Shown piece after piece: positions 1 to 37,478 of a stretch of DNA of 37,478 nucleotides (position 1 is the stretch's first letter; every line of letters begins with the position of its first letter). The notes under the pieces were generated by a model that was not told the origin of the DNA, made no database searches, and saw only the letters and a list, made by a program, of their open reading frames with translations. This stretch comes from Clostridia bacterium DTU025 (lineage in GTDB: Bacteria > Bacillota > DTU025): positions 1-37,478 of the forward strand of contig LFSP01000039.1 in NCBI GenBank assembly GCA_001513145.1. Reading direction: 5' to 3'. The position numbers and the translations under genes were made by a program.

Positions 1-411
1 TCCTACAAACGGAGGGGCAGTAGCGCGCTGGCACCTCCTTTCGGAGGAAAAGGTCCGTTCCGGGAGAAGCTTGGCCATGCGCCGACGAGCTCTGGATCGA
101 AAATGAAGGCGGCGCCTCGCGCCGCCTTCATCTACTCCCAGTTACGTGCGTTACGTTTGCGGGCGCCCCTCAGCACGCGGAAGAGCACATGTGCTTACTC
201 TGGAGGTTTTCCTCGATCTCTAGCAGCACAACGACCCATGCACCTCGTTCCGGAGGAGCACAACCTCATCTGCTCCTTCTTTCCGAGGAGAAGTTCCCCT
301 TCCGACAACTGCCGCCAACCCCGGGTTGCCCAACCGACTCTTCTCACCAACCACCCCGCCGAGCCTGGCCGCCCCTCTCGCTACACGGGTGCCACTCAAT
401 GCATGCTGTCC
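1..411. other. Gene-free left edge
   Basis: No convincing coding frame is seen on either strand: the short open frames lack Shine-Dalgarno support and recognisable motifs. The stretch lies downstream of the minus-strand ZIP/ECF pair. It contains one strong hairpin at 103-131 and several short purine/pyrimidine inverted repeats of the CCTCC/GGAGG type near 32-46 and 245-300, which I cannot assign. Genes to the left of the window cannot be judged. Confidence 0.5.
98..131 (-). terminator. Hairpin, probable terminator of the ZIP/ECF transcript
   Basis: A perfect 12-bp stem (103-114 with 120-131) has a five-base loop. Read on the minus strand it is followed by TTTTC, a short U-tract; on the plus strand there is none. 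It lies about 280 bases beyond the stop of the minus-strand ECF S-component, so it is a plausible but distant transcript end. Confidence 0.5.
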
Positions 412-1047
412 CTATTCCCGTAGGGCCCCGGTGCGCCTGAGGATTTGCGCAACGGCCATGGCCAGGACCCCTCCAATGACCGCGTTAACCAGCTGTATCA
501 CTCCCATGGCCGCGGCTATCGGCGGCGGCACGTTCACAATGTAGCGCACCGATCCGGCCAAGATCAGGTACTTCACGACTGATCCTACGGCGATGCCCAG
601 CCAAACCCAGGGTGAACGGTAGGCGGGCAGCGCACCCGCCTTTGCTTCCGTCCCACCCGCCTCCGCCTTCGTCTCGGTCCCAGCCTTGGTCTCCATCCCG
701 GCCACCGTCTCCGTCCACTCATCCACCCCCACCGCCGCCGGCTTGTTCCCGATACGTGACCGCGCCACAACCCAGAACAGTAGGCACATCACGGCGTTGC
801 TCAGGGCGATCACTGGAACCATCGGTGACAGCTGGGGCTTGAGGATGCCGAACCAGAGACCCATCAGCGGGGTTATGCAGCCCACGATGCAGGCACTCAA
901 GGGCCCAACAAACACTACGGCGAGATATAGGAACATGTTCACTCCGGGGCCAGTGAAGGTTTGTGGTAGGCTCAGGGATTGAAACGCCAGGGTGAGTGAG
1001 GCCATCAGAGCCGTCCTGGCGACCTGCCTTGTCAGTTGCGGTCTCAC
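412..1047 (-). CDS. ECF transporter S-component, substrate unknown
   Basis: Predicted integral membrane substrate-binding subunit of an energy-coupling factor vitamin transporter, about 211 residues. The N-terminal part carries the Ala/Leu-rich first helix followed by PQTFTGPGVNMFLYLAVVF, a pattern I associate with ECF S-components. Further hydrophobic segments follow (FVGPLSACIVGCITPLMG, VPVIALSNAVMCLLFWVVA and two near the C-terminus). A charged low-complexity linker of repeated ETKAG/TEAKAG units separates the two halves and probably forms a cytoplasmic loop of variable length. The GTG start at 1045-1047 overlaps the TGA stop of the upstream ZIP gene (GTGA), implying translational coupling; the frame is open further upstream but that stretch is not protein-like. 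No EcfA or EcfT lies beside it, so it would have to use a shared energising module, possibly the one at 14205-16380. The ligand cannot be read from the sequence. Confidence 0.72.
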   Translation of the reverse strand: MRPQLTRQVARTALMASLTLAFQSLSLPQTFTGPGVNMFLYLAVVFVGPLSACIVGCITPLMGLWFGILKPQLSPMVPVIALSNAVMCLLFWVVARSRIGNKPAAVGVDEWTETVAGMETKAGTETKAEAGGTEAKAGALPAYRSPWVWLGIAVGSVVKYLILAGSVRYIVNVPPPIAAAMGVIQLVNAVIGGVLAMAVAQILRRTGALRE

Positions 1048-1784
1048 GCTGACAACACCACCATCATTCCCAAGAGAACGCCGACGACGATGCCAAATGT
1101 GCCGGAATGGCCGTCGGAGATCCTCTGTGCCTCCGGAATGAGTTCGTCTGCAGTGATGAACATCATTGCACCTCCAGCAAAGCCTAGGCAGAGCGTCAGT
1201 ATCACCGGCGACACGCTGCCGAAGGCCGCGCCGACGGCGGCCCCAAGAGCCATTGGAAGACCGGCCATACCTCCGACCAGTGTGACGTGGCCAGGCGATA
1301 CTCTCGCAGCACACATCGGCGCAGCCATGGCCATTCCCTCAGGAATGTTGTGAAGCGCTATGGTGAGGGCCACCGAGAACCCCAGCGAAGAGCCAAGGGC
1401 GTAGCCGGCCCCGATGGCGAGGCCTTCAGGCAGGTTGTGCATGGCGATGCCGATGGCTGTGAGGATGCCGGTGCGCAGGCAGCGGGAGTTCTCGCGGCAG
1501 TCTGATGCTATGTGGAGATGCGGCATGAAAAGGTCTGCGACGCCCAGGGCCACCACGCCGAATACGAATCCTGCCATGGTAGTGAGAGCGCCGCCTGTGT
1601 TCAGAGCTTCTGGGACTAGGTCTAGAAAGACTACGGCCAGCATTACGCCGCCTGCCAAGCCCATCATGAAGGACAGGGTGCGCTTCGACGGACGTCCGAT
1701 AGCGGCGGCTCCTGCTGCTCCCAGCCCGGTGCCTACTACGCCTGCTATCAGGCCCACTACGGTCGCCGTAACAATCGCTTCCAC
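1044..1784 (-). CDS. ZIP family divalent metal transporter
   Basis: Membrane transporter of the ZIP (ZupT/GufA-like) family, which imports zinc, iron or manganese into the cytoplasm. The 246-residue length and about eight hydrophobic segments fit the family. The two signature metal-site motifs are present: HNLPEG at residues 116-121 and HNIPEG at 145-150. A short variable loop with His and Cys (PHLHIASDC, from about residue 88) could be a metal-sensing or selectivity region. The GTG start at 1784 is preceded by an AAGGAGGG Shine-Dalgarno site with a six-base spacer. It has its own sigma-A promoter in the divergent region shared with coaX, and its stop overlaps the start of the ECF S-component. 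Which metal it carries is unknown; no metal-regulator box was recognised upstream. Confidence 0.9.
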   Translation of the reverse strand: MEAIVTATVVGLIAGVVGTGLGAAGAAAIGRPSKRTLSFMMGLAGGVMLAVVFLDLVPEALNTGGALTTMAGFVFGVVALGVADLFMPHLHIASDCRENSRCLRTGILTAIGIAMHNLPEGLAIGAGYALGSSLGFSVALTIALHNIPEGMAMAAPMCAARVSPGHVTLVGGMAGLPMALGAAVGAAFGSVSPVILTLCLGFAGGAMMFITADELIPEAQRISDGHSGTFGIVVGVLLGMMVVLSA

Positions 1785-1809
1785 AGGCTGCCCTCCTTGT
1801 GCCTAACCC

Positions 1810-1838
1810 ATTGTAACTCCAGAGCTTGAGGGTGTCAA
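1810..1838 (-). promoter_or_regulatory. Sigma-A promoter of the ZIP/ECF operon
   Basis: On the minus strand TTGACA (1838-1833) is followed after exactly 17 bases by TACAAT (1815-1810). Transcription would begin near 1803, just before the ZIP Shine-Dalgarno site. Confidence 0.8.
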
Positions 1839-1857
1839 AGGCTCCACGCTCGAGCTG

Positions 1858-1866
1858 TGGTATAAT
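1858..1866 (+). promoter_or_regulatory. Extended -10 promoter of coaX
   Basis: TGGTATAAT is a perfect extended -10 element (TGn plus TATAAT). No good -35 hexamer lies 17 bases upstream, as is usual for this class. The predicted start near 1873 coincides with the Shine-Dalgarno sequence, so the leader would be only about 15 bases. Confidence 0.7.
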
Positions 1867-1887
1867 TGCCGCGGGAGGGTGGTATGC

Positions 1888-2694
1888 GTGATCCTTGCCA
1901 TCGATGTGGGCAATACCAATACAGTCATCGGAGTGTTCCGCGGCAGCGAGCTGGTGTCCAGCTACCGCGTTTCCACCGACCGCGCCAGCACCTCCGACGA
2001 GTACGGCATGCTGATGCTGCAGCTTCTCGCGTTCGATTCGATCCCCCGATCTGAAATAGACGGGATAATCATATCTAGTGTGGTTCCTCCCTTAATAGGC
2101 GTGTTCGAGACCACGTGCAAGAAGTATTTCGGCCACGAGCCTCTGGTGGTGGGCCCCGGTGTGCGGACAGGCATGTCCATCAGGTATGAGAACCCCAAGG
2201 AAGTGGGTGCCGACAGGATCGTGAACGCCGTGGCAGGCTTCGAGCTGTACGGTGGTCCGCTGATCATAGTGGACTTCGGCACCGCCACCACTTTCTGCGC
2301 CATCAGCGCCGAAGGCGAGTACCTTGGCGGTGCCATAGCGCCTGGGGTCATGATATCCGCGGAGGCGCTGTACGCCCGCGCCGCGCGGTTGCCCCGAGTG
2401 GAGCTGGTGAAGCCTCCGTCAGTGATAGGCCGCAACACCGTGTCCAGCATGCAGAGCGGCATCATATACGGCTTCGCCGGCCAGGTGGACGCCATCGCAA
2501 GGCGCATGAAGGCGGAGTTGGGCGTGAACGCCAGGGTGGTGGCCACCGGAGGCCTGGCGGAGCTGATCGCGAGGGAGTCGTCGGAGATCGAGATTGTGAA
2601 CCCCCACCTCACTCTGCATGGGCTCAGGATCATATTGGAGCGTAATCAGCTGCCTCACGGAAGCTGCTCAGGGAAGCTGGTGAAGGATGAGTAA
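1888..2694 (+). CDS. coaX: Type III pantothenate kinase
   Basis: Phosphorylates pantothenate, the first step of coenzyme A synthesis; cytoplasmic homodimer of the ASKHA fold needing a monovalent cation. The sequence begins [11 protein letters not shown] (phosphate-binding loop with the conserved Asp at residue 6), has GADR with the likely catalytic Asp at about 109, and [10 protein letters not shown] around 131-140, all hallmarks of CoaX rather than CoaA. Length is 268 residues, close to the family's usual 255-260. The GTG at 1888 is preferred over the in-frame GTG at 1879 because the GGGAGG site ends at 1878, giving a nine-base spacer and the canonical N-terminus. The 3' end overlaps hflX by eight bases, so the two are co-transcribed and probably translationally coupled. 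Confidence 0.93.
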
Positions 2695-4165
2695 CACTAC
2701 ATACAGCCTGGTACGGCCCACCCGGGGCCTCGACGCTGACCCCGAGTCCGACCTCGACCTCGACGCCGGCCCGGGCGCCAGCTCGGGTCCCCGCCCTGTC
2801 TCCGCCTCCGCCGCAGGCCGCGCCCCGGCCCGCGACCCTGGCAGTGCCGATCCCACCGGTCTCGCCGGTCCCGCCCGCCCCGACGGCTCGGACGGTTCCG
2901 CAGAGCGCGCGGTGCTGGTGGGCCTCGACACGTCGTCCGCCACCGGGTGGGACGTGGAGGAATCCCTGGAGGAGCTGGCACGCCTGGTTGACACCGCCGG
3001 AGGCGTTGTCGTGGGCCGAGTCATCCAGCGGAAGCAGAAGCCGGATCCCGCCCACTTTATCGGTGCTGGAAAGGCAGAGGAGATCTCGCTGATGGCGAAG
3101 GCCGTTGGCGCCGACCTGGTGGTGTTCGACGATGAGCTCACACCAGTCCAGCAGAGGAACCTGGAGGAAGTCATCGAGGCCAGAGTCATCGACCGCACGC
3201 AGCTGATCCTAGACATCTTCGCGCAGCGCGCCGCCACCCGCGAGGGCAAGCTCCAGGTGGAGCTGGCGCAGCTGCAGTACTGGCTGCCCAGGCTCACCGG
3301 AAAGGGCGCCGAGCTCTCGCGCCTCGGCGGCGGGATAGGCACCAGGGGGCCGGGCGAGACGAAGCTCGAGATCGACAGGCGCACCATCAGGTCGCGGATA
3401 GCGTCCATAAAGCGGCAACTCGAAACCGTGAGGCAGCGCAGGGGCACCCAGCGCAGGCGCCGCCGGGAAGCCGAGATGCCCGTGGTGGCCATGGTGGGCT
3501 ACACCAACGCGGGCAAGTCCAGCCTGCTCAAGGCGCTGACAGGCGCCGACGCGTACATCGAAGACAAGCTCTTCGCCACCCTCGACACCACCACCAGGAG
3601 GTTCACCCTCCCTGGGGGGCAAGCGGTGCTGCTCACCGACACCGTTGGGTTCATCCAGAAGCTCCCCCACCAGCTCATCATGGCCTTCCGCGCCACCTTG
3701 GAGGAAGTCACCGAGGCAGACGTGCTTCTCCATGTGGTGGACGCGTCGCACCCCAAAGCTGCCGAGCACTGCCGCGCCGTGTTCGAGGTCCTGGAGGAGC
3801 TCGAGGCCAGCGAGCACCCCACCATAACCGCGTTCAACAAGGTCGACCTTCCCGGCGCGCAGGCTGCGGTGGATATGCTAAAGGCAGAGTACCCGAGAAG
3901 CCTGGCCGTGTCGGCGCTGACAGGTACCGGTCTGCAGGAGCTTGCGGAGTTCATCGAGGCGGAGCTTGCGCCTAGGCGAGTGCGCATGGAGGTGGCGCTA
4001 CCGTACGATGATCCGCTGATCTCCACGATAAGGAAGAGGTCCAAGATCCTCAGGGAAGACTGGTCCGACGGCACGATAAGCTTTCTCCTGGAGACTGACC
4101 AGGCGCTGGCAGGCCAGCTGCGGAGGGCTGAAGGCAAAGGAACTGGCGATGGCGGTAGCCGATAG
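2687..4165 (+). CDS. hflX: Ribosome-associated GTPase HflX
   Basis: GTPase that binds the 50S subunit and splits stalled ribosomes under stress. After residue 74 the order is family-typical: N-terminal HflX domain (VGLDTS..., IGAGKAEE), the Gly-rich [15 protein letters not shown] element at about 214-228, then the G domain with G1 GYTNAGKSS (271-279), G3 DTVGF (318-322) and G4 NKVD (384-387). The odd part is the first 70 or so residues, a disordered Asp/Pro/Ala/Gly-rich extension encoded by a repetitive GACCTCGAC-type tract (about 2740-2900), which normal HflX proteins lack. The ATG at 2687 overlaps the coaX stop; a later start is possible, but no good Shine-Dalgarno site was seen near residue 74. 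The 3' end overlaps dusB by 17 bases. Confidence 0.93.
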
Positions 4166-5162
4166 AGCTCAAGGTTTCATCATTGGTTCCGGGTCACGGT
4201 GCGTCACGGTGGAGAACCCCCTGGTGCTCGCGCCGATGGCGGGCGTGTGCGACATGCCCTATAGGCTCATCTGCAAGGAGATGGGCTGCGGTCTCGTGTA
4301 CACCGAGATGATCAGTGCGATGGGTCTCAAGTATGGAGACCGCAACACCCTGAAGATACTGGAGATGAGCGAGGACGAGAGGCCTGTTGCAGCGCAGGTG
4401 TTCGGCTCTGATCCTGAGGTGGTGGCGTACGGGGCCCGCATTATGGAGACCAAAGGGGCGGACCTCATAGACATAAACATGGGCTGTCCGGTTCCGAAGG
4501 TGGTCAGGAGCGGGGAAGGGTGCGCACTGATGCGCCGTCCGGACCTGGCTGCGCGTATAGTGGAGCGTGTGAAGGCCAGCGTGGACGTGCCAGTGACGGT
4601 GAAGATCAGAAAGGGCTGGGACGATCTGACCGCCAATGCCGTCGAGTTCGCCCGGGCGTGCGTGGAGGCGGGGGCGGATGCCGTGGCGGTGCATGGGCGC
4701 ACCAGGTCCCAGGGATATAGCGGAAAGGCAGACTGGAACGTCATCGCCGAGGTGGCGGCGGCCGTCAGCGTGCCGGTGATAGGAAACGGCGACGTGGTGG
4801 AGCCGGAGGATGCGGTGCGGATGCTGGAGCTCACCGGGTGCGCCGGGGTGATGATAGGCCGGGGGGCCATGGGCAACCCGTGGATATTCCGAAGGGCCCT
4901 GCACTGCCTGCGCACCGGGGAGACGCCGGCCGAGCCTTCGCCGGCGGAGCGCATAGGGCTTGCCCTGCGGCACCTCGACATGGCGGTGGCGTTCAAGGGC
5001 GAGAAGGTGGCCTCGAAGGAGATGCGGAAGCACCTGGCCTGGTACATCCGAGGGCTGAGGGGCGCCGCTAGGATGAGGGAAGTCATCAACTCGTGCCCCG
5101 ACAGCGCCAGCCTCAGGCGGGCGATGGAGGGCTATCTTGATGCCTTCGGCGCTTCGTGCTAA
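4149..5162 (+). CDS. dusB: tRNA-dihydrouridine synthase
   Basis: FMN enzyme that reduces specific uridines of the tRNA D-loop to dihydrouridine. Features in order: the TIM-barrel start LVLAPMAGVCDMPYR with the FMN-contacting APM (from about residue 26), INMGCPVPKVVRSGEG with the catalytic cysteine near residue 113, VKIRKGW, VHGRTRSQGYSG, GNGDV and GRGAMGNPW (phosphate binding). At 337 residues it has the size and motif spacing of the DusB/Dus1-like group. An AAAGGA site seven bases upstream supports the ATG at 4149, inside the end of hflX, so coaX-hflX-dusB is one operon. Its last bases carry the promoter of the following regulator gene. Confidence 0.92.
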   Translation: MAVADRAQGFIIGSGSRCVTVENPLVLAPMAGVCDMPYRLICKEMGCGLVYTEMISAMGLKYGDRNTLKILEMSEDERPVAAQVFGSDPEVVAYGARIMETKGADLIDINMGCPVPKVVRSGEGCALMRRPDLAARIVERVKASVDVPVTVKIRKGWDDLTANAVEFARACVEAGADAVAVHGRTRSQGYSGKADWNVIAEVAAAVSVPVIGNGDVVEPEDAVRMLELTGCAGVMIGRGAMGNPWIFRRALHCLRTGETPAEPSPAERIGLALRHLDMAVAFKGEKVASKEMRKHLAWYIRGLRGAARMREVINSCPDSASLRRAMEGYLDAFGASC

Positions 5163-5165
5163 AAT
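5137..5165 (+). promoter_or_regulatory. Sigma-A promoter of the HTH/partner operon
   Basis: TTGATG (5137-5142), a 17-base spacer and TAAAAT (5160-5165) lie over the 3' end of dusB. Transcription would start near 5172, inside the palindrome that follows, so the next two genes can be expressed and controlled separately from dusB. Confidence 0.65.
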
Positions 5166-5168
5166 GTG

Positions 5169-5192
5169 GTTGTGCACACAATTGTGAACAAC
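5169..5192 (+). promoter_or_regulatory. Palindromic candidate operator
   Basis: A 24-base imperfect palindrome: the left arm GTTGTGCACA and the reverse complement of the right arm, GTTGTTCACA, agree at nine of ten positions. It covers the predicted transcription start and ends just before the GGAGG site of an HTH protein gene. It is a natural candidate for autoregulation; binding is inferred, not shown. Confidence 0.5.
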
Positions 5193-5207
5193 CGGAGGCG
5201 GTGCGCT

Positions 5208-5747
5208 GTGGGCCTCATACGCATAGGCGATAAGGTTGTGGACCGGGACAAGATCGACAGAGCCATCGACCGCGTGTTCGAGATGAGGCAAAGCGGTGCC
5301 TCCCAGCAGGAAGCCGCGGACGCCATAGGCATCGACAGGACTTTCGTGTCGCGCCTGGAGAACCTGGGCGAGGTCAGAAAGGGCCAGCGAGTGGCGCTGG
5401 TGGGCTTCCCCGTGGGCAACAAGGATGAGATCGAGGCCATAGCCAGGCGCGCTGGGATCGACTACGTGTGGCTCATGAACGACGTGGAGCGGTGGAAATA
5501 CGTTCGGGAACGATCCGGCGTCGAGCTGCTGAACGATGTGGTCCGCGAGATCGGCGGGTTTCAGCAGTACGATGCCGTAATCTTCTTGGGTTCGGACCTC
5601 AGGGTGAAGCTCGTAGAGGCCATCCTGGGGCACCGCGCGGTGGGCATCGTCATCGGGAAGTCCCCGATAAGATCCGACGTATACGTGGACCCCAGTCGCG
5701 TCGAAGCGGTGATCGAGGCGGTACGAGGAGGAGAGCGGGTCAAGTGA
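5208..5747 (+). CDS. HTH transcriptional regulator-like protein
   Basis: Probable DNA-binding protein of 179 residues. Residues of about 10-55 form a helix-turn-helix of the XRE/sigma-like kind (SGASQQEAADAIGIDRTFVSRLE). The remainder is an alpha/beta domain beginning VALVGFPVGNKDEIE and containing VIFLGSDLRVKLVEA and GIVIGKSPIRSDVYVDP, which may bind a ligand; its function is unknown to me. I recognise this architecture from anaerobic Firmicutes, where it sits directly before the gene that follows here. The GTG at 5208 is chosen because GGAGG (5194-5198) lies nine bases before it; the frame is open back to 5166. The stop overlaps the next start (GTGA). It has its own promoter and a palindrome upstream, suggesting autoregulation. 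Confidence 0.75.
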   Translation: MGLIRIGDKVVDRDKIDRAIDRVFEMRQSGASQQEAADAIGIDRTFVSRLENLGEVRKGQRVALVGFPVGNKDEIEAIARRAGIDYVWLMNDVERWKYVRERSGVELLNDVVREIGGFQQYDAVIFLGSDLRVKLVEAILGHRAVGIVIGKSPIRSDVYVDPSRVEAVIEAVRGGERVK

Positions 5748-6658
5748 AGCACGTTGTGAGCGTCAGCATCGGTTCGTCTGACCGCGACCATTCAGCCACC
5801 GTCAACATGCTCGGTGAGGACATTATGATGGAGCGCATCGGGACAGACGGCAGCATCGAGAAGGCCATAGACCTCATCCGCCAGCTCGACGGCAAGGTGG
5901 ACGCCTTCGGCATGGGTGGCATCGACCTGTACATGTCAGGCGCTGGCAAGAGGTACATGTTCCGGGACGCCCGGCGCATCGCGGCAGCGGCGAAGGTCAC
6001 CCCTCTGGTGGACGGCACCGCCCTCAAGAGCGGCCTCGAGTACCGCGTTGTTAAGTACGCCGCCGAGGTGGAGGGACTGCCGATAGCAGGGCAGAAGGTG
6101 TTCGTGGTATGCGCTATCGACCGCATCGGCATGGGCGAGGCCTTCGAGGAGCTGGGCTGCGATGTGGTGTACGGTGACCTCATGTTCGCTCTGGGCATCC
6201 CGATACCCGTGCGGTCGCTGCGCACCCTTCGGCGCCTCGCTCCCATCGCCATGCCCATAGCGACCCAGCTGCCGTTTAGCTGGCTCTATCCCACAGGTGA
6301 GAAGCAGCGTACGCAGGCGGACGACAGGCCCAAGAAGTACCAGCGATACTACAATGAAGCCAAGGTGATCGCAGGAGACTTCCACTATATCCGCAAGTAC
6401 TTGCCTGATAGCATCAACGACAAGGTGATAATCACCAACACGGTGACGTCCCGCGACGTGGAGGAATTGGGGCGTCGGGGCGCGCTGGCGCTGGTGACCA
6501 CCACCCCGGAGGTGAACGGGAGGTCCTTCGGCACGAACGTGATCGAGGCGATGCTGGTGGCGTTGATCGGGAAGCCGCTATCGGAGATCACCGAACGCGA
6601 CTACTTCGAAATGCTGGAGAAGCTGGCGATCAAGCCGCGAGTCGTTAGGTACAAGTAG
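5744..6658 (+). CDS. Conserved protein often annotated quinate 5-dehydrogenase
   Basis: Predicted cytoplasmic protein of 304 residues. I recognise the N-terminus (HVVSVSIGSSDRDHSATVN, then VDAFGMGGIDLYMSGAGKRY) as a family from anaerobic Firmicutes commonly labelled quinate 5-dehydrogenase. That label looks weak: no classical GxGxxG/A Rossmann motif or shikimate-dehydrogenase signature is visible, and no quinate or shikimate genes are nearby. Other conserved-looking stretches are TPLVDGTALKSGLE, ITNTVTSRDVEEL and ALVTTTPEVNGRSFGTNVIE. The GTG start overlaps the stop of the upstream HTH gene, with a GGAGGAG site about ten bases earlier, so the two are translationally coupled. The tight pairing suggests that the HTH protein controls, or is controlled by, whatever this protein makes or senses. 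The true function is open. Confidence 0.6.
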   Translation: MKHVVSVSIGSSDRDHSATVNMLGEDIMMERIGTDGSIEKAIDLIRQLDGKVDAFGMGGIDLYMSGAGKRYMFRDARRIAAAAKVTPLVDGTALKSGLEYRVVKYAAEVEGLPIAGQKVFVVCAIDRIGMGEAFEELGCDVVYGDLMFALGIPIPVRSLRTLRRLAPIAMPIATQLPFSWLYPTGEKQRTQADDRPKKYQRYYNEAKVIAGDFHYIRKYLPDSINDKVIITNTVTSRDVEELGRRGALALVTTTPEVNGRSFGTNVIEAMLVALIGKPLSEITERDYFEMLEKLAIKPRVVRYK

Positions 6659-6751
6659 GCGCGAGAAATCGTGAGCAGGAACAGGCAGGAACCGGCCGGC
6701 ACAGGCAAGAGCAGGGAGTGTGCTATGCTTCCATAGTTGTCTCGATTCTGC

Positions 6752-6781
6752 TTGACAAGCCTGAAGGAGGCTTGCCATAAT
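6752..6781 (+). promoter_or_regulatory. Sigma-A promoter upstream of greA
   Basis: A perfect TTGACA (6752-6757), an 18-base spacer and CATAAT (6776-6781). The predicted start, near 6788, lies only a few bases before a terminator-like hairpin, which makes the arrangement unusual. Confidence 0.6.
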
Positions 6782-6793
6782 ATTGCCGTGACT

Positions 6794-6817
6794 ATGGCGG
6801 GCACGCCATCTTTTTTT
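6794..6817 (+). terminator. Intrinsic terminator or attenuator in the greA leader
   Basis: ATGGCG (6794-6799) pairs with CGCCAT (6804-6809) around a four-base loop, followed by C and seven T residues. It may end the upstream operon that stops at 6658, or act as an early terminator for transcripts from the promoter just before it. Confidence 0.65.
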
Positions 6818-6819
6818 AC

Positions 6820-6958
6820 CTATGCACCGGTGGAATCCGGGGATGGAGTGCGGGGCTCGCAGGCTACGCCCCAGAATCCGCTGGATTCGGGCTGAATAGA
6901 ATGTGTATCGCCCCGGGCAGCGCCCGGAAATGTTGTGCTTTGAGGGGGACCGTGTGCG
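6820..6958 (+). promoter_or_regulatory. Structured greA leader
   Basis: Two small perfect hairpins, GAATCC/GGATTC (6874-6888) and CCGGGC/GCCCGG (6913-6927), lie between the terminator-like element and the greA start. A weak -10-like TAGAAT occurs at 6897-6902. No known riboswitch was recognised. Confidence 0.35.
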
Positions 6959-8940
<1,982 letters not shown>

Positions 8941-8943
8941 GCC

Positions 8944-8967
8944 TGAGCTCGGGCTTATCCGGGCTCA
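8944..8967 (+). terminator. Hairpin after lysS, possible terminator
   Basis: TGAGCTCGG (8944-8952) pairs with CCGGGCTCA (8959-8967), nine pairs including one G-U, around a six-base loop immediately after the lysS stop. No U-tract follows, so it may only protect the 3' end. Confidence 0.35.
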
Positions 8968-9068
8968 ACGAGGCTACGCGGCTCAGACCAAGGCAGACGG
9001 CGCCGGTTCGGGTTGACGTGAGCTGACCAGGGCCGATGAGGGCTGAGCGCAGGTTGGAGGGCTGCACC

Positions 9069-9803
9069 ATGGACATCAGGGTATACGGGGACTACCGGGA
9101 GATGAGCCGTGCGGCGGCGCAGATCGTCGCCGACCAGCTGCGTGCGAAGCCCGACAGCGTGTTGGGCCTGGCCACAGGTTCAACGCCGGAGGGAATGTAC
9201 GCCGAGTTGGTGAGGATGTACCGCGAGGGCCAGGTGGACTTCTCGCAGGCGCACTCGTTCAACCTCGACGAGTACGTCGGCCTCTCTCCCGATGATCCGC
9301 GCAGCTATAACGTGTACATGTGGAAGAACCTGTTCCGCCATGTAAACTTCGATCCGAAGCGCGTGCACATCCCTTCAGGCGTAGGCGACGACCTTGCAGG
9401 CCAGTGCCTGCGCTATGAGCGGATGATAGAGGAGGCAGGCGGTATCGACCTGCAGGTGCTGGGAATCGGAAGAAACGGGCACATAGGGTTCAATGAGCCC
9501 GGGTCGCCCTTCGACTCCCGCACCCGTGTGGTCGATCTCGCCGAGCAGACGGTGTCTGTAAACATGGAGAAGACCGAGGCCATCAGCCTGCCGACCCAGG
9601 CGGTGTCGATGGGGATCGGCACAATACTGGAGTCGCGACGCATAATGCTGCTGGCAAACGGCGTGGAAAAGGCAGAGATCGTGGCAAAGGCCCTGAGAGG
9701 CCCCGTGACCTGGATGGTGCCAGCGTCGGCGCTGCAAGTGCATGGCGATGTGGTGGTGCTGCTGGATAAGCCTGCGGCCAGCAGGCTGGAGACGCGGATG
9801 TGA
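9069..9803 (+). CDS. nagB: Glucosamine-6-phosphate deaminase
   Basis: Converts glucosamine-6-phosphate to fructose-6-phosphate and ammonia, the last step of amino-sugar catabolism. The 244 residues match the short Gram-positive form. Visible motifs are LATGSTPEGMY (phosphate loop, about 34-44), FNLDEYVGL with the proton-abstracting Asp at 67, and GIGRNGHIGFNEPGS (132-146) with the ring-opening His at 138. The ATG at 9069 has GGAGGG seven bases upstream; the open frame continues to 9036 without better support. It stands alone here: no nagA or PTS gene is adjacent, and the 128-base gap after lysS leaves its promoter unclear. Confidence 0.94.
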   Translation: MDIRVYGDYREMSRAAAQIVADQLRAKPDSVLGLATGSTPEGMYAELVRMYREGQVDFSQAHSFNLDEYVGLSPDDPRSYNVYMWKNLFRHVNFDPKRVHIPSGVGDDLAGQCLRYERMIEEAGGIDLQVLGIGRNGHIGFNEPGSPFDSRTRVVDLAEQTVSVNMEKTEAISLPTQAVSMGIGTILESRRIMLLANGVEKAEIVAKALRGPVTWMVPASALQVHGDVVVLLDKPAASRLETRM

Positions 9804-9917
9804 GGCTGAGCCGCCACCAGCGGCGCGGGCGGTAGCCGGCGGTAGCAGGCGGCAGGAGGCGCAGCGGACGGGCACAGGCCGTGCTGCGGAAAGCGCCTGG
9901 GCAGCGGGCATCGACCG

Positions 9918-9943
9918 TAGTATCAACCGCTAGTATCAACCGC
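9918..9943 (+). repeat. 13-base tandem duplication upstream of tRNA-Ala
   Basis: TAGTATCAACCGC occurs twice without a gap (9918-9930 and 9931-9943) and is followed by another TAG. Each copy contains TAGTATCA, which also forms the -10 region of the tRNA-Ala promoter 27-39 bases downstream. Confidence 0.9.
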
Positions 9944-9946
9944 TAG

Positions 9947-9975
9947 TTGACTGGCGGCCTGCGCTGTGGTAGTAT
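9947..9975 (+). promoter_or_regulatory. Promoter of tRNA-Ala
   Basis: TTGACT (9947-9952), a 17-base spacer and TAGTAT (9970-9975), with TG one base before the -10 (extended type). The predicted start near 9982 is about 15 bases before the tRNA. Confidence 0.8.
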
Positions 9976-9996
9976 CAGTTGTGCAGTATGACGTGT

Positions 9997-10072
9997 GGGC
10001 CCGTAGCTCAGCTGGGAGAGCGCTAGAATCGCACTCTAGAGGTCGCGCGTTCGATCCGCGTCGGGTCCACCA
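9997..10072 (+). tRNA. tRNA-Ala (anticodon CGC)
   Basis: A 76-base cloverleaf with acceptor GGGCCCG/CGGGTCC including the alanine identity pair G3-U70. The D-arm is GCTC/GAGC, the anticodon stem CTAGA/TCTAG has loop ATCGCAC (anticodon CGC), and the T-arm and encoded CCA are complete. It reads GCG codons, which are frequent in this GC-rich genome. Confidence 0.95.
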
Positions 10073-10090
10073 ATTACATAGCAGTCGTTC

Positions 10091-10123
10091 AGGCGAGGGC
10101 GTAACGCCCTCGCCTTTCTGCTT
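10091..10123 (+). terminator. Terminator of tRNA-Ala
   Basis: AGGCGAGGGC (10091-10100) pairs with GCCCTCGCCT (10106-10115) around GTAAC, followed by TTCTGCTT. It is a strong GC-rich stem with a modest U-tract. Confidence 0.8.
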
Positions 10124-10204
10124 ACCAGTTACACGCGTTGTGCCATCGCCGCCCTCGCGAACCGCCACGAAGCCCTCGGTCTTCCGCACCGGACTTGGCC
10201 TGAA

Positions 10205-10258
10205 ATCCACGATCCTGTGGATCTCGCACGTCCAAATCCTCTGTCCTGTGGATTACCG
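10205..10258. repeat. Palindromic interspersed repeat, copy 1
   Basis: Two small hairpins, ATCCAC/GTGGAT (10205-10222) and AATCC/GGATT, flank the core ACGTCCAAATCC. It aligns without gaps to the copy at 10435, with roughly three quarters of positions identical. Confidence 0.75.
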
Positions 10259-10266
10259 CATCCCAG

Positions 10267-10294
10267 ATCCACAGGGTTGAGGACTTGACGTTCC
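10267..10294. repeat. Palindromic interspersed repeat, degraded copy
   Basis: ATCCACAGGGTTGAGGAC followed by TTGACGTTCC resembles the first half of the neighbouring copies (ATCCACAATTCTGTGGAC followed by a GACGTCC core) but has lost the stem complementarity. It is probably a decayed copy. Confidence 0.45.
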
Positions 10295-10434
10295 ATGGTC
10301 GGCGGACGGCTGACGCCCCCAAGTAGCGTTCGAGATGCCCCTCGACGATACCGCAGCTAGAAGCAGCATTGTTGGCAGGCCCGGAGGGCATGTGTTCATC
10401 TCTGCCTCTGGCGCAACCGAGGGCTTAGGCACCG

Positions 10435-10488
10435 ATCCACAATTCTGTGGACCTCGGACGTCCAAATCCGCTACTTCGTGGATTTCGC
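10435..10488. repeat. Palindromic interspersed repeat, copy 2
   Basis: ATCCACAATTCTGTGGACC (10435-10453), then CTCGGACGTCCAAATCC, then a second arm pair AAATCC/GGATTT. It starts exactly 230 bases after copy 1 and keeps both hairpins despite sequence changes in the loops, suggesting that the structure matters or that it spread as a unit. Confidence 0.75.
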
Positions 10489-10579
10489 CCACTCTAAGCT
10501 CCCCCTACTCTGTGTCCATCCGCCGCATCTTCAAGGGCCGGAAAAGTAGGAGAAAGGTGCATTGCGTCGAATGTCACAC

Positions 10580-10697
10580 ATTAGTGTCTCTCCGAGCCCG
10601 TCGCGCTGTAGCCGCGATGCACGCCTGGCCAAGGGTGACGGGCCGACAGGGTGCGACTGGAAACTGTCGTGCCTCCCATTGCGGAAAGGAGAGCGGC
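10580..10697 (+). ncRNA. Moco riboswitch (molybdenum cofactor motif)
   Basis: Cis-regulatory RNA that senses molybdenum (or tungsten) cofactor. P1 pairs CTCTCC (10588-10593) with GGAGAG (10688-10693). A perfect inner stem pairs GCCCGTC (10596-10602) with GACGGGC (10637-10643). A hairpin pairs GTGCGAC (10651-10657) with GTCGTGC (10666-10672). The most diagnostic part is CCTCCC (10672-10677), five bases, then GGAAAGG, closely matching the 3' part of the E. coli moaA leader as I remember it. An alternative CGACAG/CTGTCG pairing (10644-10649 with 10664-10669) may be part of the switch. The call rests on primary motif and pairing and has not been scored by a covariance model. Confidence 0.85.
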
Positions 10698-10756
10698 TGG
10701 TTCGGTCTGTACTGCCGCGCCCGCGCGCTTTCCGGTGCCGGGCGCGGCTTCTTTCT
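10693..10756 (+). terminator. Riboswitch expression platform: terminator with antiterminator arm
   Basis: A perfect 10-bp stem pairs GCCGCGCCCG (10714-10723) with CGGGCGCGGC (10739-10748) and is followed by TTCTTTCT. GCGGC (10693-10697), directly after and sharing one base with the 3' strand of P1, can instead pair with GCCGC (10714-10718) and break the terminator. Ligand-stabilised P1 would then favour termination, so the likely logic is off when cofactor is plentiful; the direction is inferred. Confidence 0.75.
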
Positions 10757-10786
10757 AGCGCCTGGACTAGAACTGGAGGGTCTAAA

Positions 10787-12151
10787 TTGTCAGGCAACAA
10801 ATGTACTCGCATCTGCGTGGAACGTCTGCTCATGCCGCTGGGGCTTACGGCCGTGGTGGCGACGGTGCTGATGGCGCTGGTGGTGGCGCTGGCGCTGGCG
10901 CCGGCGCCACCAGTCTCGGCAGCCTCGGCTGACGGGTTCCTCCAGAGACTCTCCGGCTTCGGCCAGACGGAGCTGGTGTTCGCCGTGGCTGGCGATCCTC
11001 AGGGGAGGGAAGAGGTGTGGTCGCAGGTTGTGAAGGCGCTCAACTCCGTGTCGCCTGCGCCCAAGTTCACGCTTCTCCTCGGCGATCTGGTTGCCAGCGG
11101 CACAGAGCCGCAGTACAAGGCTTTCGCCGACAGCGCCAAGGCGCTGAAGATGCCGTTCTATGCCGTGCCCGGCAACCACGACATCAGGGGCGACGGAGCC
11201 GCCCTGTTCCGGCGATATGTGTCTGACAAGCTGTACTACTCGTTCGAAGAAGGCGGCTACAAGTTCATAGGCTTGAATACCGGCGACGGCCAAGTCGACG
11301 CGGAACAGATGCAGTGGCTCCAGAAAGAGCTTGCAGGGGAAGGTCGCAAGATCGTGTTCATGCACATCCCGCTTGAGGACCCCAGGCCAGGAGGCGACCA
11401 CGCGCTGCTTGGCAGGGCGCAGGCCGACGAGCTGCACGCGATGTTCGCTTCGTCCAACGTGGTCGCGGTGTTCAGCGGACACGTGCACATGTTCGCCCAG
11501 CACGAGGCGGACGGCGTGCTCTACGTCACCTCCGGAGGTGCCGGCGCCGCGCTTTACGCATCGCCGGAGGAGGGCGGCATGTTCCATTTCGCGCTGGTTA
11601 GGGTGAGGGACGACGAGATCACTGTGGAGCCCCAGCCGGTGCAGACCCAGGTGACCGATCCCAGCGTCGAGGTGAGCGGCCCCAGCGGGACCATCAAGTA
11701 CAGTTTGGGGCAGCTCATGCAGATGTCGTCGGTGGAGGGAGCGTCCGCCTTCGAGAACAGGTTCGGCAACTTCACCGGCCACGGAGTGTACCTGGGCGTG
11801 CCCGTGGCCGACCTCGTGGCCGCGGTCGGCGGAATCCAGCCCGGCGACGTGCTCCGGGTGCAGTCCAGCGACGGCTACGAGCAGGACTACGCCTACGATA
11901 ATGTCCATCCCACCCCCCAGTGGGCCGAGCTGCAGGGCATCATGGTGCTTGCCGTGGAGAAGGATGGGATTACCATGCCCGCGTGGGGCGACGGCCCGCG
12001 AATCGTGTTCATCCCGCCCGACGGCTTGTACCACAACACCGACTGCGCGGCCACGTCCGCTCCAGGGCAGGGGTGGAACGTGTATCAATCCGCAGGGGCC
12101 CGATGGGCCCGGTACGTCAGCAGGATCCAAGTTGTGCCATCAGGAAACTAG
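10787..12151 (+). CDS. Secreted metallophosphoesterase fused to a molybdopterin-binding-like domain
   Basis: Predicted exported protein of 454 residues. A signal peptide or anchor (about 14-45, VATVLMALVVALALAPAP) is followed by a calcineurin-like phosphoesterase domain: AGDPQ at the usual DxH position (His replaced by Gln), LLGDLV, PGNHD, FMHIP and FSGHVH, so most metal ligands remain. The last 170 residues resemble the sulfite-oxidase-type molybdopterin-binding fold (VYLGVPVADLVAAVGG, then VQSSDGYEQDY, ending WARYVSRIQVV) but lack the catalytic cysteine motif. The TTG start at 10787 is six bases after GGAGGG; no ATG candidate is as well placed. As first gene behind a Moco riboswitch it may trim phosphate or nucleotide from extracellular pterin cofactor and hold the product; this role is inference. 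Confidence 0.8.
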   Translation: MSGNKCTRICVERLLMPLGLTAVVATVLMALVVALALAPAPPVSAASADGFLQRLSGFGQTELVFAVAGDPQGREEVWSQVVKALNSVSPAPKFTLLLGDLVASGTEPQYKAFADSAKALKMPFYAVPGNHDIRGDGAALFRRYVSDKLYYSFEEGGYKFIGLNTGDGQVDAEQMQWLQKELAGEGRKIVFMHIPLEDPRPGGDHALLGRAQADELHAMFASSNVVAVFSGHVHMFAQHEADGVLYVTSGGAGAALYASPEEGGMFHFALVRVRDDEITVEPQPVQTQVTDPSVEVSGPSGTIKYSLGQLMQMSSVEGASAFENRFGNFTGHGVYLGVPVADLVAAVGGIQPGDVLRVQSSDGYEQDYAYDNVHPTPQWAELQGIMVLAVEKDGITMPAWGDGPRIVFIPPDGLYHNTDCAATSAPGQGWNVYQSAGARWARYVSRIQVVPSGN

Positions 12152-12164
12152 GGAGGTTTGAGAA

Positions 12165-13160
12165 GTGAAGAAGCGAGCTTTATTCACCACTGCCATCCTG
12201 ACCATCACCATGATCGCCGTTCTTGCGGCAGGCGTCTTGGCGGGCACCATGTCTCCCACCGACGTGGTCACCCTGGTGTCCGGTTCCAACAGCGTCGTTC
12301 TCACAGCGGGGGATCTGGCTAACATGAACGCCGTGGAAGTGCAAGCTGCCTTCCTGCGCACCACCGGCAGGATCGAGGGCCCTGCAGTTTACAAGGGCGT
12401 GCCTTTGGATGATCTTCTGTCCAAAGTGGGCGGCATGAGCGCGGCGCAGGCCATCAGGGTGACTTCACGGGATGGCTATGCCATGACCTACAGCTACTCT
12501 CAGACCAGGGGCAGCGTGCTGACTTATGACAATGAAGGCAACGTCTCCAAGGTGGGCGGGGTCGAGATGTTCCTGGCCTTCGAGTCCACCAGGGACGGCG
12601 CAGATAGCCTTCCCAGGCTGATCCTGGCCCACAGGGACAACGTAGTCGTTACCGATGGTCACTACTGGGCCAAGCAGGTGGCCAGCATCGAAGTGGTGCC
12701 CGGCGTCGAGGACTGGGTCATCAAGCTCAACGGCATTGAGCAGGCCGATCTGGACAGGTCGGCGTTCGAGTCGATAGTCACGTGCCCCGATACCCCGCAC
12801 CCTGGCGTGAAGGTCACAGTTGAAGAGAAGGACGGATCCACCTCCACCTATGTTGGAGCTCCGCTGTGGGTCATCGTGTCGATGATCGACGGCGGCGACG
12901 CCCCGGGTGGCCACTACATGTTCAATGACGATCTGGCCGCCCAAGGCTACACTGTGAGACTGGTGGCCGTCGACGGAACCACGGTGGACATCGACTCGAA
13001 GCTGATGGCGCGGAACGATGACGTGGTGCTGGCGTACGTCAAGAACGGTCAGGAGCTCCCAATGGACTCCGAGGGCCCGCTGAGGCTGGTGGGCAGCGCT
13101 CTGCCTTCAAGAAGGGACTCCCTGAAACAGATCGTTGAGATCCAGCTGGTGGGCTTCTAG
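12165..13160 (+). CDS. Secreted protein with two molybdopterin-binding-like domains
   Basis: Predicted exported protein of 331 residues with a clear signal peptide (KKRALFTTAILTITMIAVLAA, cleavage near residue 26). Two related domains follow, at about 30-185 and 186-331. The first has TAGDLANMNAVEVQ, VYKGVPLDDLLSKVGG, RVTSRDGYAMTYSYSQ and WAKQVASIEVV. The second has YVGAPLWVIVSMIDGG, TVRLVAVDGTTVDI, LRLVGSALP and QIVEIQLVG. This is the fold family usually annotated as oxidoreductase molybdopterin-binding, but no Cys ligand in a CxGN-like setting is present, so a binding role is likelier than catalysis. The GTG start has GGAGG ten bases upstream, 13 bases after the previous stop. It probably acts at the cell surface with its neighbours. 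Confidence 0.7.
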   Translation: MKKRALFTTAILTITMIAVLAAGVLAGTMSPTDVVTLVSGSNSVVLTAGDLANMNAVEVQAAFLRTTGRIEGPAVYKGVPLDDLLSKVGGMSAAQAIRVTSRDGYAMTYSYSQTRGSVLTYDNEGNVSKVGGVEMFLAFESTRDGADSLPRLILAHRDNVVVTDGHYWAKQVASIEVVPGVEDWVIKLNGIEQADLDRSAFESIVTCPDTPHPGVKVTVEEKDGSTSTYVGAPLWVIVSMIDGGDAPGGHYMFNDDLAAQGYTVRLVAVDGTTVDIDSKLMARNDDVVLAYVKNGQELPMDSEGPLRLVGSALPSRRDSLKQIVEIQLVGF

Positions 13161-13162
13161 GC

Positions 13163-14203
13163 ATGTACTACTTCTCCACCAGGGATCTGGTGCTCATCGC
13201 CGCCACGAGCGCCGCCGGCGGCGTGCTCAGCTCGTACGTGGGCTACCTGGGGAACCTGATGAACCGACTGTTCGGAGTGCCGTTCGGCGCCGGGCAGTTC
13301 ATGGCCGGGCTGCACGTGTTCTGGTTCGTGCTGGCCAGGGCCATCATCGGCCGCACCGGCGCGGGCACCCTCACTGGCTTGCTGAAGGGGCTCGTGGAGT
13401 TCTTCGCAGGCAGCACCCACGGCGCAGTTGTGGTGCTGGTGTCGGTTGTTGAGGGGATCATCGTAGACCTGGTGCTGCTGCCGTACAGGCGGCCTTCGCG
13501 GCCGCCTGCGGCGGCAATGGGTCTAGCGGGCGGGCTGGCATCGGCATCCAACGTTCTGGTGTTCCAGGGCCTGTTCTTTTCCGGAGTGTCGCTGGGATAC
13601 ATCGCCCTCATGCTGGCCTTCGCCTTCATGTCAGGCGCGGTGTTCGGCGGGGTCTTCACCGCCGGCGTGCTGGAGGCCGCCGCTGTTGCCGGGCTTCTCA
13701 AGATACCTGGAGACGGAGGGCATCGCGCGCAGACTAGAAAGCCGCGCAGCGCGGCGTTGCTGCTTTTCTCGGCGGTTCTGGCCCTGACGCTGGCAGGCGG
13801 TGCAGTGTACTACTTCACGTCGGTGAAGGTGAGCTTTGCAGACGGACCTGCCGTGGCGGTGCAGGGGAACATCGAGAGGCCCTACGAGTACCGAGAGGAG
13901 AGCTTCAGCCGCGAAGTGATTACCGTTCGGGCCGAGCTGGTCGGGCAGGTGACGTACGTACCTCCTGCGGACTACTCGGGCGTGCCCATGGGGCGCATAC
14001 TCGAATACGCCAGGCCCAAAGCCAGCGCCGCGAGGCTCAGGGCCATCGGCAGCGATGGCTACGAGGCCATTTTCGACCTGTCGGCGGCCATGGACCAACC
14101 TGATCTCATCGTGCATTTCGACGGTGAAGACTACCGCATCGTAGCTCCCGGGTGGGACGGTGCCTTCTGGGTGAGGAAATTGGCGAGGCTGGTGGTGGAT
14201 TAG
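13163..14203 (+). CDS. ECF S-component (YkoE-like) fused to a molybdopterin-binding-like domain
   Basis: Predicted membrane protein of 346 residues. Residues 1-190 form five or six membrane segments with the pattern of the YkoE-type S-component (GNLMNRLFGVPFGAGQFMAGLH, then FVLARAIIGRTGAGTLTGLLKGLVEFFAGSTHG). Another membrane helix at about 195-217 (LLLFSAVLALTLAGGAVYYF) leads to a C-terminal domain of roughly 125 residues of the same molybdopterin-binding-like type as in the two upstream proteins (DYSGVPMGRILEYARP, AIGSDGYEAIFDLS, WVRKLARLVV). If the helix count is right, that domain is outside the cell. The ATG follows the previous stop by two bases; the EcfA gene starts one base after its own stop. 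Proposed role: capture and membrane passage of a pterin-like ligand. YkoE members usually serve hydroxymethylpyrimidine/thiamine, so that alternative must be considered, but no TPP riboswitch is seen. Confidence 0.72.
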   Translation: MYYFSTRDLVLIAATSAAGGVLSSYVGYLGNLMNRLFGVPFGAGQFMAGLHVFWFVLARAIIGRTGAGTLTGLLKGLVEFFAGSTHGAVVVLVSVVEGIIVDLVLLPYRRPSRPPAAAMGLAGGLASASNVLVFQGLFFSGVSLGYIALMLAFAFMSGAVFGGVFTAGVLEAAAVAGLLKIPGDGGHRAQTRKPRSAALLLFSAVLALTLAGGAVYYFTSVKVSFADGPAVAVQGNIERPYEYREESFSREVITVRAELVGQVTYVPPADYSGVPMGRILEYARPKASAARLRAIGSDGYEAIFDLSAAMDQPDLIVHFDGEDYRIVAPGWDGAFWVRKLARLVVD

Positions 14204-14204
14204 G

Positions 14205-15698
14205 GTGACGACCGCCGCATGGGGCGAGGTCGCGGTTGAGGCTGTCGACTTGAGCGTCTGGTACCCGGGACGGGAGCAGCCCGCGCTGGACAGCGTCAGC
14301 CTGACCGTACGCCAGGGCGAACGGGTGCTTATCACAGGGGCCACCGGCTCGGGCAAGTCCACCTTTGCGCACTGCATTACAGGTTTCATCCCAGGGTTCA
14401 TTGACGCGAGAACCCGGGGCGAGCTGAGGGTTCTCGGACGGAACCCGGCGCGGGCCGACGTGTTCGAGATGGCCCAGTCAGTGGGGCTGGTCCAGCAGGA
14501 TCCCGAAGGCCAGTTCTGCACCATGACGGTGGACGATGAGGTGGCCTTCGGCCCCGAGAACCTCGGCCTCTCCGTGGGCGAGATCCAGCGCCGGTCTGCG
14601 AAAGCTCTGAGCCTTGCCTGCGCGTCGCACCTTTCCGGCAGACGGTTGAGCGAGCTTTCAGGGGGCGAGAAACAGCGGGTAGCGCTGGCCGCGGTCCTTG
14701 CGATGAACCCCCGCGTTCTGTTGCTGGACGAGCCGGCCGCGCACCTGGATCCCGTATCGGCCCGGGCGATGGCCAGAGCCCTTGACGGGTTAGGGAGTGA
14801 GCTCGCCGTCATCGTCATCGAGCACAAGCCGTGGAGGTTCGCGAGCTTTGCCTACAGGGAGATAGCGCTGGACTCAGGAAGAGTGGTTGCGGACGGCCCC
14901 ACCGGTAGCCTCCCCGGTCACGCCACGCCGCCGCGCACGTGGACCCCGGGGCCCCCGGCTCCCGCCCGCGTTGGGGCGCCCGCAGTGGAGGCCACAGGGA
15001 TACGCGCGGGCTACGGTTCTCATCAAGTGCTCCACGACGCCTGGATCAGGGCGTGGCCTGGGGAGATAATTGGGCTCATTGGAGACAACGGCAGCGGCAA
15101 GACAACGCTTCTGAGGGTGCTGATGGGCCTTGTGAAGCCCTGGAGCGGACGCGTGGCCTTCGCAGGGCGCGACGCAGACTCCATGCCTGTGCACCGCAGG
15201 GCCGAGCACCTTGGGCTGGTGTTCCAGAACCCCAATCACCAGATCTTCACCCAGTCGGTGCTGGAGGAGGTCACGATCGGACTCACGGCAAGGGGGATTT
15301 CGCACGCCGATGCAGAGGCGGCGGCCATGCCTGCCCTGGCCAGGCTGGGGCTTGCCGAAAGAGAACGTGAGCATCCGTTGACCCTGAGCTTCGGCCAGAA
15401 AAGGAGGCTGAACCTGGCCGCGGTCGAGGCCCTGAACCCGGGCGCCCTGCTCCTGGACGAGCCGTTCGCGGGCCAGGATCCCGGCAGAGCACAGAGCCTC
15501 GCAGACAGCCTGCGTCTTCTGGCCCAGCAGGGCAGAGCCATAGTGGTGGTAGGTCACGACCCTGACATCATGGCGTGGTGCTGCCACCGGCTGGTCTTCA
15601 TGAAGCAGGGAAGGACGGTCTTCGATCTGAGACCTGAGGAAGCCCTGGAGGAGCTGGAAAGGATGGGCGAGATTGACTACCTCTGGGCGAGCGCGTAG
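14205..15698 (+). CDS. ECF transporter ATPase, two fused EcfA domains
   Basis: Cytoplasmic energising subunit of an ECF transporter, 497 residues, with two ABC domains in one chain (as in YkoD). Domain 1 has Walker A GATGSGKST, Q-loop QQDPEGQF, signature LSGGEKQRV and Walker B VLLLDEPAAHLD. Domain 2, after a Pro/Ala-rich linker at about residue 240-260, has Walker A GDNGSGKTT, Q-loop FQNPNHQIF, signature LSFGQKRRL and Walker B ALLLDEPFAGQD. Both sites look competent, though the second signature has Phe for the usual second Gly. The GTG start lies one base after the S-component stop, without a strong Shine-Dalgarno site, implying coupling. The 3' end overlaps the EcfT gene by 26 bases. Confidence 0.9.
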   Translation: MTTAAWGEVAVEAVDLSVWYPGREQPALDSVSLTVRQGERVLITGATGSGKSTFAHCITGFIPGFIDARTRGELRVLGRNPARADVFEMAQSVGLVQQDPEGQFCTMTVDDEVAFGPENLGLSVGEIQRRSAKALSLACASHLSGRRLSELSGGEKQRVALAAVLAMNPRVLLLDEPAAHLDPVSARAMARALDGLGSELAVIVIEHKPWRFASFAYREIALDSGRVVADGPTGSLPGHATPPRTWTPGPPAPARVGAPAVEATGIRAGYGSHQVLHDAWIRAWPGEIIGLIGDNGSGKTTLLRVLMGLVKPWSGRVAFAGRDADSMPVHRRAEHLGLVFQNPNHQIFTQSVLEEVTIGLTARGISHADAEAAAMPALARLGLAEREREHPLTLSFGQKRRLNLAAVEALNPGALLLDEPFAGQDPGRAQSLADSLRLLAQQGRAIVVVGHDPDIMAWCCHRLVFMKQGRTVFDLRPEEALEELERMGEIDYLWASA

Positions 15699-16380
15699 GT
15701 ACGCGCCCAACCCTTTGGCCGCTGGAGCTCTGCTTGCTGCAATCTGCGTTCTGGCGGTTCGGATCCGTGTGCCTGAGCATGGGGCGGTCCTTGCAGGCGC
15801 GCTGTTCGTGCTCCACTTCGCGCTGGGGCTGACAGACGGGCTCGTGCGGCGCAGGCTCTTCAGGATCGTGGTGTTCGCGGTGTTCCTGTTTCTGGCACAG
15901 CTCCTCCTGGTGAGAGGGCAGTCGGTGGAAGCGCGGATGGCCAGTGGCATGTTGATGTCGCTCAGGTTCGTGAATATCGTGATGGCCAGCAGCCTGTTCG
16001 TGGCGGCCACGGATCCGGAGTCGCTGGCGTACGCCCTTATGCAGGCGGGATTGCCCTACCGATACGGCTACGCTCTGGTGGCAGCTCTCCGGTTCGTCCC
16101 GTATTTACAGGAGGAGACGGCCACGGTGCTGGCGGCCCAGGCGGCTCGGGGCATCGGCGTGGACAGGCCGTCCCTGCCAGGGGTATACCTCAGGGCGAGG
16201 TACACCTTCATTCCGGTCACCGTTGCCGCTCTGAGCCGTGTGGACTCGCTGGCCATGTCCATGGAGGGCCGCTGCTTCGGGTTACATGCCAAGAGGACGT
16301 TCCGCAGGAGAATACCTTTCACGGCGGCGGACTTCCTGATGCTGACTCTTGCCATTGTTCTGTCGGCTCTCATCGTGTAG
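15673..16380 (+). CDS. ECF transporter transmembrane subunit EcfT
   Basis: Membrane coupling subunit that links the ATPases to the S-component, 235 residues with about five hydrophobic segments. The two cytoplasmic coupling motifs of EcfT are recognisable: AAQAARG (about residue 155) and SMEGRCFG (about 198), variants of the paired Ala-Arg-Gly motifs that dock on EcfA. The TTG at 15673 has AAAGGA at nine bases and lies inside the end of the ATPase gene. With the two upstream genes it completes a dedicated group I ECF transporter, in the order S-AA-T. A separate promoter for the following ferredoxin overlaps its last codons. Confidence 0.85.
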   Translation: MTTSGRARRYAPNPLAAGALLAAICVLAVRIRVPEHGAVLAGALFVLHFALGLTDGLVRRRLFRIVVFAVFLFLAQLLLVRGQSVEARMASGMLMSLRFVNIVMASSLFVAATDPESLAYALMQAGLPYRYGYALVAALRFVPYLQEETATVLAAQAARGIGVDRPSLPGVYLRARYTFIPVTVAALSRVDSLAMSMEGRCFGLHAKRTFRRRIPFTAADFLMLTLAIVLSALIV

Positions 16381-16383
16381 AAT
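16355..16383 (+). promoter_or_regulatory. Probable promoter of the ferredoxin gene
   Basis: TTGTTC (16355-16360), 17 bases, TAGAAT (16378-16383), within the last codons of EcfT. The start near 16390 would give a leader of about 50 bases. Confidence 0.45.
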
Positions 16384-16438
16384 TAAGCAGGCGTCCTATC
16401 TTTCTTTACTGACTTTACGGGTAAGGAGGACGAAGCAA

Positions 16439-16609
16439 TTGGCTTACAAGATCAACGATACTTGCATTGCGTGCGGTGCGTGCAAGCCTGAGTGCCCCAC
16501 TGAGGCCATCAGCGAGGGCGACATCTACGTGATCGACCCGGAGAAGTGCATCGATTGCGGCGCGTGCCACGATGTCTGCCCTGTGGAGGCGCCGAATCCT
16601 GAGAACTAG
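16439..16609 (+). CDS. 2[4Fe-4S] ferredoxin
   Basis: Small cytoplasmic electron carrier of 56 residues, the classic clostridial size. It has two near-symmetric cluster motifs: CIACGACKPECP and CIDCGACHDVCP, each CxxCxxCxxxCP. The TTG start at 16439 has a strong AAGGAGGA site eight bases upstream. It is a natural electron acceptor for the 2-oxoacid:ferredoxin oxidoreductase encoded at 19193-22230, although the two loci are separated by pdxS and glyA. Confidence 0.93.
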   Translation: MAYKINDTCIACGACKPECPTEAISEGDIYVIDPEKCIDCGACHDVCPVEAPNPEN

Positions 16610-16631
16610 GTGAACCAGACGAAGACCGATC

Positions 16632-16668
16632 ATGGACTCCCAGAATGCGCAGATGCTCGGGAGTCCAT
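16632..16668 (+). terminator. Hairpin after the ferredoxin gene
   Basis: ATGGACTCCC (16632-16641) pairs perfectly with GGGAGTCCAT (16659-16668) around a 17-base loop. No U-tract follows, so terminator function is uncertain; it separates ferredoxin from the pdxS promoter. Confidence 0.4.
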
Positions 16669-16720
16669 GTCGTTATGCTCAAGTCCGTTGATACGCCGTC
16701 AGTATCCCGGCTGCAAAGAG

Positions 16721-16749
16721 TTGTGAACCATATCACCGTGTAGTACAAT
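16721..16749 (+). promoter_or_regulatory. Promoter of pdxS
   Basis: TTGTGA (16721-16726), a 17-base spacer and TACAAT (16744-16749). The start would be near 16756, giving a leader of about 37 bases. Confidence 0.7.
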
Positions 16750-16792
16750 GCAGTGTGGACTTAACGGACCTCAAGAAGCGGGTGGATAGGGC

Positions 16793-17692
16793 ATGACCAG
16801 ACTAGGTTTTCTAGAAAGCGCGGCGTTTAGAGCCAAAGTGGAGAAGATCAACAGACTCCGCGGCGGCGTGATCATGGACGTTACTACTCCAGACCAGGCT
16901 AAGATAGCACAGGAAGCCGGGGCAGTTGCGGTGATGGCCCTCGAGCGCGTCCCTTCCGACATAAGGGCGGAGGGCGGCGTGGCAAGGATGGCCGATCCCG
17001 CGGTCATCCGGGGCATCCAGAATGCGGTGACCATCCCAGTCATGGCCAAGGCCAGGATAGGGCACTTCGTGGAAGCACAGGTGCTCGAAGCGCTCAGCAT
17101 CGACTGCATCGATGAGAGCGAGGTCCTGACCCCTGCTGATGACCGCTACCACATCGACAAGCATCAGTTCAGAACCCCCTTCGTTTGCGGCTGCAGGAAC
17201 CTGGGCGAAGCCCTCCGGCGCATCAACGAGGGCGCCGCTATGATGAGGACCAAAGGCGAGGCCGGCACAGGGGACGTATCGGAGGCGGTACGCCACCTGA
17301 GGCAGCTCAAGAGCGACATCCGCAGGGTCCAGGGCGCAGACAAGGAGGAGCTCGTGACCATCGCCAAGGAGCTCGGAGCGTCGTACGAGCTCGTCCTGTA
17401 CGTGGCGGAGAACGGCAGGCTACCCGTATTGAACTTCTCCGCCGGCGGAGTGGCCACTCCGGCTGATGCTGCCCTGATGATGCAGCTGGGCGCAGACGGA
17501 GTGTTCGTCGGATCCGGCATATTCAAGAGCGAGAATCCGGAGAAAAGGGCCCGCGCCATCGTGAAGGCAGTGGCGGACTACACGGACCCCAACGTCATCG
17601 CGGAAGTGTCGATGGGATTGGGCGAGGCGATGAAGGGAATTGACGCCTCTTCGCTGCCTGAAAGCCAGAGACTTCAGGGCCGGGGTTGGTAG
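16793..17692 (+). CDS. pdxS: Pyridoxal 5'-phosphate synthase subunit PdxS
   Basis: Lyase subunit of the DXP-independent route to vitamin B6. It condenses ribose-5-phosphate, glyceraldehyde-3-phosphate and ammonia into pyridoxal phosphate and works as a dodecamer with the glutaminase PdxT. The 299 residues match the family closely: [33 protein letters not shown] near the N-terminus, MAKARIGH with the first catalytic Lys at 86, and [10 protein letters not shown] with the second at 154, then [19 protein letters not shown]. No pdxT follows; instead glyA, a PLP enzyme, is next. PdxT may lie elsewhere, or free ammonia may be used. Confidence 0.96.
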
Positions 17693-17697
17693 CGCCA

Positions 17698-17737
17698 GCC
17701 TCGCACCTGCGGGTTACCATTTGCGCGAAGGCGAGGT
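17698..17737 (+). promoter_or_regulatory. Hairpin covering the glyA ribosome-binding site
   Basis: GCCTCGC (17698-17704) can pair with GCGAGGT (17731-17737), which contains the GAGG Shine-Dalgarno of glyA, around a 26-base loop. It could reduce glyA translation relative to pdxS. This is predicted pairing only. Confidence 0.3.
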
Positions 17738-17743
17738 TGAAAC

Positions 17744-19000
17744 ATGTTTGACCACCTACGGCTAGATCCAGAGGTCGCTGCCGCCGTGTTCGCGGAGGTA
17801 CGCAGGCAGAACAGCACCATCGAGCTGATTGCCTCGGAGAACTTCGTCAGCATGGCGGTACTGGAGGCCCTGGGGACCCCGCTGACGAATAAGTATGCTG
17901 AAGGGTACCCCGGAAGACGATACTACGGGGGATGCGAGCACGTCGACGCCGTCGAGTCTCTCGCCATCGAGAGGGCGAAAGCTCTGTTCGGCGCGGACCA
18001 TGCCAACGTCCAGCCGCACTCAGGAGCGCAGGCCAATACCGCTGTGTATTTCGCTGCGCTGGAGCCTGGCGACACCGTTCTCGGCATGAATCTGTCGCAC
18101 GGAGGGCATCTCACCCACGGAATGCACTTGAACATCTCCGGCAAGTACTTCAACTTCGTGCCATACGGCGTGCGCGAGAGCGACCAGCGCATCGACTATG
18201 ACGCGCTTGAGCAGCTGGCACGCGTGCACAAGCCCAAGCTCATAGTGGCTGGGGCCAGCGCCTACCCCCGCATCATCGATTTTGAGAGGATCTCCCAGAT
18301 AGCGAAGGAAGTCGGCGCGCTGCTCATGGTGGACATGGCGCACATTGCCGGGCTTGTGGCTGCGGGGCTGCATCCGAACCCCGTGCCGCATGCGGAGTTC
18401 GTCACCACCACCACTCACAAGACCCTGAGGGGCGCCCGCGGCGGCATGATCCTGTGCAAGGCCGAATGGGCCAAGAGGATCGACTCCGCCGTCTTTCCGG
18501 GCATCCAGGGAGGGCCGCTGATGCATGCCATAGCTGGCAAGGCCGTGGCCCTTGGCGAAGCGCTGAAGCCCGAGTTCAAGGAATACCAGAGGCGTATCCT
18601 GGTGAACGCGCAGGCTCTAGCCGACGGCCTGACCGAACGGGGCTGGAGGCTGGTTTCCGGCGGAACTGACAACCACATCGTGCTCATGGACTTGAGGGGA
18701 ACGGGCATCACCGGTAAGGCTGCTGAGGCGGTTCTCGACAGGGTGGGCATCACTGTGAACAAGAACACAATCCCGTTCGATCCTGAGAAGCCTATGGTCA
18801 CCAGCGGCGTACGAATGGGCACCCCCGCTGTGACCACCAGGGGCCTCAATGAGGACGATATGCGCCAGGTGGCGGACCTGATAGACAAGGCCCTGCGCAG
18901 CAACGGATCGGATGAGGAGCTCGAGCCGCTCAGGCAGAGGGTGAAGGCCATCGTAGACCGCTACCCGCTGTATCCAGAGCTCATGAAAGCGCTGGGTTAG
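17744..19000 (+). CDS. glyA: Serine hydroxymethyltransferase
   Basis: PLP enzyme that interconverts serine and glycine with tetrahydrofolate, the main source of one-carbon units. The 418-residue length is typical. Motifs include [50 protein letters not shown] and the cofactor lysine in [14 protein letters not shown] (Lys at about 226). The ATG at 17744 follows GAGG at seven bases. It lies 51 bases after pdxS with no intervening promoter seen, so it probably shares the pdxS transcript. That would couple PLP supply with a major PLP-dependent enzyme. Confidence 0.96.
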
Positions 19001-19086
19001 GCGGGCCAGCGGGATGGGCCCAGCCCGTTCGCGCCCAAGGCCCGTGGGGGTCCCGGCAAGGCATTTCGAAGAAGTGCTCACTTTTC

Positions 19087-19108
19087 GTGCCGCGGGAACC
19101 CGCGGCAC
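19087..19108 (+). terminator. Perfect palindrome after glyA, probable terminator
   Basis: GTGCCGCGGG (19087-19096) pairs perfectly with CCCGCGGCAC (19099-19108), leaving a tight centre. The following bases TGTCATACCTTCT are only mildly T-rich. It lies about 90 bases after the glyA stop and before the por operon. Confidence 0.5.
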
Positions 19109-19192
19109 TGTCATACCTTCTGTACAAGCTGCGCTCTGCTTGTTAACGTCAGCTAGGTATGGACAACACTATGCAGTAGAAGGAGGAAGATC

Positions 19193-19768
19193 ATGGCTAA
19201 GCTCTTAGAGATACGCTGGCACGGACGTGCAGGCCAGGGCGCCAAGACCGCCGCACTAGTCCTTGCCGAGGCGGCAATCTCCGCAGGCAAATACGCTCAG
19301 GCTTTTCCCGAGTACGGCCCCGAGCGAATGGGAGCGCCTATGGTTGCGTACAACAGGATCTCCGATGAACCCATACTGATCCACAGCCATGTGGAGCAGC
19401 CCAGCGTCGTGGTGGTCCTGGATCCCACGCTCATCTACGCAGTGAATGTGAAGGCAGGCGTGCCGGACGATGGGATCTACCTCATCAACACGCCGCTCAG
19501 CCCCGCAGAGATGCGAGAGAGACTCGGTCTCGTTGGAACGGACGCGAAGGTTTACACCTTGGATGCCACCCAGATATCCATCGATACCATCGGGCGGCCC
19601 ATGCCCAACACGCCCATGATGGGGGCGCTGGTCAAGGCCCTGGGCGTGATCAGTCTGGAGCAGCTCATCGAGGACACCAAGATAAAGCTGTCGTACAAGC
19701 TCCGTCCTGAAGTGGTGGAGAAGAACGTCGAGGCCATTCGCAGGGCCTACCAGGAGGTGGCTTCCTAA
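19193..19768 (+). CDS. porG: 2-oxoacid:ferredoxin oxidoreductase, gamma subunit
   Basis: Gamma subunit of a four-subunit pyruvate (or related 2-oxoacid) ferredoxin oxidoreductase, the oxygen-sensitive enzyme that makes acetyl-CoA, CO2 and reduced ferredoxin. At 191 residues it shows the family start EIRWHGRAGQGAKTAALVLAEAA, then FPEYGPERMGAPMVAYNRIS and VVVVLDPTLI. The ATG at 19193 has an AAGGAGGA site at a good distance. It is the first gene of a compact porGDAB operon (overlap of one base with porD). Pyruvate is the likeliest substrate, but branched 2-oxoacids cannot be excluded from sequence alone. Confidence 0.93.
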   Translation: MAKLLEIRWHGRAGQGAKTAALVLAEAAISAGKYAQAFPEYGPERMGAPMVAYNRISDEPILIHSHVEQPSVVVVLDPTLIYAVNVKAGVPDDGIYLINTPLSPAEMRERLGLVGTDAKVYTLDATQISIDTIGRPMPNTPMMGALVKALGVISLEQLIEDTKIKLSYKLRPEVVEKNVEAIRRAYQEVAS

Positions 19769-20097
19769 TGTCAGTGCCTAAGGATGCAGGCTGGAAGGAC
19801 GTGCCCATAGCAGGGCGCATTCTCGAACCCGGTTCCGCGGCGAAGTACGAGACCGGCGGCTGGAGAACGTACCGTCCCCAACACGTGCCTGAGAACTGCA
19901 TACACTGTTTGTTCTGCTGGCTGTACTGCCCCGACATGGCGGTCATAGCCAAGGACGGCAAGTTCAGCGAGATCAACTACCGTGCGTGCAAAGGCTGCGG
20001 GGTGTGCGCCCAGGTGTGCCCTGGCAAGCGCGGAAACAAGGCCCTGGTGATGGTGCTCGACGAAGTCGCCGCAGCATCAGGCAACGACGCGAAGTAG
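19768..20097 (+). CDS. porD: 2-oxoacid:ferredoxin oxidoreductase, delta (ferredoxin-like) subunit
   Basis: Iron-sulfur subunit carrying electrons from the TPP site to external ferredoxin, 109 residues. Two cluster motifs are present: CIHCLFCWLYCPD and CKGCGVCAQVCPG, each CxxCxxCxxxCP. The N-terminal 40 residues (GWKDVPIAGRILEPGSAA, then TGGWRTYRPQ) are the usual PorD lead-in. Its ATG overlaps the porG stop (TAATG), and it ends 16 bases before porA. Confidence 0.94.
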   Translation: MSVPKDAGWKDVPIAGRILEPGSAAKYETGGWRTYRPQHVPENCIHCLFCWLYCPDMAVIAKDGKFSEINYRACKGCGVCAQVCPGKRGNKALVMVLDEVAAASGNDAK

Positions 20098-20113
20098 AAA
20101 GGAGGAGGACTTG

Positions 20114-21295
20114 ATGAGCATCAGAGTCGCAAAGACAGGAAACGAGGCCGTGGCTGAGGCCATGCGCCAGATACGCCCTGATGTGGTAGCAGCTTACCCC
20201 ATTACGCCGCAGACCGAGATCGTCCAGCTCTTCTCCGGTTTCGTCGCGAACGGCCTGGTGGACACCGAGATGGTCACGGTTGAGAGCGAGCACTCGGCGA
20301 TGAGCGCGACCATCGGCGCGGCGGCGGCTGGCGCCAGGGCGATGACGGCCACTTCCGCTAACGGTCTGGCTCTCATGTGGGAGGTAGTCTACATAGCCGC
20401 CTCCATGAGGCTCCCGATAGTCATGCCCGTGGTGAACAGGGCGCTGTCAGGCCCGATCAACATCCACTGCGACCATAGTGATACCATGGGCGCAAGGGAT
20501 TCCGGTTGGATACAGTTGTTCTCCGAAAACGCCCAGGAAGCTTACGACAACGTGCTTCAGGCCGTGAGGATCTCTGAGGATCCCAACGTGCTGCTTCCTA
20601 CGATGGTCACCATGGATGGCTTCATCATCAGCCACGCCATGGAGGTCATGGAGATGCTTGAGGATGAGAAGGTCCGCCAGTGGGTAGGGGAGTACGTGCC
20701 CCTGAATCCTCTGCTTGACGTCGAAAACCCGGTGACCATGGGTCCGCTGGATCTGTTCGACTGGAACATGGAGCATAAGCGTCAGCAGGCTGAGGCTATG
20801 GTCCAGAGCAAGCCCGTGATTCTCCAGGTGGCAGAGGAGTATGCGAAGCTCACCGGCAGGCGCTACAGCCTGTTTGAGGAGTACAAGCTTGACGACGCCG
20901 AGATCGCCATCGTAGTCTTGGGCTCGACGGCAGGCACCGCCAAGGTGGTCGCGGACAACCTGAGGCAGCAGGGCGTCAAGGCCGGCCTCCTCAAGATTCG
21001 CGTGTTCAGGCCGTTCCCTGCGGAGGAGATAGCCAACGCCCTCAAGCACCTGAAGGCTGTGGCTGTGATGGACAGGTCCGATTCGTTCAACGCGGTCAGC
21101 GGCCCGGTGTTCGCGGAGGTCAGATCGGCACTGTACGGCATCGCCAACGCACCGATCATCGTGGATTACATCTACGGCATCGGCGGCAGAGACGTCAAGC
21201 CTGACCACATCGAGAGCGTCTACAACGATCTAGCGCAGATAGCGGCCCAGGGGAAGGCGGATAGACTCCTCACTTACCTGGGCGTGAGAGAGTAG
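20114..21295 (+). CDS. porA: 2-oxoacid:ferredoxin oxidoreductase, alpha subunit
   Basis: Alpha subunit, 393 residues, contributing the substrate-binding pyrimidine domain and the transketolase C-terminal-like domain. Recognisable stretches are GNEAVAEAMRQIRPDVVAAYPITPQTEIV, TVESEHSAMSATIGAAAAGARAMTATSANGL and, later, GSTAGTAKVVADNL. The YPITPQT motif is characteristic of PorA/VorA. The ATG at 20114 is preferred over the in-frame TTG at 20111 because the GGAGGAGG site at 20101-20108 is then five to six bases away. Pyruvate is suggested by overall resemblance to archaeal-type PorA. Confidence 0.94.
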   Translation: MSIRVAKTGNEAVAEAMRQIRPDVVAAYPITPQTEIVQLFSGFVANGLVDTEMVTVESEHSAMSATIGAAAAGARAMTATSANGLALMWEVVYIAASMRLPIVMPVVNRALSGPINIHCDHSDTMGARDSGWIQLFSENAQEAYDNVLQAVRISEDPNVLLPTMVTMDGFIISHAMEVMEMLEDEKVRQWVGEYVPLNPLLDVENPVTMGPLDLFDWNMEHKRQQAEAMVQSKPVILQVAEEYAKLTGRRYSLFEEYKLDDAEIAIVVLGSTAGTAKVVADNLRQQGVKAGLLKIRVFRPFPAEEIANALKHLKAVAVMDRSDSFNAVSGPVFAEVRSALYGIANAPIIVDYIYGIGGRDVKPDHIESVYNDLAQIAAQGKADRLLTYLGVRE

Positions 21296-21306
21296 GAGGT
21301 GCGCAC

Positions 21307-22230
21307 ATGGCAACGCTGAAGGAGCTCTCAACGAAGGAGTTCGGCATTTCTTCGGGACACAGGGCCTGTGCGGGCTGCGCCTTCCCGATGATCATCAAGC
21401 AGGTGCTCCTGGCCGCCGAGAATCCAGTGGTGGTGGGGTGCGCCACAGGGTGTATGGAGGTCACCACCACCATCTACCCGTACACGGCGTGGAAGGTGCC
21501 GTTCATTCACAACGCTTTCGAGAACGTCGCTGCCACCGTCAGCGGCGTGGAAGCGGCTTACCAGTCCCTGCGCAGGAAGGGCAAGATAGATAAGAAGATC
21601 GACTTCATTGCGTTCGGCGGTGATGGGGGCACGTACGACATCGGCTTCCAGTCGCTCTCAGGCGCCATGGAGCGGGGCCACGACATGCTCTACATCTGCT
21701 ACGACAACCAGGCCTACATGAACACGGGAATCCAGAGGTCCAGCGCGACTCCGTACGGCGCGAACACCACCACGAGCCCGGCCGGAACGGTATCCTTCGG
21801 CAAGAAGCAGTACCGCAAGGACCTCACCGAAGTCATGGCGGCACACGGTATCCCGTTCGCGGCGCAGGCGTCTCCAGCGATGTGGAACGACTTCATCAGC
21901 AAGGTCCAGAGGGCACTGGCAGTTGAGGGCCCGGCCTTCATCAATGTCATCCAGCCCTGCGTGCTCGGCTGGAAGTATGACTCCAGCCTCTCCGTGGCCT
22001 TGGCGAAGCTGGCGGTGGATACCTGCTTCTGGCCGCTGTACGAGGTCGTTGATGGGAAGCACAAGCTGAGCTACAAGCCCAAGGACAAGCGGCCTGTGCG
22101 TGAGTTCCTTGAGAAGCAGGACAGGTTCCGCCATCTCTTCACTCCGCAGAACGAGCACGTGATCGACGAGATCCAGGCCGACATCGACAGGAGATGGGAA
22201 GCTCTCTTGATCAAGTGCGGTGAGGCGTAA
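21307..22230 (+). CDS. porB: 2-oxoacid:ferredoxin oxidoreductase, beta subunit
   Basis: Beta subunit with the thiamine diphosphate site and one Fe-S cluster, 307 residues. The N-terminus has HRACAGCAF and VGCATGCMEV (cluster cysteines). The TPP-Mg motif is at FGGDGGTYDIGFQSLSGAMERGHDMLYICYDNQAYMN (start GDGGT, end DNQAY). ATPYGANTTTSPAGTV and VIQPCVLGW are further family marks. The ATG at 21307 has AGGAGGT upstream overlapping the end of porA. It is the last gene of the operon, followed by a strong hairpin. Confidence 0.94.
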   Translation: MATLKELSTKEFGISSGHRACAGCAFPMIIKQVLLAAENPVVVGCATGCMEVTTTIYPYTAWKVPFIHNAFENVAATVSGVEAAYQSLRRKGKIDKKIDFIAFGGDGGTYDIGFQSLSGAMERGHDMLYICYDNQAYMNTGIQRSSATPYGANTTTSPAGTVSFGKKQYRKDLTEVMAAHGIPFAAQASPAMWNDFISKVQRALAVEGPAFINVIQPCVLGWKYDSSLSVALAKLAVDTCFWPLYEVVDGKHKLSYKPKDKRPVREFLEKQDRFRHLFTPQNEHVIDEIQADIDRRWEALLIKCGEA

Positions 22231-22241
22231 TCGCCGCTTCC

Positions 22242-22288
22242 GGGCGGAAAGCCAGGGCGCGAGCCCGGGCTTTCCGCCCTCCTGTTCC
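22242..22288 (+). terminator. Terminator of the por operon
   Basis: GGGCGGAAAGCC (22242-22253) pairs with GGCTTTCCGCCC (22268-22279). After one mismatch, GGGC/GCCC continues the stem to a GCGA tetraloop. The U-tract is poor (TCCTGTTCC), but the position, 12 bases after the stop, fits. Confidence 0.65.
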
Positions 22289-22291
22289 GTC

Positions 22292-22338
22292 GCCTGACGC
22301 GGGTGTCAGGCATCCGCCTGAGGTGGCTGGTATCAGGC
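22292..22338 (+). repeat. Two tandem GCCTGA/TCAGGC hairpins
   Basis: GCCTGAC/GTCAGGC (22292-22311) is followed by GCCTGA/TCAGGC (22316-22338): the same arms, with different loops. They lie between the por terminator and the serS promoter. Confidence 0.6.
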
Positions 22339-22388
22339 GTGGTGTGCTTCACGCGCTCAAGTTGCGGGCGCGTTCTGCAAGGTGATGC

Positions 22389-22418
22389 TTGACACGTGTT
22401 GCAGAGAGTGTATATCAT
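22389..22418 (+). promoter_or_regulatory. Promoter of the T-box/serS transcript
   Basis: A perfect TTGACA (22389-22394), an 18-base spacer and TATCAT (22413-22418); TATATC at 22411 gives 16 bases. The start would be near 22425, just before the T-box stem I. Confidence 0.7.
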
Positions 22419-22429
22419 AGCGAAAACGC

Positions 22430-22743
22430 GATGAAGGAGACCAGTAGCTTCAGGGCCGCCCCACAGAGAGCCGGGGGCTCCGTTGGATCTGCATGCTGGA
22501 AGCGCCGGCAGAGCAGGTTGGCATCGAACGGAGCAGGTGAAAGCCGGCGGGTAGGTGGAAGTGAATCCGCTCCGGAGCGGCGGGCTGAAGAAGAGTAAGC
22601 CTAGACGGGTCCGCCCGTGACAGCGGCAACGAGAGGGTGCGCCTGTGAACAAGCTTACGCTTGTCCAGGCGACCAATCGGGGTGGCAACGCGGGAAGTTT
22701 GTCCCGTCCCCGGCTGCGTGCAGTCGGGGACGGGTTTTTTCTT
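22430..22743 (+). ncRNA. T-box leader, serine type, with terminator
   Basis: Transcript leader that reads uncharged tRNA-Ser and controls serS by antitermination. The canonical T-box GGTGGCAACGCGGG is at 22681-22694. Its UGGC bulge can pair with a tRNA 3' end GCCA, matching the G discriminator of the tRNA-Ser genes downstream. AGAGAGCCGG near 22466 fits the conserved stem I AG region, and GTGAATCCGC (22561-22570) contains a candidate UCC specifier (22566-22568), a serine codon. The terminator pairs CCCGTCCCCG (22703-22712) with CGGGGACGGG (22725-22734), followed by TTTTTT. Confidence 0.9.
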
Positions 22744-22779
22744 CAGGCAATAGCTTCATGTGCAAGGAGAGTGGCTGTA

Positions 22780-24057
22780 GTGCTGGATCTCAAGCTAGTC
22801 CGAGCAGAACCCGAGAAAGTAAGGCAGTCCCTGATAAACAGGGGAGACAGCACGGAGCTTCTGGACAGGCTGCTCGCCGACGACGCCAGACGCCGAGCGA
22901 TCCTGGTTGAGGTGGAGGAGCTGAAACACCAAAGGAATGAGGCTTCAGCCAAGATAGCTCAGATGAAGAGGCAGGGCCAGGACGCTTCAGACCTGATCGC
23001 GGCGATGAAGGACGTGGGCGACAGGATCCGCGTGCTCGACGAGGAGCTGTCGGCTGTGGACGCACGAATCCGTGAGGCCCTGCTGGGCATACCGAACATC
23101 CCGCACCCCTCTGTGCCCGTCGGCCGGGACGAGTCGGAGAACGTGGAGGTGCGGAGGTGGGGGGAACCCAGGCATTTTCCGTTCGAGCCCAAGGCGCACT
23201 GGGACCTCGGAACTGAGCTGGGAATTCTGGATTTCGAGCGAGCATCGAAGATCACCGGCGCCCGGTTCGCCATCTACAAGGGTGCGGGTTCTCGCCTGGT
23301 GAGGGCGTTAATAGGCTTCATGCTGGACCTTCACGTCGCCGAACATGGCTACACCGAGGTGTTCCCACCGTTCCTGGTGAACCGCGATTCCATGGTGGGC
23401 ACCGGGCAGCTTCCGAAGTTCGCAGAGGACATGTTCAAGTGCGAGGGTCTCGAATACTACCTGATACCCACGGCAGAGGTTCCTGTGACCAACATGTACA
23501 GGGGCGAGATCCTGGACGGTTCGATCTTGCCCATCAAGCACTGTGCGTACACCGCCTGTTTCCGCGCGGAGGCCGGCTCGGCAGGCCGTGACACCAGGGG
23601 GCTGATACGCCAGCATCAGTTCGACAAGGTGGAGCTGGTCAAGTTCGTGCATCCGGACACCAGCTATGACGAGCTTGAGAGCCTCGTGAACGATGCCGAG
23701 CACGTGCTGCAGAAGCTGGGCCTGCCGTATCGCGTCACGATGATGTGTACCGGGGACGTCGGGTTCACTGCTGCCAAGAAGTACGACCTCGAAGTGTGGA
23801 TGCCCAGCTACGGACGGTACGTGGAGATAAGCTCTTGCAGCAACTTCGAGTCGTACCAAGCCCGGAGGGCAGACATAAAGTTCAGGCCAGTCGGCGGCGG
23901 GAAGGCCGAGTTCGTGCACACCCTGAATGGTTCTGGCCTCGCGGTTGGACGCACCGTTGCGGCGCTCCTGGAGAACTATCAGACGGCCGACGGCCGGATC
24001 GAGGTGCCCGAGGCGCTGAGGCCATACATGGGTGCGCTGACGGAAATAGGGAAGTGA
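22780..24057 (+). CDS. serS: Seryl-tRNA synthetase
   Basis: Charges tRNA-Ser (and tRNA-Sec if present) with serine; class II homodimer. The 425-residue product has the N-terminal coiled-coil arm that grips the long variable arm of tRNA-Ser (about 28-105, rich in Glu/Arg/Leu). The catalytic domain follows: motif 1 region [32 protein letters not shown], motif 2 [36 protein letters not shown] and motif 3 [19 protein letters not shown]. The GTG at 22780 with AAGGAGAG eight bases before gives the usual [14 protein letters not shown] start. It is controlled by the T-box immediately upstream, and two tRNA-Ser genes follow it. Confidence 0.96.
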
Positions 24058-24117
24058 CGGTGCGACTGCCGGCGCACGTGCGGCAAGCGTTCCGCAGGCA
24101 GAATGCTTGCTCACAGC

Positions 24118-24147
24118 TTGACTGCCGTGCGCTGGCGGTGTTATATT
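24118..24147 (+). promoter_or_regulatory. Promoter of the tRNA-Ser pair
   Basis: TTGACT (24118-24123), 18 bases, TATATT (24142-24147). The start is near 24154, about ten bases before the first tRNA, so the tRNAs are transcribed independently of the T-box-controlled serS. Confidence 0.75.
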
Positions 24148-24164
24148 ATCGTTAGCGTCGTCCC

Positions 24165-24253
24165 GGAGGGGTGTCCGAGCGGTTTAAGGAGCCGGTCTTG
24201 AAAATCGGTGTCTCAGCAATGAGCCGTGGGTTCGAATCCCACCCCCTCCGCCA
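24165..24253 (+). tRNA. tRNA-Ser (anticodon UGA)
   Basis: An 89-base class II tRNA with acceptor GGAGGGG/CCCCTCC, discriminator G and encoded CCA. The anticodon stem CCGGT/ATCGG has loop CTTGAAA (anticodon TGA), and the long variable arm typical of serine tRNAs is present. It reads UCA and, by wobble, other UCN codons. Confidence 0.95.
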
Positions 24254-24287
24254 GTGAGCAGTCTCACATAGTTCAATACAGTTGCGC

Positions 24288-24378
24288 GGAGAGATACCCA
24301 AGAGGCTGAAGGGGATGGTTTGCTAAACCATTAGTAGGGGCAACCCTAGCGGGGGTTCGAATCCCCCTCTCTCCGCCA
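24288..24378 (+). tRNA. tRNA-Ser (anticodon GCU)
   Basis: A 91-base class II tRNA with acceptor GGAGAGA/TCTCTCC, discriminator G and encoded CCA. The anticodon stem ATGGT/ACCAT has loop TTGCTAA (anticodon GCT); the variable arm is TAGTAGGGGCAACCCTAGCG-like. It reads AGC and AGU and lies 34 bases after the first tRNA-Ser, probably in one transcript. Confidence 0.95.
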
Positions 24379-24425
24379 GTTTCTTTTTGCCCAAGTCACA
24401 GGCGCAAAGCCGAGCGCCGTCAGCA

Positions 24426-24450
24426 AGCATCGTGCCAAACGGTGCTTTTT
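24426..24450 (+). terminator. Terminator of the tRNA-Ser pair
   Basis: AGCATCGT (24426-24433) pairs with ACGGTGCT (24439-24446), eight pairs with one G-U, loop GCCAA, running into TTTTT. Confidence 0.75.
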
Positions 24451-24510
24451 CTATATTCCGCGGTTTCCGCGGTGTACCCGTTTCATTCTCGTGGAAGCAG
24501 GTGAAGGGCA

Positions 24511-25269
24511 TTGGACTACCTTCCGAAGCCATACCACACCAAGATCTGGAGGGCCATCTACGAGCACGAGCTCATTGAGGCAGGCGACAGGATCGCAGTG
24601 GGGCTTTCGGGCGGGAAAGACAGCATGTTCGCGTGCTACGCCCTGAGCGCCATCAGGAGATACTCCAAGATACCTTTCAGCCTATCCGCCATCACCATCG
24701 ACCTGGGTTTCGAGCAGTCGCTCGACCGTGACGCGCTGGAGCAGTTCTGTTCCGCGCTTGAGATTTCGTTCCACTACATTCCCACGCGCATCGCGGACAT
24801 CATCCGCGCCAGGGAGCAGCAGGAGAGCCCGTGCGCCGTGTGCTCGTACTTCCGCCGTGCCGCGCTGCACAGGTTCGCCTCGGCTCACGGTTACAACAAG
24901 GTGGTGTTCGCGCATCACCAGGACGATGCCATGGAGACGTTCCTCATGAACATCCTCTTCTCGGGAAGAGTAGGCACTCTTCCCTGGAAGACCCATCTGA
25001 CGAAGACGGGGATCGTGGTGATACGGCCTTTGATGTACCTGTCCGAACGCGATATCGCCAAGGCCGTAAGGAGGCTGGGACTGCGCACAGAGCCCAACGT
25101 GTGCCCGTACTCTTGTGAGACGCATCGAGCGCGCACCAAGGAGCTCATCCGTGACCTGTGCAGGGAGCACAAGCAGGTTCGGGCGAACCTGATAAGCGCC
25201 ATGCGGAGTGACCGGCTCATGGAACTGTGGCCTGCATCTGGGCGTCTTAACAGGAGCAGCTCAAGTTGA
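24511..25269 (+). CDS. ttcA: TtcA-family tRNA 2-thiocytidine synthetase
   Basis: PP-loop ATPase that thiolates a tRNA base (C32 in TtcA), using an Fe-S cluster. Of 252 residues, the ATP-binding PP-loop is SGGKDS at 33-38. PCAVC (Cys 108 and 111) and CPYSC (Cys 198 and 202) supply candidate cluster cysteines, and HHQDDAMETFLMN is the conserved central motif. The TTG start at 24511 is supported by an AGGTGAAGG-like site six to seven bases upstream and by the family's usual N-terminal length. A tRNA-modifying gene directly after tRNA genes is suggestive. The exact tRNA position modified in this group is not certain from sequence. Confidence 0.85.
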   Translation: MDYLPKPYHTKIWRAIYEHELIEAGDRIAVGLSGGKDSMFACYALSAIRRYSKIPFSLSAITIDLGFEQSLDRDALEQFCSALEISFHYIPTRIADIIRAREQQESPCAVCSYFRRAALHRFASAHGYNKVVFAHHQDDAMETFLMNILFSGRVGTLPWKTHLTKTGIVVIRPLMYLSERDIAKAVRRLGLRTEPNVCPYSCETHRARTKELIRDLCREHKQVRANLISAMRSDRLMELWPASGRLNRSSSS

Positions 25270-25295
25270 CACGTCTTTTTTGTGATGCCTATAAT
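25266..25295 (+). promoter_or_regulatory. Consensus sigma-A promoter of the LolA-like/RND operon
   Basis: Perfect TTGACA (25266-25271), an 18-base spacer and perfect TATAAT (25290-25295). The -35 overlaps the stop codon of the upstream thiolase gene. It is the strongest promoter by consensus in the window, driving the operon that starts at 25338. Confidence 0.85.
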
Positions 25296-25337
25296 TAGGT
25301 GCGATGCAGGTGGACAGCAGGAATGGAGGCAGTTCTC

Positions 25338-26087
25338 TTGGAGGGCGTTGATCGTTGGTTCAGGCGTGAGGATCGTGCTGTGGGACGAGCCGCTATGGTG
25401 GTGCTCGCAGCATGTTTTGTGGCTTTGCTGCTCCTTTCCGGGCTGGTGTCAGTTGGCGCGGCGCCCACGGGTGACCAGATCGCGGCGAGAGTCACCGAGA
25501 AGCTAAAGCAGATTCAGACTGTTCAGGCAGACATTGTAGCGGAGTTCAGCGAAGGACCCGGCAAGAGCGTGGTCAAGATGGGCATCCGCGTGACTGCCGA
25601 CAGGGCGGCGAAGCTCACGCGCATGGAGATCACCCAGCACCCGGTGTTCGAGGGGCAGATCATGATCCTTGACACCAAGAACGACCAGGCCACGGTGTAC
25701 ATGCCCGTCACCGGGCAGGCGTTCAGAGGGAAGACTGCGAGCATCGCCGCACAGCTAGGGTTCGACCTTGGGACACTGGATCTCAACGAGCTTCTCTCCA
25801 TGGATCCTAAGAACCTTTTGAGCTGCACATTCTTGCGGCAGGAGACCATCAACCGTCTCCCCTATTATGTGGTAGAGACTCGCCCCAAGGTGGCAGAGGC
25901 AGGCCCCGGTGTCCAGCTGGTGTGGGTCGATGCCGAGACCTATATAGTCTACAAGGTCGAGATGTACGATGCCGAGGGCAGCAAGGTGGCGTCGGTTACT
26001 TTCGACAGCTTCCAGATAGACATCAAGCTTGATGCCAACAAGATCAAAGAACTGCCTCGAGGTACCAAGGTGACGGAGATCAAGTAG
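25338..26087 (+). CDS. LolA-like secreted lipoprotein-carrier-type protein
   Basis: Exported protein of about 249 residues. A transmembrane signal (VVLAACFVALLLLSGLVSVGAA) is followed by a LolA/outer-membrane-lipoprotein-sorting-like domain: a helix KLKQIQTVQADI, then strands such as KMGIRVTADRAAKLTRMEI, and later LPYYVVETRP, VWVDAETYIVYKVEMYD and VTFDSFQIDIKLDANKI. The final stretch, in which a residue of the -D- class is reported in strand order -F-Q-I-, is the usual ending of this fold. The TTG at 25338 is chosen because GGAGG lies eight bases upstream; an ATG at 25323 with AGGTGG nine bases before it is a real alternative. It is the first gene of an operon with an RND transporter, hence a plausible lipid or lipoprotein carrier for that system. 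In Gram-positive relatives this fold also occurs in MMPL/RND-linked lipid carriers. Confidence 0.7.
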   Translation: MEGVDRWFRREDRAVGRAAMVVLAACFVALLLLSGLVSVGAAPTGDQIAARVTEKLKQIQTVQADIVAEFSEGPGKSVVKMGIRVTADRAAKLTRMEITQHPVFEGQIMILDTKNDQATVYMPVTGQAFRGKTASIAAQLGFDLGTLDLNELLSMDPKNLLSCTFLRQETINRLPYYVVETRPKVAEAGPGVQLVWVDAETYIVYKVEMYDAEGSKVASVTFDSFQIDIKLDANKIKELPRGTKVTEIK

Positions 26088-26118
26088 GCCGGCGCCACGC
26101 TCATTGGAGGGCTATTCC

Positions 26119-29100
26119 TTGAACATCGCTGCACTATCCATCAGACGCCCCATCACAGTGCTCATCATCGTCGTAGCCTGTCTGATGTTCGGCGTCATCT
26201 CGCTGCAAAGAGTCGGCCTGGACCTCCTTCCAGAGATCAACCTCCCGATGGCCGCTGTGATTACCATCTATCCCAACGCGGACCCGCAGACCGTGGAGCA
26301 GACAGTGGCCGTGCCGATAGAGCGAGCTCTTCGTTCCCTCCGAGGCGTCAAGGACGTCACCTCCATGAGCATGGAGAACTTGACGGTGGCCCTTGTGGAG
26401 TTCTACTGGGGCACAAACTTGGATTCAGCGCAGCAGCAGATCAGAACCAACCTTGACGCCATCGAGTACAGCCTTCCAGAGGGCGTGCAGGCTCCGATTA
26501 TCAGCCTCATCGACCTCTCACAGCTACCGGTACTCACTTTGACCGCGGGAGTCCCCGGAGACGTAGGCGACGTTACGGAAGTCGTGCGCGACGTGGTCAA
26601 GCCGGCTATAGAGCGCGTTCCGGGGGTTGCCGGCGTATCCATAAGTGGAGGCGCTGACAGGATCATCAGCGTCGAATACGACCACCAGAAGCTCATCGAC
26701 GCTGGCCTTAGCCCGCTGATGCTTCAGCAGCTCATCGCCATGCAGAACCTGTCGGTCCCTGCAGGGGTCGTGGTGGACGAGGGGGTACGATACCAGACCC
26801 GCGTGGGAGTGGGCTATGAGACGGCTGATGACATAGCGCAGCTCACCATAGGGATGAAGAGGCGTGAGGAGTCGTCCGGAGCGGGAGGCCTGTTCGGGCT
26901 CTCGCTGCTCATGCCGCAGTTCTTGACCGTAGGCGATGTCGCAGACGTCAAGGAAACGATGCAGACGGCTGAGGGGTACTCGCGGGTCAACGGCAAGCCC
27001 GCCGTGATGCTTCAGGTGCAGAAGCAGAGCGGACAGAATACTGTGACGACGTCGAGACGAGTACGCGAGGCGCTGGACCAGCTTGCCGTCGCGCGCCCGG
27101 AGATTGAGATCACTTACGTGTTCGACCAGGCCGAAGTGATCAACATGTCGCTTAACAGCTTGGCCGATAACATAATGCTTGGAGGCTTCCTTGCTGTATT
27201 GGTGTTGTGGCTGTTCCTGCGACACGTAGGCAGCACGCTTGTGGTAGGACTATCGATTCCGCTCTCCGTGGTGTTCACGCTCGTGCTGATGTATGCCTCC
27301 GAGCTGAACCTGAACCTCCTGACACTGGGCGGCCTCGCGCTGGGCGTCGGCATGCTGGTTGACAATTCCATCGTGGTGCTCGAGAGCATCTTCCGCAGAC
27401 AGGAGTTGGGCGATGGACCGGTGGACGCGGCGGTAAACGGCACGAAGGAAGTGGGCATGGCGATACTCGCATCAACCCTCACCACCGTCGTGGTGTTCGT
27501 GCCGGTGGTCTTCCTGGAGAGCCTGGTTGGGCAGATATTCAGGGAACTGGCGCTGACGGTCATATACTCGCTCCTGGCTTCCCTGCTGGTGGCCCTCACC
27601 GTGTTGCCACTGGCGTCGACCCGGATAATGCGCTTGAACCGATCGAGATCAACGTCCAACGCTGGGCGCGGCGCCGGCCTCTTCAGGCTCAGCCTGGGCG
27701 AAGTATACGAACGCATGTTGGAGGGCGCCCGCAGGCGCCGTGTGGCTATTCTGGGCCTCTGTGCAGTGGCTCTGGTGCTGGCGATGGTGATCGTGCCGAC
27801 GCTGGGATTCGAGTTTTTCCCGCCCATGGACATGGCCCGCATCGATATCCAGGCCAGTCTTCCTCCGGGAACCCCGGTGGAGCGCACTGACGAGATGGCC
27901 CGTAGGCTTGAGGCCAGGTTCATTGAGATCGAGGGGATTGAGGTTGTAGCTGCCGAAGTGGGTTCCAGCGGCAGCGGCGACTACATGTCAGTTATTGGCG
28001 GAGCGAGCTCGAACACTGCCAGGATCAGCCTGGGCTTGGTGAAGGACGGCCCGACAAAGCGCGACGTGGAGGAGATACTCTCCGATTGTCGAGCCGTGCT
28101 CGCTGAGGTGCTGGCGGATTACGAGGGCTCATCGTTCAAGACCGACGCGTCCGGGTGGGGAAGCTTCGGGTCAAGCTCCTCGGCGATAATGGGCGACGTC
28201 GTCACCATCGAGGTGCGGGGAAACGACTATCAGGCCATATCGGAACACGCCCTGGCGCTGATGGAGCGGTTCAAACAGGTTCCTCAGTTCGTGGAGATCG
28301 CGTCTGATGCCGGATCCGGCCAGCCTCTGATGCTGCTGGACGTGAACCGCACCAGGGCGCTGATGGGAGGCCTAACCGTAGGACAGGTGGGCCTTGGAGT
28401 GCGCAGCGCGATGCTGGGAACCACCGTCACGTACGTGGAACGAGACGGCTCCCTCATTCCTGTGGTGGTGAAGCCGAAGTCTGAGGGGGTGCCCTCGCTC
28501 GAGTCGCTCCTCGACATGCCCATCACCGGATCGACATCGGCCTCCGGCATCCCAGGGATGTCCGGCAGCGCCGCCCAAATGGGTTCCAACGTTTCGGCGG
28601 CAGCGCGCACCCTGGGGTCGAGTGCAGCCACTTCGCTGCTGGCTCCAGCCACTGAAGTGCTGGTTGGCAGGGTGGCCTCTCCCATGGTTGTTGAGGGGCC
28701 AGTCACGCTCACCAGGCGCAACGGGGTGCCTTACACGCTGATCAAGATAGGATACGAGGGAATGAAGCTGTCGGAGGCGGTCGAGCTCGCGATGGACATC
28801 GCCGCGGAGGTTCCGGCCCCCGAAGGCGTCACAGTTGCCCGTGGCGGAGTGAGCCGGGTCCTCGACGAGGCCCTTGACGATATGGCCTTCGTGGGACTGC
28901 TCGCGGTAGTATTGGTATACATGGTCATGGCGATTCAGTATGAGTCCTTGGTCTATCCGTTCATCGTCATGTTCACGATGCCGTTGGCGCTCATCGGAGC
29001 CATCGGGTTCCTGCTGCTGGCTGGTCAGGCATTGGGCGTAACGGCGCTGATCGGTCTGGTGGTCTTGGCTGGTGTTGTGGTAAACAACGGCATCGTGATG

Positions 29101-29394
29101 GTAGACTTCATCAACCAGTTGAAGGCGGCTGGAATGCCCACGACGAAGGCGGTAACCGAGGCGAGCCGCGCCAGGGTCCGCCCGATCCTCATGACGGCGC
29201 TCACCACCATCCTCGGACTGCTTCCTGCGGCGATTGGACTGGGTTCGGGCGCCGAGATGCAGAGACCGTTGGCCATTACAGTCATGGGCGGACTGACGGT
29301 CGCCACGTTCCTAACGCTGTTCGTCATACCGCTGGTATATGAACTGATAGATAGCCTCATGATCAAGCTCGGCGACAGGGGGTACGTAAAATGA
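26119..29394 (+). CDS. RND family efflux transporter (HAE1-like)
   Basis: Proton-driven inner-membrane transporter of 1091 residues with 12 predicted helices and two large extracytoplasmic loops, as in AcrB/SwrC. The N-terminus (IRRPITVLIIVVACLMFG) and PEINLP match the family. In helix 4, GMLVDNSIVVLES keeps the first of the two proton-relay Asp residues but has Asn for the second; in helix 10, VVVNNGIVMVDF has Asn where AcrB has Lys. Both variants are known in Gram-positive HAE1 members. The TTG at 26119 has GGAGG eight bases before it. No membrane-fusion protein or TolC gene is adjacent. Its neighbours are a LolA-like protein before and a possible beta-barrel after, overlapping by four bases (ATGA). 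Substrate may be a lipid or hydrophobic compound. Confidence 0.9.
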   Translation: MNIAALSIRRPITVLIIVVACLMFGVISLQRVGLDLLPEINLPMAAVITIYPNADPQTVEQTVAVPIERALRSLRGVKDVTSMSMENLTVALVEFYWGTNLDSAQQQIRTNLDAIEYSLPEGVQAPIISLIDLSQLPVLTLTAGVPGDVGDVTEVVRDVVKPAIERVPGVAGVSISGGADRIISVEYDHQKLIDAGLSPLMLQQLIAMQNLSVPAGVVVDEGVRYQTRVGVGYETADDIAQLTIGMKRREESSGAGGLFGLSLLMPQFLTVGDVADVKETMQTAEGYSRVNGKPAVMLQVQKQSGQNTVTTSRRVREALDQLAVARPEIEITYVFDQAEVINMSLNSLADNIMLGGFLAVLVLWLFLRHVGSTLVVGLSIPLSVVFTLVLMYASELNLNLLTLGGLALGVGMLVDNSIVVLESIFRRQELGDGPVDAAVNGTKEVGMAILASTLTTVVVFVPVVFLESLVGQIFRELALTVIYSLLASLLVALTVLPLASTRIMRLNRSRSTSNAGRGAGLFRLSLGEVYERMLEGARRRRVAILGLCAVALVLAMVIVPTLGFEFFPPMDMARIDIQASLPPGTPVERTDEMARRLEARFIEIEGIEVVAAEVGSSGSGDYMSVIGGASSNTARISLGLVKDGPTKRDVEEILSDCRAVLAEVLADYEGSSFKTDASGWGSFGSSSSAIMGDVVTIEVRGNDYQAISEHALALMERFKQVPQFVEIASDAGSGQPLMLLDVNRTRALMGGLTVGQVGLGVRSAMLGTTVTYVERDGSLIPVVVKPKSEGVPSLESLLDMPITGSTSASGIPGMSGSAAQMGSNVSAAARTLGSSAATSLLAPATEVLVGRVASPMVVEGPVTLTRRNGVPYTLIKIGYEGMKLSEAVELAMDIAAEVPAPEGVTVARGGVSRVLDEALDDMAFVGLLAVVLVYMVMAIQYESLVYPFIVMFTMPLALIGAIGFLLLAGQALGVTALIGLVVLAGVVVNNGIVMVDFINQLKAAGMPTTKAVTEASRARVRPILMTALTTILGLLPAAIGLGSGAEMQRPLAITVMGGLTVATFLTLFVIPLVYELIDSLMIKLGDRGYVK

Positions 29395-30446
29395 AACACG
29401 CCAGACTATGGGCGTTTCTGATGGTTCTTGCCCTGGCTCTCACAGCATCTGGCGCTCCCGTTGCGGCAACGTCGTTCAGCGTAGTTGAGGGTTCCCCCGT
29501 GCTGTTTGCGGGCGCCACCTTCAGCAAGCAGGAGGACGACTTCACTGTCCGGCTCGACTGGATCGGGCTTGCAGCGGATCTCCAGTGGTCAGGCGCCACT
29601 CTCAGACTGGGGGCGGCGGCGCACCCTGCCACCATCGTGGCTAACGACGGTGCTGCGGCCTTCACGTTGGGACTGGGTGCGGAGACCGCCAGAATCTTCA
29701 GCGTTCTTGCCGCCGTAGACGGGTCCATCATGACATACATGCAGAACACGGGAGAAGGGTCACGGTATGCCATCGCTGGCCGCGCCACGGGAGCCACTGC
29801 AAGGATAGGTCTCAGCACCAGTTTCGGTCTGGTTCCGGCGGAGTTCGACACCGCTCCGGCCAGGATGATTGGCCAGGACTGGTGGCCGGATGAGCCAGGA
29901 CGCGATCTGGCAGGGAAGGGCTGGGTCAATCTTACGGCGGCCCTGCAGTCTTACAGGACTAGAACAGACCTAGTGCGGTTGGGTTACACCCGCGAGATCG
30001 AGCCCGGAAACTGGCGTGGCGACATAGCTTACATCGGCAGGTACCGCCCGACCGGCATGGGGCTTACCATCGACCTCAGCACCGGGCTCGCGTTCGGTAA
30101 TGAAGCCTTTGCGCTAGTCAGTTCGCTTGGTTTCAGGGCCGACGTTACTGACGTATCAGGCGTGGAGATGACGGTGGTGGGTCAGAGCGGCAGCGGCCAG
30201 GAGTACGCCTGGATATCCGGATCCGGCTGGTTGCAGCTGCGCAATGACGCCTCGGTGAAGCTCACGGTGTCGGCTCCCATCTTCGGGAACGAGGCGGAGT
30301 ATTCGGGTCCAGAGCTGTTCAGGCCGATAGAGGCGGCTGCTGTGGTGCTCAGCCTGGATTTCAGCGAAGGAGCCCTGTCGCGGCTGGCGGCCAGATATGA
30401 CCTGCGAACCAAGGCGCTAGGCGTGGAGCTGGCGTCCAGCTTCTAG
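29391..30446 (+). CDS. Secreted beta-rich protein ending in Phe, possible outer-membrane barrel
   Basis: Predicted exported protein of 351 residues. A signal peptide (LWAFLMVLALALTASGAPVAA, cleavage near residue 27) is followed by a body almost entirely made of alternating polar/hydrophobic stretches about ten residues long (FTVRLDWIGLAADLQWSG, MGLTIDLSTGLAFGNEAF, SGWLQLRNDASVKLTVSA). It ends LGVELASSF, a terminal Phe preceded by alternating hydrophobics, which resembles the C-terminal signal of outer-membrane beta-barrels. I do not recognise a named family. The ATG overlaps the RND stop (ATGA), so it is the third gene of a coupled operon. A soluble beta-sandwich or a cell-wall protein is the alternative if the organism has a single membrane. 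Confidence 0.5.
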   Translation: MKHARLWAFLMVLALALTASGAPVAATSFSVVEGSPVLFAGATFSKQEDDFTVRLDWIGLAADLQWSGATLRLGAAAHPATIVANDGAAAFTLGLGAETARIFSVLAAVDGSIMTYMQNTGEGSRYAIAGRATGATARIGLSTSFGLVPAEFDTAPARMIGQDWWPDEPGRDLAGKGWVNLTAALQSYRTRTDLVRLGYTREIEPGNWRGDIAYIGRYRPTGMGLTIDLSTGLAFGNEAFALVSSLGFRADVTDVSGVEMTVVGQSGSGQEYAWISGSGWLQLRNDASVKLTVSAPIFGNEAEYSGPELFRPIEAAAVVLSLDFSEGALSRLAARYDLRTKALGVELASSF

Positions 30447-30483
30447 GGCGCGGCCTTCGTTGCAGGTGCGGGAAAGCGAACTG

Positions 30484-30507
30484 GGCGGCTCTCGCGAGAG
30501 AGCCGCC
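30484..30507 (+). terminator. Hairpin ending the RND operon
   Basis: GGCGGCTCTC (30484-30493) pairs perfectly with GAGAGCCGCC (30498-30507) around GCGA. The U-tract is weak (AATTGTATG), but the position between two operons fits a terminator. Confidence 0.5.
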
Positions 30508-30538
30508 AATTGTATGACACCGTGAAGAGAGGATCGAG

Positions 30539-31936
30539 ATGGGCGTAGACAACGGCAAAGCTACAGGGGTGTTCGCCGGCGCCGACTTGGAACACGTGAT
30601 GTCGGATAAGAAGGCCATGCGCCGTACGGTTTTCCGTCTGGCCCTGCCGGTCATCGCAGAGCAGATCCTGCAGACCATCACGCAGATGGCCGACATGGTA
30701 ATGGTGGGACGGTTGGGCGCGGCGGCCGTGGCGGCGGTAGGGCTGTCAAACCAGCCACTCATGATCGCCCAGGGAGTGTTCATGGGAATAGGCGTAGGTG
30801 CCACGGCCCTGATAGCGAGGTTCACTGGTGCCTCCGACAGGCAGCGGGCCGACCGTACGGCTTCGCAGGCGCTGGTTATATCGATGATCCTGGCTGTGGT
30901 CATGTGCATAGGTGGTTATGTCGCGGCGCCGAGCCTGGTCAGGTTCATGCGAGCTGAGCCAGATGTTGTGCCTCTGGGGATCTCCTACATGCGAATCCTG
31001 ATACCCGGCCTTTTCATGCTTGTCGTCAACATGATACTGTCGGCATGTCTTCGAGGCGCTGGCGATACCAGGTACCCGCTGAAAGCAAACCTCGTGCTCA
31101 ATATCGCCAACATCGTCGGGAACTACGCTTTCATCTATGGAAACTTCGGTGCGCCTGCCATGGGCGTGGCTGGGGCGGCCCTGGCAACCACGTTGGCGCG
31201 CTCTCTGGGCGCCGCGATGCTTCTCAGGCACGTCACGTCCACCAGGGCAGTGGTGCATGTGGAGGACCTGCGGCGGTTTCGGTTCGACTTTGGTCTGATT
31301 CGGCGGATACTGAACGTGGGAGTGGCAGCTTCGGCTGAGCGAGTGAGCCTCAGCGCGGGCCTGGCGTTCTACGTTCGGATCGTCGCCGCTCTCGGCACCG
31401 TGCCGTACGCCGCTCATGCCATCGCCATAAACGCTGAGGCAATATCGTACATGCCTTCATTCGCTTTCGCGGTGTCGGCTACGACCATGGTAGGACAGGC
31501 ACTGGGGGCGGAGCGTCCCGACCTAGCGGAGCGTGCTTGCTGGGAGTGTACGGAGCTCGCGGCCTGGATGATGGCGGCGGGAGGAGCTCTTCTATATGTC
31601 TTTTCCGAAGCTCTGATGCGGCTGTACGTTAACGACATCGAGATAATACGACTGGGAGCCGCCGTCCTGCGGATAATGGCCTTCGCCCAGGTTCCCATGG
31701 GCGTAGCCTTCGTCGTAATGGGCGCGCTGCGGGGCGCCGGCGATACCAAGTCCGTCCTGTTCCTGGCGATGTTCAGCGTGTGGTGCATTCGGCTCGTGCT
31801 CGCGTGGGTGTTCGTCAACGTCTTCGGTATGGGATTGGCAGGTGCGTGGTACGCGATGGCCATTGACTGGGTGGCGCGGTCGAGCATAGCCATATTCAGA
31901 TTCAGGTCGGGAAAGTGGAGGGCGCTGGCGGTGTGA
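30539..31936 (+). CDS. MATE family multidrug/metabolite exporter
   Basis: Integral membrane exporter of 465 residues with about 12 helices, exchanging cations (Na+ or H+) for drugs or metabolites. Characteristic MATE stretches are LALPVIAEQILQTITQMADMVMVGRLG in the first helices and, in the second half, ISYMPSFAFAVSATTMVGQALGA and VPMGVAFVVMGALRGAGDTK. About 20 extra polar residues precede the first helix. An AGAGAGG-like site before the ATG at 30539 supports the start; an internal ATG at residue 21 (SDKKAMRR) is an alternative. It lies 92 bases after the RND operon beyond a hairpin and may be expressed separately. Confidence 0.9.
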   Translation: MGVDNGKATGVFAGADLEHVMSDKKAMRRTVFRLALPVIAEQILQTITQMADMVMVGRLGAAAVAAVGLSNQPLMIAQGVFMGIGVGATALIARFTGASDRQRADRTASQALVISMILAVVMCIGGYVAAPSLVRFMRAEPDVVPLGISYMRILIPGLFMLVVNMILSACLRGAGDTRYPLKANLVLNIANIVGNYAFIYGNFGAPAMGVAGAALATTLARSLGAAMLLRHVTSTRAVVHVEDLRRFRFDFGLIRRILNVGVAASAERVSLSAGLAFYVRIVAALGTVPYAAHAIAINAEAISYMPSFAFAVSATTMVGQALGAERPDLAERACWECTELAAWMMAAGGALLYVFSEALMRLYVNDIEIIRLGAAVLRIMAFAQVPMGVAFVVMGALRGAGDTKSVLFLAMFSVWCIRLVLAWVFVNVFGMGLAGAWYAMAIDWVARSSIAIFRFRSGKWRALAV

Positions 31937-31967
31937 CGTCGGCTCAGCCGGTGAAACGATCAAGAAA

Positions 31968-32000
31968 TGCAGGAAAGGCAGCGGACTTCGTGCCGCTGCC
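31968..32000 (-). terminator. Terminator of the tRNA-Arg pair
   Basis: On the minus strand GGCAGCGG (32000-31993) pairs with CCGCTGCC (31984-31977) around an eight-base loop and is followed by TTTCC. The plus strand has no U-tract, so it mainly serves the tRNAs. Confidence 0.65.
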
Positions 32001-32012
32001 CTATCTAACAGA

Positions 32013-32088
32013 TGGTGGCCCTGGCAGGAATCGAACCTGCGGCCAATGGTTTAGGAAACCACTGCTCTATCCCCTGAGCTACAGGGCC
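32013..32088 (-). tRNA. tRNA-Arg (anticodon CCU)
   Basis: A 76-base cloverleaf on the minus strand. Acceptor GGCCCTG/CAGGGCC, discriminator A, encoded CCA; anticodon stem GTGGT/ACCAT with loop TTCCTAA (anticodon CCT), reading AGG. It is the second of two arginine tRNAs in one transcript. Confidence 0.95.
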
Positions 32089-32094
32089 AAAGGA

Positions 32095-32170
32095 TGGCGC
32101 GCCCGGCTGGATTCGAACCAGCGGCCTGCGGATTCGTAGTCCGTCACTCTATCCACTGAGCTACGGGCGC
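32095..32170 (-). tRNA. tRNA-Arg (anticodon ACG)
   Basis: A 76-base cloverleaf on the minus strand. Acceptor GCGCCCG/CGGGCGC, discriminator G, encoded CCA; anticodon loop CTACGAA (anticodon ACG), whose A34 is normally deaminated to inosine by TadA to read CGU, CGC and CGA. The outermost anticodon-stem pair is an A-C mismatch. It lies six bases upstream of tRNA-Arg(CCU). Confidence 0.94.
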
Positions 32171-32182
32171 ACTGCGTACGTA

Positions 32183-32211
32183 ATTATAGCACCGGCCATC
32201 TGCGGAGTCAA
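32183..32211 (-). promoter_or_regulatory. Promoter of the tRNA-Arg pair
   Basis: On the minus strand TTGACT (32211-32206), a 17-base spacer and perfect TATAAT (32188-32183), with the start about six bases before the first tRNA. Confidence 0.85.
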
Positions 32212-32221
32212 CTTATCGGTG

Positions 32222-32249
32222 TTGACGTGTTGGCGGACTGTGATATTGT
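32222..32249 (+). promoter_or_regulatory. Possible promoter toward the phosphohexomutase
   Basis: TTGACG (32222-32227), 16 bases, TATTGT (32244-32249), with TG one base before the -10. It is divergent from the tRNA-Arg promoter. It would give a leader of about 290 bases before 32550. Confidence 0.45.
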
Positions 32250-32549
32250 CACCCCGCAACGCGACTGAGATAATGTCACCCGTGAGCAACTGAAGCGTTG
32301 CATCAGTGCCCTCAAGCCCAAGGAAGGGCGACGTCTTCAGGGCCGTTGGACGCTGTCACGGTCGGTTGACGTGGGCTATCTGAGAGCGCGGTTAGGGCAA
32401 CTGACTCAACGCGCCTGTGATGCCACCGTCTGGCGTGCATCCGCCGGGCCAACCGTGCGCAGACTAAACCAGAATGTGCTTGGAAAGGGAAACCTGGGCC
32501 TGCGGCGAACACTGAAGCGTGCCAACACGTGTTGCGGAGGGATTGTCGC
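32250..32549 (+). other. 300-base leader with direct repeats, possible gene remnant
   Basis: Two copies of GATAnTGTCACCC (32243-32255 and 32270-32282) stand at the left. A plus-strand frame from about 32281 to the phosphohexomutase reads as fairly ordinary protein (REQLKRCISALKPKEGRRLQ near its start) but has no start codon with a Shine-Dalgarno site. It could be a remnant of a mobile-element or other gene; I could not identify it. No known riboswitch was recognised. Confidence 0.3.
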
Positions 32550-34277
32550 ATGTCGTGGCAGCATGAATACTCCCGCTGGAGAGATGCACCTGATCTCAGC
32601 GCCCGTGACCGTGAGGAGCTCGACAGGATCGCCGGTAGTCCTGAGGAGCTCGCCGACAGATTCGGCGCGCAGCTTTCGTTCGGCACAGGAGGTCTCCGGG
32701 GAAAGCTCGGCCTCGGCACCAGCCGGATGAACAGATTCACCGTTCGCAGGGCATCCCTGGGATACGCGTCGTACTTGCTGGACAGGGCGCCGGGAAGCCT
32801 GGACCGGGGAGTGGTGATCGCCTACGATCCCCGTATCGGCTCGAAGGAGTTCGCCGATGAGGCCGCCAGGGTGCTGGCGGCTGCCGGCATTCCGGTGTAT
32901 GTGTTCGACGGGATCCGTCCGACGCCGTTGCTCTCGTATGCCGTTAGGGCATTGGGCGCGGCAGGCGGGATCGTGATAACCGCTAGCCACAACCCTCCTG
33001 AGTACAACGGCTATAAGGTCTACGGCCCAGATGGGGGGCAACTCCTGCCGGACCATGCTAACGACATCGCTGCCAGAGCCGATGCTGCGGTGCACTACCT
33101 GGATCCGCCGGGCAGCCCAGTCGCGCCGATACATGCGCTAGGAGATGAGGTGGACCTACGCTACCTACGCGACCTTTGGACTACGGTGGAACGGGTAGCC
33201 GGCAGGGTGGCGCCGTTGCCTTGCCGAAGTGACCTGGGCATAGTGTACACCGCGCTTCACGGTACAGGATACCGGTTGGTTCCCGCCATCCTGGAGCGGC
33301 TGGGTTTCTCCAACGTTACGCTGGTGGAAGAGCAGTGCGTCCCAGACGGCAACTTCCCAACCCTGGAGTATCCAAACCCCGAAGATCCGAGTGCCTTTGA
33401 CCTGGCGATTAAGACAGCTGAGGGTCTGGCGGCCCGGGGAAGGCGACCGCTGTTACTTCTGGCTACCGATCCGGACTGTGACAGGCTTGGGGCATGCGTC
33501 TGGGACGGAGACCGATACCAACAGCTTACCGGCAACCAGCTCGGCGTGCTTCTGGTCGACACTCTGGTGGCTAACCGTCTGGAGAAGAGAGACAGTCTCC
33601 AGGACTGTGTGATAATGAAAACCATCGTCAGCACGGACATGGTGCGCCCCATGTGCGAGCCGTTGGGCATCCAGGTGATCGAGACCCTGACGGGCTTTAA
33701 GTACATCGGAGCCAAGATGGGGGAGCTGCAGGATGCTGAGCGCCAGTTCATCCTGGGGTTCGAGGAGAGCTGCGGCTATCTTGCGGGCGACCTGTGCCGC
33801 GACAAGGACGGCGTTATGGCTGCAGCGCTCACCGCGTGTGCCGCCGCTCGGGCTCTGGAGTCGCGCATCGACCTCCTGACCGTGCTCCGCGTCCTGTACA
33901 TCCAATACGGCCACTACCACGAGCGCCTGCTGAGCCTGCCCATCTCGGCGGCCTATCGACCCAGCGAGGCCATGCAGGCGCTGCGCAATGCGCCTCCGGA
34001 TGAGCTCGCAGGTTTCGAGGTGACGGAGGTACGCGATTACCTCGCGGGGCATGCGACGGTGCGCGGCAATTCGGTTTCGGTGCCCATCGATCTGCCCCGG
34101 GAAGACTGCATTCAGCTGGTGCTGGCGGGCGGCGGGAAGGTCACGCTGAGGCCGTCAGGCACCGAGCCGAAGCTGAAGCTTTATGTGGCGGTAACAGGCT
34201 CATCAGAGGCTGAGGCGGCTCAGCGCGCGCGAAAGGTGGCTGAGGCCGCGCGGAAGCTTCTGCCCGACAATGACTGA
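32550..34277 (+). CDS. Phosphoglucomutase/phosphomannomutase
   Basis: Alpha-D-phosphohexomutase, interconverting hexose 1- and 6-phosphates for glycogen or cell-envelope sugar synthesis; cytoplasmic. The 575 residues have the size of the Bacillus PgcA-like type. Motifs in order are LSFGTGGLRGKLG, the phospho-serine loop TASHNPPEYNGYK (Ser at about 146), the metal loop ATDPDCDRLG, the sugar-binding FEESCGYLAGD and the phosphate-binding RPSGTEPKLKLY. The ATG at 32550 has GGAGGG about eight bases upstream; an earlier in-frame start at 32529 is less well placed. It is followed by a strong terminator and appears monocistronic. Confidence 0.94.
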   Translation: MSWQHEYSRWRDAPDLSARDREELDRIAGSPEELADRFGAQLSFGTGGLRGKLGLGTSRMNRFTVRRASLGYASYLLDRAPGSLDRGVVIAYDPRIGSKEFADEAARVLAAAGIPVYVFDGIRPTPLLSYAVRALGAAGGIVITASHNPPEYNGYKVYGPDGGQLLPDHANDIAARADAAVHYLDPPGSPVAPIHALGDEVDLRYLRDLWTTVERVAGRVAPLPCRSDLGIVYTALHGTGYRLVPAILERLGFSNVTLVEEQCVPDGNFPTLEYPNPEDPSAFDLAIKTAEGLAARGRRPLLLLATDPDCDRLGACVWDGDRYQQLTGNQLGVLLVDTLVANRLEKRDSLQDCVIMKTIVSTDMVRPMCEPLGIQVIETLTGFKYIGAKMGELQDAERQFILGFEESCGYLAGDLCRDKDGVMAAALTACAAARALESRIDLLTVLRVLYIQYGHYHERLLSLPISAAYRPSEAMQALRNAPPDELAGFEVTEVRDYLAGHATVRGNSVSVPIDLPREDCIQLVLAGGGKVTLRPSGTEPKLKLYVAVTGSSEAEAAQRARKVAEAARKLLPDND

Positions 34278-34320
34278 GGGTTTCCCCTGCCTTTCGTCTG
34301 AGACATACGATGCCTTCCGA

Positions 34321-34365
34321 AGCCCCGTGTCCGATGGGACACGGGGCTTGTCGAACGTTCTTCCA
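34321..34365 (+). terminator. Terminator of the phosphohexomutase gene
   Basis: AGCCCCGTGTCC (34321-34332) pairs perfectly with GGACACGGGGCT (34337-34348) around GATG, followed by TTGTCGAACGTTCTT. The stem is very stable but the U-tract is interrupted. Confidence 0.7.
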
Positions 34366-34450
34366 GCCTTCCAATAGGCCTCACATATCTTTCCTTTCGG
34401 CCACAATCTAGATGCCGGCCGCCGGTACGAAGCAACACGGTTCGCCCGGC

Positions 34451-34476
34451 TCTCGCAGGTACTATCGATTCGAGAG
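34451..34476 (+). promoter_or_regulatory. Inverted repeat around a -10-like element
   Basis: TCTCG (34451-34455) and its complement CGAGA (34471-34475) flank TACTAT (34460-34465), about 35 bases before the next gene. It could be an operator over the promoter of the transglutaminase/kinase operon; no clear -35 is visible. Confidence 0.3.
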
Positions 34477-34499
34477 TGGGCGGACGGAGGTACAGCGCT

Positions 34500-36032
34500 G
34501 TGCGGCGCCACTGGTGCGTTCTGGTGCTGGTCATTATGGTTTGCGCGGGCATCGTTGGAGCGGGCCTGTCGAACAGCGTTGGCTCGGTGCTCGCCGGAAC
34601 CGAGCCGTTCCGGGCCTTTATCGGATATGGACAGCTTCTCATCGTCAGTGAGGGGCTGGAAGACGGCGGCAGCTACGAAGGATTCGCCGATGTGGCCGGA
34701 TACACCGTCCTTCCAGATGTTGTGGTGTTGGTCAGCAAGGATGGGGTCAGCACCAGAAGCGTCAGGATGGACGTGGCGGAGGACGGTTCGTTCCGGGGCA
34801 GAGTTTGGTTTCTGGACGGCCCTGGAGGGTACAAGCTCAGCGTAGCGTGCAGATCAGCTGCGGCGACGAAGTACGCCATCGTGTGTGAGGCGGAAGTGGT
34901 GAACACCGCCATCGACGCGCCCCTCGTGCCCATCGAGTACGAGGGATACGGGGAGGACCTGATCGTATACTCGCCGCGCGGCGGATCGTCGAAGGTGGTC
35001 GGAGCGCTGACGATAACCGGATGGTCCGGGTATCCGACGGTCAGGGCGGTGGTTGAGAGCGTAGACGAGGGGCACGTCCTAGAGTACACCGCCGCTGCGG
35101 CAGCTGACGGGAGCTTCGCGATAAAGGTCCCCTTGCAGCCGTGGCTGGGACGGTGCGAGGTCAAGCTATGTTCGAGGAAGGTAGGCCCGCGCACCTGGCG
35201 TGGGGCCGCCGTGTATCGTGTGGAGGCCGCCGAGGGTGCGATCCACGCCGTGCAGCCGTCGTATCAGGGCGGCCTGATCCTGGCCACCGGCGAGTTTGAG
35301 GTGTCGGGACGGTGCCGGTACAGTGCGCCTATGCTCGTTGAGATCCTGGACGAGCGCAGGCGACCAGTGGGACGGCCAATGATAGTGCCTGTACATGACG
35401 GCTCCTGGTGGGCCAAAGTGACGCCGCCTGGCGGGATGTCGCATTTCATCGTGAGGGTCACGAGCTCCGATCCTGCCTCTGCCGGAGAGGAGCTGGAGTA
35501 CAGGGTGGCGTTGGTGAGCTTTGGCACATCTGTGGAGCGGGCAGCCTCAACGCGTGGGATAGCCGAGCGCTCCGCAATACAGGAGGTGGCGCAGGAGATC
35601 GAGCGTGCGGTCGACGGCGGGCATGCTCGAACGTACAGGTTGGTGAAAGCAGTTCACGACTGGGTCGCCTCGCGCATTCGATACGACGTTCTAGGGGCCA
35701 TCACCGGGCGGACTGGACCAGGAGACGCATTGACCACCCTCAGTCGCGGCCAAGGAGTGTGCCTCGGCTACGCCAACTTGACATCCGCCATCCTGGACTG
35801 CCTGAGGATCCCAAACAGGGTGGTCATCGGCAATGCCGACAACGGGCGGACCGTGGTCCGTCATGCTTGGAACGAGGTGGAGATCGAAGGAAGGGTAGTG
35901 TTCATGGACGTCACCTGGGACGCAGGCACCGTAGAAGGCTTCAGGTTCGTCCCAAAGCTGAAGTGGTCTTACTTCGACCCCGATCCGGAGCTGGTGGCGT
36001 TCACTCACTTCCCTGACGATCTGGGGCAATGA
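34500..36032 (+). CDS. Secreted transglutaminase-like protein with Ig-like repeats
   Basis: Predicted exported or membrane-anchored protein of 510 residues. A hydrophobic signal (CVLVLVIMVCAGIVGAGL, about 6-23) is followed by about 300 residues of beta-rich repeats, probably three Ig-like domains (each with a pattern like DGSFRGRVWF, DGSFAIKVPL or DGSWWAKVTP). A C-terminal transglutaminase-like domain follows. Its Cys-His-Asp triad is visible in GQGVCLGYANLTSAILD, RHAWNEVEI and FMDVTWDAG. Bacterial members are usually peptidases or cross-linking enzymes acting on the envelope. The GTG at 34500 is nine bases after GGAGG; the frame is open to 34476. Its stop overlaps the sensor-kinase start (ATGA), suggesting that this surface protein and the kinase work in one signalling or envelope-response pathway. 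Confidence 0.8.
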   Translation: MRRHWCVLVLVIMVCAGIVGAGLSNSVGSVLAGTEPFRAFIGYGQLLIVSEGLEDGGSYEGFADVAGYTVLPDVVVLVSKDGVSTRSVRMDVAEDGSFRGRVWFLDGPGGYKLSVACRSAAATKYAIVCEAEVVNTAIDAPLVPIEYEGYGEDLIVYSPRGGSSKVVGALTITGWSGYPTVRAVVESVDEGHVLEYTAAAAADGSFAIKVPLQPWLGRCEVKLCSRKVGPRTWRGAAVYRVEAAEGAIHAVQPSYQGGLILATGEFEVSGRCRYSAPMLVEILDERRRPVGRPMIVPVHDGSWWAKVTPPGGMSHFIVRVTSSDPASAGEELEYRVALVSFGTSVERAASTRGIAERSAIQEVAQEIERAVDGGHARTYRLVKAVHDWVASRIRYDVLGAITGRTGPGDALTTLSRGQGVCLGYANLTSAILDCLRIPNRVVIGNADNGRTVVRHAWNEVEIEGRVVFMDVTWDAGTVEGFRFVPKLKWSYFDPDPELVAFTHFPDDLGQ

Positions 36033-37393
36033 AAGGGCGGAGGATGGCCGCAGCTTCACATGGACTGTTCCCGCACGTGCTGGCCGCAAAGGCCTACGCG
36101 CTGGTGCTGGTTGCTGCCTTGTTGCCTTCGTTGATCGCCATCAGCGCAGGGGCCCTCCAGTTCGACTCCGTGGAGCGCCGGCTGCGGCAGGCGCATCTCA
36201 GTTCCATCTGCACGATCCTCCGTCTCGAGCTGGAGGAGGAGCGCGGAGGGTTCGAGGCCATCCTGCGGGGTTCGGCGGGCGGCGCGGACCACCAGGCAGC
36301 CGCCGCCGGCAGGCTCAACGTGGCGCTCCAGCCGGTGGTCTTCAGGGTGGCGCAGGCCTATCCCAGGGTGGAGGCGGGCTATTACAGCCGCGCGGTGCAA
36401 GCTGAGGTGGCCGGGGTCCACATCGACGGTTCACCCATGGCCATCAGACCGGTGTATGAGGAAGAGTTCCCGATATACCGTACTGGCAGACCCAGCGTGC
36501 TCATGCAGGCGGGCAGGATAGTGCAGCTCATGCCCGTGTTCTCGCGCGGTGAGATCGTCGGGCACGTGTGGGCTGCCATGGAAGACCGCGATATGGTGAG
36601 AATGTCGATTTCCTCTGCCACTGCGATGCTGTGGGCGTCGGCAGTTACGGCAGCGGCCATGTTGTGCGCAGTGTGGAGGGTGCTGCACAGCACTTCGTCA
36701 TGGTGTTCGACGCAGGTACAGCGGGCGGGGGATATGGCAAACGCCACCGCGGCGGCGGTGGTGCACGAGCTCAGAAACCCCATCGCGGTGGCAAGGGGCC
36801 TGACGGAGCTGATAATGTCCCGGGAGACGGATGTAAGGAAGAAGATGTGGCTCTCGAACCTCATGAGACAAATGGACCGGATGAACGTCCTGGCCTCAGA
36901 TTACTTGATGTATGCTAGGCCGCGGGAGGCCAGGATATCGTCGGTGCCCGTGGCGGAAGTGCTAGGCGAGGTCAAGTCGCAGGTGGAGCACCTGGCGGGC
37001 CAGTCCGGGGTGGAGATGGCATTGGAGGTGCCGGATCCTAGCATCGAGGCCCTGTGCGACCCCGACCAGCTGGAGCAGGTGCTGCTGAACCTGGTGCGAA
37101 ACGCCATTGAGGCGTTGGACCAGGTTCCCGAAGGTCAGCGTGTGGTGAACCTCAGCGCCATGCCTGCCGGCGACGGCCGCGTGGCCATAAGGGTGAGGGA
37201 TAGCGGTCCAGGCATCTCCCAGGAGGACCTGCCGAACCTGTTCAAGCCTTTCTTCACCACGAGGCAGAAAGGGACAGGCCTAGGGCTTGCAGTGTCCAAG
37301 CGGCTGGTGGAGCAGGTCGGGGGAACGCTGCACGCGGAGACCGGAGACGGGTGCACGCAGTTCGTGGTGACTTTGAGGACGGCGGAGCGATGA
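36029..37393 (+). CDS. Membrane sensor histidine kinase
   Basis: Two-component sensor of 454 residues. Helix 1 (AYALVLVAALLPSLIAISAGAL) and helix 2 (near 195-215, MLWASAVTAAAMLCAVWRVL) bracket an extracytoplasmic sensor of about 150 residues that has no family I recognise. No clear HAMP domain follows. The dimerisation/phosphoacceptor box is VVHELRNPIAVARG with His 246. The ATPase domain shows LNLVRNAIEAL (N box), DSGPGIS (G1), FKPFFTT (F) and GTGLGL (G2). The HELRNP and FKPFFTT style resembles NtrB/AtoS-type kinases that often pair with NtrC-like regulators. The ATG overlaps the stop of the secreted transglutaminase-like gene. The next gene may start in the overlap at 37390. Confidence 0.92.
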   Translation: MKGRRMAAASHGLFPHVLAAKAYALVLVAALLPSLIAISAGALQFDSVERRLRQAHLSSICTILRLELEEERGGFEAILRGSAGGADHQAAAAGRLNVALQPVVFRVAQAYPRVEAGYYSRAVQAEVAGVHIDGSPMAIRPVYEEEFPIYRTGRPSVLMQAGRIVQLMPVFSRGEIVGHVWAAMEDRDMVRMSISSATAMLWASAVTAAAMLCAVWRVLHSTSSWCSTQVQRAGDMANATAAAVVHELRNPIAVARGLTELIMSRETDVRKKMWLSNLMRQMDRMNVLASDYLMYARPREARISSVPVAEVLGEVKSQVEHLAGQSGVEMALEVPDPSIEALCDPDQLEQVLLNLVRNAIEALDQVPEGQRVVNLSAMPAGDGRVAIRVRDSGPGISQEDLPNLFKPFFTTRQKGTGLGLAVSKRLVEQVGGTLHAETGDGCTQFVVTLRTAER

Positions 37394-37478
37394 GCCGGGT
37401 CGCCCGTTGCGCCCGCGCCTCGGCACGGTGGCGGTTTGACGCGCACATGGCTACGATGGAAAGGCGAGAGGCGGGGTT
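37390..37478 (+). CDS. Start of a further gene, truncated by the window edge
   Basis: An ATG at 37390 overlaps the kinase stop (ATGA) and opens a frame of 29 codons without a stop to the end of the window (MSRVARCARASARWRFDAHM...). A later ATG at 37447 or 37456 could be the true start. The overlap style matches the operon, and a response regulator would be expected here, but the visible residues show no receiver-domain motif yet. Confidence 0.3.
   Translation, partial: MSRVARCARASARWRFDAHMATMERREAG

Follow-up and report, generated by a model that had tools for sequence, protein, structure and literature searches.

A Moco-riboswitch-linked ECF transporter operon with exported pterin-fold proteins: a candidate route for salvage of the tungsten/molybdenum pterin cofactor

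The window analyzed here is a stretch of 37,478 nucleotides of the Clostridia bacterium DTU025 genome (contig LFSP01000039.1), designated G000 (2.0 Mb, 97% complete). As shown in Table 1, it contains a leader RNA followed by five genes (P1 to P5), which are as tightly packed as a preliminary description of the locus had claimed: the successive gaps are 13, 2 and 1 bases long, and P4 and P5 overlap by 26 bases. The start codon of P1 is TTG, with GGAGG immediately upstream.

Table 1. Positions of the features of the operon (window coordinates) and of elements at related loci (locus name:coordinates)
Feature	Position	Strand	Basis
Moco/tungsten-cofactor riboswitch aptamer (RF01055), variant without helix P3	10578-10707	+	covariance model, 68.7 bits, E 1.1e-14
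Terminator-like GC-rich hairpin, then U-rich tail UUCUUUCU	about 10714-10756	+	RNA fold, z -1.98
P1: exported metallophosphoesterase with C-terminal pterin-fold (PF00174-like) domain; TTG start	10787-12151	+	PF00149, 1e-14
P1, phosphoesterase domain	about 10979-11572	+	Pfam
P1, pterin-fold tail	about 11678-12133	+	homology to P2
P2: exported protein with two pterin-fold (PF00174-like) domains	12165-13160	+	PF00174, 4.5e-9; PruR best solved matches
P3: YkoE-like ECF S-component (TM1-6), seventh TM helix, outer pterin-fold domain	13163-14203	+	PF09819, 1e-17
Protein P3, outer pterin-fold domain	about 13853-14197		PF00174, sub-threshold (2e-4)
P4: fused EcfA-EcfA' ATPase	14205-15698	+	two ABC ATPase domains (Pfam)
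P5: EcfT transmembrane coupling protein	15673-16380	+	CbiQ/EcfT, 5e-15
Giant surface proteins with six pterin-fold domains	L103:14811-20390, L106:14712-19997, L114:14273-18514
Moco RNA with NAD-type aldehyde dehydrogenase gene	L071:6109-7923, L072:5980-7794, L077:1642-3472, L051:11122-12836		gene named from translation
FMN-binding-domain lipoproteins	L050:193-708, L051:10389-10907
Linked MobB	L050:6909-7658, L134:9786-10541		C-terminal PF04060 below cut-off
Moco RNA locus of G036	L073:7860-14000

The preliminary description had placed a Moco-type riboswitch and a terminator ahead of the operon. The riboswitch was confirmed with the Rfam model RF01055, to which the leader matches over its full length (model positions 1-135) with a score well above the gathering score of 36. 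The terminator is probable only, since the GC-rich hairpin and the U-rich tail after it, obtained by RNA folding, were not flagged by a simple terminator scanner; it probably represents the expression platform of the riboswitch. The RF01055 alignment revealed that helix P3 is deleted in the window riboswitch, and this helix is also missing from the operon RNAs aligned across orthologues. P3-less Moco RNAs are the form tied to tungsten-cofactor metabolism (Regulski et al. 2008, PMC2408646). Given the absence of helix P3 and the presence of genes for tungsten-type aldehyde oxidoreductase (AOR) in the host, the window RNA is predicted to belong to this tungsten-cofactor type.

Pfam searches upheld the earlier assignments of the P1 phosphoesterase, P2, P3, the double EcfA and EcfT, and the S-component, two EcfA ATPase domains and EcfT required for an ECF transporter are thus encoded together. 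The motifs D70, GD100, GNHD, H193 and GHVH of P1, unchanged across 12 orthologues, correspond to the metal-binding motifs (D, GD, GNHD, H, GHVH) of calcineurin-like phosphoesterases, of which P1 is a predicted member. Its C-terminal pterin-fold domain lies below Pfam detection and was identified by homology, P2 matching the P1 orthologue of locus L033 at 2e-14.

The folds of P2 and P3 were recognized by structure search with AF2 models (pLDDT 85.5 and 89.3, respectively). The modeled P2 and outer domain of protein P3 match proteins of the sulfite-oxidase family and the pterin-binding PruR proteins (7kos, 7kom, 7rkb), the latter being the best solved matches of P2. PruR has no metal-ligand cysteine and binds small reduced pterins, tetrahydromonapterin and neopterin, in a pocket that published work considers probably too small to hold Moco (PMC13259868). 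The metal-ligand cysteine is likewise replaced in P1, protein P3 and domain 1 of P2. Domain 2 of P2 carries an invariant Cys207, whose alignment to the metal-ligand cysteine is ambiguous, and cysteine-ligated capture by this domain was considered and dropped for this reason. The domains resemble PruR in their predicted small exported fold of the sulfite-oxidase type, in most cases without the cysteine. However, PruR works with the signaling enzyme DcpA in Proteobacteria, whereas the domains described here are arranged in tandem or fused to an S-component within a transport operon. They differ from sulfite oxidase and MsrP (PF00174), with which they share the pterin-binding fold, in their single-domain size, in the cysteine replacements and in the lack of any enzyme context.

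The S-component is a homologue of YkoE (5edl at E 2e-14; Foldseek rank 1 for the membrane part of protein P3), in which a Glu/Gln pair reads the pyrimidine of thiamine (PMC5037267). Comparison of the thiamine contacts of YkoE (Trp49, Tyr46, Glu77, Gln95, Asp131) with 48 S-component sequences revealed that the set is only partly retained: Glu77 is kept and Gln95 mostly kept, the stacking Trp49 is replaced by an invariant His, Tyr46 by Ala or Ser, and Asp131 mostly by hydrophobic residues. This pattern, in which the Glu/Gln pair persists and the thiazole contacts are lost, would suit a different ligand with a pyrimidine edge, for instance a pterin. The operon resembles the thiamine/hydroxymethylpyrimidine (HMP) transporter YkoEDC in the S-component fold (PF09819), the EcfA-EcfA' and EcfT proteins and the pyrimidine-reading residues. 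In contrast to YkoEDC, its S-component is fused to an outer domain of the pterin fold, it encodes exported pterin-fold partners and a phosphoesterase, and it is preceded by a Moco RNA in place of a TPP RNA.

A search of 300 genomes of the phylum identified 33 with a match, including 14 strong orthologues of the S-component fusion besides that of the window (44-70% identity). Among named genomes, 119 relatives were identified and 80 of them retained. These originate from Bacillota (including Pelotomaculum, Syntrophomonas, Thermovorax subterraneus and Anoxynatronum buryatiense) and from archaea (Thermoplasmata, the Asgard groups Thor-, Hermod-, Loki- and Heimdallarchaeota, and Methanofastidiosa). 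Profiles of the window families detected the same building blocks around the relatives, and the same arrangement is present in archaea as well as in several families of Bacillota.

According to the Rfam model, 11 of the 14 close orthologues have a same-strand Moco RNA at a distance of 2-5 kb upstream. Of the remaining three, two lie on contigs with less than 3 kb of upstream sequence, and no Moco RNA was found at the third (G057). A custom model detected Moco RNAs at 16 of 22 Bacillota loci from the named genomes; the denominator counts loci whose upstream sequence was long enough or that gave a match, and comprises partly the same records as the 14 orthologues. The RNA is located about 0.1 kb before the S-component gene at L106 and L114, and directly before a kinase gene at L104. 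Since genomes usually carry one to four Moco RNAs, the linkage to the operon is far beyond chance. At archaeal loci, no match to the custom model was obtained, nor any Rfam match in the seven scanned. TPP RNAs precede none of the operons examined; the single nearby one, at one locus, is on the opposite strand. Homologous loci lie under Moco rather than TPP RNAs, which leaves the interpretation of the preliminary description unrefuted. The RNAs belong to the aptamer family, and to the P3-less variant, of known Moco/Tuco regulons, whose targets comprise Moco biosynthesis, oxyanion transport and Mo/W enzymes; an ECF importer is not named among them in Regulski et al. 2008 (PMC2408646).

Moco RNAs were also observed near genes of other kinds. 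In Pelotomaculum-type genomes, giant surface proteins (1,400-1,860 aa) with their own Moco RNA are encoded beside the operon. At four loci, Moco RNAs lie directly upstream of NAD-type aldehyde dehydrogenase genes. This arrangement may constitute a substitution switch, by which a metal-free enzyme would take over whenever AOR runs short of its tungsten cofactor.

Genome G000 contains exactly one other Moco RNA. It precedes genes for a TupABC-like tungstate-type ABC transporter, MoaA and two copies of MoeA, and MoaC follows shortly after them (names read from translations; MoaC, MoaA and both MoeA confirmed by family searches). Three AOR genes and one molybdopterin-oxidoreductase match were found in this genome. 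Since MoaA, MoaC and two MoeA genes are present, import by the operon is not essential in G000. A family search of the genome gave no match to MoaE, the large subunit of molybdopterin synthase, which was not found in most Bacillota carriers either, despite the presence of MoaA, MoaC and MoeA.

AOR is encoded in 48 of the 50 named carrier genomes and in all 23 archaeal carriers. In six-frame searches with Pfam models, MoaA, MoaC and MoeA were all absent from 22 of these 23 (the exception being G332), nearly all carriers being metagenome assemblies and the 50 named genomes having no completeness figures. The same models detect these families in the archaeal controls Methanocaldococcus, Haloferax, Sulfolobus and Methanosarcina, and MoaC was found in every AOR-positive control genome. 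Three of the 22 archaeal genomes are single-contig records titled "chromosome". One of them, G339, was read completely (1.42 Mb, 8,900 masked bases). It contains the operon with an adjacent kinase gene, a MobB homologue, one full-length AOR with the D..GLD motif and a second, weaker AOR-like match; MoaC, MoaE, MoeA and TupA were not found on this chromosome. Two weak matches to the MoaA profile were judged by sequence to be other radical-SAM proteins.

The same pattern (AOR and the operon present, moa/moe genes absent) was found in a Bacillota genus, g5, represented by three genomes (G226, 97% complete, G298 and G250). Just two Moco RNAs occur in G226, one before the operon and the other before an NAD-type aldehyde dehydrogenase gene. 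Since no synthesis genes were found there, a Moco RNA in this genome could sense only externally derived cofactor. Genomes that use the cofactor and lack the genes for making it, as the salvage interpretation predicts, are thus represented among carriers by the 22 archaea and genus g5, all AOR-positive.

AOR co-occurrence alone was rejected as proof of this interpretation, because AOR is encoded in each of the 21 genomes that made up the first set, among them two without the fused operon, G176 and G036; the weight lies on the absence of moa/moe genes combined with the presence of the operon. G176, which has AOR but no moa/moe genes and no operon, speaks against the interpretation, albeit at 84% completeness.

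G036 (98% complete) contains AOR and a divergent version of the operon with MobB and a kinase; MoaA, MoaC, MoaE and MoeA were not found in this genome. At divergent loci (L050, L051, L052 and shorter ones) the S-component is unfused and accompanied by PF00174 proteins, and a PF01663 phosphodiesterase usually replaces the metallophosphoesterase. Genes for EcfA, EcfA', EcfT, MobB, in one case (G284) MoeA, and an APH-like kinase follow; at loci without a Pfam run, gene names rest on custom profiles or translations. Moco RNAs precede the divergent version in G284, G134 and G095.

A kinase profile, seeded from L050 and L052 alone and refined once, gave 45 matches. The APH/RIO-like kinase adjoins about half of the window-type loci, and motifs of the S[KR]KN, GD...RNF and DFEE types are conserved in 38 aligned sequences; no such kinase was seen near the operon of the window. 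Of the two matches on the whole G339 chromosome, the better one adjoins the operon. A swapped phosphoesterase family together with a kinase is what a route of dephosphorylation, import and rephosphorylation would need.

Several further features were noted. FMN-binding-domain lipoproteins are encoded at the start of the divergent operon, which hints at an extracellular redox step. The linked MobB of L050 and L134, unlike plain MobB, has a weak iron-sulphur-like motif at its C-terminus. The sole Moco RNA of G036 is located at a separate locus, where genes for a pair of secreted pterin-fold proteins, a nitrilase-like protein and an ABC transporter of the NitT/TauT type follow it; in this genome without moa/moe genes, they may form another importer of the same ligand, unrelated to the first.

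Taken together, the operon probably serves to salvage the tungsten/molybdenum pterin cofactor (Tuco/Moco) or a close form of it, dephosphorylated or metal-free. This interpretation was put forward in the preliminary description and is supported by the riboswitch score, the Moco RNA linkage and the occurrence of AOR without moa/moe genes. It is refined by the P3-less type of the RNA, the closeness of the domains to PruR and their mostly missing metal-ligand cysteine, and the kinase and MobB of related loci. Counting against it are the biosynthesis genes of G000, the lack of a kinase near the window's operon and the small pocket described for PruR. The putative ligand is, with good probability, a molybdopterin-type pterin, whether metal-free or metal-bound and rephosphorylated. 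It would be caught outside the cell by the exported pterin-fold domains (P2, the tail of P1 and the outer domain of protein P3), and the P1 phosphoesterase would cut off its terminal phosphate or nucleotide. The S-component would accept the trimmed pterin, and EcfAA'T would power its import. In many related loci, the APH/RIO-like kinase probably restores the phosphate in the cytosol, and MobB/MoeA-type proteins may work on the imported product. Sufficient cytosolic cofactor would shut the operon off through the riboswitch.

Whether the metal is already bound may differ between carriers. Since MoeA is absent from the archaea and genus g5, metal-bound import is favored there, whereas the presence of MoeA elsewhere allows metal-free import. 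We tentatively propose, with not quite even confidence, that Asgard archaea, Thermoplasmata, Methanofastidiosa and one Bacillota genus are auxotrophs which import a metallated tungsten-pterin cofactor, traded between microbes, by dephosphorylation, import and rephosphorylation; surface pterin-binding proteins, the phosphoesterase, the ECF transporter and the dedicated kinase would be the parts involved. It is also possible, if somewhat doubtful, that metal-free molybdopterin or a breakdown product is imported instead, with MoeA inserting tungsten inside the cell and tungstate entering separately. Such a route would suit G000 and many Bacillota carriers, in which the other Moco RNA precedes a TupABC-like transporter and MoeA is present, as well as G284, with MoeA in its divergent operon. 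It is at odds with the lack of MoeA in genus g5 and in all but one of the 23 archaeal carriers, and of a TupA homologue in G339.

Other ligands are less probable. PruR, the nearest solved fold, binds tetrahydromonapterin and neopterin without a metal-ligand cysteine, which most pterin-fold domains here also lack, and the operon might thus take up or sense a small pterin of the monapterin or neopterin kind, with no role in Mo/W cofactor metabolism. We consider this improbable, because Moco RNA control, the linkage to MobB/MoeA and the loss of moa/moe genes in AOR carriers point to the metal cofactor. Import of free or chelated tungstate or molybdate, with the pterin-fold domains as metal carriers, is very unlikely: the carriers use tungsten enzymes and Moco RNAs also control metal-oxyanion transporters (PMC2408646), but imported metal would not stand in for missing MoaA, MoaC and MoeA, the S-component is of a vitamin-type family, and the phosphoesterase and kinase would be left without a role. 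Least credible is a YkoE-like thiamine/HMP transporter that lies behind a Moco RNA by happenstance. The homology to YkoE and the kept Glu77 and Gln95 agree with it; the changes at Trp49, Tyr46 and Asp131 and the lack of TPP RNAs before the operons argue against it.

To our knowledge, the Mo/W cofactor is regarded as too unstable for sharing, each organism being its own maker, and we know of no described precedent for ECF import of a molybdopterin-type ligand. In agreement with the preliminary description, which knew of no such importer, no relevant account of an ECF-molybdopterin or Moco-uptake system was found in the open-access literature. A 2026 review states that the passage of pterins through membranes has yet to be explained and that an efflux system for them has not been found (PMC13259868). 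If the proposed salvage function is correct, the operon would give the Mo/W pterin cofactor its first known route of uptake, and Moco riboswitches would gain a new class of targets. The function of tungsten enzymes in moa-less archaea would be explained, and the Mo/W cofactor would become a shared "vitamin".
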